From Malus domestica (lineage: Eukaryota; Streptophyta; Magnoliopsida; Rosales; Rosaceae): DNA of 64,000 nt. The notes under the pieces were generated by a model. The model was given only the letters and a program-made list of their open reading frames with translations. It was not told the DNA's origin and ran no database searches. A program made the position numbers and the translations under genes. Below are positions 1 through 64,000 of this stretch, in pieces. Numbering within the stretch: the first letter of the stretch is position 1; each line of letters opens with the position of its first letter. The stretch spans positions 39,443,501 through 39,507,500 of the forward strand of contig NC_091671.1 of assembly GCF_042453785.1 (NCBI RefSeq). The letters run 5' to 3'.

Positions 1-137
1 GCAAATTTTGAATTTTAACGAAAATGACAAAATAAAAGGTAAAATGAATAGTACCAGGATTGACTTTTTAGTGTAAAAATGTGGTTTTTCGTTAAAATGA
101 ACAGTACCAAGAGCTTCTCGTTAAAGTTCCCTTAAAT
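1..137 (-). mobile_element. MITE of the 'AACGAAAA' family, truncated by window edge
   Basis: A short AT-rich repeat whose diagnostic words are AACGAAAA, GAACAGTACC and 'TTTTTAGTGTAAAAATG'. Related copies lie at 5484-5637, 15883-15995, 17916-18068, 40150-40311 and 41313-41455, in both orientations. The copy at 5484-5637 shows a 9-bp target duplication, which suggests a Mutator-derived MITE. It has no coding capacity. Confidence 0.7.
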
Positions 138-199
138 TAAACTAATTACAAAAATTATAAAAAAAAAATATCAACTATGAGATCCTAATCATGTTAATG

Positions 200-420
200 A
201 AGTCGTTTAGATGTATTTTTAAAATAACTAAAAACACTTTTGGTGAAAATATTTCTGAGTTCAAAGGCACGGAAGTGCTTCCTGCAAAAAACACTAATTA
301 TGTACTTCTTGTACAAAGTACTTCAAGTGTTTTTCTAGAATTCTCTTACGTTTTAACTAAAAATTGGTTTAAAAAATATTTTCATAAAGAACACTTTCAA
401 TCATTTTAAAAACATTTTCA
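200..420. mobile_element. MITE-like repeat ('AGCACTT' family)
   Basis: A diverged short repeat sharing 'ACTAAAAACACTTTTGGTGAAAATATTT' style words (given here as a description only) with 11755-11920, 15780-15890 and 34055-34240. The arms are rich in AAGTGCTT/AAGCACTT and can fold back. It has no coding content. Class and ends were not resolved. Confidence 0.5.
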
Positions 421-558
421 AAGAGTCATTTATCATATTCACGATTTCACCTTCTATCAGAATAGACAAAACATAAGGTTCTATTTCACTTTTCAGGGTT
501 TACAGCCTTGCACCTTGAATTAAATAGGCAAGCTTTTGCGTTGTTCATTTTAATTTTC

Positions 559-762
559 CCAACAGGATCCTCTCCGATTCGAGGATTTTGAAGATCTGTG
601 AATTGTATATGTTCATCGTACATCGTATAGTTATTTTTTGTCAGATATTGTTTGTGTTTAATTTTAAATAAAAATATTTAAAATAATTTCTAACCGCATA
701 ATGTACGATGAACGGACACGATTCACGGATCCCTAGAATCCTCACAAAGAGGATCCGGATTC
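559..762. mobile_element. Foldback MITE, GGATCC family, with 9-bp TSD
   Basis: A 204-bp palindrome-like element with GGATCC-rich ends (CCAACAGGATCCTC at the left, GGATCCGGATTC at the right) and a central AT core. The arms contain GTTCATCGTACATCG and its complement. It is flanked by TTAATTTTC at 550-558 and 763-771. A 9-bp duplication fits a Mutator-like (MULE) MITE. Further copies are at 5084-5288, about 16783-17225, 17225-17410, 40310-40465, 47265-47470 and 47531-47751. Confidence 0.8.
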
Positions 763-2112
763 TTAATTTTCTATTTATGGTTAGATCTTATCTAACCCTC
801 ATGACGGTGCTAATAATCCACATGTTATAATATCAGCAGCTAATAATCTACATGTCACAATATCAGTGGACGACTAAGTTGGTATGTCGACGGACTTGGT
901 ATGTCAACAGAGTTGGTGCATCGGCTCTATTAGGGTGCACCCGGTGCAGGGATCAGACATTGACGTTGCTACAAGACTCCATTTGTCTGTAACCCAGAAA
1001 ATAAGATAGGAACACAAATTCAAATGAAATGACAGAGTTGTTGAACTAGACATATCTAAAAGTAAAAATGTATCTGTAATCACAATGATAATCTAGTATT
1101 TGCGGTCTTCAGTCCAATTAGTCACGCACTTTAGACTTGAAAAGAATATCTAAACAGAAAATTTGATTGATGGTGGAAAATCTCCCCGCACATTTTTTCT
1201 TCACAAGTGAATGGTTCACACTTGAAAAAAAAAAATTTGGTTAAATCTCAACCGTTCAAACGTGAAGAAAAATGTGCGGGTGAGCAGAGCTCTATAGTGA
1301 GAAGGCTGTGGACCCAAGACATTTGACAAGTGAAGCTGCCTAATCATACTCCTACGTTTGAAAACAATTTGCATATACAGCAGATCTACCTCTCCCATAC
1401 GCATTGACAGCTTTGAGACACCAGTGCCCACTCTGTCAAAACAAATTATAGGCAAAGATTAAGGGGACGGAGAAATTCTTATGTCCATCCGCCCACATAT
1501 TGCGTCACACTTACAAGAGACGCGACGGGGGTGGGGACGTAAACAGGCAGCCGGAAGTAAGAATTGGTCCTTGAAAAGACGATTCATGTGTCACATGAGA
1601 CAACCTACCTTGTACTGGTTTTTGATTTCATTGCATTGGACTGTGAAATAACAAATCGAACATATACATCAATACCATTAAACCAACCAGTCTACGATGA
1701 CCGCTATTAATTACGCATCTTAGCATGTATTCATCCACAATAAACAAAAAGAACATCAGATCCTCGTAGCAAAAGGATAACATTTAACTACGACCCTACG
1801 ATGTGAGGACGAAGTTGACATCTTCGGATTACGCTTCAATAACTTAAGTGTGACATTGACAAAGCTTCCATATTGGGTATCTTCTAGGGGCTCAAGCAAC
1901 AGATGACAATGACAGTAATATATGTTTAATGTGTTCTATTTGACTTGAGTAAAGAATCGGGTTTGATCACACATCTATTTCATATTTACAGTGAGAAATT
2001 TCAATACAAAACCACACAATTTGCGCCAACAAAACAAATCAGGGTGAACATACCTATTAGTGAAACTGTCAAAGACAGTGTCGCTACTCCTTTCTTCTTC
2101 GAGTTAATTAAC
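763..2112. other. Intergenic spacer, 1.35 kb
   Basis: No convincing gene is present. The only clear structure is the hairpin at 1185-1280. The last part lies downstream (3') of the SPARK kinase on the minus strand and would hold its 3' UTR. Confidence 0.6.
1185..1280. repeat. Short foldback hairpin (96 bp)
   Basis: CCCCGCACATTTTTTCTTCAC at the left is nearly the reverse complement of GTGAAGAAAAATGTGCGGG at the right, giving a stem of about 19 bp around a 55-bp loop. It looks like a tiny MITE. No target duplication was identified. Confidence 0.6.
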
Positions 2113-4026
2113 TCACAAGTCACCACCATTCTCTCTGGTACCGGAACTTTCCCCGTCTCTATTAGGGTTAGAATGTAGGTTACTATCGAATGTAAAAGTC
2201 TGAAAACCACCTGTAGTAGAGAGCTGGATTGAGCCACTGCTGCTATATCTTTCAATATCGTCAATATTTGCCACAAGGGGAATTGGTCTTTCGGGAATTG
2301 ATGGAACCGATATATCTGTTTCCAACATTTTCACAGCCTGATCCATCGTTGGCCTAGCATACAACTGCGGATGAGAACAAAGAACGGCAATCAATACATA
2401 CTTCTCTAGAACTTCGGGTGAACCTTTCTCCGGCATATCATTTTCAATAACATCCAGCGGTCTTCCTTTCCTCACCAACTCCCACGCCCAATCAGTCACA
2501 AGTGACGGTTGATTATCATCAATCACATGGAGCGCTTTCTTTCCACTCAAAAGTTCAAGGAGCACAACACCAAAACTATACACATCACTTTTATCTGTCA
2601 ACTGCCCGTACAACGCATACTCTGGAGCAAGATAACCCATTGTTCCAGCCACCCTCGTGCTCAAATGCGTCATTCCCTCAGGTGTAAACTTGGCAAGCCC
2701 AAAATCTGCTACCTTGGCCTCGAATGTCTCATCCAAAAGTATGTTATTAGCTTTGATGTCCCTATGGATAATAGTTGGTTGAGCCCCGTAATGCAAATAA
2801 GCCAATCCCCTCGCAGTCCCCAGCGCGATCCTCTGACGAATAGGCCAACTAAGCTTGCTCTCAAACGAACCGAACAAATGGTCATGGAGACTCCCATTCT
2901 TCATCAAATCACACACAATGATCCTCTGGTGACCCACCAAAGGAGTAGTGGCAATGCAATAACCTCTCAAAGCAAGAAGATTGACATGCCTAACACTCGC
3001 AATCACCTCAACCTCGTGGGCGAAATTCGCGTCGCCAGCAGCCGAGCAGTTCTTGAACCTCTTCAAAGCAACTTCAGAACCATCATCCAGAATTCCCTTG
3101 TACACATTCCCATATCCTCCTCTCCCAATTATATTTTCCCTAGAGAAATTCTTAGTTGCAGCACTAATCTCCTCGTATTTAAACTTAATTAAATTAGTAC
3201 TTCCACTAATTGAATCTAAAGCAGAACCTAATCCCTGCTCGATTTTATCACTAGCATCCTTTTTCCTCTTCCTAATCATAAATTCTTCATATTTATGCCA
3301 CAAAAACCAAACGCCGCCGATCACAACCAGCAATCCGACGCCGCAAACAACCAATACAATCAAAATTACAGTCTTTTTCTTCTTACCGGAGCTCTTTGCC
3401 GGGCTTCTGAGCGAGAACAAGCACTCGGCGGTGCCCATATCGATCGGTCCGACAAAAGCCGCCACGTAAATGGCCGGGTACGCAGTGCAGGTGGAGACGT
3501 TTCCGACGGACTCACCGGTCAACCGCGAGGTCTGCAAGGACATTCTGGTGGTGCAGAGGGCGCAGGGCGAGCCGTTTTCGAGAGACTGGCTGCAGGCGGC
3601 GGCGACGTCGCTGAGCGAGGTGTTTCCCACTTGGGACTCGAATTGGGACCGGGTGGAGACGTTCGTGCATCCTTCGGAGATCCAGCTGGTCTGGAAGCCG
3701 CAGTTGGCGCGAATGTCGAAATTGGGGACGAACTCGTTGGCTAGGGATTGGTAATCGACCCAGCAGGACTCGGAGGCGTTGAGCGGGGGGAGGAAGTTGC
3801 CGGTGCGGCGGAGGTAATCGGAGTCGACGAAGCGGAGGCCCTGGACGAGGTACTGGCACTCGGTGTTGCGGTCGTAGCGTTTGCGGTTGCGGGAGCCCGG
3901 GTCGAACTGGCGGAGGATGGTGAAGTTGAGGGGGCACGGAACGGTGGCGTTTAGCTGGCAGAGGGATGGGGTGGGGAGGGAGGAGAGGAGGATGAGGAGG
4001 AAGAGGAAGAGGAAGGAGGAGGACAT
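2113..4026 (-). CDS. SPARK-domain receptor-like serine/threonine kinase (At1g11050-like)
   Basis: A single-exon plasma-membrane receptor kinase, about 637 aa. I start at the ATG at 4026 because a strong signal peptide follows at once. An in-frame ATG 11 codons upstream (4059) is the alternative. Residues after the signal (about 25-195) are a Cys-rich, N-glycosylatable ectodomain of the SPARK type. A membrane helix lies near 214-240, followed by RKRKK. The kinase domain has a GRGGYGNVYKG loop near 299, the Lys of VALKRF near 320, HRDIKANN near 419, DFGLAK near 440 and YLAPEY near 467, so it looks catalytically competent. Family knowledge: At1g11050-type kinases are intronless, which fits this uninterrupted frame. 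The ligand is unknown. The C-terminal tail is Ser/Gly-rich. No damage is visible. Confidence 0.93.
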   Translation of the reverse strand: MSSSFLFLFLLILLSSLPTPSLCQLNATVPCPLNFTILRQFDPGSRNRKRYDRNTECQYLVQGLRFVDSDYLRRTGNFLPPLNASESCWVDYQSLANEFVPNFDIRANCGFQTSWISEGCTNVSTRSQFESQVGNTSLSDVAAACSQSLENGSPCALCTTRMSLQTSRLTGESVGNVSTCTAYPAIYVAAFVGPIDMGTAECLFSLRSPAKSSGKKKKTVILIVLVVCGVGLLVVIGGVWFLWHKYEEFMIRKRKKDASDKIEQGLGSALDSISGSTNLIKFKYEEISAATKNFSRENIIGRGGYGNVYKGILDDGSEVALKRFKNCSAAGDANFAHEVEVIASVRHVNLLALRGYCIATTPLVGHQRIIVCDLMKNGSLHDHLFGSFESKLSWPIRQRIALGTARGLAYLHYGAQPTIIHRDIKANNILLDETFEAKVADFGLAKFTPEGMTHLSTRVAGTMGYLAPEYALYGQLTDKSDVYSFGVVLLELLSGKKALHVIDDNQPSLVTDWAWELVRKGRPLDVIENDMPEKGSPEVLEKYVLIAVLCSHPQLYARPTMDQAVKMLETDISVPSIPERPIPLVANIDDIERYSSSGSIQLSTTGGFQTFTFDSNLHSNPNRDGESSGTRENGGDL

Positions 4027-4059
4027 TACGGTCTCATAAGGGGCTTTTTGGATGGGCAT

Positions 4060-4460
4060 ACTGCTGCGGAGTAAAATTGCTTACTGCGGCGGAGAACAAG
4101 TGCCTACTGCGGCTGGATAATTTAGTCCAGCCAGCCAATTTGACGGTTGACGGAACTGGGGATGACTGAGTTGGAGCAGGTGGCGAGCTGAGAGAAAACG
4201 TTATTGCAGCGGTATTTAAAATTGGTCACACAATGTTAAGTGAGAAGACGTTGTTGTTGTAGTATCTGAAGCCGAACACATAATATTCCGTGGAAGAAAT
4301 GACATTGTAACGATATTTTAAACGAAATATTAATACGAGTAAAACAAAAAAATGGTCAAAAAGAACCACCTTTTAACAACGATTCTCCTTCCAGAAGGTA
4401 TACAAGTAGTCCTTCAGCTTTTTTTGCATGGAAGAAGATTTGAATTCTCTAACCTTTAAT
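4060..4460. other. Presumed promoter / 5' region of the SPARK kinase
   Basis: About 400 bp upstream of the minus-strand kinase start. A tract rich in CTGCGGC/GCCGCAG-like words lies at 4060-4115. No unambiguous TATA box was assigned. Confidence 0.35.
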
Positions 4461-5405
4461 GGTAACGGGTGTCGAGGTTGTTTCCATTTTTTTTTAAAAG
4501 ATATCAGTTGGGGCTTCATCACGTAGTTTATTTTTGGGGAATTGAGAAGATTCATAAAGGTATTTTAGCTTTTTTTTGTCATCATCGTATGATTTACCAG
4601 CGCCAGAAATCGAACGTAGGACTTGCTGTATGGAATACGAGGCTAGAAATCGTCCCAATTACTGGACCACTCCGTGATGGCTAAGGTTGTTTCGATTCTA
4701 GATTTTCATGAGCTTATCAACACGTATGAAACAACCTAAGTAATTCAATACTAAAAAATACGTAGTTAGATTGATTACAAAAGTATTTGATTGTATACAT
4801 GCACATTCTTGTATATGCTCATTCTCTAATCTCTATTGTATTGTCAACTTCATACATTTTTTTACTTCTCATTTCAAGTAAATAAACATATCAATCTTCT
4901 CGATTGATGTCTTAACCTCAATCCATGCATAGCATATAGAATAATACATTGTAATAAAGTTCCACACGCTAAATGCATGCACCAAACTGTAACAAAACAA
5001 AATATTAGTGTCACGTTTAAAAAATAACACATGTGCACAATATTTAAATTCAAACATATTCAGTTAACCAATAAGTTATTTCCGAATGAGGATCCTCTTC
5101 GGATCTTCTTTGTGAAGATTCCGGAGATCTTTAAATTGTGTCATTCATCGTACATCGTACGGTCAGAAATTATTTTAAATACTTTTATTTAAAATTAAAT
5201 ATAAATAGTACCTAATGAAAACTAGTCGTACAATGTACGAACGATGAACGAACACAATTTAAGGATCTAGAGAGGATTCAGAGAGGATTTATTTCCAGCA
5301 CTGTCTTACTTTTGGTTTAGAAGTCGTCTTCACTTTCCAAGTTGATTCCATACCTAACTTCTTGTCTTGACTTAACGATGTTATTCTATATTTTTATATT
5401 TACAT
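4461..5405. repeat. Tandem duplication, copy A
   Basis: The unit begins GGTAACGGGTGTCGAGGTTG and is repeated immediately downstream as copy B (5446-6352) with scattered differences. Copy A is interrupted by a GGATCC MITE (5084-5288) that copy B lacks. Neither copy has coding capacity. Shared landmarks include the 'CATGAGCTTATCAACAC' and 'TCCATGCATAGCATATAG' words. Confidence 0.85.
5084..5288. mobile_element. GGATCC-family MITE inserted in duplication copy A
   Basis: A 205-bp foldback element starting GAATGAGGATCCTC. TTATTTCC flanks it at 5076-5083 and 5289-5296, and a ninth base differs. The corresponding site in copy B, near 6228-6236, reads TTATTGCC with no element, which is a natural empty site. 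Confidence 0.85.
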
Positions 5406-5445
5406 ATGAGTAAATTTACTTTTTTATATTTATATTTATATATAT

Positions 5446-6352
5446 GGTAATGGGTGTTGAGGTTGTTTCCATTTTTTTAAAAATTGGAACTTTAACGAAA
5501 AGCATCCGGTACCGTTCACTTTAACGAAAAATCACATTTTTACACTAAAAAGTTAATCCTGGTACTATTCACTTTACCCTTTATTTTGTCCTTATCATTA
5601 AAACTCAAAGTTTTCAAGTCATTTTCATTAGTTTTCCTTTTAAAAAGAGATCAGTTAGGGCTTCATCATGTTGTTTATTTTGGGGGGAATTGGGAAGATT
5701 CATAAAGGTATTTTAGCTTCTTTTTTGTCATCATCGTATGATTCATCAAGGCTATAAATCAAACGCATGACGTGCTGTGTGGAATACGAGGCTAGAAATC
5801 GTCTCAATTACTGGACCACTCCACGATGGCTAAGGTTGTTTCGATTCTAGATTTTCATGAGCTTATCAACACATATGAAACAACCTAAGTAATCCAATAC
5901 TAAAAAATACGTAGTTAGATTGATTACAAAAGTATTTGATCGTATACATGCACATTCTTGTATATGCTCATTCTTTAATATCTATTGTATTGTAAAATTC
6001 ATACGTTTTTTTACTTCTCATTTCAAATAAATAAGCATATCAATCGTCTCGTTTGATGTCTTAACCTCAATCCATGCATAGCATATAGAATAATACATTG
6101 TATTGTAATAAAGTTCCACACGCTAATATGCATGCACCAAACTGTAACAAAACAAAATATTAGTGTCACGTTTAAAATATAACACTTGTGCACACAATAG
6201 TTAAAGTCAAAGATATACAATTAACCAATAAGTTATTGCCAACACTATCTTACTTTTGGTTGAAAAGTCGTCTTCACTTTCCAAGTTGATCTTATACCTA
6301 ATTAGCATCTTGTCACGACTTAACAATGTTGTTCTATATTTTTATATTGATA
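5446..6352. repeat. Tandem duplication, copy B
   Basis: The second copy of the unit at 4461-5405. It lacks the GGATCC MITE of copy A but carries an AACGAAAA-family MITE at 5484-5637 that copy A lacks. Each copy therefore dates the other's insertion as later than the duplication. Confidence 0.85.
5484..5637 (+). mobile_element. AACGAAAA-family MITE in duplication copy B, 9-bp TSD
   Basis: A 154-bp element starting TTGGAACTTTAACGAAAA and ending CATTTTCATTAGTTTTCC, so its termini are imperfect inverted repeats. TTTTAAAAA lies on both sides (5475-5483 and 5638-5646). Copy A near 4490-4500 shows the uninterrupted poly-T/A site. Confidence 0.8.
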
Positions 6353-6448
6353 TACGAATAAAAATATTTTTTAGACAACGGAACATCAGCTCGAAAGAAA
6401 AAGTGCATAAATAATATCACAAGGTTACGAGATTCTAGTTAGATATAC

Positions 6449-6657
6449 GAATATTAATAAGAACAATATGCGGTTACTGAAAATTCAGCACTCATTGCTT
6501 CTTTCATCTAATAAGATTTGGTCATGTGTCCAATTTGTGTTTACAATTTCAATTATTTGGACACGTGTCCAAATCTAATTAGATAGAAGCATGAGTGGTT
6601 GCTGAATTTTCAACAGCCAAGTATTGTTCTTATTAATAATAGACATGCCCATTTTCC
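6449..6657. mobile_element. Foldback MITE with long inverted arms
   Basis: The left arm (TTAATAAGAACAATA, then AAAATTCAGCAC, then TTTGGTCATGTGTCCAA) is mirrored at the right (TTGGACACGTGTCCAAA, then TGCTGAATTTTCAAC, then TATTGTTCTTATTAA). The arms are about 90 bp around a short AT centre. Part of the right arm is duplicated downstream. Confidence 0.75.
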
Positions 6658-6782
6658 ATAACAATTTGGCAAATTATAATGCATTTTAATTTTTATTCAG
6701 CAGCCAAGTATTGTTCTTATTAATAATAGACATGCATTTCCATAACAATTTGGCAAATTATAATACATTTTTATTTTTAATC
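6614..6782. repeat. 87-bp tandem duplication
   Basis: CAGCCAAGTATTGTTCTTAT starts at 6614 and again at 6701. The unit includes the end of the adjacent foldback element plus flanking AT-rich DNA. Confidence 0.8.
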
Positions 6783-8799
6783 ATATGCCGGTTAATTATA
6801 ATTCAACGAGTGTGTGCTGTGCGTATATATTCCCAAATCCCGAATGCCAGCCAATGTGTGCTTTTTTTGTTTTCTAGTCACGGTTAAACGTTAGGATGCG
6901 TTCGTCTGTTTCGTATTTTCTACAACCACTTTATCACTGTGACTCAGCTCATGGGAAAAAAAATTGTGTCTAATTAGGACTAAGGCGGATGTATTTTGAG
7001 ATCAAGGTAATTCTAAACCTTTTTAGAATTTGAAAAATATACATGTGAATGTCTTTCGATGACTCTTTGAATGTTTGTTACGAGTCCCTTTTATGCTTAC
7101 CAAGTGTTTGATGTAATATTCGTCAAGCATATCTCAACAAGTTGTTCCTACAGCACTGGACAAATTCTCTCGATATCACTTATCAGGTTGCTTCGGCAAA
7201 TGTCGTATCTATTAACATGTGCGCAACATAATTTGACTGACGACAACAAGCCCACCAAATGTTCAACGAAATGCCTCCGTAAATAAACTAAGAATAATTT
7301 GCGCGTTCACAATCTGTTTCTATCTAAAAAGCTTGTACTCTAAGTCTTTAACACTGAAACATCCCAAAATTAGAATCCTAAGTTCACCACTGCCTACTAC
7401 ATGTCTTAGTATTTCGTTGTGCATGTGATGAGTGAGACATATAGGATAATCGGTTTACGAAACTTTCTTCATCCGATGTGCAACGGTGATGGTATTCTTA
7501 ATCAATTACGAAAAATAACATATAATATAATAATGTATGAGATTTAAGATATCATCTGGTTAGTCGTTCTCGAGTCACGAAGAGAAGACCATGTAAAACA
7601 TTCGTATGCAAAGCAATTAAAATCAGAGTTGTGAAAATGGGGATGCTTCCAACGTAGCTAACCCTAGGCCCAATGGATTTAATATGTTAAAGTCGACAAG
7701 GTCTTTCGGCTGGTTTTTGGGCTTCTATAGATTGCAAGAAACTAAGCTTGATCTCTCTTTATCTTTTGTTCACCATTATTTCTGGCTGGATTGGATTATG
7801 ATTAACCAAATCTAATTGTAATCGAAGTATGAATGAATGTTCTTAATTACTTGAGCTATAAACTTATTCGATTTTCAAATTAAGTTGAATCGAATTCGGG
7901 TTCGGTGAATACAATTGTATATTGCATACAGATTGTTCAAAACGAGGTTTGATAGACAACCTCAACATGTTTGAGGTACCTTGAAACTAGCTCAAAGAAT
8001 TATTACGAATAATAAACTGCTTATATAATCAAATAAACAAGTCTCAATCAATTCACGTGGATTCTCAAAATAAAATTAAGTATTTTCTACGACTTGAGCT
8101 GCAAACCAGTTCCGCACCCAATTGTTTGTGAATCAACAAAAGCAATGCAAGTGACTTGGATTCTATCTAAGGGACTTGGATGCTCTCCCTATCCAAGATT
8201 TGAAGCTTTCAGCTCTCTTTTCAACTAAAAAGCCAGAAAGAGGAGAATCCACCTCTCACTACTCAAGTTGTTGTAAAATACAAGGAGGAACCAACTTCAA
8301 CACCAAACTACTTCCAACTTGGCTCAACAATTATCTCGGCATCATACGCGGAGCAATTTTTTGTTGTAACTAAAACACCGTCACATAATTTTATTATTTC
8401 ACTCAAATAATAACACGTATATATGTTTTTTATATCAACTTTATCGTCTACTCATATCATAACACGTTAAGACATAAATTTCTCTTGTATACGACCCTGA
8501 TTTTATAATATTTATTGTTAATTATTGATCAAAAAATCGTTTTATGTCATCGCAAAAATGGGAAGAAAATTCCTTATCTTGTGATTGCCTCAATGCATCC
8601 CACATCACATGGACAATTATTTGATATCATCCCCACAAGGTATTGCGTGTGATATTACTAAAAATCCAAAAAAAGAATAATCTATGCTAACTTGCACACG
8701 AATACTGTGTCCTGCAATTTCTTGTTATCCAAGAAACAAATAACAAATATAAGCATTTGCAATGCAGGAGCTTAACTTATTTTTCTATTATATTTGTTG
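6783..8799. other. Intergenic, AT-rich; no gene recognised
   Basis: Short open frames occur (for example at 7071-7286 and 8176-8373) but show no domain, splice structure or family resemblance that I recognise. Confidence 0.5.
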
Positions 8800-9150
8800 A
8801 GGAATTTAAATGGCTTTTTAGCCAAAATGGTCTTTGAGATTGGCTCACATTGTTCCTCACAATGAAATTTGGCAAAAGCGGTCCATGAGTTTGTCTATCG
8901 TAAATCATTTTGGTCATTCCGTGAAAATTTTTGTTGAGATCCTCGTTAAATTGTCACGTGAACGACCACTTTTTTAAAAATGTTTTTGTTAAACCGACCC
9001 ATCCACTTAATGAGGATATTGACAAGTTTTTCCTAGAAGGACCAAAATAATTTATGGTGGACAAACTCAAAGACAACTTCCATCAATTTTCATTGCCAGA
9101 GACTAAATTGAAGAGTTACGTCAATCTTAAAAATTATTTTAGCTAAAAAA
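8800..9150. mobile_element. Foldback MITE-like element
   Basis: The inner arms 'GAGTTTGTCTATCGTAAATC' and 'ATTTATGGTGGACAAACTC' are imperfect reverse complements. The outer ends (TTTTTAGCCAAAATGG and the complement of TTATTTTAGCTAAAAAA) also pair. It has no coding capacity. Confidence 0.55.
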
Positions 9151-12100
9151 AACCTCTTTTATTTATTACGCATGCAGAAATTCCATTGACAAGTTTCGGA
9201 GAATAATCTTGAATATCCCAGATTATTCTGATATAGACATTGCTAATATGTTATTAAGCCATGCATCCCTTGTTGATCCTTCATAACCTAATTAGCTATT
9301 TTAATTTATTTAATTAATTAAAATGTGAACTTTCAATACCAGTACTCCGTCAATCTTTTATTTTTTTTAACAAACGAGACGATATATAAAGATTTTATAA
9401 TGCAGTTAATTATAGTGTCACAATAGACCTAAGTACATAAACGGGGATAAATCACAGCTAGGAGAATAATTTTTCATTAAAAATACTGAACCTATCTCAA
9501 ATATATGTCGCTTTCACTATTCATGTGAATTGAAACTAAGACTTATTTTACAACGATTTTTTTTTTCTGTTATTTTAAGTTTTAATGTGAGAATAAGAGA
9601 GTTCGTTGGTCAGTTAGGATATCTGACCCTGATTTAAATAAGCTTGGATTGAAATTCCCCACCTACCGGAATACATAATTTAGAGCTGTCTCTGAATCAT
9701 TTCGACATAATTTTTATTTTTCATAAAATTATATTATTACTCATGGATTGGTGGTATGATCTATAAGCTTAAGAAACAAGCGACTCTGTAGGATTATATA
9801 TAATTAGTTATGCATCAAACTATATATATATATAGCGTGACAAACGGGTCGTGTCATGTCAAGTTCGTTATCTTAACGGGTTCTTAGCAGGTGACGTGAC
9901 TCGATTAATAAACTGTTCATGTGGTTTCGAGTCGGGTTAAGGGGTTATGCAAGAAATTAATTATCATGTCTAATGTCTAGATCTAGCAAACGATATCTTA
10001 TTGGATTCATAACAGATGACTTGACTTTACTCGTTAATGGATCCTTAATGCATGATCCAATAACGATCCACTCATTAACAGGTTGATCCGAAACTTATTA
10101 CTTTCGTATCGTTTTATGTTGGCTTATCAAGTCTTACAAAAAATTGTCAAGTTTATGTAAGACAACATTAAAATGTATTAATATTGTATGATGGGTATGA
10201 TTAGTTGGAACGATTTCTTGATTTGCGATTGAAGATTGTCCATAATCATTCTCATAATCTAAATTCCTTGCGTGAGGGTTTTGAATATTTCATGCAAAGT
10301 GAACTAGAGTGATCATTGCATTTGAAATTATTACAAAGTCACTAACGAAGTGTTCATCGGGTCGAAACCAATAATATTTAGGCTTATTAATTTAATTGCC
10401 CGTTGAAAGTTGAAATTGTTATTTTCAACTCATTTCATCCCATTTCACCTCATTTTGTTACAAAAACGTTAAATTCAAACCTAATAAATCATTAAATTAC
10501 CTTATTCTATTTCATGAATGATAATTTGTTTCGCCAAGAAGATCGGTCGACTGAATTGAAGGGAATGATGACAACAAGACAAAGAGCTGTTAGAGAGTTC
10601 ATAGAGAGTCTTACTTTTGAAAGAGTCTCCTTAGCATTTCTCTTAAAACAAAATAAGAGAACTATTATTAGCACTTCAAAAAGTCATTACGCACTCTTAA
10701 CAAGTGTATTTTCTTTTTAATTATAAAAAATTTGAAATGCAAAATAATTTTTTTTTAGTGCTAATAACAATTTTTTAAAATAAACAACTTTTACAACAAA
10801 CAATTAATAATTTTCAACGTACTTACGTGGTACGAAACGCCATAGTGGCAATGACCTTTTGCCATGTAAGTCCTTCTCATGAGTTGAATATGAGATCTCT
10901 AACTAAATAAAGACCGAATTCTACTATATCAACTAATCATGTGCGGATAATGAGAGATTTTTCAATGTGCTTGAAACCCGAGACAGTATGTTATATGTCA
11001 TTATAGAAGTGGAGATAAAGTTTCTTTTGAGTGTCCCTTTATTTGTATAATCATATATGACGTATGTACTCGTATTACAGACTTTTAGCAGATATAGCAG
11101 TATAGCTCTTTAATCATGGTATGCTCCACACAAAAATCACAAAGCAATGCGATATACCACCTTATAAAGTCTTAATCATGGACCAGTATTGCTTTTGCTT
11201 CTGTACATAATGATTATTATTTTACTAGGATTGTGTGTTAATTCTATATTTATATTATTATTAATTATTAATTAGGCACCAACCATCAACCATCAGGGAT
11301 AAGCTAGGTTACCAATCCTATCAAGTTCAACTGAATTGACTTTGGGCAGTCTTATGCAAAGGTCCACATCACTATTAGATAGGCACACCTGTATGTGAAG
11401 AAAATTTTCAGTGTGCCGGGTGTCGGGAACACAACCATGTACACCAAATATAATAATACAATTAATTGAAAACTTAAAAAAAAATCTTTTCGACTAATTT
11501 TATTATTATTGATGTACGGAATCATTTATTGACACATTACAGAATCTCTCATATATATGATGATTTTTTATCAACAGGGCACGCTAATCTTAAGAAAACG
11601 AAACTAAAACGGACTAAAACCACACAAATATTAAATAACCCGTATAACTAAAAATTAGCATAATCGTATGTAAACTTATACAACCAAAGGTCCAAAACCC
11701 TAACTTCAAGAGTGAAGACTGCCACAAATTGGCACCGCTTAGTGCATACTAAGAGTCCGTTTAGAATTACTTTTAGAATGACTAAAAACGTTTTTGGTAA
11801 AAATGTTTATGAAATCAATATTTATTAAAAATTCAAATGAATCCTGTAAAAACACTTTAAGTGCTTTATGCATGAAGCACTTGATTTCTGTCATTTTAAA
11901 AGCACTTATAAACGAGCCTTAAATCCACGCTAGGGAAACTTGCCCAAAAATAAATTAATCATATTCTCAGTAGGTATTCCCATAACCAATATTGTTCCTT
12001 TAGAAACAAAAAAATCCTAAAATCTTTAGGATTAGTTTTTACTTCAATTTATTTCCGATCTTGAATTACTACATCATTAAGGATTCCTAGAGTAATAAAG

Positions 12101-12900
12101 CAATATATTTTCTATCTAAGCCCTTTATAAGTAGTTACATTCGGTAGGTTTCACATTGTTAACCAAACCTTTGTGTACTTCATCATACAAGAAGACTTTG
12201 AACTTGAGAGATATTTTAATATCGGGAAGATAAGCACTGTTACACTAAAAGCTAGTTGGTAACTTGGTATTCAACGCGTACTTCTGCCGCATAAGGTAAT
12301 CATAATCTTTTTGTTAAATTCTAGTGTCGACTGTAGAACACTTTATCCGCGAATTCACATTTATATCACAAATTTGATTCTCTCATTAGTTTACATCATC
12401 TGCATCCACAATATGACGAGAAAATGCAACGTATATTTGTTTTTTTTTTCCTTCTTCTTTCTATTACACATATATTTGGCCTTAAGATATCTACCCGCAT
12501 TTTACCAATCTCCTTTAAGCTACATAGTCTCTTTTGTTTTACAAATTATAAAATTTCCCACGTAGAATAGAATTATTAAAACAAATATTATAAATTATAT
12601 CGTGGAGCAAAGAGAACGAGGTTAAAGTTTCACTCAAGTGAACGTAAGAGTCATCCACAACCGTTTGGTTTATTCTTTATTCAATTTAAAAGAGATTCTG
12701 AATTCAAATCTCGAATATTATTATCTCGACGTTGAATTAAGTAAAAAAAAAAGGTTTAGCGTCAAATTCCACGTGCTAGATTATCCAACATGGCATATCC
12801 TAATGGAGACCAAATCGACTTTGACCGCAAAATCCCATGTATGTCCGGACCAAATCGTATTTAGGGTTATACGCTCCACATAGACAGGACAGAAACCCCC
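9151..12900. other. Intergenic spacer of mixed short repeats
   Basis: Gene-free. 9835-10140 carries GGGTCGTGTCATGTCAAGTT-like repetitive words. 10570-10700 has half of a 'GAGTCTCCTTAGCATTTCTC' MITE. 11400-11470 has a half copy of the element at 46227-46370. 11755-11920 is a copy of the AGCACTT-type repeat. Confidence 0.45.
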
Positions 12901-12907
12901 CTGCCTA

Positions 12908-12908
<1 letters not shown>

Positions 12909-12961
<53 letters not shown>
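12909..12961. repeat. (TA)n microsatellite
   Basis: An uninterrupted TA dinucleotide run of about 52 bp. Confidence 0.97.
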
Positions 12962-12962
<1 letters not shown>

Positions 12963-13908
12963 TTGGATTGTTCATTTGAGGATAGGTCTATTGTTGTGCG
13001 GGACACTTTTTTCTTTCGATCAGGTTGAAATCTCCAACAAGGTTTTTATCGAGACCCATTTTGCACAATATCCTCAGTTTGTACGAATTTTGTTTTGTTT
13101 AATGAATATCGTACTTTTGTTAAAAAAAAATATTTACAATTTTTAATTATCAAATATTATTATTTTTAAATGATTTCTGATGTTTAAAATTGAAGAAACC
13201 ACCAATTCAAAATAAGAGATTGATTTGATAGAAATACTCTCAATTTAATGAATGTTTCTCATAGCATGATCAAAATGATTGACGGTGAACATTTTCAAGA
13301 ATTACTTCTATCCATTTTAATTTCAAACACAAAATTGAGGAATTTATATTAATCTCAATGACCATGGATAAAAAAACCAAAATGAAATGATTTGTGAACA
13401 GATTACCGGGAAACCTTGAAAAGGAAGCCATCGGTTGGAGCGGTTAGAGTAACTCTGAATCCAGGTCCACCTGTTTTCCTTCTTCTTCTTCCACCTCTTC
13501 CAAATCTCTGAAAACTCACACACACACTCTCTCTCTCTAATGATTCCATTTTTCTATGGGGAATGTAACAGAACCTTCTCTGCTCAGTCGCCATGGTGTG
13601 CTCAAAGTTCCAAAATTTCTCATACGTTTTTCTGTTAGTTTTGCATCTAAGTTTTTGCACACTTTGTGTTTGTAGTTTTGCTACAGTGAGTAATTGCATG
13701 CTAAGACAGAGCTCTGTTAGTTGTTCTGCCTCTTGGGATTCTTCAGTTTTTTGTTTATCTTAATTGGGTCTTAATTATTTTACCCGGACTTTATGGATTC
13801 CCACACTTTTGTTCTAAAGTTTTGAACTTTATGCAATTTTTCTCAACCCTTTCAATATTTTCTGAATTTTCAGCTAATTTTTTCGTTTTTTTCAATGCAG
13901 AGGAACAG

Positions 13909-13929
13909 ATGAACAGCTCGGTGAATTGA
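13909..13929 (+). promoter_or_regulatory. Upstream ORF (6 codons) in the RLCK 5' UTR
   Basis: ATG AAC AGC TCG GTG AAT TGA lies 40 nt before the main ATG at 13970. It follows an apparent 5'-UTR splice acceptor (TTTTTCAATGCAG ending at 13900). Leaky scanning or reinitiation would be needed to reach the kinase ORF. Confidence 0.5.
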
Positions 13930-13969
13930 AAAGATTTGGACTTTTGGCGAGTTCTGATCTTTCTAAAAA

Positions 13970-16205
13970 ATGGAGGAGAAGGCTGATGCTTACTCTCCCA
14001 AGGGAGTTCTTGAGGACTATTTTCGGAGCTCGGATTCCGAAACGAGCTCCGAGAAAGAGCCCACGCCGGATTCAGAAGCTAACCAGAATTCAAAACAGAG
14101 TTCTAGGTGGGGTGGATTTGTTAAATTGTTGACATCCAAGTCCAAAAACCCTTTAGCCACGACAGTGCGTCCGCTGCGGAAATTCTCAAAGAGAATGAGC
14201 AGCAGCATGAGGGAGATTATCGGGCCGAAATTTCAGGCAGATGATGCTGAAATGCTGTACCCTTTCAAGTCACCGTGGAAGAACTTCTCCCTGTATGAGC
14301 TGCAGGCCGCAACCAAATCTTTCAGCCACGGTTAGTAGACTTGTCACATTTTTCCCTTTTCGGCATCCCAATTTCGGAAACATTAGTTAGCGATTTCGCT
14401 TTATAAACGCATTGTGATAGCGGTTACCTTGTTATACTTGTGTTTTGATACAGAAAATCTGATTGGAAAGGGGGGTTATGCTGAAGTTTTTAAGGGCTGT
14501 CTGCAAAATGGGCAACCTGTGGCAATCAAGCGGCTAACCCGGGGAACGCAGGAGGAGATCACCGGCGACTTCTTGGCGGAGATCGGTATCATGGCTCATG
14601 TGAATCATCCTAATACTGCCAGGCTAATTGGGTATGGGGTTGAAGGTGGCATGCATTTGGTTCTTGAGCTGTCTACAAAGGGAAGCTTGGCTTCTGTCCT
14701 TTATGGTTAGTCCACAGTTTTTTAATCCCCTTCCCCAATAAATTAGAGTAGTTTAGAATATATTTATATCGTCTTGTAAATAAAAGTAATATCTGTTTAC
14801 TGACATTTATTTTTATAGCTTCGGAGGAAGAGAAACTCGATTGGGGCATCCGGTATAGAATTGCAGTGGGTGCAGCAAAGGGTTTGCAATATCTTCATGA
14901 GGGTTGTCAAAGGAGAATTATCCACAGAGATATTAAGGCTGCAAATATTTTGCTCACCGACGATTTTGAGGCCAAGGTATGATCTTTTGAACTTTTATGT
15001 TTTGTAGCTTGAATTTCTTTGTTCTGTTGTACTCTTTCTGCTTCGACTATTAAGTTATATGAACACGGCGACTGATTCTGGATGACTTCCGCACAGATTT
15101 GTGACTTTGGTCTTGCAAAATGGCTACCGGAGAAATGGACACACCACACTATATCAAATTTTGAGGGCACATTTGGGTATGTAACCTTATAATCGCTTCA
15201 TCTTCTGTTGTCGATCAAAGATTTTAGCTTGTCTAGTTGTCTTGATCTTATATATTTTTCTCACAATTTGCAGCTATCTTGCGCCCGAGTTCCTACTGCA
15301 CGGCATAGTAGATGAGAAAACTGATGTGTTTGCGTATGGTGTGGTGCTCTTGGAACTAGTCACTGGACGACGAGCTCTAGATTACTCGCAGCAAAGCCTT
15401 GTTATGTGGGCAAGTTTTCTACTGTTCTTTCTCACTTGAATTCCACAAGCATATGCTGTATATCTTCGTTTTGTTAATTTTGCTTAAATAAGTCGAACAA
15501 TATTCAGAACGCAGAGTTTATTTCTGTACTTTTATAGGCAAGGCCCTTGCTGAAGAAGAATTCAATCAAAGACTTGGTTGATCCTTCTCTAGCTGATGAG
15601 TACAACCGTCGCGAGATGAATCTCGTATTGTTGGCTGCTTCTCTATGCATACACAAGTCCTCGACACGCCGGCCAAGTATGAGTCAGGTATGTTCTGTTC
15701 TGTTCTGTTTGTTTCATAAATTATGACCTATTTGGATTTGCTTATGGAAGGGGTATAGCTTTTCTGATTGCATTTTGTAAAAAGGTTTGAAAAGTGCTTC
15801 TAGACAATAGAAATGCTTTCGGGAGAAATACATTCAAACGCTTCTTCAATAAGCATTTCTAAGTACTTTTTCACAAAGCACATGGGTTTTAAAGGAAAAC
15901 TAATGAAAATGGTTTGAAAACTTTGAGTTTTTCGTTAAAAATGTGGTTTCTCGTTAAAGTGAACAGTACCGAGAGTTTTTCGTTAAAATTCCCTTTTTAA
16001 AATTGCACTGTGGTTACAGGTGGTACAACTTATGAGTGGAGATCTTAGCTGCCTGAAGTCCTTGAAGAAAAGCATATCAATGCCAATTTTCCGGAATGCA
16101 TTGCGTGAAGAGCTCATCGACACAGAAGACCGTAATGCAACCATTCGGACGGGTTCTCAAACCATGGAAGCCGGTAAAGTAACGGGACACGGAAACTTGG
16201 AGTAA
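13970..16205 (+). CDS. Receptor-like cytoplasmic kinase, class VI_A (RBK1/RBK2-like)
   Basis: Seven exons inferred by eye: 13970-14330, 14454-14705, 14819-14976, 15097-15176, 15274-15409, 15538-15687 and 16020-16205. They join in frame to about 440 aa. There is no signal peptide or membrane helix, so it is cytoplasmic. The acidic Ser-rich N-terminus precedes a kinase domain with GKGGYAEV near 125-132, K146, HRD at 240-242, DFG at 260-262 and APE at 287-289. All catalytic residues are present. Family knowledge: class VI_A kinases such as RBK1 and RBK2 bind ROP GTPases and act in polarity or pathogen responses. Exon 5 ends at TGG followed by GCAAGT, so intron 5 is a GC-AG intron. Intron 6 holds MITE sequence. 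Exact orthology within class VI_A is uncertain. Confidence 0.88.
15883..15995 (-). mobile_element. AACGAAAA-family MITE inside RLCK intron 6
   Basis: It starts near GGAAAACTAATGAAAATGG and ends near TCGTTAAAATTCCC. It is a shortened copy of the family at 5484-5637. TTTTAAA-like words flank it on both sides. It lies just upstream of the 3' splice site at 16019. Confidence 0.7.
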
Positions 16206-16775
16206 TGGACATGGAAACCGTTGGAGTTTTGTGGTTCGGTCCAACCCGTCCAACAAAGGAAAGGAATGAATACGATTCTCAACATATGTAATGTGTATAT
16301 ATAACTATATAAGAGTTAAAAGAAAGAAAGAAAGAGTGACAATGTGTTCTATCCAACCCACCACGTACATGATAGAATCCGATACAAATCGTAATCAAAG
16401 AAAAAAATGTTTAGTAAGTTAAGTAATGATAAAGCATTATGTTTTCCTACCACAATATTGGTTGTATTTTTGTTTTTGCTAGGATATTGACTTATCAGTT
16501 ATCATATGTGACGTGCTCATTTCTATCGTAGCTTCATCATCAGCTGATCCTCGTTTTTAAAACAAAAATTAGAGGGTTATGGTCAATCGATAGAGAACAA
16601 CTTTGGTTGTCTTACACTTCTTATAAAATTATGTGACTTCATGTATTGTCATTAATGTTTAGTTCTACAGGGGTTGAGAGCTGTTTTAGTGAGGCACTCT
16701 TATCAACATTTCTTACTAGTTAAGCAACTTTAGAGTCGCATGTGGGATAATCCATGCATCAAAGCATATACGTCA
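16206..16775. other. 3' flank of the RLCK gene
   Basis: Probable 3' UTR followed by spacer. A (GAAA)n-like tract is near 16320. No further gene was seen. Confidence 0.4.
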
Positions 16776-16782
16776 GGATTGA

Positions 16783-17225
16783 GGATCCTATCCGCATCCT
16801 CTTTGTGAGAATTTCGGAGATTCCTAAATTGTGTTCGTTCATCGTATCGTACATCGTACGATCAGAAATCATTTTAAATACTTTTATTTAAAATTAAATA
16901 TGAATAGTACCAGACGAAAACTACAGACACAATTTGAGGATCTCTAGGGTCCTCATAAAGAGGATTCCCAGGGGGGAGGAGGTGGATTGTCTACCCTCCC
17001 ATTTCCATACTCTTCCCATGCTTTCCTGCGGTGTGTGGTCACGATTAAGTCACGTCAACATTTTATATTAATTTTTTATATAAATAATAAAACAAAAAAT
17101 AATAGGAATATAAAATGTTGATGTGGCTTAACCGTGACCACACAAACAAGAGGGGAATTGGAGAGTATGGAAATAGGAGGGCAAACAATCCACCTTCGAT
17201 CCGGAGAGGATCCTCATTCCCAATG
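16783..17225. mobile_element. GGATCC-family MITE interrupted by another MITE
   Basis: The outer parts (16783-16975 and about 17205-17225) carry GGATCC-family termini and the GTTCATCGTA arm. A separate foldback element lies between them. Exact junctions were not resolved. Confidence 0.6.
16976..17204. mobile_element. Foldback MITE (GGTGGATTGT family)
   Basis: The left end AGGTGGATTGTCTACCCTCC and the right end GGAGGGCAAACAATCCACCT are near-perfect reverse complements. The inner arms CCATACTCTTCCC and GAGAGTATGG, and TCACGATTAAG and CTTAACCGTGA, also pair. The AT-rich centre includes AAAATGTTGATG and its complement. It appears nested in a GGATCC-family element. Confidence 0.75.
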
Positions 17226-17410
17226 GAAAAGGATCCTCATAGAATTCTTTTTCTGGGGATCCCGTGATCATAACCGTTCATTGTATATCGTGTGATCAGT
17301 TTTCGTTAGGTACTATTTATATTTAATTTAAAATTTAAAATGATTTCTGATCGCACGATATACGATAAACGGTCACGATCATGGGATTCCCAGAAAAAGA
17401 ATCTGACTAG
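17225..17410. mobile_element. GGATCC-family MITE, variant copy
   Basis: The arms TGATCATAACCGTTCATTGT and the complementary ACGATAAACGGTCACGATCA flank an AT core. This variant matches 47265-47470 more closely than 559-762. Confidence 0.65.
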
Positions 17411-18859
17411 AATCATTTTCCCATCCCAATGGACCATACGCATTAATGATAAGATAAGTTTTTTTTATTTTTATTTTTATTTTTTAAAGAATGACGACTG
17501 GTGGCAAACTATAATTATACACATTTTTCGGGGGTTAGAAAGACTCACAAATACATTTTAGTCTCCTCTAACTATAAGTCTGACTTCCACATCAACAACG
17601 AATTAATGATAAGATAATTTTAACAAAGCGTGAACGACTGATCATAATATTTCTTCTAAACAATGTGAAATCCATTAAACGATGGTCGAAAGTTGCTTAG
17701 TCTAATCAAGTATTGCTAAGATAGGGTAGGCTAGGCTGGGGTATGAAGTGGGGACGCGGCGCGGCGCAGGTAGCCATAGGTGGTATCGGCAAGTTTTGTT
17801 GTGAACCCGGCTGGCACGTAACTTATCGCCGGATGGCTTATTTCACCCAATCAAACGAGAAAATTTTCTTTATGATCGGAACACGAGTAGTATATCATAT
17901 ATTTTTATATAAGAAAAATTAATAAAAATGATTTGATAATGTTGAGTTTTAATCAAAAGGATAAAAAGGTGTTATAAGTGAATAGTACCATGAGTAACTT
18001 TTTAAAGTAAAAATATCATTTTCGTTAAAAGTGAACAATACTGAGAGTGTTTCATTAACACTCCCTTTTATATAAGTGGTAGAAAATTTTATTTTTTTAA
18101 GTTATTAACTTTTTAACATATATATCCCATAATTTTTAAAATACTTATGTGGTATCTTATTCAGATATTGTTACTAGCCTCGAAAAACTTTCAGATGTTA
18201 AGCATAAGTCAACAATATATATCAAATTTACCGATATAAAATGACTCTCAGAGAAGATGATTTACTTGCTTATGCAAGGAGATGATATATGATGTATCAC
18301 CCGTGTTCCGATCATATTAAAAAATCTCTCGAACCAAACAACTCCCCCGAACTTCTCATTACTTTGACGCTAACGTCCCTTCCTTCCGTTACCATGCCAC
18401 TTCATTATCCGCTCTGTACGTTTCCTTATTATTTGGTAATTTAAATTAATAATGGGGGTATATTGGTCATAAAATAACAGCTATTGTTCGGTTTCGGGGT
18501 TTCGCCATAGAAAAAGAAAATAAAACTTAAGGTGGGGGGTTTTTATTTATTTATTTATTTATTTTAATTTTCAAAGGCTAGAAAATCATTTTTCAATATG
18601 GGTTAAACAAATACAAGAAAAAAAAACAATATTTCATTCTCAAACTCCCACGCCCACAAACCAAACCCAACATTAGTCTTCATACGGCAATAATACGTAT
18701 TTTTCTAACAAACAGAAGATATTTACACTAATACTTTTACAATGTAAACTCATCGTCAATACATCACAATATACCACAGCTTAGTACTAACAGAACCTAA
18801 TACATCTAGTATCCGTACGAATTAAACTTATACATCCTCTAACCAGTACAACTTTAATG
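17411..18859. other. Intergenic, with an AACGAAAA-family copy at 17916-18068
   Basis: AT-rich with no gene recognised. (TTTA)n lies near 18541-18562. The stretch ends at the retrotransposon target site. Confidence 0.5.
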
Positions 18860-18864
18860 ACGCT
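18860..18864. repeat. Target-site duplication (ACGCT), left
   Basis: ACGCT immediately precedes the left LTR and recurs directly after the right LTR at 31301-31305. Five base pairs is normal for Ty3/Gypsy integrase. Confidence 0.97.
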
Positions 18865-19376
18865 TGTTGATGCACAAAATCAGCGAAGACTTTGGTACAA
18901 CAGAAAGTGTCAGGTTTTATGACCTTCGCTTGGTTGCTTCGGTCACTAGTGAGGATAAGTACGTAAATGAATAGAGACAGAGAAGCAAACACAGGATGTA
19001 CGTGGTTCACCCAGATTGGCTACGTCCACGGAGTAGAGGAGTTCTTATTAGTAGTGAAGGGCTTACACAAGTACAAAGGATCAAGCTCTCAATTTAGTGA
19101 GTTCCTGTGAATGATTTAACACAAATGGCATTAGGCAATATTGTGGGGGAATGACCCCTATTTATAGAAAAACTTGTAGCTTTGTCACATTGACATGTGT
19201 CATGTTATGATTGGTTCTTGATGTCGACACGTGCTGCGCTCTGATTGGCTTCTAATCTTGACACGTGTCGAGTAGTGATTGGCCTCCTGGTCGGAGGGGA
19301 ACTCTTCTGGGTCCTTGACAGTATAGCGTTGGCCGGTGCTCGGTAGTTTCGGGATTGGTCAAGTATGGTACAAACA
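18865..19376 (-). repeat. 3' LTR
   Basis: 512 bp, TG...CA termini, identical to the other LTR except at 18907. The TATA box (TATAAATAGG on the minus strand) is at 19157-19166. The triplicated 34-bp U3 unit is at about 19192-19293. Confidence 0.97.
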
Positions 19377-19390
19377 GTGCTCCCCTAAGT
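19377..19390 (-). promoter_or_regulatory. Polypurine tract
   Basis: On the minus strand this reads ACTTAGGGGAGCAC directly before the 3' LTR. That is the position and composition expected for the plus-strand primer. Confidence 0.8.
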
Positions 19391-21366
19391 TCCCGAGTGA
19401 GGGAAACTCCTCGGTTGGGGACTTGCAAGATCCAATCCCTTGAGTAATCACGAAACTTCTAAGTACCGAAGTGTGGTCTGATCTTCATCTGCCCTTCTCT
19501 GGAAGTACCTTTCCTCCATCCGGGAATGGTGTATTTAGCTGATGAAGATGCACAAGGTAATGTATCAATTTCACTTTGAAGCTTACTTGTAGTTTCGGGC
19601 TTGGTCAAGTGTGATACAAACCCTATAGTAGGAGTCCCCCAAGTCGCCGAGCTAGGAGATCTGCCGAAAGAGGTGACAGACAAGATAAGCAGTCAAACTT
19701 CCAAGTAAGCAACCCAGGATCAGAGGTTTGACTTCGGCTTCCGGTTGATTGTTCTCATTCTCCTTGTCTCTCATTCAACTGCCAGGATAAGGAGAAGCAA
19801 ATGGATAAGAGATGATATGAGATACTTTTGCTTTTGAAGAAGTAACTTTCCACAGGCTTATTCTTGAACTGTGCTGGAGGGTTTTCTGGTGCCCTTCAGA
19901 GTATAAGGCCGACTCAAAAATTTGAGGGTCAAAACAAGTCCATCAAATCTAGAGTACGTTCGACCTTGATGATATGGGATACTTTTGCTGTTGACGGAAT
20001 AATGAATGTGGTATGGAAAGGTGTCGTGCTGTAGTGATCTGTTTCAGCTCACCGTTGAACCTTCTGCTTCAATCTTTTGCATGGCAGAAATGGTGTGCAA
20101 CCTTTGCATTTAAATGGTCCTTCAGAACATTCCTTCATAGTGACTCATCCACGCTTGGCAGCTTCAGTGTAAAGAGCCAATATCTGATCAACTGTCATGA
20201 GGTATTTGCCGGTGGAATTCGTGACCTTGACAGCAGTTGAGGATGAGTACTCGAGAGCAATGCTAAGTAAGCAACCAGGCAAAGGCTCCAGGCAGTCAGT
20301 TCCAAGTTGGAGGTTTGATTTCAGGTTCCGACTGACTGCTCTCTTTCTCCTTGTCCTGCAGGTGTGGACAAGGACAAAGACAAAGACAGGGAGAAAGCAT
20401 GATATGGGATACTCTTGCTTTCGACCCTGATGATATGAGATACTCTTGTTCTTGGTGTGGCTTATTTGCTGAGGTATTATCGGGGGGAAATAAAGCTGAG
20501 TATTTCGAGAGGTTATGTTGAGGGTGCCTTTTCGAATGCGAGAAAGGGTTGAGCATTTTTGCAGGTTTGTCTGTCCGTTGAGGAGGGAGGTCAATGTATA
20601 TAGGGATTTCCCAATAACAAGTAGTAATGCTATTCCTTTACCCTTCTTGGTCACAGCAATGTAGTGGGAGCTGCCAGCTTCACGTGTTTTAATTTTGTCA
20701 AAGCACTTTGAAAAAGTGGTATGTGGTATCTGGAAAGCTGATATTACGTGTGAAGATTACAGACAAGCTTTATCTAAGGAAATCTGGCTCTCGAAGTTCT
20801 GAGAGTTGTGCCTCTTCCGTTTTCGAACAAGCAATCCCGTCGAGGATCTGACTCTCGAGATTCGGAAAGCGGTGCTACTCCGGTTTTTGAGAAAGTAATT
20901 ATGTTGGGAGTCTTTTCTCGAATGTGAGTAAAGGTTGGACGTTCTTGCCAACCTGTCTTGCCGCAAAACACGGAGGTCGACACACATAGGGACTTTCCAG
21001 TTGTCAAGCAGTGGTGCTGTTCCTTTACCCTTATGGGTAATAGTAGGGTAGCTGGAACTTCGAAATTCTCGTGCCTAAACTTTGTCAGAGATCTTTGACA
21101 AAGTTATATGTGGTACCCGAGGAGTTGATGGTGCATATGGAGAGCGGTGATTGAACAGTAAGATTCACGTGCTTTCTACTTCACCAGAAATCTTCGACAG
21201 AGTGCCCGTAATTTCCGCAAAGCTGATTGTGCATGTGACAGGTGCTGACGAGGCTGAAAAAGCAGGTGCTTCTTCGATTTCTGAGATCGACCCTCGTGGT
21301 CTCTGAGCAGCCCAGCTTTTGAGAAAGCAAACGCCTCTTCGATTTCTGAAGCTCCGTCGAGTGCAG

Positions 21367-21377
21367 ATTTTTATAGA
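21367..21377 (+). promoter_or_regulatory. Possible TATA box for the antisense ORF
   Basis: TTTTTATAGAGG lies roughly 115 bp before the aORF start, on the strand opposite to gag-pol. It is a weak sequence-only call. Confidence 0.3.
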
Positions 21378-21488
21378 GGCTGGCATTAAGTTCCACAGCA
21401 CACTTGAATCTCTACCAGTAGAAGCTCATTTCTTGCACTTCTAAGATCTTGATTTGTCTGACCTCTTCCTTCTTCAACACATTTGAAA

Positions 21489-22163
21489 ATGTCTGGACCC
21501 TCCGACCGTCGTTTTGACTTGAACCTTGGAGAAGAGACAGCCACGCCTTCTCCAGACAACATATGGCGCCCATCCTTCATATCCCTTACTGGTCCTCTTA
21601 CCGTTGGGGATTCTGTGATGAAGAATGATATGACCGCTGCAGTGGTGGCCAAGAACCTTCTCACTCCCAAAGATAACAGACTACTTTCCAAACGGTCTGA
21701 TGAGTTGGCTGTTAAGGACTCTCTGGCTCTTAGTGTTCAGTGTGTAGGTTCTGTGTCTAATATGGCCCAACGCCTATTTGCTAGAACCCGCCAAGTTGAA
21801 TCATTGGCTGCTGAAGTGATGAGTCTCAAACAGGAGATTAGAGGGCTCAAGCATGAGAATAAGCAGTTGCACCGGCTCGCCCATGACTATGCTACAAACA
21901 TGAAGAGGAAGCTTGACCAGATGAAGGAATCTGATGGTAAGGTTTTACTTGATCATCAGCGGTTTGTGGGTTTGTTCCAAAGGCATTTATTGCCTTCGTC
22001 CTCTGGGGCTGTACCTGGTAATGAAGCTTCAAATGATGAACCTCCAATGCCTCCTCCTTCTGGGGTTTTGTCAAGTACTGAGGCTCCGGATAACCACCCT
22101 CCGGTGCTTTCTCTTTCTGGGGCTCTACCGACTGCTGAGACTTCCCCTAAGCAACCTTTGTGA
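21489..22163 (+). CDS. Antisense additional ORF (aORF) of the Tat element; leucine-zipper protein
   Basis: An intact ORF of about 224 aa from ATG 21489 (two codons upstream, 21483 is an alternative). It is transcribed opposite to gag-pol and lies between pol and the 3' LTR. Visible features (numbered from 21483): FDLNLGE at 11-17, resembling an EAR-type DLNL motif; a perfect L-x6 zipper (L108, L115, L122, L129) in a charged helical stretch of about 104-148; and a Pro/Ser-rich tail with three imperfect repeats of roughly 18 aa. A canonical AATAAA at 22231 follows the stop. Similar proteins annotated as 'uncharacterised' are, as I recall, frequent in Rosaceae genomes. The function is unknown. 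It could be a regulator of the element or a captured host domain. Confidence 0.7.
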   Translation: MSGPSDRRFDLNLGEETATPSPDNIWRPSFISLTGPLTVGDSVMKNDMTAAVVAKNLLTPKDNRLLSKRSDELAVKDSLALSVQCVGSVSNMAQRLFARTRQVESLAAEVMSLKQEIRGLKHENKQLHRLAHDYATNMKRKLDQMKESDGKVLLDHQRFVGLFQRHLLPSSSGAVPGNEASNDEPPMPPPSGVLSSTEAPDNHPPVLSLSGALPTAETSPKQPL

Positions 22164-22230
22164 AGGCTCCCTTTTGTTTGTTTATTTTGACTCATGTATA
22201 TGTACATATTTGTGGCTTATCGAAAATATT

Positions 22231-22236
22231 AATAAA
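22231..22236 (+). terminator. Candidate polyadenylation signal for the aORF
   Basis: AATAAA about 70 nt after the aORF stop, on the same strand. Confidence 0.45.
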
Positions 22237-22779
22237 TAAGCTTTGCTTCATTTCAACATATTGTATTAAATACACCAAAGCCTTCTTCATAAAGTTCTTT
22301 GAATTTTTGCTTTTGTTGAAACCTGTATTGTTGAAGCTTTGTGAGTGAAGCATGTAGTTTGAGGTAGTGTTCCCTTAATTTCCCGAGTGAGGAAAACTTC
22401 TCGGTTGGAGACTTGAAAAATCCAAGTCACTGAGTGGTTGTGAGACTGCCGAGTATCAAGGTGCAGTAGCATATGGTGGGAGTCCCCCAAGTCTTCAGGC
22501 GAAGAGAGTTGCCGAATGAGGTGTCTCGCGTGTTACTAATTTGTCAAAGTAACGAATCCTTGTTTCGATGTCACACATTCGTATATGCTTTATCTAAAAA
22601 TATTTCCAACTTTTGTGTGTTTGATGCTGCATGCTATTGACTAGACAAGATCAAGTGCAATTAGTAGCTTTTCTCTCTTTTTCATCTTTTCTTTGGTGGA
22701 ATTACTTTTCGTTTCCACTAATCAGCCTGAGTGGATGCAAGATAACACCTTTCTCTATAGCTCAGATTGCAAAGTCGTC

Positions 22780-23400
22780 TTCATGAAAGTTTTTCCTTAT
22801 CTTGTGAACTACAACATATCCAAATTTGAGATCCATCGGAGTAGTACAACTTCAGAAATTCAAGTATGATGAGTAACTGTTCATCAATGTTCTGTTAATC
22901 CGTCAGACTTGTTGTGAGCTTCGAAACTCCATTTTCTCTTGTTCAGATCAACATACTTTCTTCATCGAAGTTGTTCCTTAACTTGTGAACTACAACATAT
23001 CCAAATTTGAGGTCCCTCGGAGCAGTATAACTCCAGAAATCCAGGTATGATGAGTGACTGTTTATCATTTGTCTGTCAACCCGTCAGATTTGTTGTGAGC
23101 TTTGAAACTCTATTTTCTCTTGCTCAGATCAGCATTCTTTCTTCATTGAAGTTGTTCCTCAGCTTGTGAACTACAACATATCCAAATTTGAGATCCCTCG
23201 GAGCAGTATAACTCCAGAAATCCAGGTATGATGAATGACTGGTTATTATTTTTCTGTCAACCCGTCAGATTTGTTGTGAGCTTCGAAACTCCATTTGCTC
23301 TTGTTCAGATCGGCATGCTTTCTTCATTGAAGTTGTTCCTCATCGACTCTTTCATAACATATCAAAAATTCAGGATGAACTAACGGTTGAATATTTCCAG
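22780..23400. repeat. 181-bp tandem repeat array in the element's 3' region
   Basis: CTTGTGAACTACAACATATC starts at 22801, 22982 and 23163, giving a 181-bp period. A partial, more diverged fourth unit continues to about 23400-23530. The units differ at a modest number of sites. Confidence 0.92.
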
Positions 23401-23917
23401 ATCTTCGAAACATCACAACAGCTTCGAAATCTGCAAGAAGCCGACTATCATGTTTGGAGCTTCAACACTGTAATTTCCGTCGCTCAAACAGAAATGGTTC
23501 CTTCTTGAAAGTTGTTCATATGCTCAAGAACTATAGGGTGTCTAAAATTCAGCTCCATTGGAGAAGAGCAGAGGTTGCAGAAATTTGATAGATGAAAGGA
23601 GGCGAAAGAGGGAGAGAGAGAAAAAGTCTCTTGGGTTGGATTTCTATTTTGGGGCAGATTCCAATTTTTGTAGCACCTTCATTATTGATGAATTGCTTGT
23701 ACTTTTGTCCATTATGAAACGTGGGACTTTGGCTTGTTGTTGGATCTATTATAATATGTTTGGGAACATATATAAGTGAATAAATAAGAAGGAAAATTTT
23801 GGGCCCTTGTGGGTGTAAAACAAAAAATGTTTATGTTTACCCAAGTGTTTTTGTACAAGTTCAAGGGCATCTTGGGTTTTGTGAACAAAATTTGTTTATT
23901 TGGAGCAAGGTTTTGTA

Positions 23918-24437
23918 TTGAAGCTTTCTAGGTGAAGCTTTGATGGTGAAGCTTTGTAGATGAAGCTTTGTAGATGAAGCTTTCTAGGTGAAGCTTTGAT
24001 GGTGAAGCTTTGTAGATGAAGCTTTCTAGGTGAAGCTTTGATGGTGAAGCTTTGTAGATGAAGCTTTGTAGATGAAGCTTTCTAGGGGAAGCTTTGATGG
24101 TGAAGCTTTGATGGTGAATGTATGTAGAGGGAGCATTCTAGGTGAAGATTTTTTAGGTGAAGCTTTGTAGGTGAAGCTTTTTTAAGTGAAGCTTTTCGGG
24201 TGAAGTTTTTTTTTTTTGGGTGAAGCTTTTTAGGTGAAGCTTTGTGGGTGAAGCTTTGGAGGTGAAGCTTTTCGGGTGAAGCTTTTTGGGTGAAGCTTTT
24301 TAGGTGAAGCTTTGTGGGTGAAGCTTTTTAGGTGAAGCTTTGTGGGTGAAGCTTTGGAGGTGAAGCTTTTCGGGTGAAGCTTTTTGGGTGAAGCTTTTTA
24401 GGTGAAGCTTTTCGGGTGAAGCTTTTTGGATGAAGCT
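23918..24437. repeat. GTGAAGCTTT minisatellite
   Basis: Dozens of 12-14 bp units built on GGTGAAGCTTT, with variable linkers (TGTAGA, TCTAG, GATG, TTCGG, TGTGG). They show higher-order repetition and many HindIII sites. A poly-T tract follows at 24439-24461. Confidence 0.95.
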
Positions 24438-24672
24438 GTTTTTTTTTTTTTTTTTTTTTTGGCGCTTGACACGGTCTTCATTTGCTTGTTTTGTAGGGAC
24501 TGTGGAAGACGGATTGCTTTCTGATTGAGAAGGGTTCCGGCATCGCTTGCTATGAATGTAAAAGAGTGAGGGCTGAGTTGGCTAAATTACCTCTTTATTG
24601 AATTCATTGCCAAATGGCCTTCATTACATAGGATGCCGAACGGTTATAGCTCAACACTTGTACATCGTAAGT

Positions 24673-27600
24673 CTATTTGTAGTAGTACTTCAAGTGATCA
24701 GCGTTCCATGGATGGCCAAGGGTCTTGCCATCGGAGCTTCTAAGTGTGTAAGAGCCAGGGCGACTGATGCCAATGACTTCATACGGTCCATCCCAGTTTG
24801 GACTAAGTGTGCCTTCACTCGGGACTCTGTCGCAGAGTAATCTTTTCTTTAAGACCCAATCTCCTATTTTGAAAGAACGAGGCTTGACCTTAGAGTCATA
24901 ATAGTTGGAGATGCGCTGCTTGTAGGCGACATTCCTCAAGTGAGCTTGGTTTCTGTGTTCCTCGACTAAATCCAAGTTGAGGGTGAGTTGTTTGTCATTT
25001 TCACTTTGAATGTAGTTCTGGACTCGGAATGTTGCTTGCTCGAGCTCAACAGGGACAACCGCCTCTGTGCCAAAGGCAAGTGAGAATGGAGTTTCTCCTG
25101 TTGAAGTCCGATATGAAGTGCGATATGACCAAAGAACTTGGGGTACAAATTCTGGCCAACAGCCTTTAGCTTTGTCCAAGCTGGTTTTCAAAGTGCGCTT
25201 GATTATTTTGTTGATGGCCTCAACTTGTCCATTAGACTGGGGATGAGCTGGAGAGGCAAAGCATAAGTTGATGTTGAACTTAGAGCAGAACAACCTGAAC
25301 TTCTTGTTGTCAAACTGTCGCCCATTGTCAGTGACTATCGCATTGGGAATGCCGAATCTACAAAGGATGTTCTTCCACACGAAGTCTTCTATCTTTGCCT
25401 CAGTAATGGTTGCCAAGGGTTCTACTTCGGCCCACTTTGTGAAGTAGTCCACTGCAACGACTGCGTAACAGACTTTGCCCTTCCCTGCCGGCATTGGGCC
25501 GATCAAATCAAGTCCCCACTGGGCGAAGGGCCAAGGGCTGATCATAGGAGTAAGAGGCTCTGGAGGGGAATGAGAAATAGTTGCATATCGTTGACATTTG
25601 TCACATGAGCGGGATACTTTGATGGCATCCTGGTGGAGTGTTGGCCAGTAATATCCTTGGCGAAAAGTCTTGTGTGCTAGGGACCGAGATCCAGCATGAT
25701 CTCCACAGACTCCCTCATGTATTTCCCGAAGGACGATTTCCGCCTCGGCAGGCGTAAGACACCTTAAGTATGGCAGGCTAAAACCTCGCTTATAGAGTTG
25801 ATCATTGATGATCAGGTAGCGGGTAGACTTGTATCGAATTTGCTTAGCCTGGACTTTATCATTTGGGAGGGTGCCATGAGCAAGGAAATTATAGATCGGG
25901 GTGATCCAACTATCCCCCTGTTGTAAGTTGCATACTTCTGCGGCCATGGTGCTTGGTGTTGCCAACAGTTCGACATGAATTTTTCTTCCAATCTTGTCTT
26001 CCACAGCCGAGGCGAGGCGAGCCAGGGCGTCTGCATGACTGTTTGCCGCTCGAGGAACTTGGGTGATCTGGTAGTGGAAGTGCTTGAGCAAAAGTTGTGT
26101 TTGCGCAAGATATGCTGCCATGGAGCTGTCCTTAGCATCAAAGTTGTTGGTAACCTGGTTGACCACCAATTGGGAGTCACTGAAAATATCAATTTGTTTA
26201 ACCCCGAGGTGTTTGGCCAAATGTAATCCTGCTAGAAGGGCTTCATACTCGGCCTCATTATTTGATGCCTTGAATTTGAAACGAAGAGCATACTCCATTG
26301 CTACTTTGTCGGGTGTAGTCAAGACTAGTCCCGCTCCACAGCCCTGTTGGTTGGATGAGCCATCAACATACAGACTCCATGCTGGGGTTGTTGGTTCTAT
26401 CTTCTGAGCTTCCGGGGGTAATGAAGCCACTGCTTCAGGTGTAGAAGCAATGTCAACCGGATATGTGAAGTCGGCAATGAAGTCTGCCACTGCTTGGCCC
26501 TTCTCAGCTGGCTTTGGTTGGTAGGAGATGTCAAACTCACCCAACGCTATTGCCCATTTGATCATTCGCCCTGAAGTGTCAGGACTTTGGAGTATCTGTC
26601 GAAGAGGATAATTGGTAAGCACGATGATGGAGTGCGCTTGGAAGTAAGGGCGGAGTTTTCGAGCAGACATGACCAATGCCAGAGCCAATTTCTCAATGTT
26701 AGAGTACCGTGTCTCCGCATCTTGTAAGGCTTTGCTAGCGTAGTAGACAGGTTGCTCAATATTCCCATCCTTTCGAATGAGAACGGAACTTACGGCTGAA
26801 GCTGATACCGATAGGTAGATAATGAGAATGTCTCCTACCTCGGGCTTGGAGAGTAGAGGGGCTTTACTCATGTACTCCTTGAGGTTTTTGAATGCCTCGG
26901 CACATTCATCAGTCCATGTAATGTACTTCCTACTTCCCTTAAGTGCTTTAAAAAAGGGAGCACATTTGTCTGTGGCCTTAGAAATGAACCTGGTTAAGGC
27001 TGCCACCTTGCCAGTAAGGCTCTGGATGTCCTTTGAAGTTACCGGTTCCTTCATGTCGAGGATTGCTTTGATCTTCTCGGGATTAGCTTCAATGCCTCGT
27101 TGGCTAATCATGAAACCTAAGAATTTGCCAGAGCCTACGCCGAAGGCACATTTGTTGGGGTTTAACCTCATTCGATACCTCTTCAAAATAGTGAAAGTTT
27201 CAGATAGGTTGGTGATGTGTTGGTCAGCATGTTTGCTCTTGACTAACATATCATCAACGTAAACTTCCATGCTCTTCCCAATCTGCTCGGCGAACATTGA
27301 GTTGACTAGTCTCTGATAAGTCGCTCCTGCATTCTTTAGGCCGAAAGGCATGACTTTATAGCAGTATAGTCCTCTGTCGGTAGTGAAGGCTGTGTGTTCT
27401 TGATCCGAAGGGTTCATGAGGATTTGGTTGTATCCTGAGTAAGCATCCATGAAGCTCAGGAGTTCACACCCGGCCGTAGAGTCTATAAGTCTGTCAATAA
27501 GAGGAAGAGGGAAGCTATCTTTCGGACACCCTTTGTTTAGGTCGGTGTAGTCAACACACATTCTCCACAAGACCTTTTGAAGCAAAAGACTTTCTTTGGT

Positions 27601-30600
27601 CGGATTTTTCTTAACAAGGACCACATTTGCTACCCATGTCGGGTAATTGACTTCGCGGACAAAGCCTATGCCTTTGAGTTTTTCAACTTCTGCTTTCATT
27701 GCCTCGTATCGTTCAGCGTCATAAGATCTTCGCTTCTGTCTCACCGGCTTGATCTTGGGGTCAATACTCAAACGATGACAGATGACATCGGGAGAGATGC
27801 CTGGCATGTCCTCGTATGACCAGGCGAAGACTTCAGTGTTCTCTTTCAAAAAAGATATCAATGCTAACCGAAGGGGTGGTGACAATGTGGTGCCAATCTT
27901 CACCATGCGATCTGGATAATCTCTGGAGATAGGTACCTTCTCCAACTCTTCAGCAGGTTGGGCTTGCTGGGTGAAAGAGTCATCTCGAGGATCATCGGGT
28001 TGATTGTTGCTATCAGGAAGATCTAAGTTTGCTTCATCTAGGCTGGTCTTTGTGACTTGGTCATGTACAGACAGGGTTTCCTTGGGTCCGGGCAAGTGTT
28101 GTTGCTTAACTGAAGTGTTGTAACATGATCGTGCACTAAGCTGATCTCCTCTGATGTAGCCGTTTCCATGGGGGGTTGGAAATTTCATCAACAGCATATG
28201 CGTGGATACCATAGCCTTGAGATCATTGATGCCTGTGCGCCCAAAGATGACATTGTATGCCGTTGGGCAGTCAACCACTAGGAAGTTAGTGGTAATGGTA
28301 GCCATGTAAGGGCCTGTACCAATAGTAAAGGGTAAATGTATGCTCCCTAAGGGTTGCACGATATCACCGGAGAAGCTTATCAGAGGAGAAATCGAGCGAT
28401 CGAGCAAGTGTTCAGCTACACTGAGTGCCCTGAAAGCTTCGGCAAACATGATATTGACCGAAGCCCCTGTGTCTACGAGGATTCGTCGAACATCAAAGTT
28501 GGCTATGTGAGCCTCCACGATCAATGGGTCGTTATGAGGGTAGATGATGCCTCTTTCTTCCTCAGGGTAGAAACATATCGGATCCCAGTTAGGCTTTTGA
28601 TACTTCCCTCCCCTGATGTCTTCCACGTGAAACACTTGGTGACCAGGCCTCAGAATTCGTTCACTGTTTTTCAAGGCCCTATTGGAAGATTCAGATATGG
28701 GTGTGCCGCCGCTTATGGAATATATGACATTCACCTGGCGTTGGTTACGGTTATCCCTTTGAGGGTGAAGGAGGAATTGATCAATTTTTCCTTCTCGTGC
28801 CAAAGCTTCAATACGATCACGGAGGATGATACATTTCTCGCTATCATGGCCGTTATGCTCATGATAGCAACAAAACATGCCCGCGTTATTCGGGGGCGTG
28901 TAATCTGGGTGCCTCGGCTTTGGCTTTGGTATCAGGTGAGCTATGCTGGGGTAAATGGCCGCGCATGTGGCATTCAAGGGCGTGTATGTCTCATACCTTG
29001 GGGTAGGGGGTATCTTGACGCGAGTTTGACCCACTGCATTGACTGCCTGGGGGCGAGCGTTATTGTGGCGATACCCTTGGTTATCGGGATAGTGTCCCTT
29101 ACTCTTTTTACTGAAATGAGAGTGGTGAGGATGGAAATCCTTCCTCTTGCCTTGAAATTGATATGTCTGTTGATTCGGCGAAGCATTATGCAAGGCATGG
29201 GGAGGTGCCACTGCTGTTTGGAAAGTCGAGGTCTTCTCATTTAGGTGAGTTTGGCTTCCACCACCCACTTGTTGATAAAGGATGGTTGTAGGGGGTTTCT
29301 CCTGATATGTCTTTGCCTCGGCGGAGGCATGGTTATAAGCCTGCGCCATCACCTCAGAGTAAGTCTTCCAAGTATTGGCATTGATCATGTATTTAAAGAA
29401 ACAATCACGTAGGCCTGCCGTGAAGGCTTTGAGGGCAGTCTTGTCGTCTGCCTCGGCACACCGGGAGTATTCATGGCTGAAGCGGCCAGCATACATACGT
29501 AATGACTCGTCTGGCTTCTGGCGGATAGTGTACAAGTCATCTGCAGAGTGCAAGCGATCAGTTTGGAAAATGTGTTGGGAAACAAATAGTTTCCTCAATT
29601 CCTCAAATGAGTCTACCGTCTCAGGTGTAAGACGACAATACCAATTTAGAGCTCCACTAGAGAGGGTGGAGGGGAAGAGAAGACATCGTTCTTCGTCGGT
29701 GTGCATCCGGTATGCCATGGTGGACTCAAAGAGGTTAAGGTGCTCAATCGGGTCCTCTTTTCCAGTATAAAGTTGAAAGCCAAGCTTTTGCTTTGTCTTT
29801 GCTTGAAGGGGGGTGTTGAGGATCCTCCTTGTAAGAGGGCCAGGCCTGGGTTGGTTCCAGTCAGGTATTTCAGCCTGACGTTCAGCCTTCAACTTGTTTA
29901 CTTCCTCAAGAATTTGTAGGACAAGGGGGTCCTGAGCGGAGTTATGTGTCACTGGAGCTTTCTTTCGTAAATCTCCATCTCCTATTGGAGTTAGGAAGGT
30001 TTGATCAAGGGCATGTGATTTTTCCCTGGACTCGCTGTACTGGCTTCCAGGGTATGTCTGTCGGAACACCTCTGAGTCCCCTGTACCCTCATGTCTCTCT
30101 GGGACTTGTTGCCCCTTCCCCAAATTGGTGGCCGGCTTGGGCCGTGGCAGGGGACCGAGTCTCTCAGAAATCCTTGGGTCATTAATCTTTGAGCTTATAT
30201 GGATGGAATTCTCTCGACGTTGCTTCAGGAAATCCCGACAATCGCGAAAGACGGCTTTCGATCCTTCTGCCCCTTCAGCAAAGAGGTGTCTCCCTCCACT
30301 TCTCATGGTTCGGGTCGAAGCAACTGGGTTAAGAGAAGCCTCATGTTGATTATCAAGTCGAGGGGTAATCTGTTCCCTATTAGGGATATCTATGTCGAAT
30401 GCATGTGACCCTCCATGTTGGAGGGCACCCAGTTGATGGTTGACTTCCACGGGGGCAACAATCTCGCGTGTCTGAGCTTGCCTAGCTTCGTGGAGTGTCT
30501 CGAAGAGCTTCTCATATTGCTCATGGAGGACCTCATTCCTCATTGCTATCTTGTTGTTCTGAGCTTCCAACTCATCGACTTTAGCTTGAAGAAGAACTCG

Positions 30601-30681
30601 TTTTCCTTCCTTCTTTCGTTGTTTCGCACTATGTGCAAGGGGGGTGTCATTCTGTGTGCTGTGGCTTCCTTCGCTTCCCAT
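24673..30681 (-). CDS. Gag-Pol polyprotein of the Tat retrotransposon
   Basis: One uninterrupted frame of about 2002 aa from ATG 30681. The frame is open upstream to 30801, but that part overlaps the PBS and LTR. Domains below are numbered from 30801. Retrotransposon gag is about 345-500. A CxxH..GH....C-type knuckle (CYHEHNGHDSEKC) lies near 647. The aspartic protease DTGAS is near 775. Reverse transcriptase is about 1060-1240, with YVDDM near 1180. A gypsy RNase H is about 1310-1420. A second RNase H (LYVDGSSN near 1480, NNEAEYEAL near 1518, SDSQLV near 1543) is about 1475-1600. Integrase has an HHCC finger ending CDKCQRY near 1733 and D, D, E near 1763, 1826 and 1862. Gag and Pol share one frame, so no frameshift is needed. 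No stop or lost catalytic residue was seen. Confidence 0.96.
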   Translation of the reverse strand: MGSEGSHSTQNDTPLAHSAKQRKKEGKRVLLQAKVDELEAQNNKIAMRNEVLHEQYEKLFETLHEARQAQTREIVAPVEVNHQLGALQHGGSHAFDIDIPNREQITPRLDNQHEASLNPVASTRTMRSGGRHLFAEGAEGSKAVFRDCRDFLKQRRENSIHISSKINDPRISERLGPLPRPKPATNLGKGQQVPERHEGTGDSEVFRQTYPGSQYSESREKSHALDQTFLTPIGDGDLRKKAPVTHNSAQDPLVLQILEEVNKLKAERQAEIPDWNQPRPGPLTRRILNTPLQAKTKQKLGFQLYTGKEDPIEHLNLFESTMAYRMHTDEERCLLFPSTLSSGALNWYCRLTPETVDSFEELRKLFVSQHIFQTDRLHSADDLYTIRQKPDESLRMYAGRFSHEYSRCAEADDKTALKAFTAGLRDCFFKYMINANTWKTYSEVMAQAYNHASAEAKTYQEKPPTTILYQQVGGGSQTHLNEKTSTFQTAVAPPHALHNASPNQQTYQFQGKRKDFHPHHSHFSKKSKGHYPDNQGYRHNNARPQAVNAVGQTRVKIPPTPRYETYTPLNATCAAIYPSIAHLIPKPKPRHPDYTPPNNAGMFCCYHEHNGHDSEKCIILRDRIEALAREGKIDQFLLHPQRDNRNQRQVNVIYSISGGTPISESSNRALKNSERILRPGHQVFHVEDIRGGKYQKPNWDPICFYPEEERGIIYPHNDPLIVEAHIANFDVRRILVDTGASVNIMFAEAFRALSVAEHLLDRSISPLISFSGDIVQPLGSIHLPFTIGTGPYMATITTNFLVVDCPTAYNVIFGRTGINDLKAMVSTHMLLMKFPTPHGNGYIRGDQLSARSCYNTSVKQQHLPGPKETLSVHDQVTKTSLDEANLDLPDSNNQPDDPRDDSFTQQAQPAEELEKVPISRDYPDRMVKIGTTLSPPLRLALISFLKENTEVFAWSYEDMPGISPDVICHRLSIDPKIKPVRQKRRSYDAERYEAMKAEVEKLKGIGFVREVNYPTWVANVVLVKKNPTKESLLLQKVLWRMCVDYTDLNKGCPKDSFPLPLIDRLIDSTAGCELLSFMDAYSGYNQILMNPSDQEHTAFTTDRGLYCYKVMPFGLKNAGATYQRLVNSMFAEQIGKSMEVYVDDMLVKSKHADQHITNLSETFTILKRYRMRLNPNKCAFGVGSGKFLGFMISQRGIEANPEKIKAILDMKEPVTSKDIQSLTGKVAALTRFISKATDKCAPFFKALKGSRKYITWTDECAEAFKNLKEYMSKAPLLSKPEVGDILIIYLSVSASAVSSVLIRKDGNIEQPVYYASKALQDAETRYSNIEKLALALVMSARKLRPYFQAHSIIVLTNYPLRQILQSPDTSGRMIKWAIALGEFDISYQPKPAEKGQAVADFIADFTYPVDIASTPEAVASLPPEAQKIEPTTPAWSLYVDGSSNQQGCGAGLVLTTPDKVAMEYALRFKFKASNNEAEYEALLAGLHLAKHLGVKQIDIFSDSQLVVNQVTNNFDAKDSSMAAYLAQTQLLLKHFHYQITQVPRAANSHADALARLASAVEDKIGRKIHVELLATPSTMAAEVCNLQQGDSWITPIYNFLAHGTLPNDKVQAKQIRYKSTRYLIINDQLYKRGFSLPYLRCLTPAEAEIVLREIHEGVCGDHAGSRSLAHKTFRQGYYWPTLHQDAIKVSRSCDKCQRYATISHSPPEPLTPMISPWPFAQWGLDLIGPMPAGKGKVCYAVVAVDYFTKWAEVEPLATITEAKIEDFVWKNILCRFGIPNAIVTDNGRQFDNKKFRLFCSKFNINLCFASPAHPQSNGQVEAINKIIKRTLKTSLDKAKGCWPEFVPQVLWSYRTSYRTSTGETPFSLAFGTEAVVPVELEQATFRVQNYIQSENDKQLTLNLDLVEEHRNQAHLRNVAYKQRISNYYDSKVKPRSFKIGDWVLKKRLLCDRVPSEGTLSPNWDGPYEVIGISRPGSYTLRSSDGKTLGHPWNADHLKYYYK

Positions 30682-30770
30682 GTTGGAGAGGGATGCCTGA
30701 TCAAAAGAAAGTGTACGAATGATAGAAACCAGCTTGACACAGCTGAAGAGAGTAGGAAAAAGTGTCGTTT

Positions 30771-30788
30771 CCCACAGACGGCGCCAAA
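30771..30788 (-). promoter_or_regulatory. Primer-binding site
   Basis: Immediately after the 5' LTR the element reads TTTGGCGCCGTCTGTGGG. TGGCGCCGT matches the complement of the tRNA-Asp 3' end, as I know it for Tat/Athila elements, after which the match weakens. Confidence 0.75.
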
Positions 30789-31080
30789 TGTTGATGCACA
30801 AAATCAGCGAAGACTTTGGTACAACAGAAAATGTCAGGTTTTATGACCTTCGCTTGGTTGCTTCGGTCACTAGTGAGGATAAGTACGTAAATGAATAGAG
30901 ACAGAGAAGCAAACACAGGATGTACGTGGTTCACCCAGATTGGCTACGTCCACGGAGTAGAGGAGTTCTTATTAGTAGTGAAGGGCTTACACAAGTACAA
31001 AGGATCAAGCTCTCAATTTAGTGAGTTCCTGTGAATGATTTAACACAAATGGCATTAGGCAATATTGTGGGGGAATGACC

Positions 31081-31090
31081 CCTATTTATA
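31081..31090 (-). promoter_or_regulatory. TATA box of the 5' LTR
   Basis: TATAAATAGG on the minus strand. Transcription would start some 25-35 nt further toward lower coordinates. Confidence 0.7.
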
Positions 31091-31115
31091 GAAAAACTTG
31101 TAGCTTTGTCACATT

Positions 31116-31217
31116 GACATGTGTCATGTTATGATTGGTTCTTGATGTCGACACGTGCTGCGCTCTGATTGGCTTCTAATCTTGACACGTGTCGAGTAGT
31201 GATTGGCCTCCTGGTCG
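31116..31217 (-). promoter_or_regulatory. Triplicated 34-bp U3 unit with G-box and CCAAT box
   Basis: GACATGTG (31116), GACACGTG (31150) and GACACGTG (31184) are spaced exactly 34 bp. Each is followed by ATTGG (31134, 31168, 31202), an inverted CCAAT box. Two units contain a perfect G-box CACGTG (31152, 31186). The array sits directly upstream of the TATA box in element orientation. Confidence 0.85.
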
Positions 31218-31300
31218 GAGGGGAACTCTTCTGGGTCCTTGACAGTATAGCGTTGGCCGGTGCTCGGTAGTTTCGGGATTGGTCAAGTATGGTACAAACA

Positions 31301-31305
31301 ACGCT
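31301..31305. repeat. Target-site duplication (ACGCT), right
   Basis: Matches 18860-18864. Confidence 0.97.
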
Positions 31306-31671
31306 GGATCAACTAGTACTAGTCACACACAATTATACTTTTTAACCGAAGCCTTAGATTTCTACATAGGTTCTTTTTTCCTTTCTAGTTATTACCTATG
31401 TTACCTAAATTAGTGCACAAACTTAGATTTCGTCAATATTTCCGTGATAATATCAAAAAAGTCAAATAAAGGTATATGGAAGGGGTGAAGTCCTCGCATC
31501 GGAGAAACTCTTAAATTTTGGCTAAAATTGACAATGTCGCCGATGTATATGTCAGATACATCCGTTAAATATCGGAGACAGTGTTATATTTTGTATAAAC
31601 CGGTGTTTGACATCCCCTAAAGTTTCATTTAAATTTCTATCGAAATCCACTAATATCGATTTCGATATATT

Positions 31672-31816
31672 GGGCGACACACATGCTACAATGGCTGAGA
31701 CAAAGGGCCGCGATCCCGCAAGAGTGAACTAACTCAAAAAATCCGTCCTCAGTTCGGATTGTAGGCTGCAACTTGCCTACATGAAGCGGAATCGCTAATA
31801 ATTGCCGGTTAGCCAT
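31672..31816 (+). pseudogene. rrn16: Fragment of plastid 16S rRNA (rrn16), nuclear insertion
   Basis: From GGGCGACACACATGCTACAA to CCGGTTAGCCAT, this follows the late 3' region of plastid 16S rRNA, including CAAAGGGCCGCGATCCCGC and TCCGTCCTCAGTTCGGATTG. Against the plastid sequence as I remember it, most differences are C-to-T or G-to-A, as expected for an old methylated nuclear copy. It is only about 145 bp and non-functional. Confidence 0.88.
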
Positions 31817-31935
31817 TAGATACTTTTTATGAATGTCAATTAAGTTTCGTAAGTAAATGGCTTCTAGTTGTTCAATCATTTGATAACTAAAATCATTCTT
31901 TGATAAACGATCACTATGAGTCCGACTCAACAAAA
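31814..31935 (-). pseudogene. ycf2: Fragment of plastid ycf2
   Basis: On the minus strand this encodes [16 protein letters not shown] and [10 protein letters not shown], which I recognise from Ycf2. It abuts the 16S fragment, although the two genes are not adjacent in plastid genomes. The fragment has lost the rest of the gene. Confidence 0.75.
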
Positions 31936-32049
31936 TTTGATCATTTTTTTATGCCGTTAAGATGGGAGTATTGAGCCAAAAATTTTCTTTGTATATATAT
32001 GATATTTTAAATACCGCTTAGAATACAAATTAAAATTTAATACGATGAC

Positions 32050-33033
32050 TAGGGATGGGCAAAATACTCATGAGTTTGGGTAACAGAGGTTACCCGCCCA
32101 TTTAAAATTCACAGTTACGGTTATGGGTAACCATTTAGATGAACAAATGGTTATGAGTACAACCGTTTATCTGTGAAATTTAAATGGGCGATTATGAGTA
32201 TTACCCGTAATTATAATGGGTATCCATTTACCTATTTAATTTAATATATGTAAATTAAAAAAAAAAATTAAAAACCCCAAAATTTCAATATTTCCGCCAG
32301 ACTCAGAGTCTCAAACGCCCTCTCCTCCATTCATCTCTCCCTCCTCACTGCCCTCTCTCTCATCTTCACCGCTCATCTATCTCTCCTCACTGCCCTCTAT
32401 CTCATCTCCGCCGCCCTCTCTCTCATATCTTCTCTCTTCATTCCCTTATATTAGTTGGTTTTGCATAATGCCATTTTGTTAGTAAAGGAACAATTGATTG
32501 GGTGGTGTTTTATATCAGTTGGTTTTGAATCTTCATTCCCTTATCCTAAAGGAACAGTTGCAAATGCCATGTTGTAATCATATGGATTATAATTAAAGAC
32601 TTGCTTGGGTGTAACAGAAAAATATTATTCGTAAACTATTATTTCAATTATTGGAATTGTATAAGGACTTAAATGATTAAAATAGGGAAATGCATGCTAA
32701 AATGTACCTATAACGGTGTTTAATTGTCAGAAAACTAATTTCTTTTGTAATTTTCAAGTTGTTAAAAAAAAAAACATGTAAACAGGTGAAAAATGGGTAA
32801 ATGGGTAAAAAAAAGATAAAGGGGTTCAAAAAAGGGTAAATGAGTAAATGATTATGGTTAAATAGGTAAACGGTTATGGTTAAGTTGATACACGATTATG
32901 GATATGATTAACCATTTATAAACAGTTATAGGTGTAATTACTCAACGGATAAACGGTTATACGGGTATGAATATAAACGATTATGGGTAAATAATCACGA
33001 TTATCCGCCCGTCATAACTGTTGCCTATTCCTA
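32050..33033. mobile_element. Non-autonomous hAT-type element, 984 bp
   Basis: The termini TAGGGATGGGCAA and (complement) TAGGAATAGGCAA match at 11 of 13 bases. The flanks ACGATGAC (32042-32049) and ACGATAAC (33034-33041) form an 8-bp target duplication with one mismatch. The arms are full of GGGTAA/TTACCC and CGGTTATGG words. No transposase is present. A CT-rich stretch at about 32290-32450 looks foreign to the repeat. Confidence 0.8.
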
Positions 33034-33041
33034 ACGATAAC

Positions 33042-33567
33042 CAGATCAAAACAAAAAGGTACAATGATTTTGCCGGACTATCTAACAAAACGCGTTTAAC
33101 TCATAGTTAATAACCAAATCCAAACAGTAAATAACCAAATTTTACACAGTAAAAAAATCACTTTTACTGACTGTCATTTGATTTGCGCCACAGAAGCGAG
33201 ACATAAACCACAACTCCCAGCGCGCACAGAAGAGAGAGAAAAAAAACTGAAAGCGAAAGAGAAAAAATAAAGAAAGAAAAATACGGAGTCTCTGATCATT
33301 TAGAGAGAGAAAGAGAGGAGAGAGAATATAGATGAACACGACGAGACCACACACGCCTTGTTGAGGAGCTTTGCTGTTGTTGCAGTTGAAGTCAAAGACC
33401 TTCCTAATCGTAATCGTCAACTGTAATCAGCGGATGCTATATAATCCGATCGCCGGCGATCGGAGATGCTCATCGGCAGCGGCGAAGGTGGAGAGGATAG
33501 CTCCGGAAGCGGCGGTGGAGGCTGAAGGAAGATACAAAGTGCTAGGTGAAGGCCGTGGCGGTGGAGG
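33042..33567 (+). promoter_or_regulatory. Promoter / 5' UTR region of the ATG18-like gene
   Basis: A GA/CT-rich leader (GAGAGAAAAAAAACTG and similar) at about 33230-33320 runs into the first coding exon. The hAT element ends some 500 bp before the ATG. Confidence 0.4.
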
Positions 33568-36500
33568 ATGAAGAAGAGTAAGGGGAAGAACAATGGCTTG
33601 TTGCCGAACTCGCTTAGGATTATTTCGTCGTGCCTTAAAACTGTGTCGACGAATGCGAGCACCGTCGCTTCTACTGTTCGCTCTGCCGGTGCGTCTGTAG
33701 CTGCTTCGATTTCTGCTTCCGAGGATCAGAAGGATCAGGTGTGAAAGCGATTTCCTAATTTTGCTTCTGTTTAGTTGAATTTTTGTTTCCTATTTAAGCT
33801 TTTGAAGTGCTGATTATTCATGTTGTAATTATTCTGGAGATTATTGTTGGATTTTAGTTTCCGGATTGTTTGTTGGAGTAGTGATTATTTATGAAATTTT
33901 AGGGCGGGAGAGAGGTTATAGTCAATGGCAGCGTTAAGTAGGTCGATTCGCTGGATTCGTGTTTGGATTTTGGTGAAAAATGATTTATTTTTGTTGTAGT
34001 GATCTGAATGTTTAGTTCGGTTTTATGTTGCTTTAAGTGAATGAGCAAACTTCTTGTCGAATTGCGTGAGTGCTTTTTACTAAAAGCGTTTTTGGTGAAA
34101 ATATTTTTGAAATCTTTAGTAAAATTGCAAGTGAATTTTGAAAAAGCACTTGCACGAAGCAGTTCAAGTGATTTTGGAACCCAAAAACATTTTCTCTAAA
34201 AGCACCTTTAGTCATTTTAAAAGCACTTCAAAATGAATGTTTTTACTCTAATGGTGAATGCTATCTTCAGTTTATGTTGCTTTAAGTGAATTAGCAAACT
34301 TCTTGTTGGATTTGGCGGTTGCTATCATGTTTTTTCTTATCGAGGTTTTGATATTACTGCATATATACTAGACTACTTGCTAACTTCCATTGGCGAAACA
34401 GGTAACCTGGGCTGGCTTTGACAGGCTAGAGTTTAGTCAGTCTACCTTCAAGCATGTTCTCTTACTCGGTTATCAAAATGGGTTTCAAGTTTTCGATATG
34501 GAGGATGCCTCTAATTTCAGTGAACTAGTTTCAAAGCTTGATGGCTCGGTTTCATTCTTACAGATGCAGCCCTTTCCTGCTGCATCTGATGGTAACCAAG
34601 GGTTCAGAACGACACATCCTTTGCTGCTGGTTGTTGCTGGAGATGACACTACTGGTGCGGGAACTGTTCATAGTACTAGCTACTTGGGAGTGGCAGGCAG
34701 AGATGGTAATTTGGAGTCTCGGCCAGGGAACCCTGTCAGCTCTCCTACAGCTGTTCGGTTTTACTCTATTAGGTCCCAAGGTTATGTACATGTTCTGAGG
34801 TTTCGGTCTGCTGTGTGCATGATTAGATGCAGTCCTCGGATTGTAGCTGTGGGTCTTGCAACTCAAGTAAGCACTTGGTTACATGTGACATATAATATAA
34901 TTTGAGAAGTTTAGACTGAGATTGAATAATTTTAAATTACACCTTCTGTATAAAGAGATTGGATCTATATTACTGACCTTCCAGACATTCGGCTGCAGAT
35001 TTACTGTTTTGATGCGCTCACCCTCGAAAACAGATTCAGTGTTCTTACCTATCCTGTTCCTCAGCTAGCAGGGCAAGGATCAAATGGGTTTAATGTTGGT
35101 TACGGCCCAATGGCTGTGGGTCCAAGGTGGTTAGCCTATGCTTCCAACAGCCCTCTAGCGTCAAACGCAAGTCGCTTAGGCCCCCAAAACCTAACTCCTT
35201 CCCCAGGAGTTAGTCCATCTACATCACCTGGCAATGGTAGTTATGTGGCTCGTTATGCAATGGAGTCTAGTAAACAGTTGGCTGCTGGAATAATTAACCT
35301 GGGTGACATGGGATGCAAAACCTTGTATAAATACTGTCAAGAGATGCTCCCTGATGGATCTAACTCTCCAATATCGTCAAATTCAGGCTGGAAAGTTAGC
35401 AGGCATGCAGGCACAGAAATGGATAATGCAGGGATGGTTAGTTCTTTACTCAGAATGAATATTTAAGCACTGCATCTTTTCATTAACTTAATGAAATCTC
35501 ACCAATGGTCTCTTGTCTAGGCTTGGAAGCTACGAAATTGGAGAATCTATTCCTCATATTGAGTCTCTCTTTGTTCTTTATCCTGGAAATGGTGTCTGAG
35601 ACTCTGTTGTTGTTTGCTTTAGGATGATAATGTGCGCAAGTTTTTCTTATAACAATTCTTAACTTCATTTCATTCTTGAAATAGCTCTTGACAATACTTG
35701 ATATATCTTCAGTATGATTGCTAGATTAGATTAGTTAGACGATTTCATACCGTATGCTGCTAGCTTTTCACCATGATACTTATCTATATTACACTCAAGA
35801 CTGACATAGAGCACAAAGCAATATTGCATCCTTATAGACTGCCCTCTTTGCCTTTACTATTTTGAATATAAACGTAAATTGAGTTGTTAATATTTTAGCC
35901 TATAAGAACTATAACCTTGAGGAAAAAGAAATGAGATATGAAACTATTACGTGTTGGTTATCAGATGTTCAGGACAATTTTGTGTTATGCTTTTGAGTCA
36001 AAACTCAAAAGCTCTTATTCATTACTTGGTAAAATAATTTCTTGCAGGTTGTTGTCAAAGATTTTGTTACCCGAGCTGTTATATCACAGTTTAAGGCTCA
36101 TACTAGTCCAATATCTGCGCTGTGTTTCGATCCTAGTGGGACCCTTCTGGTTACTGCCTCAGTGTATGGAAATAATATTAACATTTTCCGGATAATGCCT
36201 TCATGTAAACGCACTGGATCAGGTGGTCAAAACTTCGATTGGAGCACTTCTCATGTGCATCTTTACAAACTGCATCGTGGAATAACATCAGCTGTTAGTA
36301 TATATGAGTTTTTGAGATGTTCTGTAATCTTTGTTGTATTTTCCACCCACATTTTTCTGATTTTTTATCATTCTGACAGATGATCCAGGACATTTGCTTT
36401 AGTCATTACAGTCAGTGGGTTGCAATTGTTTCATCCAAGGGGACCTGCCATGTTTTTGTTTTATCCCCTTTTGGTGGCGATGCTGGATTTCGGCTTCTTA

Positions 36501-38568
36501 ATAGTCACGGTGAAGAACCCTCCCTGTGTCCAGTTTTATCTCTACCTTGGTGGTCTGCTTCTTCTTGGGTCATTAATCAGCAATCTTTTCCACCGCCACC
36601 ATCCGTTGCTCTTTCTGTGGTGAGCAGGATAAAGTACAGTAGTTTTGGATGGCTTAGCACAGCCAACAATGCCACTGCTTCAGCGACAGGGAAGGTCTTT
36701 GTGCCATCTGGTGCTGTTGCTGCAGTTTTCCATAATTCCTTATCTCAAAGTGTTCAGCACAGTAACTCAAGGACCAGTACCTTGGAACATCTATTAGTTT
36801 ATACTCCGTCAGGTCATGTAGTTCAACATGAACTTCAGCCAAGGATAGGGGTAGAACAGAGTCATAGCGGTCTAAGTACCCAGGCAGCCACGTCTATGTA
36901 TATTCAGGACGAAGAGCTGAGAGTGAAAGTTGAACCCATTCAATGGTGGGATGTATGTAGGCGGTCAGACTGGCAGGAAAGAGAGGACAGTAGTCTTGGT
37001 ACCACATTCGATAGACAAGAGGTGGCTGGCATTCTTCAGAACAAATCAGGTTCTGATGGTATTCATGGAATGGAATCTCTAGACTTAAATGGTGCTGTTG
37101 GGGGGAAAAGGAGACCGGAAACTTATTCTGGGAAGGTCCATGATGGGTCCCACTGGTACCTCTCTAATGCAGAGGTGCAGATCAGTTCTTTGAGATTACC
37201 AATATGGCAAAAGTCTACGGTAGTTCTTATTTCAAAATTCAAAGTTACATATCCAGTTAACATTTTTCTATGTTTTGGTGGTAATTTACTTTTCACTGTT
37301 CTAGATTTGTTTTTACACGATGGGCGATCCAAGAGCTGATAGTTTCACTGGTGGAGAGTTTGAAATTGAAAAGGTCCCTGTTTTCGAGCAGTTCCATTCC
37401 ATCAAATCAAGCTGGGATGACAGGTGACGACCGTTTTATCTATAGTTCCACACACATTGTTGTAACTCTATAATCTAAATAATATAAGCTGGCGTCTGAG
37501 CTTACCAGGCGCTGGGTAAAGATACTGTTATATTATATGTTTCATGCTTAAGCATGGTCCTCTGTGTGTTTTGTCCTTCCACAATTCTGATACTTGTTAA
37601 ATTCTGCCTTCATTGTATGATTCAGAGGCCTTGCTGGTGGGAGGTATCCCAGTCATACTTCGCCGCCTCATCAAGCTGAAAACAAGATCTTGGAAGAGAC
37701 TGTTATATGTCACTCGAAGCCTGCATCGCTTAGCTCCACTGAAAGCTCAGATGGGGGTATGATACAATGATAAAAAATATGCTTCAATCATTATTTAATA
37801 TCTTTCAGTTCTCCAAATGGATAAAAATGAGAACTCTCTGTCCATTTTACGTTGCGACTTCTCCATCTGTTTTAGAGAAAATTTTCCAAGTGCCCGGTGT
37901 TGGGGCTCTTACAAAATTCTTTCTTATAGCTGATGTTCCATCCTGATCATTTTAACTAATTATGTCCACATAATTACTATTTTGAATCTCTATCAGGTTC
38001 GTCAAGAAGAATTGAGCATTTTGTTGACTTCGATCAAATAAACAATGAGAAGCCCCGCACAACAGTTTATCAGACCTTGAATGGCTCGGAAAGAAGGGCC
38101 AATACAATTGTTGAGCCTTCATTAGAAAACCATATCTCTTTCAGCATTCTGTGTACTCCATCTGAACATTTTAAGAACATCAATTCTCAAATCAACAGCT
38201 GTGTCACCAACGGTTTGCCTGTGTTAGAAAGTACCATGATTCCAGGAGGAAGAGTTTCTGCCGAAGAAGGCCTAGCATTGAAAGCAATTGGGATCAGGGA
38301 GGTCTCAGTTTTATACTCTGATCAACATGCTTCGAGTACCGATATTGTTGCAGAGGGGGCTTCCACTTTGCAGCATCCAATAGATCTTTCACAGTTTTTC
38401 CAGGAGGAGCATTGTAACGCACTGGAGAAGAACGGATGCAATGGGTTAACTGAAGTCGTAGCCGATGATGTTGACAGCGACAGTAGCCACTGCGATAAGG
38501 TGAAACCCGAAAATGAGGAAGATGGTGAAATGCTTGGAGGCATGTTTGCTTTTTCTGATGAAGGTTAA
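33568..38568 (+). CDS. ATG18h: Autophagy-related protein 18g/h (WD40 plus BCAS3 domain)
   Basis: Eight exons inferred by eye: 33568-33738, 34402-34866, 34999-35436, 36048-36293, 36380-37219, 37305-37423, 37626-37756 and 37997-38568. They join in frame to about 993 aa. The N-terminus MKKSKGKNNGLLPNSLRI and the following VTWAGFDRLE are characteristic of plant ATG18g/h. A beta-propeller of the PROPPIN type covers roughly residues 57-460, and the BCAS3 region follows (SRIKYSSFGWL, KVEPIQWWDVCRRSDW). Family knowledge: these proteins bind phosphoinositides and act in autophagosome formation. The usual FRRG lipid-binding motif is LHRG here (433-436). Intron 1 contains an AGCACTT-type repeat. The g versus h assignment is uncertain. 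Confidence 0.93.
34055..34240. mobile_element. MITE-like AGCACTT repeat in ATG18h intron 1
   Basis: Shares AAAGCGTTTTTGGTGAAAAT and AGTCATTTTAAAAGCACTT words with 11755-11920 and 200-420. The ends are AAGTGCTT-rich and partly palindromic. Confidence 0.55.
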
Positions 38569-39590
38569 ACTATAAAGCTATTGCTTCACTGCATCATCGC
38601 ACAAGCTAACTTTTGATTTCAATAACATGTTTAAATGAGTTGATAGCAACGGCGTCGTTGGATTTTCTTCTGGCAGGTTGATCTATAAGTTCAAGCTGCG
38701 TGTTGCCTATTCCGACAATCAATAAGAAATGCACGACGTTAATCTGTCGCCAAAGCAAAGGTAACTTCTCTTCTCTCGCTCTCGGAGTTGTACATATTGT
38801 AGATGGAAATTCAAAAGGTTTTATGGATTGTGGTAGCTGTGGGTTGACAAGGCTTTGTAGAAAGTGGATTTTGGAATTGGTATTGCTCGCGTTTAACTAT
38901 TTGCCGATCCTCCTCTTATGTCCTGTACAGATAAATTTGGTATGAAACAAAGTTCTCTCCAAGTTTGTACAACTATACTTTTATTCTTCTGATATGATGA
39001 AATGGAAACCCCAAAAAAAAAAAAAGAAAAGAAAATGCTATTACTTGTAATTTTTGTAAATTGCAATTTCACAGGCCGCAAAACGAAGCGCAATGGCGTT
39101 TTAAGATTCATACCGACGACCTCGCTTAGTGAGATAAGGCTTGGTTGTTCTGGTTGGAATTACACAACCGTGAGTGCAAATCAGGCCAGTTTTGTCAAAA
39201 CGGAGTACACGGTTTGATTGTGTGATGTGCATTCTCACAAGTTAAGCTACAAGATTTACAAATGCCTTTGATTTGAAGATCCAAATATGGTTTTGCTTTG
39301 ATTTGAAGATCTAAATATGGTTTTGAATTCGAAACATCTTTCGACATTGGGAAGAGAAGTGCAACTAAACTATAACCTAGTTGGTTTCTTCAACAATAAT
39401 ACGGGCGTGCATGCAACAGGCAAATGCCAAAACTTATAATGTTAACAAAATTGAGACCTATCAACAATTGTTTTTATATGATTCGAACTTGGAACTTTTC
39501 AACAAAAGTAGACTAAATGACATAAAAATCCAACAAACATGGATTGAATGACGCTAAATCGAATATTCATGTGCTTGCATACATACAACA
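38569..39590. other. 3' flank of the ATG18-like gene
   Basis: 3' UTR and spacer. An RTE-LINE tail relic lies at 39075-39165 (GCAATGGCGTT, then GTGAGATAAGGCTTGGTTG). A near-duplicate 'TTTGATTTGAAGATC' pair lies at about 39267 and 39298. Confidence 0.5.
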
Positions 39591-39890
39591 TAAACAAAGG
39601 CGTATTCCATTAAGTAGGATCGGCTATATAAATTCTAGAACGTAATCTGCTTGGTTTTGCGCCAAGTCATCCTTTAACTCCCAAGTACTTCATATTTTTC
39701 TTGAAGTCTATTTCCAAATCTTCCTCTACACTCTTTAAGCTCATAGTGCATCCTCTAACTGGAACATCTCTAGATCTTTGGTTCACTTTACCTCTGATGT
39801 CCATGTTCTTAATCTTACTATTTTTCGTATGCTCACACATCTAACGAAGTATTCTAATCTCTCTTACATTATTTTTTTTTTGCACATGCT
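39590..39890 (-). mobile_element. LINE (RTE clade) 3'-end relic
   Basis: The minus strand reads as a decayed RTE reverse-transcriptase C-terminus: KIRNMDIRGKV-like, then VPVRGC, then EDLEIDFKKNMKYLG. It is followed by the typical tail TATAGCCGATCCTACTTAATGG. Stops and small indels break the frame. The same tail type occurs at 42570-42643. Confidence 0.7.
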
Positions 39891-41530
39891 ATATTTTAAA
39901 CGCTCAATATTTCGTGTCATGAAGCATCAGTAACATTATTTTAGTCCTATAAAACTTTTCCTTCAACTTTCGTGCCATACATGCACTTCACAATTTCTTT
40001 AAAAGTAGCCATATCCATGAATCCGAATATTGATTTGATGGCCTCTTGGGTGGAAGCTTTCCGAAAAGTAGTGAATCTCCAACATTGGATTTGGTCGTGG
40101 GCTTGACATTCTATCAGAATTTGGATTCTACCCGGATCCATTTATGGTAAGTAGGAAATTTTAACAAAATTTTTTTGGTAAAATTTACTTTAATGAAAAA
40201 ATATATTTTTACACTAAAAATTTAATATTGGTACTATTTATTTTACCTTTTATTTTATCCTTATTATTAAAACTCAAAATTTTCAAACATTTTTCAATAG
40301 TTTTTCTTTCTAAGAATCCTCATATTTTAGTCATTCATCATGTATCATGCAGTCAGAAATTATTTGATTTTTTTATTTAAAATTAAACATAAATAGTACC
40401 TAACGAAACTAACCGTACGATATACAATGAACAGCTAGAATATAAAGACCCTGATTCGGAGAATCCTCTTCCTATGCCAAGTTTCCAAAATCTGTGGGCA
40501 ACAATATATGACCGCTTACGTGGATTTGGATATGGATCCTCCATGGATCATGCACCGCCCCACCAACATATAGAATTTTATTGATTGTTTCAAATCCTTA
40601 ATTTTAATTTGTTTGTGTTTTGGTCGAATAATTTAATTTCCTTGTATGCCTAAGAAATTGACACGTGTTTAATCAAAGCATAATACCAAATTAGTCATGA
40701 GGACACCTCATACGGCTTGTGTGGTGGTGGCTGCCGCCGTGTGTCCACCCAAAAAAGGACTTGTCAAAGCCGGTCGCGGACTTTTTTTAGTAAGCAACCA
40801 GAACGTTAGGATAAGGATGTCCATTAATGAATTCAAATTGTCCAGAGCAGTATATTTCTTTTTCTGCAACCTGCGTAAGTTCGAATTTCTTTCGTAGTTT
40901 AAATTAATAAATTTGAAAAATGTTGAGAGTAGTGGGCTTCTTTCTCTACGTACAAATTTAAATTTTTTTAATAATTTAAATTAATTTCGTGTAGATTATT
41001 TTTTTCTTGAAAAAGTAAAATTTATAGAGATACTTGTCTAAAATGATCATAATTAAATCCCAAGTGCAAAAGTGACGTGTCATGGATTAGATTTTTTAGC
41101 ACTGGTAAATTACACAATGGTGGTCAAGAAATGCCACCAGTTGGTCCTCTTTTGCATTTCTTTTGAATGTGCATGTGTTAGCTGCAAAAGACACCTTACG
41201 TGAACAATAGAGAAATAAATTGGTGTCGAACTTATCATTTATAAGATTCGGACGTACAACTTACACAAATTGCACACTGCAATACTAGGTGGAAAAAAGA
41301 ACATTATTTTTATAGAAAAACTAACGAAAGGTCCAAAAAAACTTTAGTTTTAAAGGAAAATGACAAATAAATGTGTAATAAATAGTATCAAATAAAAGTA
41401 AAAATGTAGTTTTTCTTTAAAAATGAACAGTACATGAAATGTCGTTAAAACTCTCTATTTTTATTTGGTAATAGACTAAGATAGCCTATATTTATAATTA
41501 TTTGGGGAAATTAAATAAAAATAGAGCTTA
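39891..41530. other. Intergenic with MITE remnants
   Basis: AACGAAAA-family copies lie at 40150-40311 and 41313-41455. A GGATCC-family remnant lies at 40310-40465 and abuts the first. No gene recognised. Confidence 0.5.
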
Positions 41531-41807
41531 TTCCGGTGACGTTGACAAAAATCTTCCCTCCTAGGCGGTCTCTGTCAGTCAGTCAGTTACTCTGTATTTT
41601 GTCGCTAAAGACGTTTTTCTTCGAAACGTTTGCTTCCAGGAAAAAAGAAAGAGCCTTTCCATTTCAATTTCCACACATTTATAACTCGTTTTTCCTCCTG
41701 TACACATATTATATAAGATCTGCCCGCTTCCGCATTATTGTTCCTGAGTTGTCTGCCGAGTGAAAAACTAGCCGCTGTGGAGGTAGGAACTGAGCGAGAA
41801 GGCAGCC

Positions 41808-43734
41808 ATGGACGCCGTGACTCAGTGGCAGAAGCAGTGGTTCGACTACACTCAGTATCTGCACCGAGAGGTTTTTCTGGTTTTTTCCCTTTTGTCCGTT
41901 GATGTTTTAGTTTATCTCCACTGGGTTTTCTCTGCTGAATTCTGTTTGTTTCCATGGAAATTTTTTGGGTTTTCTCTGCTGGCCTCTGTTTGTTTCCATG
42001 GAAAATTTTCTGGGGTTTCTCTGCTGGTATCTGTTTGTTTGCGTGGAAAGTTTTCTGGGTTTTCTCTGCTGGCAACTGTTTGTTTTCAGTGGAAAAGTTT
42101 TATGGGTTTTGTTAATTTCACCATAAAACTTAAAAAGTTGGGAACTTTGAGATTACTTTGATAAAAAAAAAAAAAAAAGGAACTTTCAGATTAAAAGGAT
42201 GAAATGTTTGTAGAATTACTGGATACCAGAATTAGTTTTCCAGAAGCACTTCCATTTGTGGTTTAAAAGTGGAATTTTTATTCCCCTTGTTTTTGGAATT
42301 TTGGGCCGTTGAACTAATTTTAATTTGTGGGGTTTTTGTGGTGGTGAAAAGGGATTCTTGGACGATCAATTTGCTCAGCTAAAGAAGCTGCAGGATGAAA
42401 ACAGCCCAGATTTTGTAGTTGAAGTTGTTTCTCTTTTCTTTCAAGATACTGAGAAGCTTCTCAACAATATGGCCAGGGCTCTGTGAGTTCTCTTGTCTTA
42501 ACCCTGAGTGATATTCTTTGATTTGCTTCGCTTTCGGACAAATTTTGTGGTGGTAGCTGTGTGAAAACAGAACCGAGCACAATGGCGTTCTATGATTCAT
42601 ATAGCCAACCCCACTTAGTGGGAAAAGGCTTTGTTGTTGTTGTTGGTAGCTGTGTGAAAACAATGTTAATTTGGGTTTCGTTTATTTTTCGTAGAGAACA
42701 GAACGTTGTAAATTTCGAACAGGTAGATGTCTATGTTCATCAATTCAAGGGTAGCAGTGCCTGGTAATTCCAAGCTCTTTTCCTTACTTATTTGATTGTC
42801 AATTCTCTGTGTCACTTGAATGCCTAACTTGCTGTGAACGGCTGTTCTTATCGTTCTTATATATATGGTACGCTAATTTTTTGTACTTCGTTGGTTTTTG
42901 AGGTTTCTAATTGGAAATTGATTTCGTCGGTTTGCAGGATAGGTGCATTGAGACTTAAAAATGCATGCATCAACTTCAGAAATTTTTGTGAGGCCCAGAA
43001 CCTTGAAGGGTAAGTGTTTTTGCTTCATGGTGATTGGTGATGTTTTCAGTGATTGATTTATATTATACCATCAATCGGAAATTTGTCAATGTATATGCTC
43101 TTCCTTCCATTAACTCTATAATATTAATCACAATTCGGACTAGAAATTTGTAAGCCGGTTATTTCATTGACAGAAAATCATAGTTCAACTACAATAATGT
43201 TAAAAAAAAAATAATGAACATTCCCACTATGATTCAAGAGAAGCAGGGATCTGATGTTCGACTTGTATTTCATTTGTGTTTGTACTCGACTCTCGCGATG
43301 AAGAAAGGGTTTGTAGCAGGGCAGTTGCACCTAATTGTGACACAATAATGTTTGGTGTAGGTGTTTGAGATGTTTGCAACAACTGCAGCAAGAAAGCTCT
43401 GCACTGAAGAACAAGCTCGAAACTCTATTTAGCGTAAGTACATGAAAATTTTACTAGGCAGCTTGCATTTTCCGGGATTGATTATCTAAAGGACCTCCTT
43501 GGCATAACCCCTGCTTGTGAGCTCGGGGATATAACTTACGTTCTGTCCTTGACATATTCATCGCTTTGGATCCTCCAAAGCATCCTCGGACTGCTACCAC
43601 GAACAATCTCAGTTTGGATTTCATATTAGCTTCTTTGCCTATATCTCGTCCGCTCATTGACTTTGCCCCTTTGGTTTCTGTAGTTTGAGCAACAGATCGT
43701 GGCTGCTGGCGGGTCAATTCCTACGATGGAGTAA
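41808..43734 (+). CDS. AHP1: Histidine-containing phosphotransfer protein (AHP1-like)
   Basis: Six exons inferred by eye: 41808-41870, 42352-42482, 42695-42763, 42938-43009, 43361-43433 and 43684-43734. They join in frame to 152 aa, the usual AHP length. The HPt motif [13 protein letters not shown] carries the phospho-accepting His at residue 80. Family knowledge: AHPs relay phosphate from cytokinin receptor kinases to nuclear response regulators. The C-terminus [15 protein letters not shown] is typical of the AHP1 branch. Intron 1 contains a 45-bp minisatellite, and intron 2 contains a LINE-tail insertion. All key residues are present. Confidence 0.93.
41923..42100. repeat. 45-bp minisatellite in AHP intron 1
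   Basis: GGGTTTTCTCTGCTGG recurs at about 41923, 41967, 42012 and 42057, each followed by TCTGTTTGTTTCCATGGAAA or a variant. Four imperfect units. Confidence 0.9.
42570..42643 (+). mobile_element. 5'-truncated RTE-LINE tail in AHP intron 2
   Basis: 74 bp ending GGCTTTGTTGTTGTTGT, the RTE-type tail. A perfect 19-bp direct repeat, TGGTAGCTGTGTGAAAACA, flanks it at 42551-42569 and 42644-42662. That is the signature of target-primed reverse transcription. Confidence 0.88.
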
Positions 43735-45807
43735 ATCCTGCAATGGAATCCACTGCTATGAAATTTGTCAAGAAATATGCATATCAGAGTTTTCGTAAGT
43801 CCTTTAGCGTGATCGATTTTACTTTGATGTAGTGAAAATTTTCGTGTATTCCGCCTAGCATTTTCGTGACGATGTAGCGTAATAACCTTCTTGGAGGAAT
43901 GTAATGCAAGGCTCCCTTCATCGGACGCAGTAATTGATCATCTTTCTTGTTATTTTGTTAGTGAGGAAACTTTTATCGTTGAACTTGGCAAAAGCCTATA
44001 TGATCCAGTTTGGTTAAAATGCTCCCCCACAGCCCACTATTTCACCAAAACTTGGATCATAAGATTGATTTTTCTCTATTATTGTTTGGGCCTGTTGGAT
44101 CATAAGATTAAGAACCACAAAAGTGCTTTTCTTGAAAGTTGTTTTTGTCGCTCAAAGGTAGAAGTTAAGCCACAACTTTTTCTACAAATAATACTTATGG
44201 ATTGAGATCCACACCAGATCCTGCGGATTGAGAGAGGCATGGACCATTATGTTCCAATCCTACAGCCCCTATTAGCCCTTCTTATTGATCCATTTCACAA
44301 AAACTCAAAAACTTGAACAGTCGAAATCTCTTTCTTGAAACGTGCAAATCTCTCAATTTGTGGGATTCAAGCACAGAGATCCAGGGTGGATTTGATTCCC
44401 TTCAAAGGCTACCAGTTAGAGCAAGTTTTTTGTCATCCTTCAAGTGTTTGTTAGCTTCTATGACAAAAAACAAATGAACCCATAAATGCCTAAAAATCTT
44501 GAGAGTGGACAAAAACCCTACTATCATGTACATTGTTAGTATTTGTTTCTCTCCTTGCTCTAGCAACCGCATACGTCGCACTCGACAACTTACCTCACAC
44601 AACAAAATACGTTGCCGTCTCGGAAAAGCCTTCTTGTGTTTACCGCACTCATTAGTAATTAGATTATCTTTGATTATATGACAGATTAACATCTGACACA
44701 AAAAAATCTCTTGTTATCAAGGATAATCCTGTTCTGTTTTGAGCACTCATCGACAACTTAAATATCTCCTCAATTGTATTAACTTGCTTCAGGCGATCAA
44801 ATATGTTGCAATCGAGGCATAACCATTTTGTGCTTACATCACTCACAAACAACAAGATATATCTCTAATGGTAAGGCAGATTAATTATCTTCTCACGCAC
44901 AACTCGTCTCCTAGTACTCACACAGAGGAAGCTCATTTTGTGTGGAAGGTGGTGTAGCTTGATGAAAGGGACACGAAGATTGCAAGCTCTATCAAGTATG
45001 GCAAATGTACCATATCCAAAAACCAAGAGGAGGAATGTGGGGGTGTTTTAGTTGTTGGAGTGGTTATGACATCTGTGAGAGAAAATTTCCAATATGCGAG
45101 AACACGACTCGGTATGTCAAGTGTCAAAATATAATTGGTTAGAATTTTTTTTTAAGTTTTCAACAATTGTACTATTACGCTTGATGTACCAGACTGTGTT
45201 CTTGGCACATACATATAAATCTCTCCATCTGTGGGGCGTCATTGCATATGCCAGATAGGGTTGCTAGCTTTGCTTTCTTGCTTCCTGCTCAACATTACCT
45301 GCCAAATTTATGCTTCCATAATAATACCATCCACATTGGTACATATTTGTACACACACACGTTATTTGCTCATGTAATTTTGTGAACATCGATTGTTTTC
45401 GACTCGCTGCAAATTACAGTTTGACAAGTTTGTAATCATTATTTTCATTAGTAAATCATCAAAGATATTATTTATTAGAAAACTATAACTATGCATTATA
45501 AATGCGTACAAAATAATAATCCCTTGTAAGAGTAAATGACTTTTTACACACGTAAAGAGTCGAGCGTAGTTATATATTCCATCTTGTAATAATTTAAAGC
45601 AGTTACCTAATATGATTTTTTATTTCTTGCTAAACTTTTTTACTCCAGCCAGGCAGTTTGTGAAACCAAGAAAGGACCACAAAGACGGAGGAGTGGACAA
45701 GAAGTTAGCAACTTTTGTTTTACCATCTTTCGTTGGATACTCCAATACTCCCAACATCCAACGAAATGGAGAGGAAGTTTCAAGAATAAATGCCATTTTT
45801 CTAATGA
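43735..45807. other. Intergenic, no gene recognised
   Basis: Follows the AHP 3' UTR. Short open frames show no family resemblance. A half copy of the 46227-46370 repeat lies near 45160-45230. Confidence 0.45.
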
Positions 45808-45981
45808 GAAATGCTAAGGAGACTCACTTAAAGTATAACTCTTTTTATAGACGTTCTATCACCTCATATTTTAAAGTTAATTTATGTAACAACATTATAA
45901 AATATTGTGCAAAAAACGTGAGGTGACAGAGAGTCCATGAAAATTTTCATTTTTAAGAGAGTTTTCCTAGCATTTCTCCTT
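45808..45981. mobile_element. Foldback MITE (GAGAAATGCTA ends)
   Basis: Starts GAGAAATGCTAAGGAGACTC and ends AGAGTTTTCCTAGCATTTCTC, so it has imperfect inverted termini of about 20 bp. It is AT-rich inside. A related half lies near 10600-10640. Confidence 0.65.
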
Positions 45982-46226
45982 TTTAATTTGTTATAATTTC
46001 TTTGTACAATTGAATTGAGAGGTGAAGGCAATTATGCAACTTCATAAAAGATTTTGGTAGGATATTAATTAATTGAAAAGAGTGGGTGTTGAGAGCAATT
46101 CTAACAAATTAGCTAAGAATTTAAAGTTTTGAAGAACATTTGACAGCCTACATAAATAGAAAAGTAACAAAAATTTAATAGAAAGTAAAAGTTCTGCCTA
46201 TACCACCGTAATAAACTCTTGTTATT

Positions 46227-46370
46227 GGAGAGAGATTTCAGTGTGCCGAGAATAAGTTTGATACACTAAGTATCATAACACAAGTGGTTGAAAACTAATT
46301 TTTTTTTTAACTATCTGCATTATGATACTTAGTGTACTAGGTTGTGTTTCCGAACACTGAAAATTTCTCC
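46227..46370. mobile_element. Foldback MITE (TTTCAGTGT ends)
   Basis: The left arm GGAGAGAGATTTCAGTGTGC and ACACTAAGTATCATAA mirrors the right arm (TTATGATACTTAGTGT, then ACACTGAAAATTTCTCC). TTATT lies on each side. Confidence 0.7.
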
Positions 46371-47264
46371 TTATTATTGTGGAATTTTGATCTTTGGTGA
46401 GCTTTTACGTACAATCCAAAATCCCAAATCAAATCTAAGTTTTTATTAGTGAAAGCTTTTTCTTTCCCAAAACACTTCCCCAAGTGGAAAAACCTCAATT
46501 ATATTTTATGAGCAATTTTTTGGTAGTTTAACTGTAATTTCTAAGACTATTTTAAAAGGAGATGTCAAATATACCAAATAGGATTAAAAGATATTTAGGT
46601 GTTCTCCAATGGATATGTCATATATGATGTGGCATGTGAGTTATTTGACTCCTTGCTTTTTAGCTGTCTTTTTTTACAGCAAATAAAAAATGAGTCAAAT
46701 ATATTTAATTGATTTTTTTAATATATGGGTCCCATTAACAACCAATAAAATAAAAATTACAATTAATTTTGCTTATTTTTAAATAGTTAATGTAACTTTA
46801 GGCCCAATAAAATAATAAAATAAATATTTGACACATCAATTGGAAAATAAGAGAATTTAGCACTTGTATTCAATTTGATACATCAGCCATCAAATAAAAT
46901 TTTGACATATTATATTTAACATCTTATTTGAAAATGCTCTAACGACATATTTACTTATTTGAGAACTATCGTGAATTAGAAAAAATTAAAAATTAAAGAC
47001 ATAATAAAGGAGTATAAGTCGATATAACTACCCCAAATCAATCTATTTACGAATTAAAATATGATTCAACCAAAAAAATATTAGATTATCGATTATGACA
47101 CGAAAACACATACCTATTCCTTTCCTAGTAAAAACGCATGAAAGTATTATAAACAAAAAGCAAATTACAATATTCTCCTTTGTGAGTAGGAATCCAAGCC
47201 CTACCAACGACAAGTAGTACCCTTTTATTGTAAGTAGAAGGACCAAACCCTGCTGGCAATTAGC
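46371..47264. other. AT-rich intergenic DNA
   Basis: No gene was seen. 46555-46940 contains weakly complementary ends (GATGTCAAATAT near the left, ATATTTAACATC near the right) and may be another MITE. Confidence 0.4.
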
Positions 47265-47470
47265 GGAATAGGATCCTTGCCGGATTATTTTTTTGGAAAT
47301 CCTAGAGATTTTATGATCGTAATCGTTTATCGTATATTGTACAATCAGAAATCATTTCAAAATTTAAAGTTTAAAATTAAATATAAATAGTACCTAACGA
47401 AAATTGATCTCACGATATGCAATGAACAGTCACGATCATAGAATCCCTAAGATCCCTAGGAAAAGGATCC
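47265..47470. mobile_element. GGATCC-family MITE, variant
   Basis: GGAATAGGATCCTTGCCGG at the left mirrors AAAGGATCCGGCAATGATC at the right. The inner arms AACCGTTTATCGTATATTG and its complement match the copy at 17225-17410. Confidence 0.75.
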
Positions 47471-47530
47471 GGCAATGATCATTTTCCAACCTCTCAAGTT
47501 CCACGTCAGATAAAAAATCTCATGTTAAAC

Positions 47531-47751
47531 GAATCCGGGTCCTCGCCGGATCCTCTTTACCAGAATCCGGGAATCCATAAATCATGTACGTTAATCGTAC
47601 ATCGTGTGATAAGAAATTATTTTGAATATTTTTATTTAAAATTAAACACAAACAGTACTTGACAAAAACTGATCGTACAATGTACGAAAAACGAATATAA
47701 TTCACGAATCTTCAAGATCCTCACTAAAAGGGTTCAGGAGGATCCTGTTGG
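47531..47751. mobile_element. GGATCC-family MITE with 9-bp TSD upstream of the LRR gene
   Basis: 221 bp from GAATCCGGGTCCTC to GGATCCTGTTGG. ATGTTAAAC occurs on both sides (47522-47530 and 47752-47760). It ends about 550 bp before the LRR gene start. Confidence 0.85.
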
Positions 47752-48308
47752 ATGTTAAACCGCAATGTCACGTGATCCCCGCCGTCCATAGTGCGCCAAC
47801 CTGGATCCCGAACCTGAGGCCCCGCCTTCCACGTAGGCTCGGACAGCCGTTTGACCCCGAATCCAACGCCCAATAAAGAAACAAAAACAGTAACATTAAT
47901 AATAATAATAAAATAAATAAAAATTGAAGAACTCCTTCAGTGGCTCTGTTTACAGTATAGCAGCAGAGTGAGTTACTGCGTCTTCTCCGAGAAGCCAAAA
48001 CCCCCAAAAATAATCAGAAAAAAAGCAGAAATCTTTGGATGAAATCTGAGCTCGAGTAGAATTACAGTATAAGATTCAATCGATTGCCTTCTTCTCCAAG
48101 CCACCATCTTTTTTTGTGGATGCTTAATGTTTCCCACCATTAAAGTTATCACCGCTCTGTGATTTCCCCTTTCCCACGAGAAATCTGTAGCTTCTCTCAC
48201 GGAAAAGCGCTTTTCTTCCCCACCAGAAGCACTTTCTTCCTCCCCCCTATAAAACCCATACCGCCAAACCCATTTCTTTCACTCACAGAGTGTCGGAGCT
48301 TGCTTCCA

Positions 48309-49526
48309 ATGGCGGAAAAGCAGAGGAGTAATGGGTTTGTGTGCATTGTGTTCTTCCTCTGTTTGATTCAGTGGAATCCCATTCCCATTCCTGTCGCCGT
48401 CGCCATTCTCGAACCGGTTGATTTCCTGGCTCTGCAATCGATTCGGAAGTCGCTGGAAGACATGCCGGGATCAAATTACTTCTCTTCCTGGGACTTCACC
48501 TCCGACCCCTGCAACTTCGCCGGCGTCTACTGCGACTCCGACAAGGTTATTTCCCTCAATCTCGGCGACCCAAGAGCCGATGCGCCGGGTCTGACGGGTC
48601 GGCTCGACTCGGCAATCGGCAGGCTTTCTGCACTCGCCGAGCTATCAATCGTTCCGGGTCGGATCTTCGGCGCTCTGCCCCAGTCAATCTCCCAGCTGAA
48701 GAGCCTCCGGTTCCTCGCCGTCAGCCGCAACTTCATCTCCGGTCCGATTCCGGCGAGTCTGGGCCAGCTCAGCAACCTCAGAACGCTCGACCTCAGCTAC
48801 AACCTCTTCGCCGGAGCAATCCCCACCTCCGTCGCATCCCTCCCGGAGCTTTCCAACCTCATACTCTGCCACAACCGCCTCTCCGGTTCTGTCCCTCCGT
48901 TCACCTCCCAAACCCTGACCCGGCTCGACTTAAAGCACAACGACCTCTCCGGTTCGCTCGCCCCCGACTCCCTCCCTCCATCTCTCCAATACCTCTCTCT
49001 CTCCTGGAACCGGCTCTCCGGTCCGGTCGACCGACTTCTGAACCGGCTCGACCAGCTCAACTACCTCGACCTAAGCATGAACCAGTTCACGGGTACGATT
49101 CCGGGTCGGATCTTCACATTCCCAATCACAAACCTCCAACTGCAGAGAAACTCGTTTTCGGGTCGGATCCTACCGGATAATCAAGTTTCAATCGCTACCA
49201 TTGATCTCAGCTACAATCGGCTATCCGGTGAAATCTCGCCGTTGTTCTCGACCGTACAGAGCCTCTACTTGAACAACAACCGGTTCACGGGTCAGGTTCC
49301 GGGTAGCTTCGTGGACCGGCTATTGGCGGCGAACATACAGATACTGTATTTACAGCACAACTTTCTGACGGGGATTCAGATCAATCCGACCGCTGAGATT
49401 CCGGTGAGCAGCTCGCTGTGTCTGCAGTATAATTGCATGGTCCCGCCCATACAGACGCCGTGCCCGCTCAAGGCTGGGAACCAGAAGACTCGGCCGACGG
49501 CGCAGTGTAACGAGTGGAGGGGTTAA
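48309..49526 (+). CDS. Secreted leucine-rich-repeat protein (LRR-only)
   Basis: An intronless ORF of 405 aa starting MAEKQRSNGF. A hydrophobic signal peptide covers about residues 9-31. An LRRNT-type cap with the plant signature (DFLALQSIRKSL, then SWDFTSDPCNFAGVYC) covers about 35-78. About ten plant-type LRRs (LxxLxLSxNxLSGPIP pattern) follow to about residue 370. The C-terminal cap has paired Cys (LCLQYNC, then TPCPL). There is no transmembrane helix or kinase domain, so it is probably apoplastic, like DRT100/PGIP-type LRR proteins. Its close relatives are conserved in dicots but I do not know a proven function. The base composition is GC-richer than the surroundings. The frame is open upstream of the chosen ATG, but the signal peptide fixes the start. 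Confidence 0.9.
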   Translation: MAEKQRSNGFVCIVFFLCLIQWNPIPIPVAVAILEPVDFLALQSIRKSLEDMPGSNYFSSWDFTSDPCNFAGVYCDSDKVISLNLGDPRADAPGLTGRLDSAIGRLSALAELSIVPGRIFGALPQSISQLKSLRFLAVSRNFISGPIPASLGQLSNLRTLDLSYNLFAGAIPTSVASLPELSNLILCHNRLSGSVPPFTSQTLTRLDLKHNDLSGSLAPDSLPPSLQYLSLSWNRLSGPVDRLLNRLDQLNYLDLSMNQFTGTIPGRIFTFPITNLQLQRNSFSGRILPDNQVSIATIDLSYNRLSGEISPLFSTVQSLYLNNNRFTGQVPGSFVDRLLAANIQILYLQHNFLTGIQINPTAEIPVSSSLCLQYNCMVPPIQTPCPLKAGNQKTRPTAQCNEWRG

Positions 49527-51795
49527 ATTGGGAAATTCGTATGGCATTTATTTTTTATTTTATTTTTAAAGGAGAGTTAATATTTTGTTACGTTTTGTGG
49601 GTTGGGGGTTATTTTAAGATTCATTTATTTATTTTGGGGTGAAATATGAATAATGAAAAGATTGTGGATAGTCAGAGATAGTGTAACCATGTAGGGAAAT
49701 TCATGCTCTACTATTTTGTTATTATAAATATGAAGAATTTTTTGACATAAACATGAATATTTCGTGGTGTGTAAAGACTGTGTGCCGCTAAACAAATCAT
49801 TAAATTGAAGTTTTATGGAATAAAGTGGAGGCTGTGTGCCGCTAGATGCTAGACAAATTGTTACGTGCGGTTGCTTGGTTTGAGTTTTGAATGATTAGTT
49901 TTTAGAATTCATAAATTGCTGAATTACTTTGATGAGAAAGAAAAATTGGGTTGGGAGATTGAAGAAATTGGGTAATATTATGCAACCTCATGTCAACCTT
50001 GATCACAAAGCCCTCCCTAAGTTTGTTTTACAAACGCTAAGATGTGACAGTCACACTGAAATTTTTTCGAGTTATGATTGTTTTGATGAGCAGCCTCCTC
50101 TTCATTTGCTTTCTTTCTGATAGAAGAAGATAGAGAAGCACTGTGTGGGGTGCTTCTGCTTTTCAGCTTTTGCCATGCACGGGCTTCAGACCAAATTACA
50201 CTATTCATGATTGGAGCCAGCTGCATGGCTAGTTGCGAGAAATGTGAAGCAACAGTCTCTCATTATTTCACACTTTGGGAACCTGATGCTTTATTCACTC
50301 CATCGTATAACAATAGTTTATCTTATGCTGCAGTTAGGTAATTGACAGTTGACACTTTGACCTTCACATTGTATATCTGCGATACTTGTATTGCATATTG
50401 CATATATGCGATTCAATATAAAATATAACACAACCTGTTTTTAACACCTATAATGGTGGGTGGTGATAGAGAAAGACATGGCCTTTTCCGAAGATATATC
50501 TGTCTCTTCCTACGACATTCATCACATGATGAGTTCTATAGGATAATTTATTATTCTGTCATGTACAGTGTTGATAAGTGGGTGCTATATGCGGCTTAGC
50601 CACATGATTAGTACCATAAGAATAGGTAGAGAGAAAAAAAGAGAAATATCCGGTTGTATGCAAGAATCTCGAGCCAATCGTGGATATATGCTGGCAAGTC
50701 GCAAAATAACACGTTAAAATAGTAGAACAAGGGCATATTTAGTTCAACCTAGAGAGTCTATGGTTGTATTTTTCCTCTTGAAAGCTATATAATCTTGCCC
50801 TTCTTTCTTATGTAAGCCATGGGAGAGGACATGTGAAGGTAGCTGGGATTAGGTGGGAGTTGGATCGACAAAGAGTACAGAGAGGAGAGAGAGGGAGCCC
50901 ATGAAAGGAGAAGAACAAAGCTAGCAGGCAACACAAGCTACAACAAGGTAATGACACTTCAACTAAAATAAAAAGAAAACCAATTGACTCCTTTGTTGTC
51001 TCTTCTTCTTGGTCTCTAGGGTTTTGGTTACTGCAGGCCAAACTCAACCCAATTTCTTTATTCCCTAGTCCCCACACATAGGATGTCACTGTGATAGTAT
51101 TATAGACGAATCACGCCTTAACATGTATTTTGAAGTTTTCCTATAAAAATGAAGAGAAACTTCAGTAAGGGTGTCACGTGATCGTACATGTAAGATAAGT
51201 TACTAAAAAGTTGTCACGTCGACACGAACGAGGCCAGATTAACCATAATGTACAGAGTTTCAGAGTGAGGATGAAACCAAGAAAGGGATCTACTTTCCCT
51301 ATTAAGGTTTTTCCCCTAAACATATTTGACCGACTTATAATACAGTTTAACGTAAATTTTTAGTTGCATGAAAAGAATTTTATTTTCTATTGCTATTGTA
51401 AATTTGACTTCCCGAGATTTATTTCATAACACCGTTGATAACAGTGTGACTCTGTGAGTTCAAAAGATGTGGCAACTTGGGCTCAAATTGAACTCAAATT
51501 TCCGGCTGATTGTGTGAATTTGGTTTCAAGTTACAGGAATCGAACTCAAAATTTCCGGTCCAATGCGACAAAGCATCATATGATTTCTTTTCGAAAATCT
51601 GGGAGCACTCGAAAGTAACCAAACGAAAAAACAAGAACCAGTACAAATAGGAATGGTTTGGAAGATCGATAAATCATATTTAGCACGTACATGGCTATTT
51701 ATTTATGTACAACTGAATCTGGTGAATGAAATTATTAATGCACGCATCCAATGCAGATACATTCGCCGGATCGTGTGAAACTCCGTTCAGTTTGT
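49527..51795. other. Intergenic, convergent 3' ends of the LRR and LEC14B genes
   Basis: Contains the LRR 3' UTR and spacer. A short perfect hairpin AGAAGCAC...GTGCTTCT is at about 50135-50160. No gene recognised. Confidence 0.45.
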
Positions 51796-54700
51796 TCAAT
51801 AAAACTGTCTCCTCCAGAGTCTCTTTCGGGGGTAAGGCGCCGGCGCTTCTCCACTCCCGGGGAATTCCCATCTAACAACTCCCCCGTCCCAAGAAGAGCT
51901 TATGAGCATCGGGTAATAGGGGTGCCAGCTACAGTCTCTTACAGGTTCTTTATGATGCTTGAGCGTTGCAACTTGGGCTCCAGTCACCTACAAAGATTTA
52001 ACCGAAATTACCATAAACTACGGACTGAATTCCTAGCAGAGAGAATAAAATGCACAGCACATACCAAATCATATATATAAACGTAAGAGTTATGAGACCC
52101 CGTGTAGATGTACTTCTGACCGGTGCTGCAAATTTAAGGTAGATGAAATCTGTCAAAAAGTCTCGAACAATACAAATGACAATACTGAAAACGGGGTAAG
52201 AAGCTTGTACCGAAATTTAATTGAGTCGAAAGCAGTTGAACACTGCATTTGAACATAAAAAACTTGACTAGGATCTGAAAACAGATTCCAGACCTCTAGA
52301 GAAATATGAAGAAAAAGATTTTTACTAACGCTTACCTATATGCCGGAGAAAAGTAGCAGCGAATAAGCGTGCGCAAGACTGAATGTCCTCTATACGTGGC
52401 TACTGATTGATCAGAGGGATGTTTCATATCTTTTGCCTGAGATGGGTAGTCCATCCATCCGTAATCCCAATCAGAAATCCTAATCCCTGGAGTGCTGGAA
52501 CAAATTGAAGGATTGTTATTCTCTAGCAGTAGCAAAATAACTGGAAATTTCAAGCGACCAAACTTTCATGGCCCGAATAAAGTAATTTAGAGCTATACAA
52601 CGAAGCCCTTCCAAACTATCCTGATCTTGAATGAAAAGATGATATTTTGATGTTTGTAACAGGATTAATATCAGTGTTCACTTTTTTTTGGGATAAACGA
52701 TAGGACAATCTACTAAACTACGGGGAGGGGGATTCAAACATGGGACCTCAAGTGCATGCGCAAATGCTCTTAACCGAGCTACAAGCCACTTGCAATATCA
52801 TAGTGTTCACCGACCATGATTAAATAGTAGAAACATTAAATTCATATGATTCCAAGGGAACCAGGGGAAGCTAGGATGTTAACATACCGAGTGGGACTAG
52901 AAGAAATTTTCCTGATATCCCAAAGTTTAATGGTCTGATCTTTACCATTCGAAATGAAATAACGACCATCTCCCTTGCTGTCAATGAATGCAATACCTTC
53001 TAGGTGTCCTGTCAAGACTCCTGCTGGCTTCCCTGTGGTTTTAAGGCAACGTCTGTCCCACACCTGCACAAAGCCACACCTTATATGAGTTTCCAGATGC
53101 ATCTCATGTGAGTCAAATAATGACAGAAATTTTACCTAACAGAGAGTATCATCACTCTCAGACGTAGTTATGGACAACGGGAAACTCAAAACTAGAAGTA
53201 ACATGGACGACAAGTTTACCTTACAGAGAGTATCGTCACTCCCAGAATAAATAAGATGGTCACTTTCATCGGCAAAGCATACAGTGTTCACATCAGACTG
53301 CAAAATAAAGCACCATTCAAATTTCCAACCTCTAAGGTTCCACTCTCATTCAAAGAGCAGTCAACACATTACACTTCAGTATTCTTCAATATGACAAGGA
53401 AAACAGTAAAAGAAAACAACAATATTGAAGAATAAGGACAATCAATAGATGAAATACAAAAGGACAAGATAGAATCATAAAAGCGTTCAGAAATGCTTAT
53501 ACAGAGTGTGCCGGAATCCGAAGGGAGAGCTTATTGGCTTCAAGATCATAAACATATATGGAATCATCACTACTTCCAGCAACAAGTTCATGCCCATCTG
53601 TTGAGAATTTTATGGAGAAAATACCAAATGAGTACCCTCCATCATCATCACCAGAGGAAAAATCCAAACCCTCATGGATTTCCTGCATATAAAATCATTC
53701 TCTGAATGTCAGCAAACTTATCATCAAAGCAAAACTAAATCCCAGTTTCAGAAGAAATTTTGCACACCCAATATCTTCCCTGAGTGTTTCTAACAAGTAG
53801 AACTGTAGAAGACAAGAGAATTGTTGAAAATGCAAACTCTAGAAAATTCGAAAAAACATAAGAGAGCACATTTGTATACCGTTATATTTGCAGGAGACTC
53901 CGTTTCAGAAGATCCCACATCTACCATATGAACAATAGGGGACATACTCGCATAAACCTGAAATTGCGGAACACAAATTAAATAAAGATTAGATTTTTGA
54001 GAAGCATTGCCATGTAGACCTCTGGGTGTTTTGAGAGATTATTAATAGCTTCCTATTTCCGTACATTTAGTGCTTGATATGCATATATAGTACTTTGATA
54101 TCCTTCCTTACACCATCATTTCATTAATCATGATTTCTTGTTTCATATCGAAGGCCAAGGGACTAATTTTTCATGAAATTAAGATAACAATATACAGGGC
54201 CTCACAAGATGGCGTTGATCCGGGGAAAGAGACGTATCAGTGACAGACCATTGCATACTTTTGGCATGGATGTTCTTCTGGACTTTCCACCCTCTATCCA
54301 CATTGTATATTCTAATATGGCTATCCTGCAACAAACATTTGAACAATAACTAAAGTCAAGCCCATCATATCATCGACAACCCCTGTATTTGAAATTTACA
54401 CATTTCCAAGTTCAAATATCTTTCAGCTTCGTAACTGAAGAAACAACGCCGCTATCTTTTGATTTCTTTTCAATTGGTAGATGAACTCAATAAAGAATAG
54501 AGGCCAGGACAATTTGCCAACTTTAGCATCGAGTGCGAGCAATAAACATGTTACCTGAAACCCAGCAATGAAAAGAGATCCATCTGCCGAAAACTGAGAT
54601 ACATAAGCTCGGCTAGACATTTTGTCGACAAGCCAAGGACCATTGACCGGCAAATATCTACTTAGAACATGGCAACGATCTGCGGATGAGAACCTTCCCC

Positions 54701-54950
54701 CTCTTCCCGAATAATTACCCTCTCGACCAGCAAGCATCCTGATCGTGGAAACAGGTAAGTCCTGCCTTCTAGGTCCAATTCGGGTAAGCCGCTCATTGGG
54801 ATTTGATCTCAACTTTGTGAGCTGGGCTACTTCATGCTCTATATTATGCAATGGTTTGTTGGGATGGAGGGCAGCATTTCCATGATCAAAATGGTCGGAT
54901 TCTGGTATCAATCTACTGAGTGAATATCCCATCTCATCAAATTCATCCAT
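51796..54950 (-). CDS. LEC14B: LEC14B / DCAF11-like WD40 repeat protein
   Basis: Nine coding exons on the minus strand, in order: 54950-54555, 54325-54206, 53957-53880, 53682-53503, 53297-53220, 53063-52888, 52494-52336, 52125-52065 and 51987-51796. They join in frame to about 479 aa, close to the LEC14B length I know. The ATG is at 54950. A 5'-UTR intron separates it from a leader exon ending at 55439. Seven WD-type blades follow an acidic N-terminus, e.g. SADGSLFIAGFQ, VCFADESDHLIYSGSDDTL and PVRDCSWHPYYPMLISSSWDG. Two WDxR boxes (W286-R289 and W332-R335) suggest a DDB1-binding substrate receptor for CUL4 ligases. Orthology to human DCAF11 is family knowledge. The substrate is unknown. Confidence 0.92.
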
Positions 54951-54967
54951 CAACCGCGGCCGCGGCG

Positions 54968-55600
54968 CCTATAACAACATTATCATACATCTTCAGTCAT
55001 TAATAACAACAAATGTATGTAACATAAAAACAGCAAATGTCAATCCTGCAAATTTAAGCCACAAAAAAAAAAAAAAAAAAAAAAAAAAAGCATTACAGTT
55101 GCTTCCCAATCATGTCACAATCCCACAAATTTAAGCCATAAAAAAAACAGCAAAAGTAACATAAGAACAACCAAGTTGCTAGATTTTCCATTCCATCAAC
55201 AACATATGTCCTAAATATTTTCTATGATGCACCTCAAGCTGCTAACTTTTTTGGGAAATTCTGCAAATACAAGAACCAGCTCCCAACCCTACAACCTTAA
55301 ATCCAAGAACACTGTCATCCTCGGACTACAAATTCAACTAAATGGTTTTCGAGGATTAAGAAGTAAGAACCCAATTGCCAGTAAAGAAAGTCAAAGGACA
55401 AAAAAAAAAAAAGAGAGGAGAGAGAAACTCTTGCTTACCTCTTTTGGGTGGAAAGAGTGATGAACTGGGTACCAAGATGGGGACTTTATGGTGGGTTTTT
55501 GGTTAAGCAAGCAGAGGTTTCATTGAATTTGGAGGTGGATTAATGGATAATCAGGATTAAGAGTATCAGTAGTAGAGATTATTAATGGAGTTTGTGAAAT
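54968..55600 (-). other. 5' UTR exon and leader intron of LEC14B
   Basis: A GTAAGC donor (minus strand, exon end 55439) and an ATAG acceptor before 54968 delimit a leader intron of about 470 bp. The intron holds a 27-nt poly-A run at about 55063-55089. The leader exon extends upstream an unknown distance toward about 55600. Confidence 0.6.
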
Positions 55601-56922
<1,322 letters not shown>

Positions 56923-58789
56923 TGAAAGCTGAAGGAAAAATTTTGTCCTAGCTAAGAACAAGTATGAACATTTGAATACATATGCATACTATTAACTCAT
57001 TAATATAGGCATGCATCCAAAAACAATTCAATAAAACCCATGACTTTCAAAGCCTAGTATATGGTGAACCAAAATAAACTCTTTAACAACATTAAAGAGA
57101 AAGAAGAATTTAGTGATTCTTTACCCTTGAAGCTCATCCTTGTTTACACAAGGGATTCACCCAAGTGGAGGGCCTTCAAGTCACCTCCATGCTCCTTGAA
57201 TCCTTCTTGTGTTTTCCTCCCTTTAGTGCTCCTTTGATGATTTGAGGAAAAAAGATTTGTTCTCCAAAACACCAAAAGCTTGATGTCTCTAAGTCTTTTC
57301 ACCAAGGTTGTATCTTGTGAAGATGATATGGATGATTAAAAGAAGAAGAGATTGCTAGATGTTTCTTCCTTTAATGGCCGGCCTCTTAGAAGAAATAGAG
57401 AGAAAATGTCTCACCCAATTTCAACTTGAAAACCCTTGAAGCTATAAAGTTGAATTTATACTTCATTTCTTTGGTGAGTGGCAAACTTGCAATTAAGTAA
57501 ACTTTGCCCTTCCAACCCTAATGGCCGGCCTCCTTGGTGTTATTGGGCTATTTGCCCATTTTGTTTTAGTTGTCATACAACTTAAACATAATGGGCATTT
57601 TGGACCAAAACGCTTTTGGGCCCCGAAACCCAAAACCAACATATAAGCCCAATACGAACCTTTCGTATAATTAATTAACTAATTAATTAATCTTGACCAT
57701 TCTTCAATTAAACCATTTAATTGCTTATCCATTTCATTTGATTTCTTCACATACATCCTTACTCGGTGTACGATCCATTAGGTTCTAATTAGCGAGGCAG
57801 TGGGCGATGTTACTCTTAACTATCGATTGTGAATTGAAACCACATTTCAATTCTCCCTTTTATTGATTAGTATTTGCTAACCATTAGGGCTTCCACAAAC
57901 CATGGTTGACGCCTAGCAGCATGTCATGGTTAGCCAAGCTAAGTAGAATTGGTTGGAGAACCTATCCAGTTACAACTACAATGCAATACGGTCATTCTCT
58001 AATACAATACTCTTAATCACATAGTTTAAGTGATAGTTTGTTTCATGTCTACTATCCAATGTGATACTTTCTTATATGATTCCCTTGAATATGATTTGGA
58101 ACATCCTTCCTTTAGTCATATTCATTTGCTTTGGCCAAAGACTTTAGAATCATATCTTAGAGTATTCTCCCTCCACCATGGAAGGTTAGAGATCCCTTGT
58201 TGTACATTCATATGCCTACATGACTAGATAGCTTGACCCCAACAATGCCGTGGACACTCCGAGGGAATGCCATTGACAGGATCAAAGATCAAGGACCTAA
58301 CCATTAGACATCTATGATGCCTCAGGTCAAAGGACTACTTTGCATATTGCAACCTTAGAGTTCTTACATGACATGTATGTTCGAACTCTGATTTGATCGT
58401 AGTTCAGTGTACTCGATTACTCTTTCGAGCACCTATGTGTCTGTCTTAGTGTCCAACACCAAATCACTTGAGACTAGTCATACTCACGCTTGAGTCAACA
58501 TAACACATACTAACCTTAGCGGATTGTCAATGCCCAATTGGCAATCCTATGGCTAGGAACGTTTTAGGAATGAACATAAGAGAAAGGTCTCGATAATCTA
58601 ACTCACTTAGATCACTTATCTCTTAGAACAAATACATTCCTTGGATTCACTTATTGCTTAAACACATGATGCAATAAACAGTGATTAACAATAAGATTTG
58701 CCCTCCATTAAACATATAAAAGTTTAACATAATAAGTATTCCAAAAACTATTACATCAAATGAGTGGCTTTATGGGCATACTTCCAACA
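56923..58789 (-). repeat. Probable 3' LTR of a Ty1/copia element
   Basis: The inner edge is firm: on the minus strand AAGTGGGAGA (PPT) is followed by TTGTTGGAAGTATGCCC, a typical copia LTR start. The outer edge at about 56923 (TGAAAGCTGAAGG on the plus strand) is a guess from TG termini. The partner LTR is absent, so the length cannot be verified. Confidence 0.5.
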
Positions 58790-58799
58790 ATCTCCCACT
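58790..58799 (-). promoter_or_regulatory. Polypurine tract of the copia remnant
   Basis: AGTGGGAGA on the minus strand directly before the LTR. Confidence 0.75.
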
Positions 58800-58804
58800 T
58801 GCAC

Positions 58805-59822
58805 TCAAAGCCACCTTCCCATGTATCTAATACCCATCTTTTCCATATGACGGTCAAGCTGGATTTGAGACATTGGCTTTGTTAGTGGATCTGCTACGTT
58901 ATCGGCTGAAGCAACTTTGAGGATGTTTATTTTCCCCTCGGCAGCATATCTTCTAATGATATTAAAGCGTCTGTCAATATGCTTGTTCTTTTGATGTGCC
59001 CTGGGTTCCTTGGCTTGAGCTATCGCCCCACTATTATCACAGTACAAAGTTACTGGTGATGTAATGGTTGGAACCACTCCAAGTTCAGTAATGAACTTCT
59101 TCATCCAGAACGCTTCTTTGCCGGCTTCAGCTGCAGCGACATATTCAGCCTCTGTCGTGGAATCAGCAATTACACTTTGCTTCTTGCTTTTCCAACTGAC
59201 AGCCCCACCATTCAGAGTGAATACATATCCGGAGTTGGAACTTCTATCATCGACGTCAGATTGGAAATCTGCGTCTGTATAGCCTTCCACTCGCAACTCT
59301 GCTGCTCCTCCATATACAAGGAACATGTCCTTAGTTCTTCTTAAGTACTTAAGGACCGTCTTGACAGCTGTCCAGTGTTCTGATCCTGGGTTAGATTGAT
59401 ATCGACTAGTAATGCTCACAGCATATGCGATATCAGGCCTTGTGCATATCATGGCATACATGAGACTCCCTATGGCAGAAGCATAAGGAATACAACTCAT
59501 TTGCCGTATCTCTTCAGGAGTCTTAGGTTCCATGGATTTAGAAAGGTGAATTCCATGTCCAACAGGAAGAAAACCTTTCTTAGATTGTTCCATTTGGAAC
59601 CTACTTAGCACCTTATCAATGTATATAGATTGGGATAATCCAATTAATTTTCTGGATCTATCACGATAGAGCTTTATCCCAAGTACATAAGATGCATCTC
59701 CTAAATCTTTCATGTGGAAGGTTTTGGACAACCACATTTTTACAGAAGAAAGTACTGCAGTGTCATTCCCGAATAGTAATATGTCATCTACATATAACAC
59801 TAGGAATACTACTGCCTCCCCA
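58805..59822 (-). pseudogene. Ty1/copia Pol C-terminus (RT and RNase H), 5'-truncated
   Basis: The open frame covers the end of reverse transcriptase, starting at the YVDDI catalytic box near 59790, then the connection (YLRRTKDMFLVYGG) and RNase H with GYTDADF, TEAEYVAA and YCDNSGA. It ends properly before the PPT. Gag, protease, integrase and most of RT are missing. At about 59822 the copia sequence stops abruptly. No internal stop was seen in the retained part. Confidence 0.93.
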
Positions 59823-60313
<491 letters not shown>

Positions 60314-60437
60314 TTAATTAACATCTCGTTTTTTATTGACCTCCTACTTCCTTTAATCCGCGGGATGTCAAATTTAGGTTACTGCTCAATTATATTAGTG
60401 TAATTTTGACCTCCCGCGATTAACAAGAACACAAAAT

Positions 60438-60511
60438 CACGCCCTGTAGGATTTGAACCTACGACATCGGGTTTTGGAGACCCACGTTCTACCGAGCTGA
60501 ACTAAGAGCAC
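60438..60511 (-). tRNA. trnW-CCA: trnW-CCA, plastid-derived copy
   Basis: 74 nt on the minus strand. The anticodon loop TCTCCAAAA gives CCA. The T-arm GGTTCAAATCC is intact. Acceptor-stem pairs include G-T wobbles. Probably not expressed. Confidence 0.9.
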
Positions 60512-60683
60512 TTTATTATCACAATAAATATTTTGTAACCCCAATTTATCTTGCATATATATATATATATATATATATATACTATAAAAAATAAAAATGA
60601 AATATTTATTTAATTATGTATGTACAATTTTATTAATTGATCTCAATTGATCCCTCGTTACTGCTCAGAAGATAAGTAATAGG

Positions 60684-60757
60684 TAGGGATGACATGATTT
60701 GAACCCATGACATTTTGTACCCAAAACAAGCGCGCTACCAAATGGCGCTACATCCCT
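60684..60757 (-). tRNA. trnP-UGG: trnP-UGG, plastid-derived copy
   Basis: 74 nt on the minus strand, AGGGATG...CATCCCTA. The anticodon loop TTTTGGGTA gives UGG. The D-arm differs from the plastid form (GCCATTTGG). Confidence 0.88.
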
Positions 60758-61092
60758 TTCAATTGGTCTACAGTGTCATTGTAGAGAATCCCTGTCTTGT
60801 TTTCCACATCTTTATTTCCTACATTGATATACACAAACTATCTTATCATTTCTTCCTTCTTCCTTTTGGTCTCATATATCATATAACAAACATATAATAT
60901 GGTAAAAGACTTATATAAAGTATGAAATAAATATGAAATCTACCACAAAAAAATTAATATTTTTTTGGAATTTAAGGCGGAAATGGACGTATTTTTTCTT
61001 TTAATAAATATCTATTTTGTACATTTCAATTTGAATTATGAACTCTGCGTACAAGTGGTAAGTCATTAACTACATATACACATCCGCGTACA
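60758..61092. other. trnP-psaJ spacer ending at a deletion junction
   Basis: AT-rich plastid spacer. psaJ should follow but no psaJ sequence is present. The 3' end of rpl33 begins directly near 61093. Confidence 0.6.
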
Positions 61093-61159
61093 ATTGGAAT
61101 TGAGAAAATTTTGTCCCTGTTGTTACAAACATACGATTCATGGGGAGATAAAGAAATAG
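61093..61159 (+). pseudogene. rpl33: rpl33, 3' end only
   Basis: Encodes LELRKFCPCCYKHTIHGEIKK and then TAG. The first two thirds of the gene are missing. One Tyr is now Cys (CPYC to CPCC). Confidence 0.9.
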
Positions 61160-61387
61160 ATCGAACCGATCGCTCGTGTCAGTCTTCCAAGGAAGATGAA
61201 AAATTACATATTATATATAACAATATATATATATATATATATATAAAATTTATTTTTGAATTTATTTAAATATAAATAAATATAAACAAATAAATAGAAA
61301 CAAACCAAATCCTATTTCGATCGGATCAAAGATGATGTAGAATTAAGAAATATGATTGGGATTTTCAGGATAAGGAATAAGCAAACC

Positions 61388-61694
61388 ATGGATAAATCCA
61401 AGCGAATCTTTCTTAAATCTAAGTGATCTTTTCGTAGGCGTTTGCCTCCGATCCAATCGGGGGATCGAATTGATTATAGAAACATGAGTTTAATTAGTCG
61501 ATTTATTAGCGAACAAGGAAAAATATTATCTAGACGGGTGAATATATTGACCTTAAAACAACAACGATTAATTACTAGTGCTATAAAACAAGCTCGTATT
61601 TGATCTCCGTTACCTTTTCTTAATAATGAGAAACAATTTGAAAGAAGCGAGTCAACCGCTAGAGCTTCTGGTCTTAGAACCAGAAAAAAAATAG
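61388..61694 (+). pseudogene. rps18: rps18 with premature stops
   Basis: Starts MDKSKR. In-frame TGA occurs at 61424-61426 (normally CGA) and at 61601-61603 (normally TTA). An extra A in the final poly-A tract shifts the normal stop. The rest follows plastid S18 ([20 protein letters not shown]). Confidence 0.93.
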
Positions 61695-61968
61695 GTTGAC
61701 TCTTCAATTGAATTGAATCAAAATAAAATTCCAATCCAAACTCAAATGCGGATTGACGTTTTTTTTTTGTTTGAAAAATCGTAAAATCGAAATGTCCTGT
61801 CGTAAGAAAAAAAATGGGAGAAGAGGAATAAATATTTTTTATTTAACGTCTTTCTTCATTTTGATGACTTTATCATATTTTATCATACTAATTTCTACTC
61901 TACATTCCCAGAGTTCATTCTCCAGGGAACTCCATTTAAACTATTCCAACGGATTCCTTCCAATCTCT

Positions 61969-62322
61969 TTATTTTATGATCTCATTGGAAATCATATAAA
62001 GACAACTCTTATTTAATATAGCTATTTGTGCAAGTATTTTACAATTAAGAAGTAACTGTCTCTTGTACAGATTGTGTATAAATTTACTATAACTGAAGTA
62101 TACTTTATTCTCACGAATTACTGCATTTATCCGAGTGATCCACAACCGACGAAAATCTCTCTTTTGTCTACCTTTATCCCGATGAGCCGAAACTAAAGCT
62201 CTTATTTTCTGTTGAGTAATAGTACGAGTAAGTCTTGAATGAGCCCCTCGAAAGGTTGATGCAAATAAACGAATTTTTGTTCTACGTCTTCGAGCTATAT
62301 ACCCTCGTTTAATTCTGGTCAT
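61969..62322 (-). pseudogene. rpl20: rpl20, plastid-derived, frame intact
   Basis: 117 codons, the normal plastid length, starting [16 protein letters not shown]. No stop is seen. It is classed as a pseudogene because of its context in a decayed insertion. Confidence 0.92.
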
Positions 62323-63084
62323 TGAATAAATGAAACTTTGATGAATAACTAATCGATTTCCTTTCTTTCAGTTATTCCCTTCCTGTATCCTAGTCTATTA
62401 ATAACAAAACGGATTCTTCCAATGTATAAAATTTAAATTCTAATGGCTTTTGCTACTATAACCTTCCCTACCACGATTTTTTTTTCTAGGTGAAATGCCT
62501 AGAAAAAAATTGTATTGATATTAGGTATCAAAAACACATAAAAGTAGTAAATATAAATGGATATAGTGGGTTCCATCGTTTCTATGGTTACTTTTTAAAC
62601 GGTGAGGTCCTCTCTATACACCGGAGCCCTTCTTTCGTTTAGTCGATGTTATTGTTAACTTGTACAGTTCACACTCTTTGGCTTTACCCATAATTATCCA
62701 GTACGAGGTCTTTCACAATGAGATCTACTTATACAGTAACGGTATTTAATTATGAAGATTAGCTGAGTAGCTGACCCTGTTAGTCCGTTCTTGCAAGAGT
62801 AAGGCATACTTTTTCTGCTTTTTAAAATAGTATTTCCCCTGCTTAATGGATATCATTTGCTATCTATGGAGAATTCTTTCTCATCTTAAATTTAAAACGG
62901 AGTTGATTGGATTTGCACCAACGGAAACCATACATTTGATACCATAATAGAAGGATAGATATTTTTTATTTTTAGATATTGAATGGAGTTCTTCCATTCT
63001 AGTCTATTCACTGGTACTGATCGTTGATACTGGATCAATTGTTTTCTTTCTTTTGTCCTAGCCCATGATCTGAACGAGTCGCAC

Positions 63085-63198
63085 ATACACCCTAGTACTT
63101 GTTCCTCGTCGCTGAGGACATCTCCCAAGAACGGGGGATTTCGTGACATTTCTGATTGGCTGTCTTGTGTTTTTAATAAGTTGTTTAATGGTTGGCAT
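63085..63198 (-). pseudogene. rps12: rps12 5' exon (trans-spliced gene), plastid-derived
   Basis: 38 codons from [20 protein letters not shown], followed by the 5' half of the trans intron (GTGCGACTCG...). The partner exons lie elsewhere in a plastid genome and are not here. Confidence 0.92.
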
Positions 63199-63362
63199 AT
63201 TGAATCATATACATAATGGCCTGGTTTAGATTGATCTTAATCGGATGATTATAAATTATTTTATTTCTATATTAATAGATTAATGAATAGATTATTAAAT
63301 TCGGTAAGAAGATAAAATCTCAAATCACCAATTCGTCTGAAATTTTTGTTATTTTTTCTTTT

Positions 63363-63587
63363 TTATTCAGTCACTACAAGATCAACAATTCCATGAGCTT
63401 GGGTTTCTGTTGCTAACATAAAAACATCTCTTTCCATATTTTCGGATACAACCCATAAGGGTTTGCCTATCCTTTGTACATAAACCCTTGTGACGGTTTC
63501 GCGCAGCTTCAAAAGTTCTTCCGCTTCCAAGATAAATTCTCCCATATGTGCCTCATAAAAAGAACTAGCAGGTTGATGGATCATTAC
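63363..63587 (-). pseudogene. clpP: clpP exon 3, plastid-derived
   Basis: Encodes the ClpP C-terminus from [13 protein letters not shown] to IVDLVVTE, including the catalytic-region His of MIHQP. Intron 2 (group II) continues to the window end. Exons 1 and 2 are outside. Confidence 0.92.
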
Positions 63588-64000
63588 CTTGATGATATAA
63601 CATAATAAATGTTTATTCTATCTCGCATGATGATAAGGTGAAGAGATAAAGAATAATAAAATATAGAATGGAACAACCGTACATGCATCTTTTACGCATT
63701 GCATAGTATACGGCTCTATAATGGAATTCATTTTTACCTTACTTAAATATCAAATAAATTAAATATAGGGTCTATCAGACTCGGGTTGGTAAATGATCCA
63801 ATAACCACCATTCTTTTTGTTTTTGGAGTAGTTCAAAAATACTATGATGGCTCCGTTGCTTTATATATTTATTTCGTTTGTTATTTAGCAGTCCCAAAGT
63901 TTCTTTTTTTTTTTCAAATAAAAAAACAAGATTTTTTTTTTCATATTCTTTCATAACCTAAATATTGTTAAGAGCCTCCCGGCGTGAAAACAAAAAAGTT

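Follow-up and report, generated by a model that had tools for sequence, protein, structure and literature searches.

A candidate antisense accessory gene encoding a leucine-zipper protein with a conserved FDLN motif in Tat-like and pol-less LTR retrotransposons of apple

The window analyzed here is a stretch of 64,000 nucleotides of the Malus domestica genome (positions 39443501–39507500 on C11 of an assembly of 651 Mb in 19 contigs), and contains, on its minus strand, what appears to be a young Tat-like retrotransposon (Table 1). Four pieces of its gag-pol frame, scanned separately, match the families of gag, RT, RT_RNaseH, a second RNase H-like domain (RVT_3), and integrase, and the presence of RVT_3 beside RT_RNaseH is taken here to be a mark of the Tat lineage. 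The interval between pol and the 3' LTR is 5.3 kb long, and has, in addition to two tandem arrays, an antisense open reading frame (aORF) on the plus strand. Between the aORF and the 3' LTR, there is also an open stretch of 203 residues in the sense direction (20148–20756, minus strand), with diverged internal duplications. The sequence directly downstream of the aORF (22367–22523) is 75–79% like that found beside the 3' LTR (19377–19675), and these direct repeats, which flank the aORF region, may be a trace of its insertion or duplication.

Table 1. Features of the retrotransposon and of its antisense reading frame, in window coordinates.
Feature	Position	Strand	Remarks
3' LTR	18865..19376	-	512 bp; one mismatch in 512 sites vs 5' LTR; TSD ACGCT at 18860-18864
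TATA box of aORF	21368..21379	+	TTTTTATAGAGG
Antisense ORF (aORF)	21489..22163	+	224 aa, single open frame; from frame, conserved block in 32 copies, dN/dS
FDLNL	21513..21527	+	residues 9-13; EAR-like, no strict EAR motif
Leucine-zipper coiled coil	21795..21869	+	residues 103-127; from heptad positions, shuffles
Pro/Ser-rich tail	21984..22160	+	residues 166-224; constraint slight or undetectable
AATAAA	22231..22236	+	68 bases past aORF stop
Tandem array, 181 bp	22778-23340		between pol and 3' LTR
Tandem array, 14 bp	23919-24437		between pol and 3' LTR
gag-pol	24673..30801	-	single open frame, 2042 aa counted from TTG
5' LTR	30789..31300	-	TSD ACGCT at 31301-31305; PBS TTTGGCGCCGTCTGTGGGAA adjoining

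The frame of the aORF is open from position 21462 to the stop codon at 22161–22163, and is the only one of the six frames to be open throughout this region. The original prediction had placed an ORF opposite to gag-pol, starting at 21483. Both the ORF and its orientation stand, and there is no overlap with gag-pol, but position 21483 is a TTG, six bases before the first ATG, at 21489. Like the reading frames classified as aORF-3R, it is antisense to gag-pol, lies between pol and the 3' LTR, is found in most copies of the family, and is conserved like a protein, as seen in the dN/dS values given below and in a DNA search in which at least 40 places in the genome (40 scored of 4,008 candidates) carry the aORF with 99–100% identity over 754 bp.

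The predicted protein would consist of three parts. At the N terminus is a short linear motif in which FDLN is followed by a hydrophobic residue; the helical core, which includes the zipper, is conserved, and the tail is poorly constrained. In the search of Pfam profiles, no family matched this protein above the cut-off, the weak matches being coiled coils, and no DNA-binding domain and no gag-like or RNA-binding family was recognized. The profile of TRP28 (PF04195) did not match the aORF protein at E values of up to 10; over the genome as a whole, it has 24 matches, all of them outside the window.

The four-leucine heptad zipper anticipated by the original prediction is confirmed, with L106, L113, L120, and L127 at the d positions of a perfect heptad, and V103, V110, I117, and N124 at the a positions. 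The region thus combines the four heptad leucines with the beta-branched or Asn a positions of a leucine-zipper coiled coil. In 100,000 shuffles of the protein, four heptad leucines alone arose in 3.6% of the cases, while a four-leucine heptad in which V, I, or N also filled each a position arose in a fraction of 1e-5. On these positions, the aORF protein carries a convincing coiled coil of the leucine-zipper type, and probably pairs with itself. The basic region of the bZIP factors has the spacing N-x7-R-x9-L in register with the zipper; this spacing is absent from the aORF protein, and membership of this class was rejected. The core of the second family described below matched bZIP_1 at an E value of only 0.4, in the zipper part alone. 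A reduced rate of change at the a and d positions between the classes of copies was also discarded, given that 1 of 8 of these positions changed versus 7 of the 22 others (p = 0.39, not significant).

The diverged copies of the aORF were gathered with a degenerate FDLN-[LF]-G pattern, with other leucine codons, which returned 220 matches versus 11 in the reversed control. The set of copies included 78 loci with a tblastn match, which were reduced to 72 by dropping L003–L008, which encode the same protein as L002. The copies were classed by the sequence that follows the ORF, which places 37 in the window class and 32 in the C3 class, with three in neither. Given that L009–L079 were picked by the FDLN-type pattern, the conservation of FDLN in these copies was left out of the evidence, and a motif-independent search was based on codons 17–165 only. 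This query recovered 148 stop-free copies out of 150 (the best 150 of 9,625 candidates), and a window-class query of the same codons recovered 142 of 150 (the best 150 of 9,630), although both samples are the best-scoring of some 9,600 candidates, which biases the stop-free share upwards. Many old copies of the aORF contain stops. Outside this genome, no relatives were found by tblastn in viral_contigs or genome_contigs, collections that are mostly microbial and silent on other plants.

The N terminus was examined in 20 copies from each of the two motif-independent lists. The sequence FDLN is invariant in all 40, and is followed by I in 19 copies, F in 12, L in eight, and R in one, while the second residue after it varies (G, R, V, S, or I). 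The presence of the motif is by itself unremarkable, because DLN arises somewhere in the protein in 8.3% of 100,000 shuffles; its conservation is not. With a hydrophobic residue next to FDLN, the pattern is in keeping with a short docking motif in which hydrophobic residues alternate. The original prediction compared the N terminus with the EAR repression motifs, and this resemblance holds for FDLNL and for the invariance of FDLN, but not for the strict EAR forms, as LxLxL and DLNx(x)P are both missing from the whole of the aORF protein of the window, which also has no proline near FDLN. Strict EAR membership was rejected on these grounds, and on the N-terminal location of the motif. The characterized DLNx(x)P motifs are described as mostly C-terminal, with a proline that may be needed, although an N-terminal LDLNVE that binds TOPLESS is also reported there, in wheat Q (PMC9956375).

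The TATA box and the AATAAA that the original prediction attributed to the aORF are both present, and both recur in the other copies. Between -145 and -90 from the ATG, TTTATA is found in 35 of the 37 window-class copies and 30 of the 32 C3-class copies (65 of 69 together), versus a background of 4 in 555 windows and 21 in 480 windows, respectively. The bases that surround the TATA box have diverged, and the box itself has been kept. Within 300 nt around or after the stop, AATAAA occurs in 59 of the 72 copies, versus 24 of 144 windows located further downstream. Given the conservation of these two signals across the copies, the ORF appears to form a transcription unit together with its promoter and terminator. 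The conservation across 32 copies has values of 0.81–0.96 from the ATG to approximately +500, 0.49–0.81 in the leader, and approximately 0.20 directly upstream of the TATA box. A block located 360–580 bases upstream of the ATG (20909–21129) has a conservation of 0.54–0.77 in these 32 copies, above that of its surroundings, and may be regulatory. A palindrome at -410 was considered as a binding site for a dimer, and was rejected, being present, among 28 copies, only in that of the window (L001) and in the near-identical L002.

Selection on the aORF was assessed by comparing the gene of the window, or its near twin L002, with five stop-free copies of the C3 class (L027, L041, L065, L066, and L076). 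Over codons 1–165, the window copy differs from these five by a dN of 0.076–0.101 and a dS of 0.47–0.62, that is, a dN/dS of 0.13–0.21, and the ratio among the five copies themselves is 0.13–0.32. As controls in these pairs, the two remaining sense frames have ratios of 1.2–2.6, and two of the antisense frames 0.8–1.0 and 1.6–3.1. The third antisense frame has a low ratio (0.16–0.23), as expected of a frame that shares its third positions with the aORF, and it is interrupted in this region. The distribution of variants among the 72 copies points in the same direction, with 219 nonsynonymous and 61 synonymous singletons in codons 1–165 versus 26 and 30 alleles, respectively, shared by at least 10 copies (p = 4e-6), a result that is unchanged when codons 1–16 are left out (p = 5e-6). 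In the tail, the same test finds no difference between the shared and singleton variants (p = 0.58).

Taken alone, the C3 class has a nonsynonymous to synonymous count of 113/47 in the singletons versus 18/33 in the shared variants (p = 1e-5), and the window class 147/51 versus 18/10, which is not significant (p = 0.26). The window copy has ratios of 0.20–0.56 to ten further stop-free copies, drawn from the two classes, a range to which neutral decay since insertion contributes. Core and tail are not separated by a cruder measure, a single omega for 27 stop-free copies, which is 0.53 in the core and 0.50 in the tail. The original prediction turned in part on whether dN/dS lies near one across the copies, and between the families it does not, although the window-class test and the overall omega of approximately 0.5 weigh on the other side. 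By the between-family comparison and the variants of the full set, the aORF is a selected gene, under purifying selection at the codon level.

The aORF is also found in a second family of elements, to which the five stop-free copies of the C3 class belong; these five were examined over 6–8 kb (L039 and L080–L083). HODOR (9,716 nt; PMC8558331) was considered as a candidate for this family. When five pieces of the gag-pol of the window were searched by tblastn at E values of up to 1, no match was found in L039, L080–L083, or L084–L086, and the LTR of the window element has no match in L080–L084. One element of this family, on C3, has both of its boundaries, with 1.7-kb LTRs that are 99% identical, a TSD of ACGCC, and 5.8 kb of internal sequence, which contains a sense frame of 486 aa and the antisense aORF. 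In a second element, on C8, the LTR pieces are 99.3% identical over 1,081 bp, 540 bp separate the 5' LTR from the end of the aORF, and no other ORF of the internal region reaches 100 aa. In L081, approximately 560 bp alone lie between the PBS and the aORF, while L080 is disturbed by an inverted copy of the LTR.

The PBS of the second family, TTTTGGCGCCGTTGCCGGGGATT, differs from that of the window element, and is presumably the tRNA-Asp type of the Athila elements, a lineage marked by a tRNA-Asp-type PBS (TGGCGCCGTTGCCGGGGA) and long LTRs. The 486-aa sense ORF (L083:4435–5892, plus strand) occupies the gag position of the pol-less element, has no Pfam match, and has at least 88 scored relatives in the genome as a whole. 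It may be what is left of a gag of the Athila type, which it appears to resemble. Among the matches listed (64 × 29 places), this ORF and the aORF form a single pair lying no more than 4 kb apart. A search with the 1.7-kb LTR found at least nine pairs of same-strand copies 6.9–7.6 kb apart, and no pairs at a spacing that would hold gag-pol, among the matches listed (the best 40 of 6,128 candidates), and an autonomous member with these LTRs may exist. The aORF of the window and its relative in L039 are 81.5% identical over 737 bp, from some 160 bases before the ATG to approximately codon 190. There is no match whatever between the LTRs of the two, and the most economical interpretation is a transfer of promoter and ORF from one element to another through recombination.

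Antisense aORFs located between pol and the 3' LTR are reported to be typical of the Retand elements, where TRP28 is encoded by 97% of the clusters, and a regulatory role has been proposed (PMC11963269). The statement of the original prediction that such reading frames are known in Tat elements, and that their role is not, agrees with the accounts given in PMC11963269 and PMC7264820. The aORF of apple shares the orientation and location of the TRP28 aORFs (PF04195; PMC11963269), but lacks TRP28, and is found in elements without gag-pol as well. Most likely, judging by these features, it extends the known antisense aORFs of Tat/Retand to a type with a zipper and FDLN, without TRP28, that also occurs in pol-less hosts. 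The product of gene23 of the maize element Grande is reported to be nuclear, and to be transcribed from its own promoter (PMC7264820). The likeness to gene23, which is one of description only, is that of an antisense accessory gene with its own promoter, in this case predicted from sequence signals, whereas nuclear location and transcription are reported for gene23 itself (PMC7264820).

Among the retroviruses, HBZ has a leucine zipper. This gene of HTLV-1, together with APH-2 of HTLV-2, is mentioned in PMC11963269, and the likeness is that of an antisense gene encoding a small protein at the 3' end of a retroelement. No homology is claimed, and the aORF differs in lacking the bZIP spacing, and in having an internal promoter, rather than one in the 3' LTR. 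In Arabidopsis, pol-less families of Athila are reported to keep intact ORFs under purifying selection, with recombination between LTR families (PMC2410132). This parallels the pol-less family described here, but Athila, as described there, keeps gag and env, whereas the ORF kept in apple is an antisense gene common to an element with another type of LTR. Among the papers listed in searches of open-licence full texts, there was none on an aORF with a zipper or FDLN motif, or on this gene in apple.

The aORF is probably a real accessory gene of the retrotransposon, encoding a coiled-coil regulator that is expressed from its own internal promoter. Located between pol and the 3' LTR, it would be transcribed from this promoter, as its signals suggest, and the zipper, which is like that of GCN4, should give a parallel dimer, going by its heptad. 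The dimer would then regulate the expression of its own element or its silencing state, docking a host protein through FDLN. A pol-less element has kept the aORF with no other long ORF in its interior, which speaks against a mere helper of its own gag-pol and for a benefit to the copy or family that carries it, given that a parasite should lose a helper that is freely shared and can be borrowed. If the gene persists where gag-pol is missing, what it does must concern the behavior of the carrying copy, in expression, silencing, or packaging. A broader version of this reading can be put forward tentatively, in which the promoter–ORF block would be a gene that travels between lineages of LTR retrotransposons, and that is left, in a numerous pol-less family, with no other long internal gene beside it. 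It would, in this case, be a selfish regulatory gene housed in elements that are themselves selfish, and its dimeric FDLN protein would favor the carrier by controlling the chromatin or corepressors of the host at the copies of the element itself. Antisense genes are common in the Tat/Retand elements, and the aORF offers a clean handle on them, given that its short protein has a single invariant linear motif and a single zipper, its promoter is conserved, and a pol-less family separates it naturally from gag-pol.

A regulator in this general sense is likelier than a TOPLESS-recruiting repressor, in which the dimer would bring in TOPLESS-type corepressors through FDLN and its hydrophobic neighbor, and repress either the element or host genes. 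The invariance of FDLN, the L, F, or I that follows it in 39 of 40 copies, and the freedom of the next residue would all suit such a repressor, as would the precedent of wheat Q (PMC9956375), but the absence of both strict motifs and of a nearby proline, the N-terminal location, and the failure to recognize a DNA-binding domain make this an unlikely reading. The VANC proteins of the VANDAL elements counter the methylation or silencing imposed by the host, and the aORF protein might do the same for its own family, which would explain its retention in pol-less elements, still in need of transcription, and is consistent with the tandem arrays found in the same region. However, no DNA-binding domain was detected, and the upstream palindrome is confined to the window copy and its near-identical sister (2 of 28 copies), so that an anti-silencing factor is considered improbable.

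The coiled coil might, alternatively, act in the cytoplasm, in particle assembly, RNA binding, or nuclear import, from which the pol-less copies, which need to be packaged by others, could profit, and related accessory roles are discussed in PMC7264820. A cofactor of this type appears equally improbable, given that no gag-like or RNA-binding family was matched, and a parasite would not keep a helper that is freely shared. Two further readings were already disfavored, and are given very little credence. In one of these, the antisense transcript is what matters, and the ORF is a passenger, an idea in keeping with the conserved promoter and with the discussion of antisense transcripts as triggers of silencing in PMC7264820, but contradicted by selection at the codon level in the plus frame. 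The other, a chance ORF or decaying relic with no function, could account for the stops of the old copies and for the window-class test, but not for the between-family dN/dS, the conserved TATA box, the invariant FDLN, or the open frames of the motif-independent samples (the best-scoring of some 9,600 candidates each).

Elsewhere in the window, there is a direct repeat of approximately 600 bp (4491–5080 and 5638–6237), the two units of which are 92% identical and 1.15 kb apart, and which is perhaps a small, separate element. On the minus strand, tRNA-Trp(CCA) is predicted at 60438–60511 and tRNA-Ile(GAT) at 61658–61745, in a stretch that is perhaps plastid-derived DNA.
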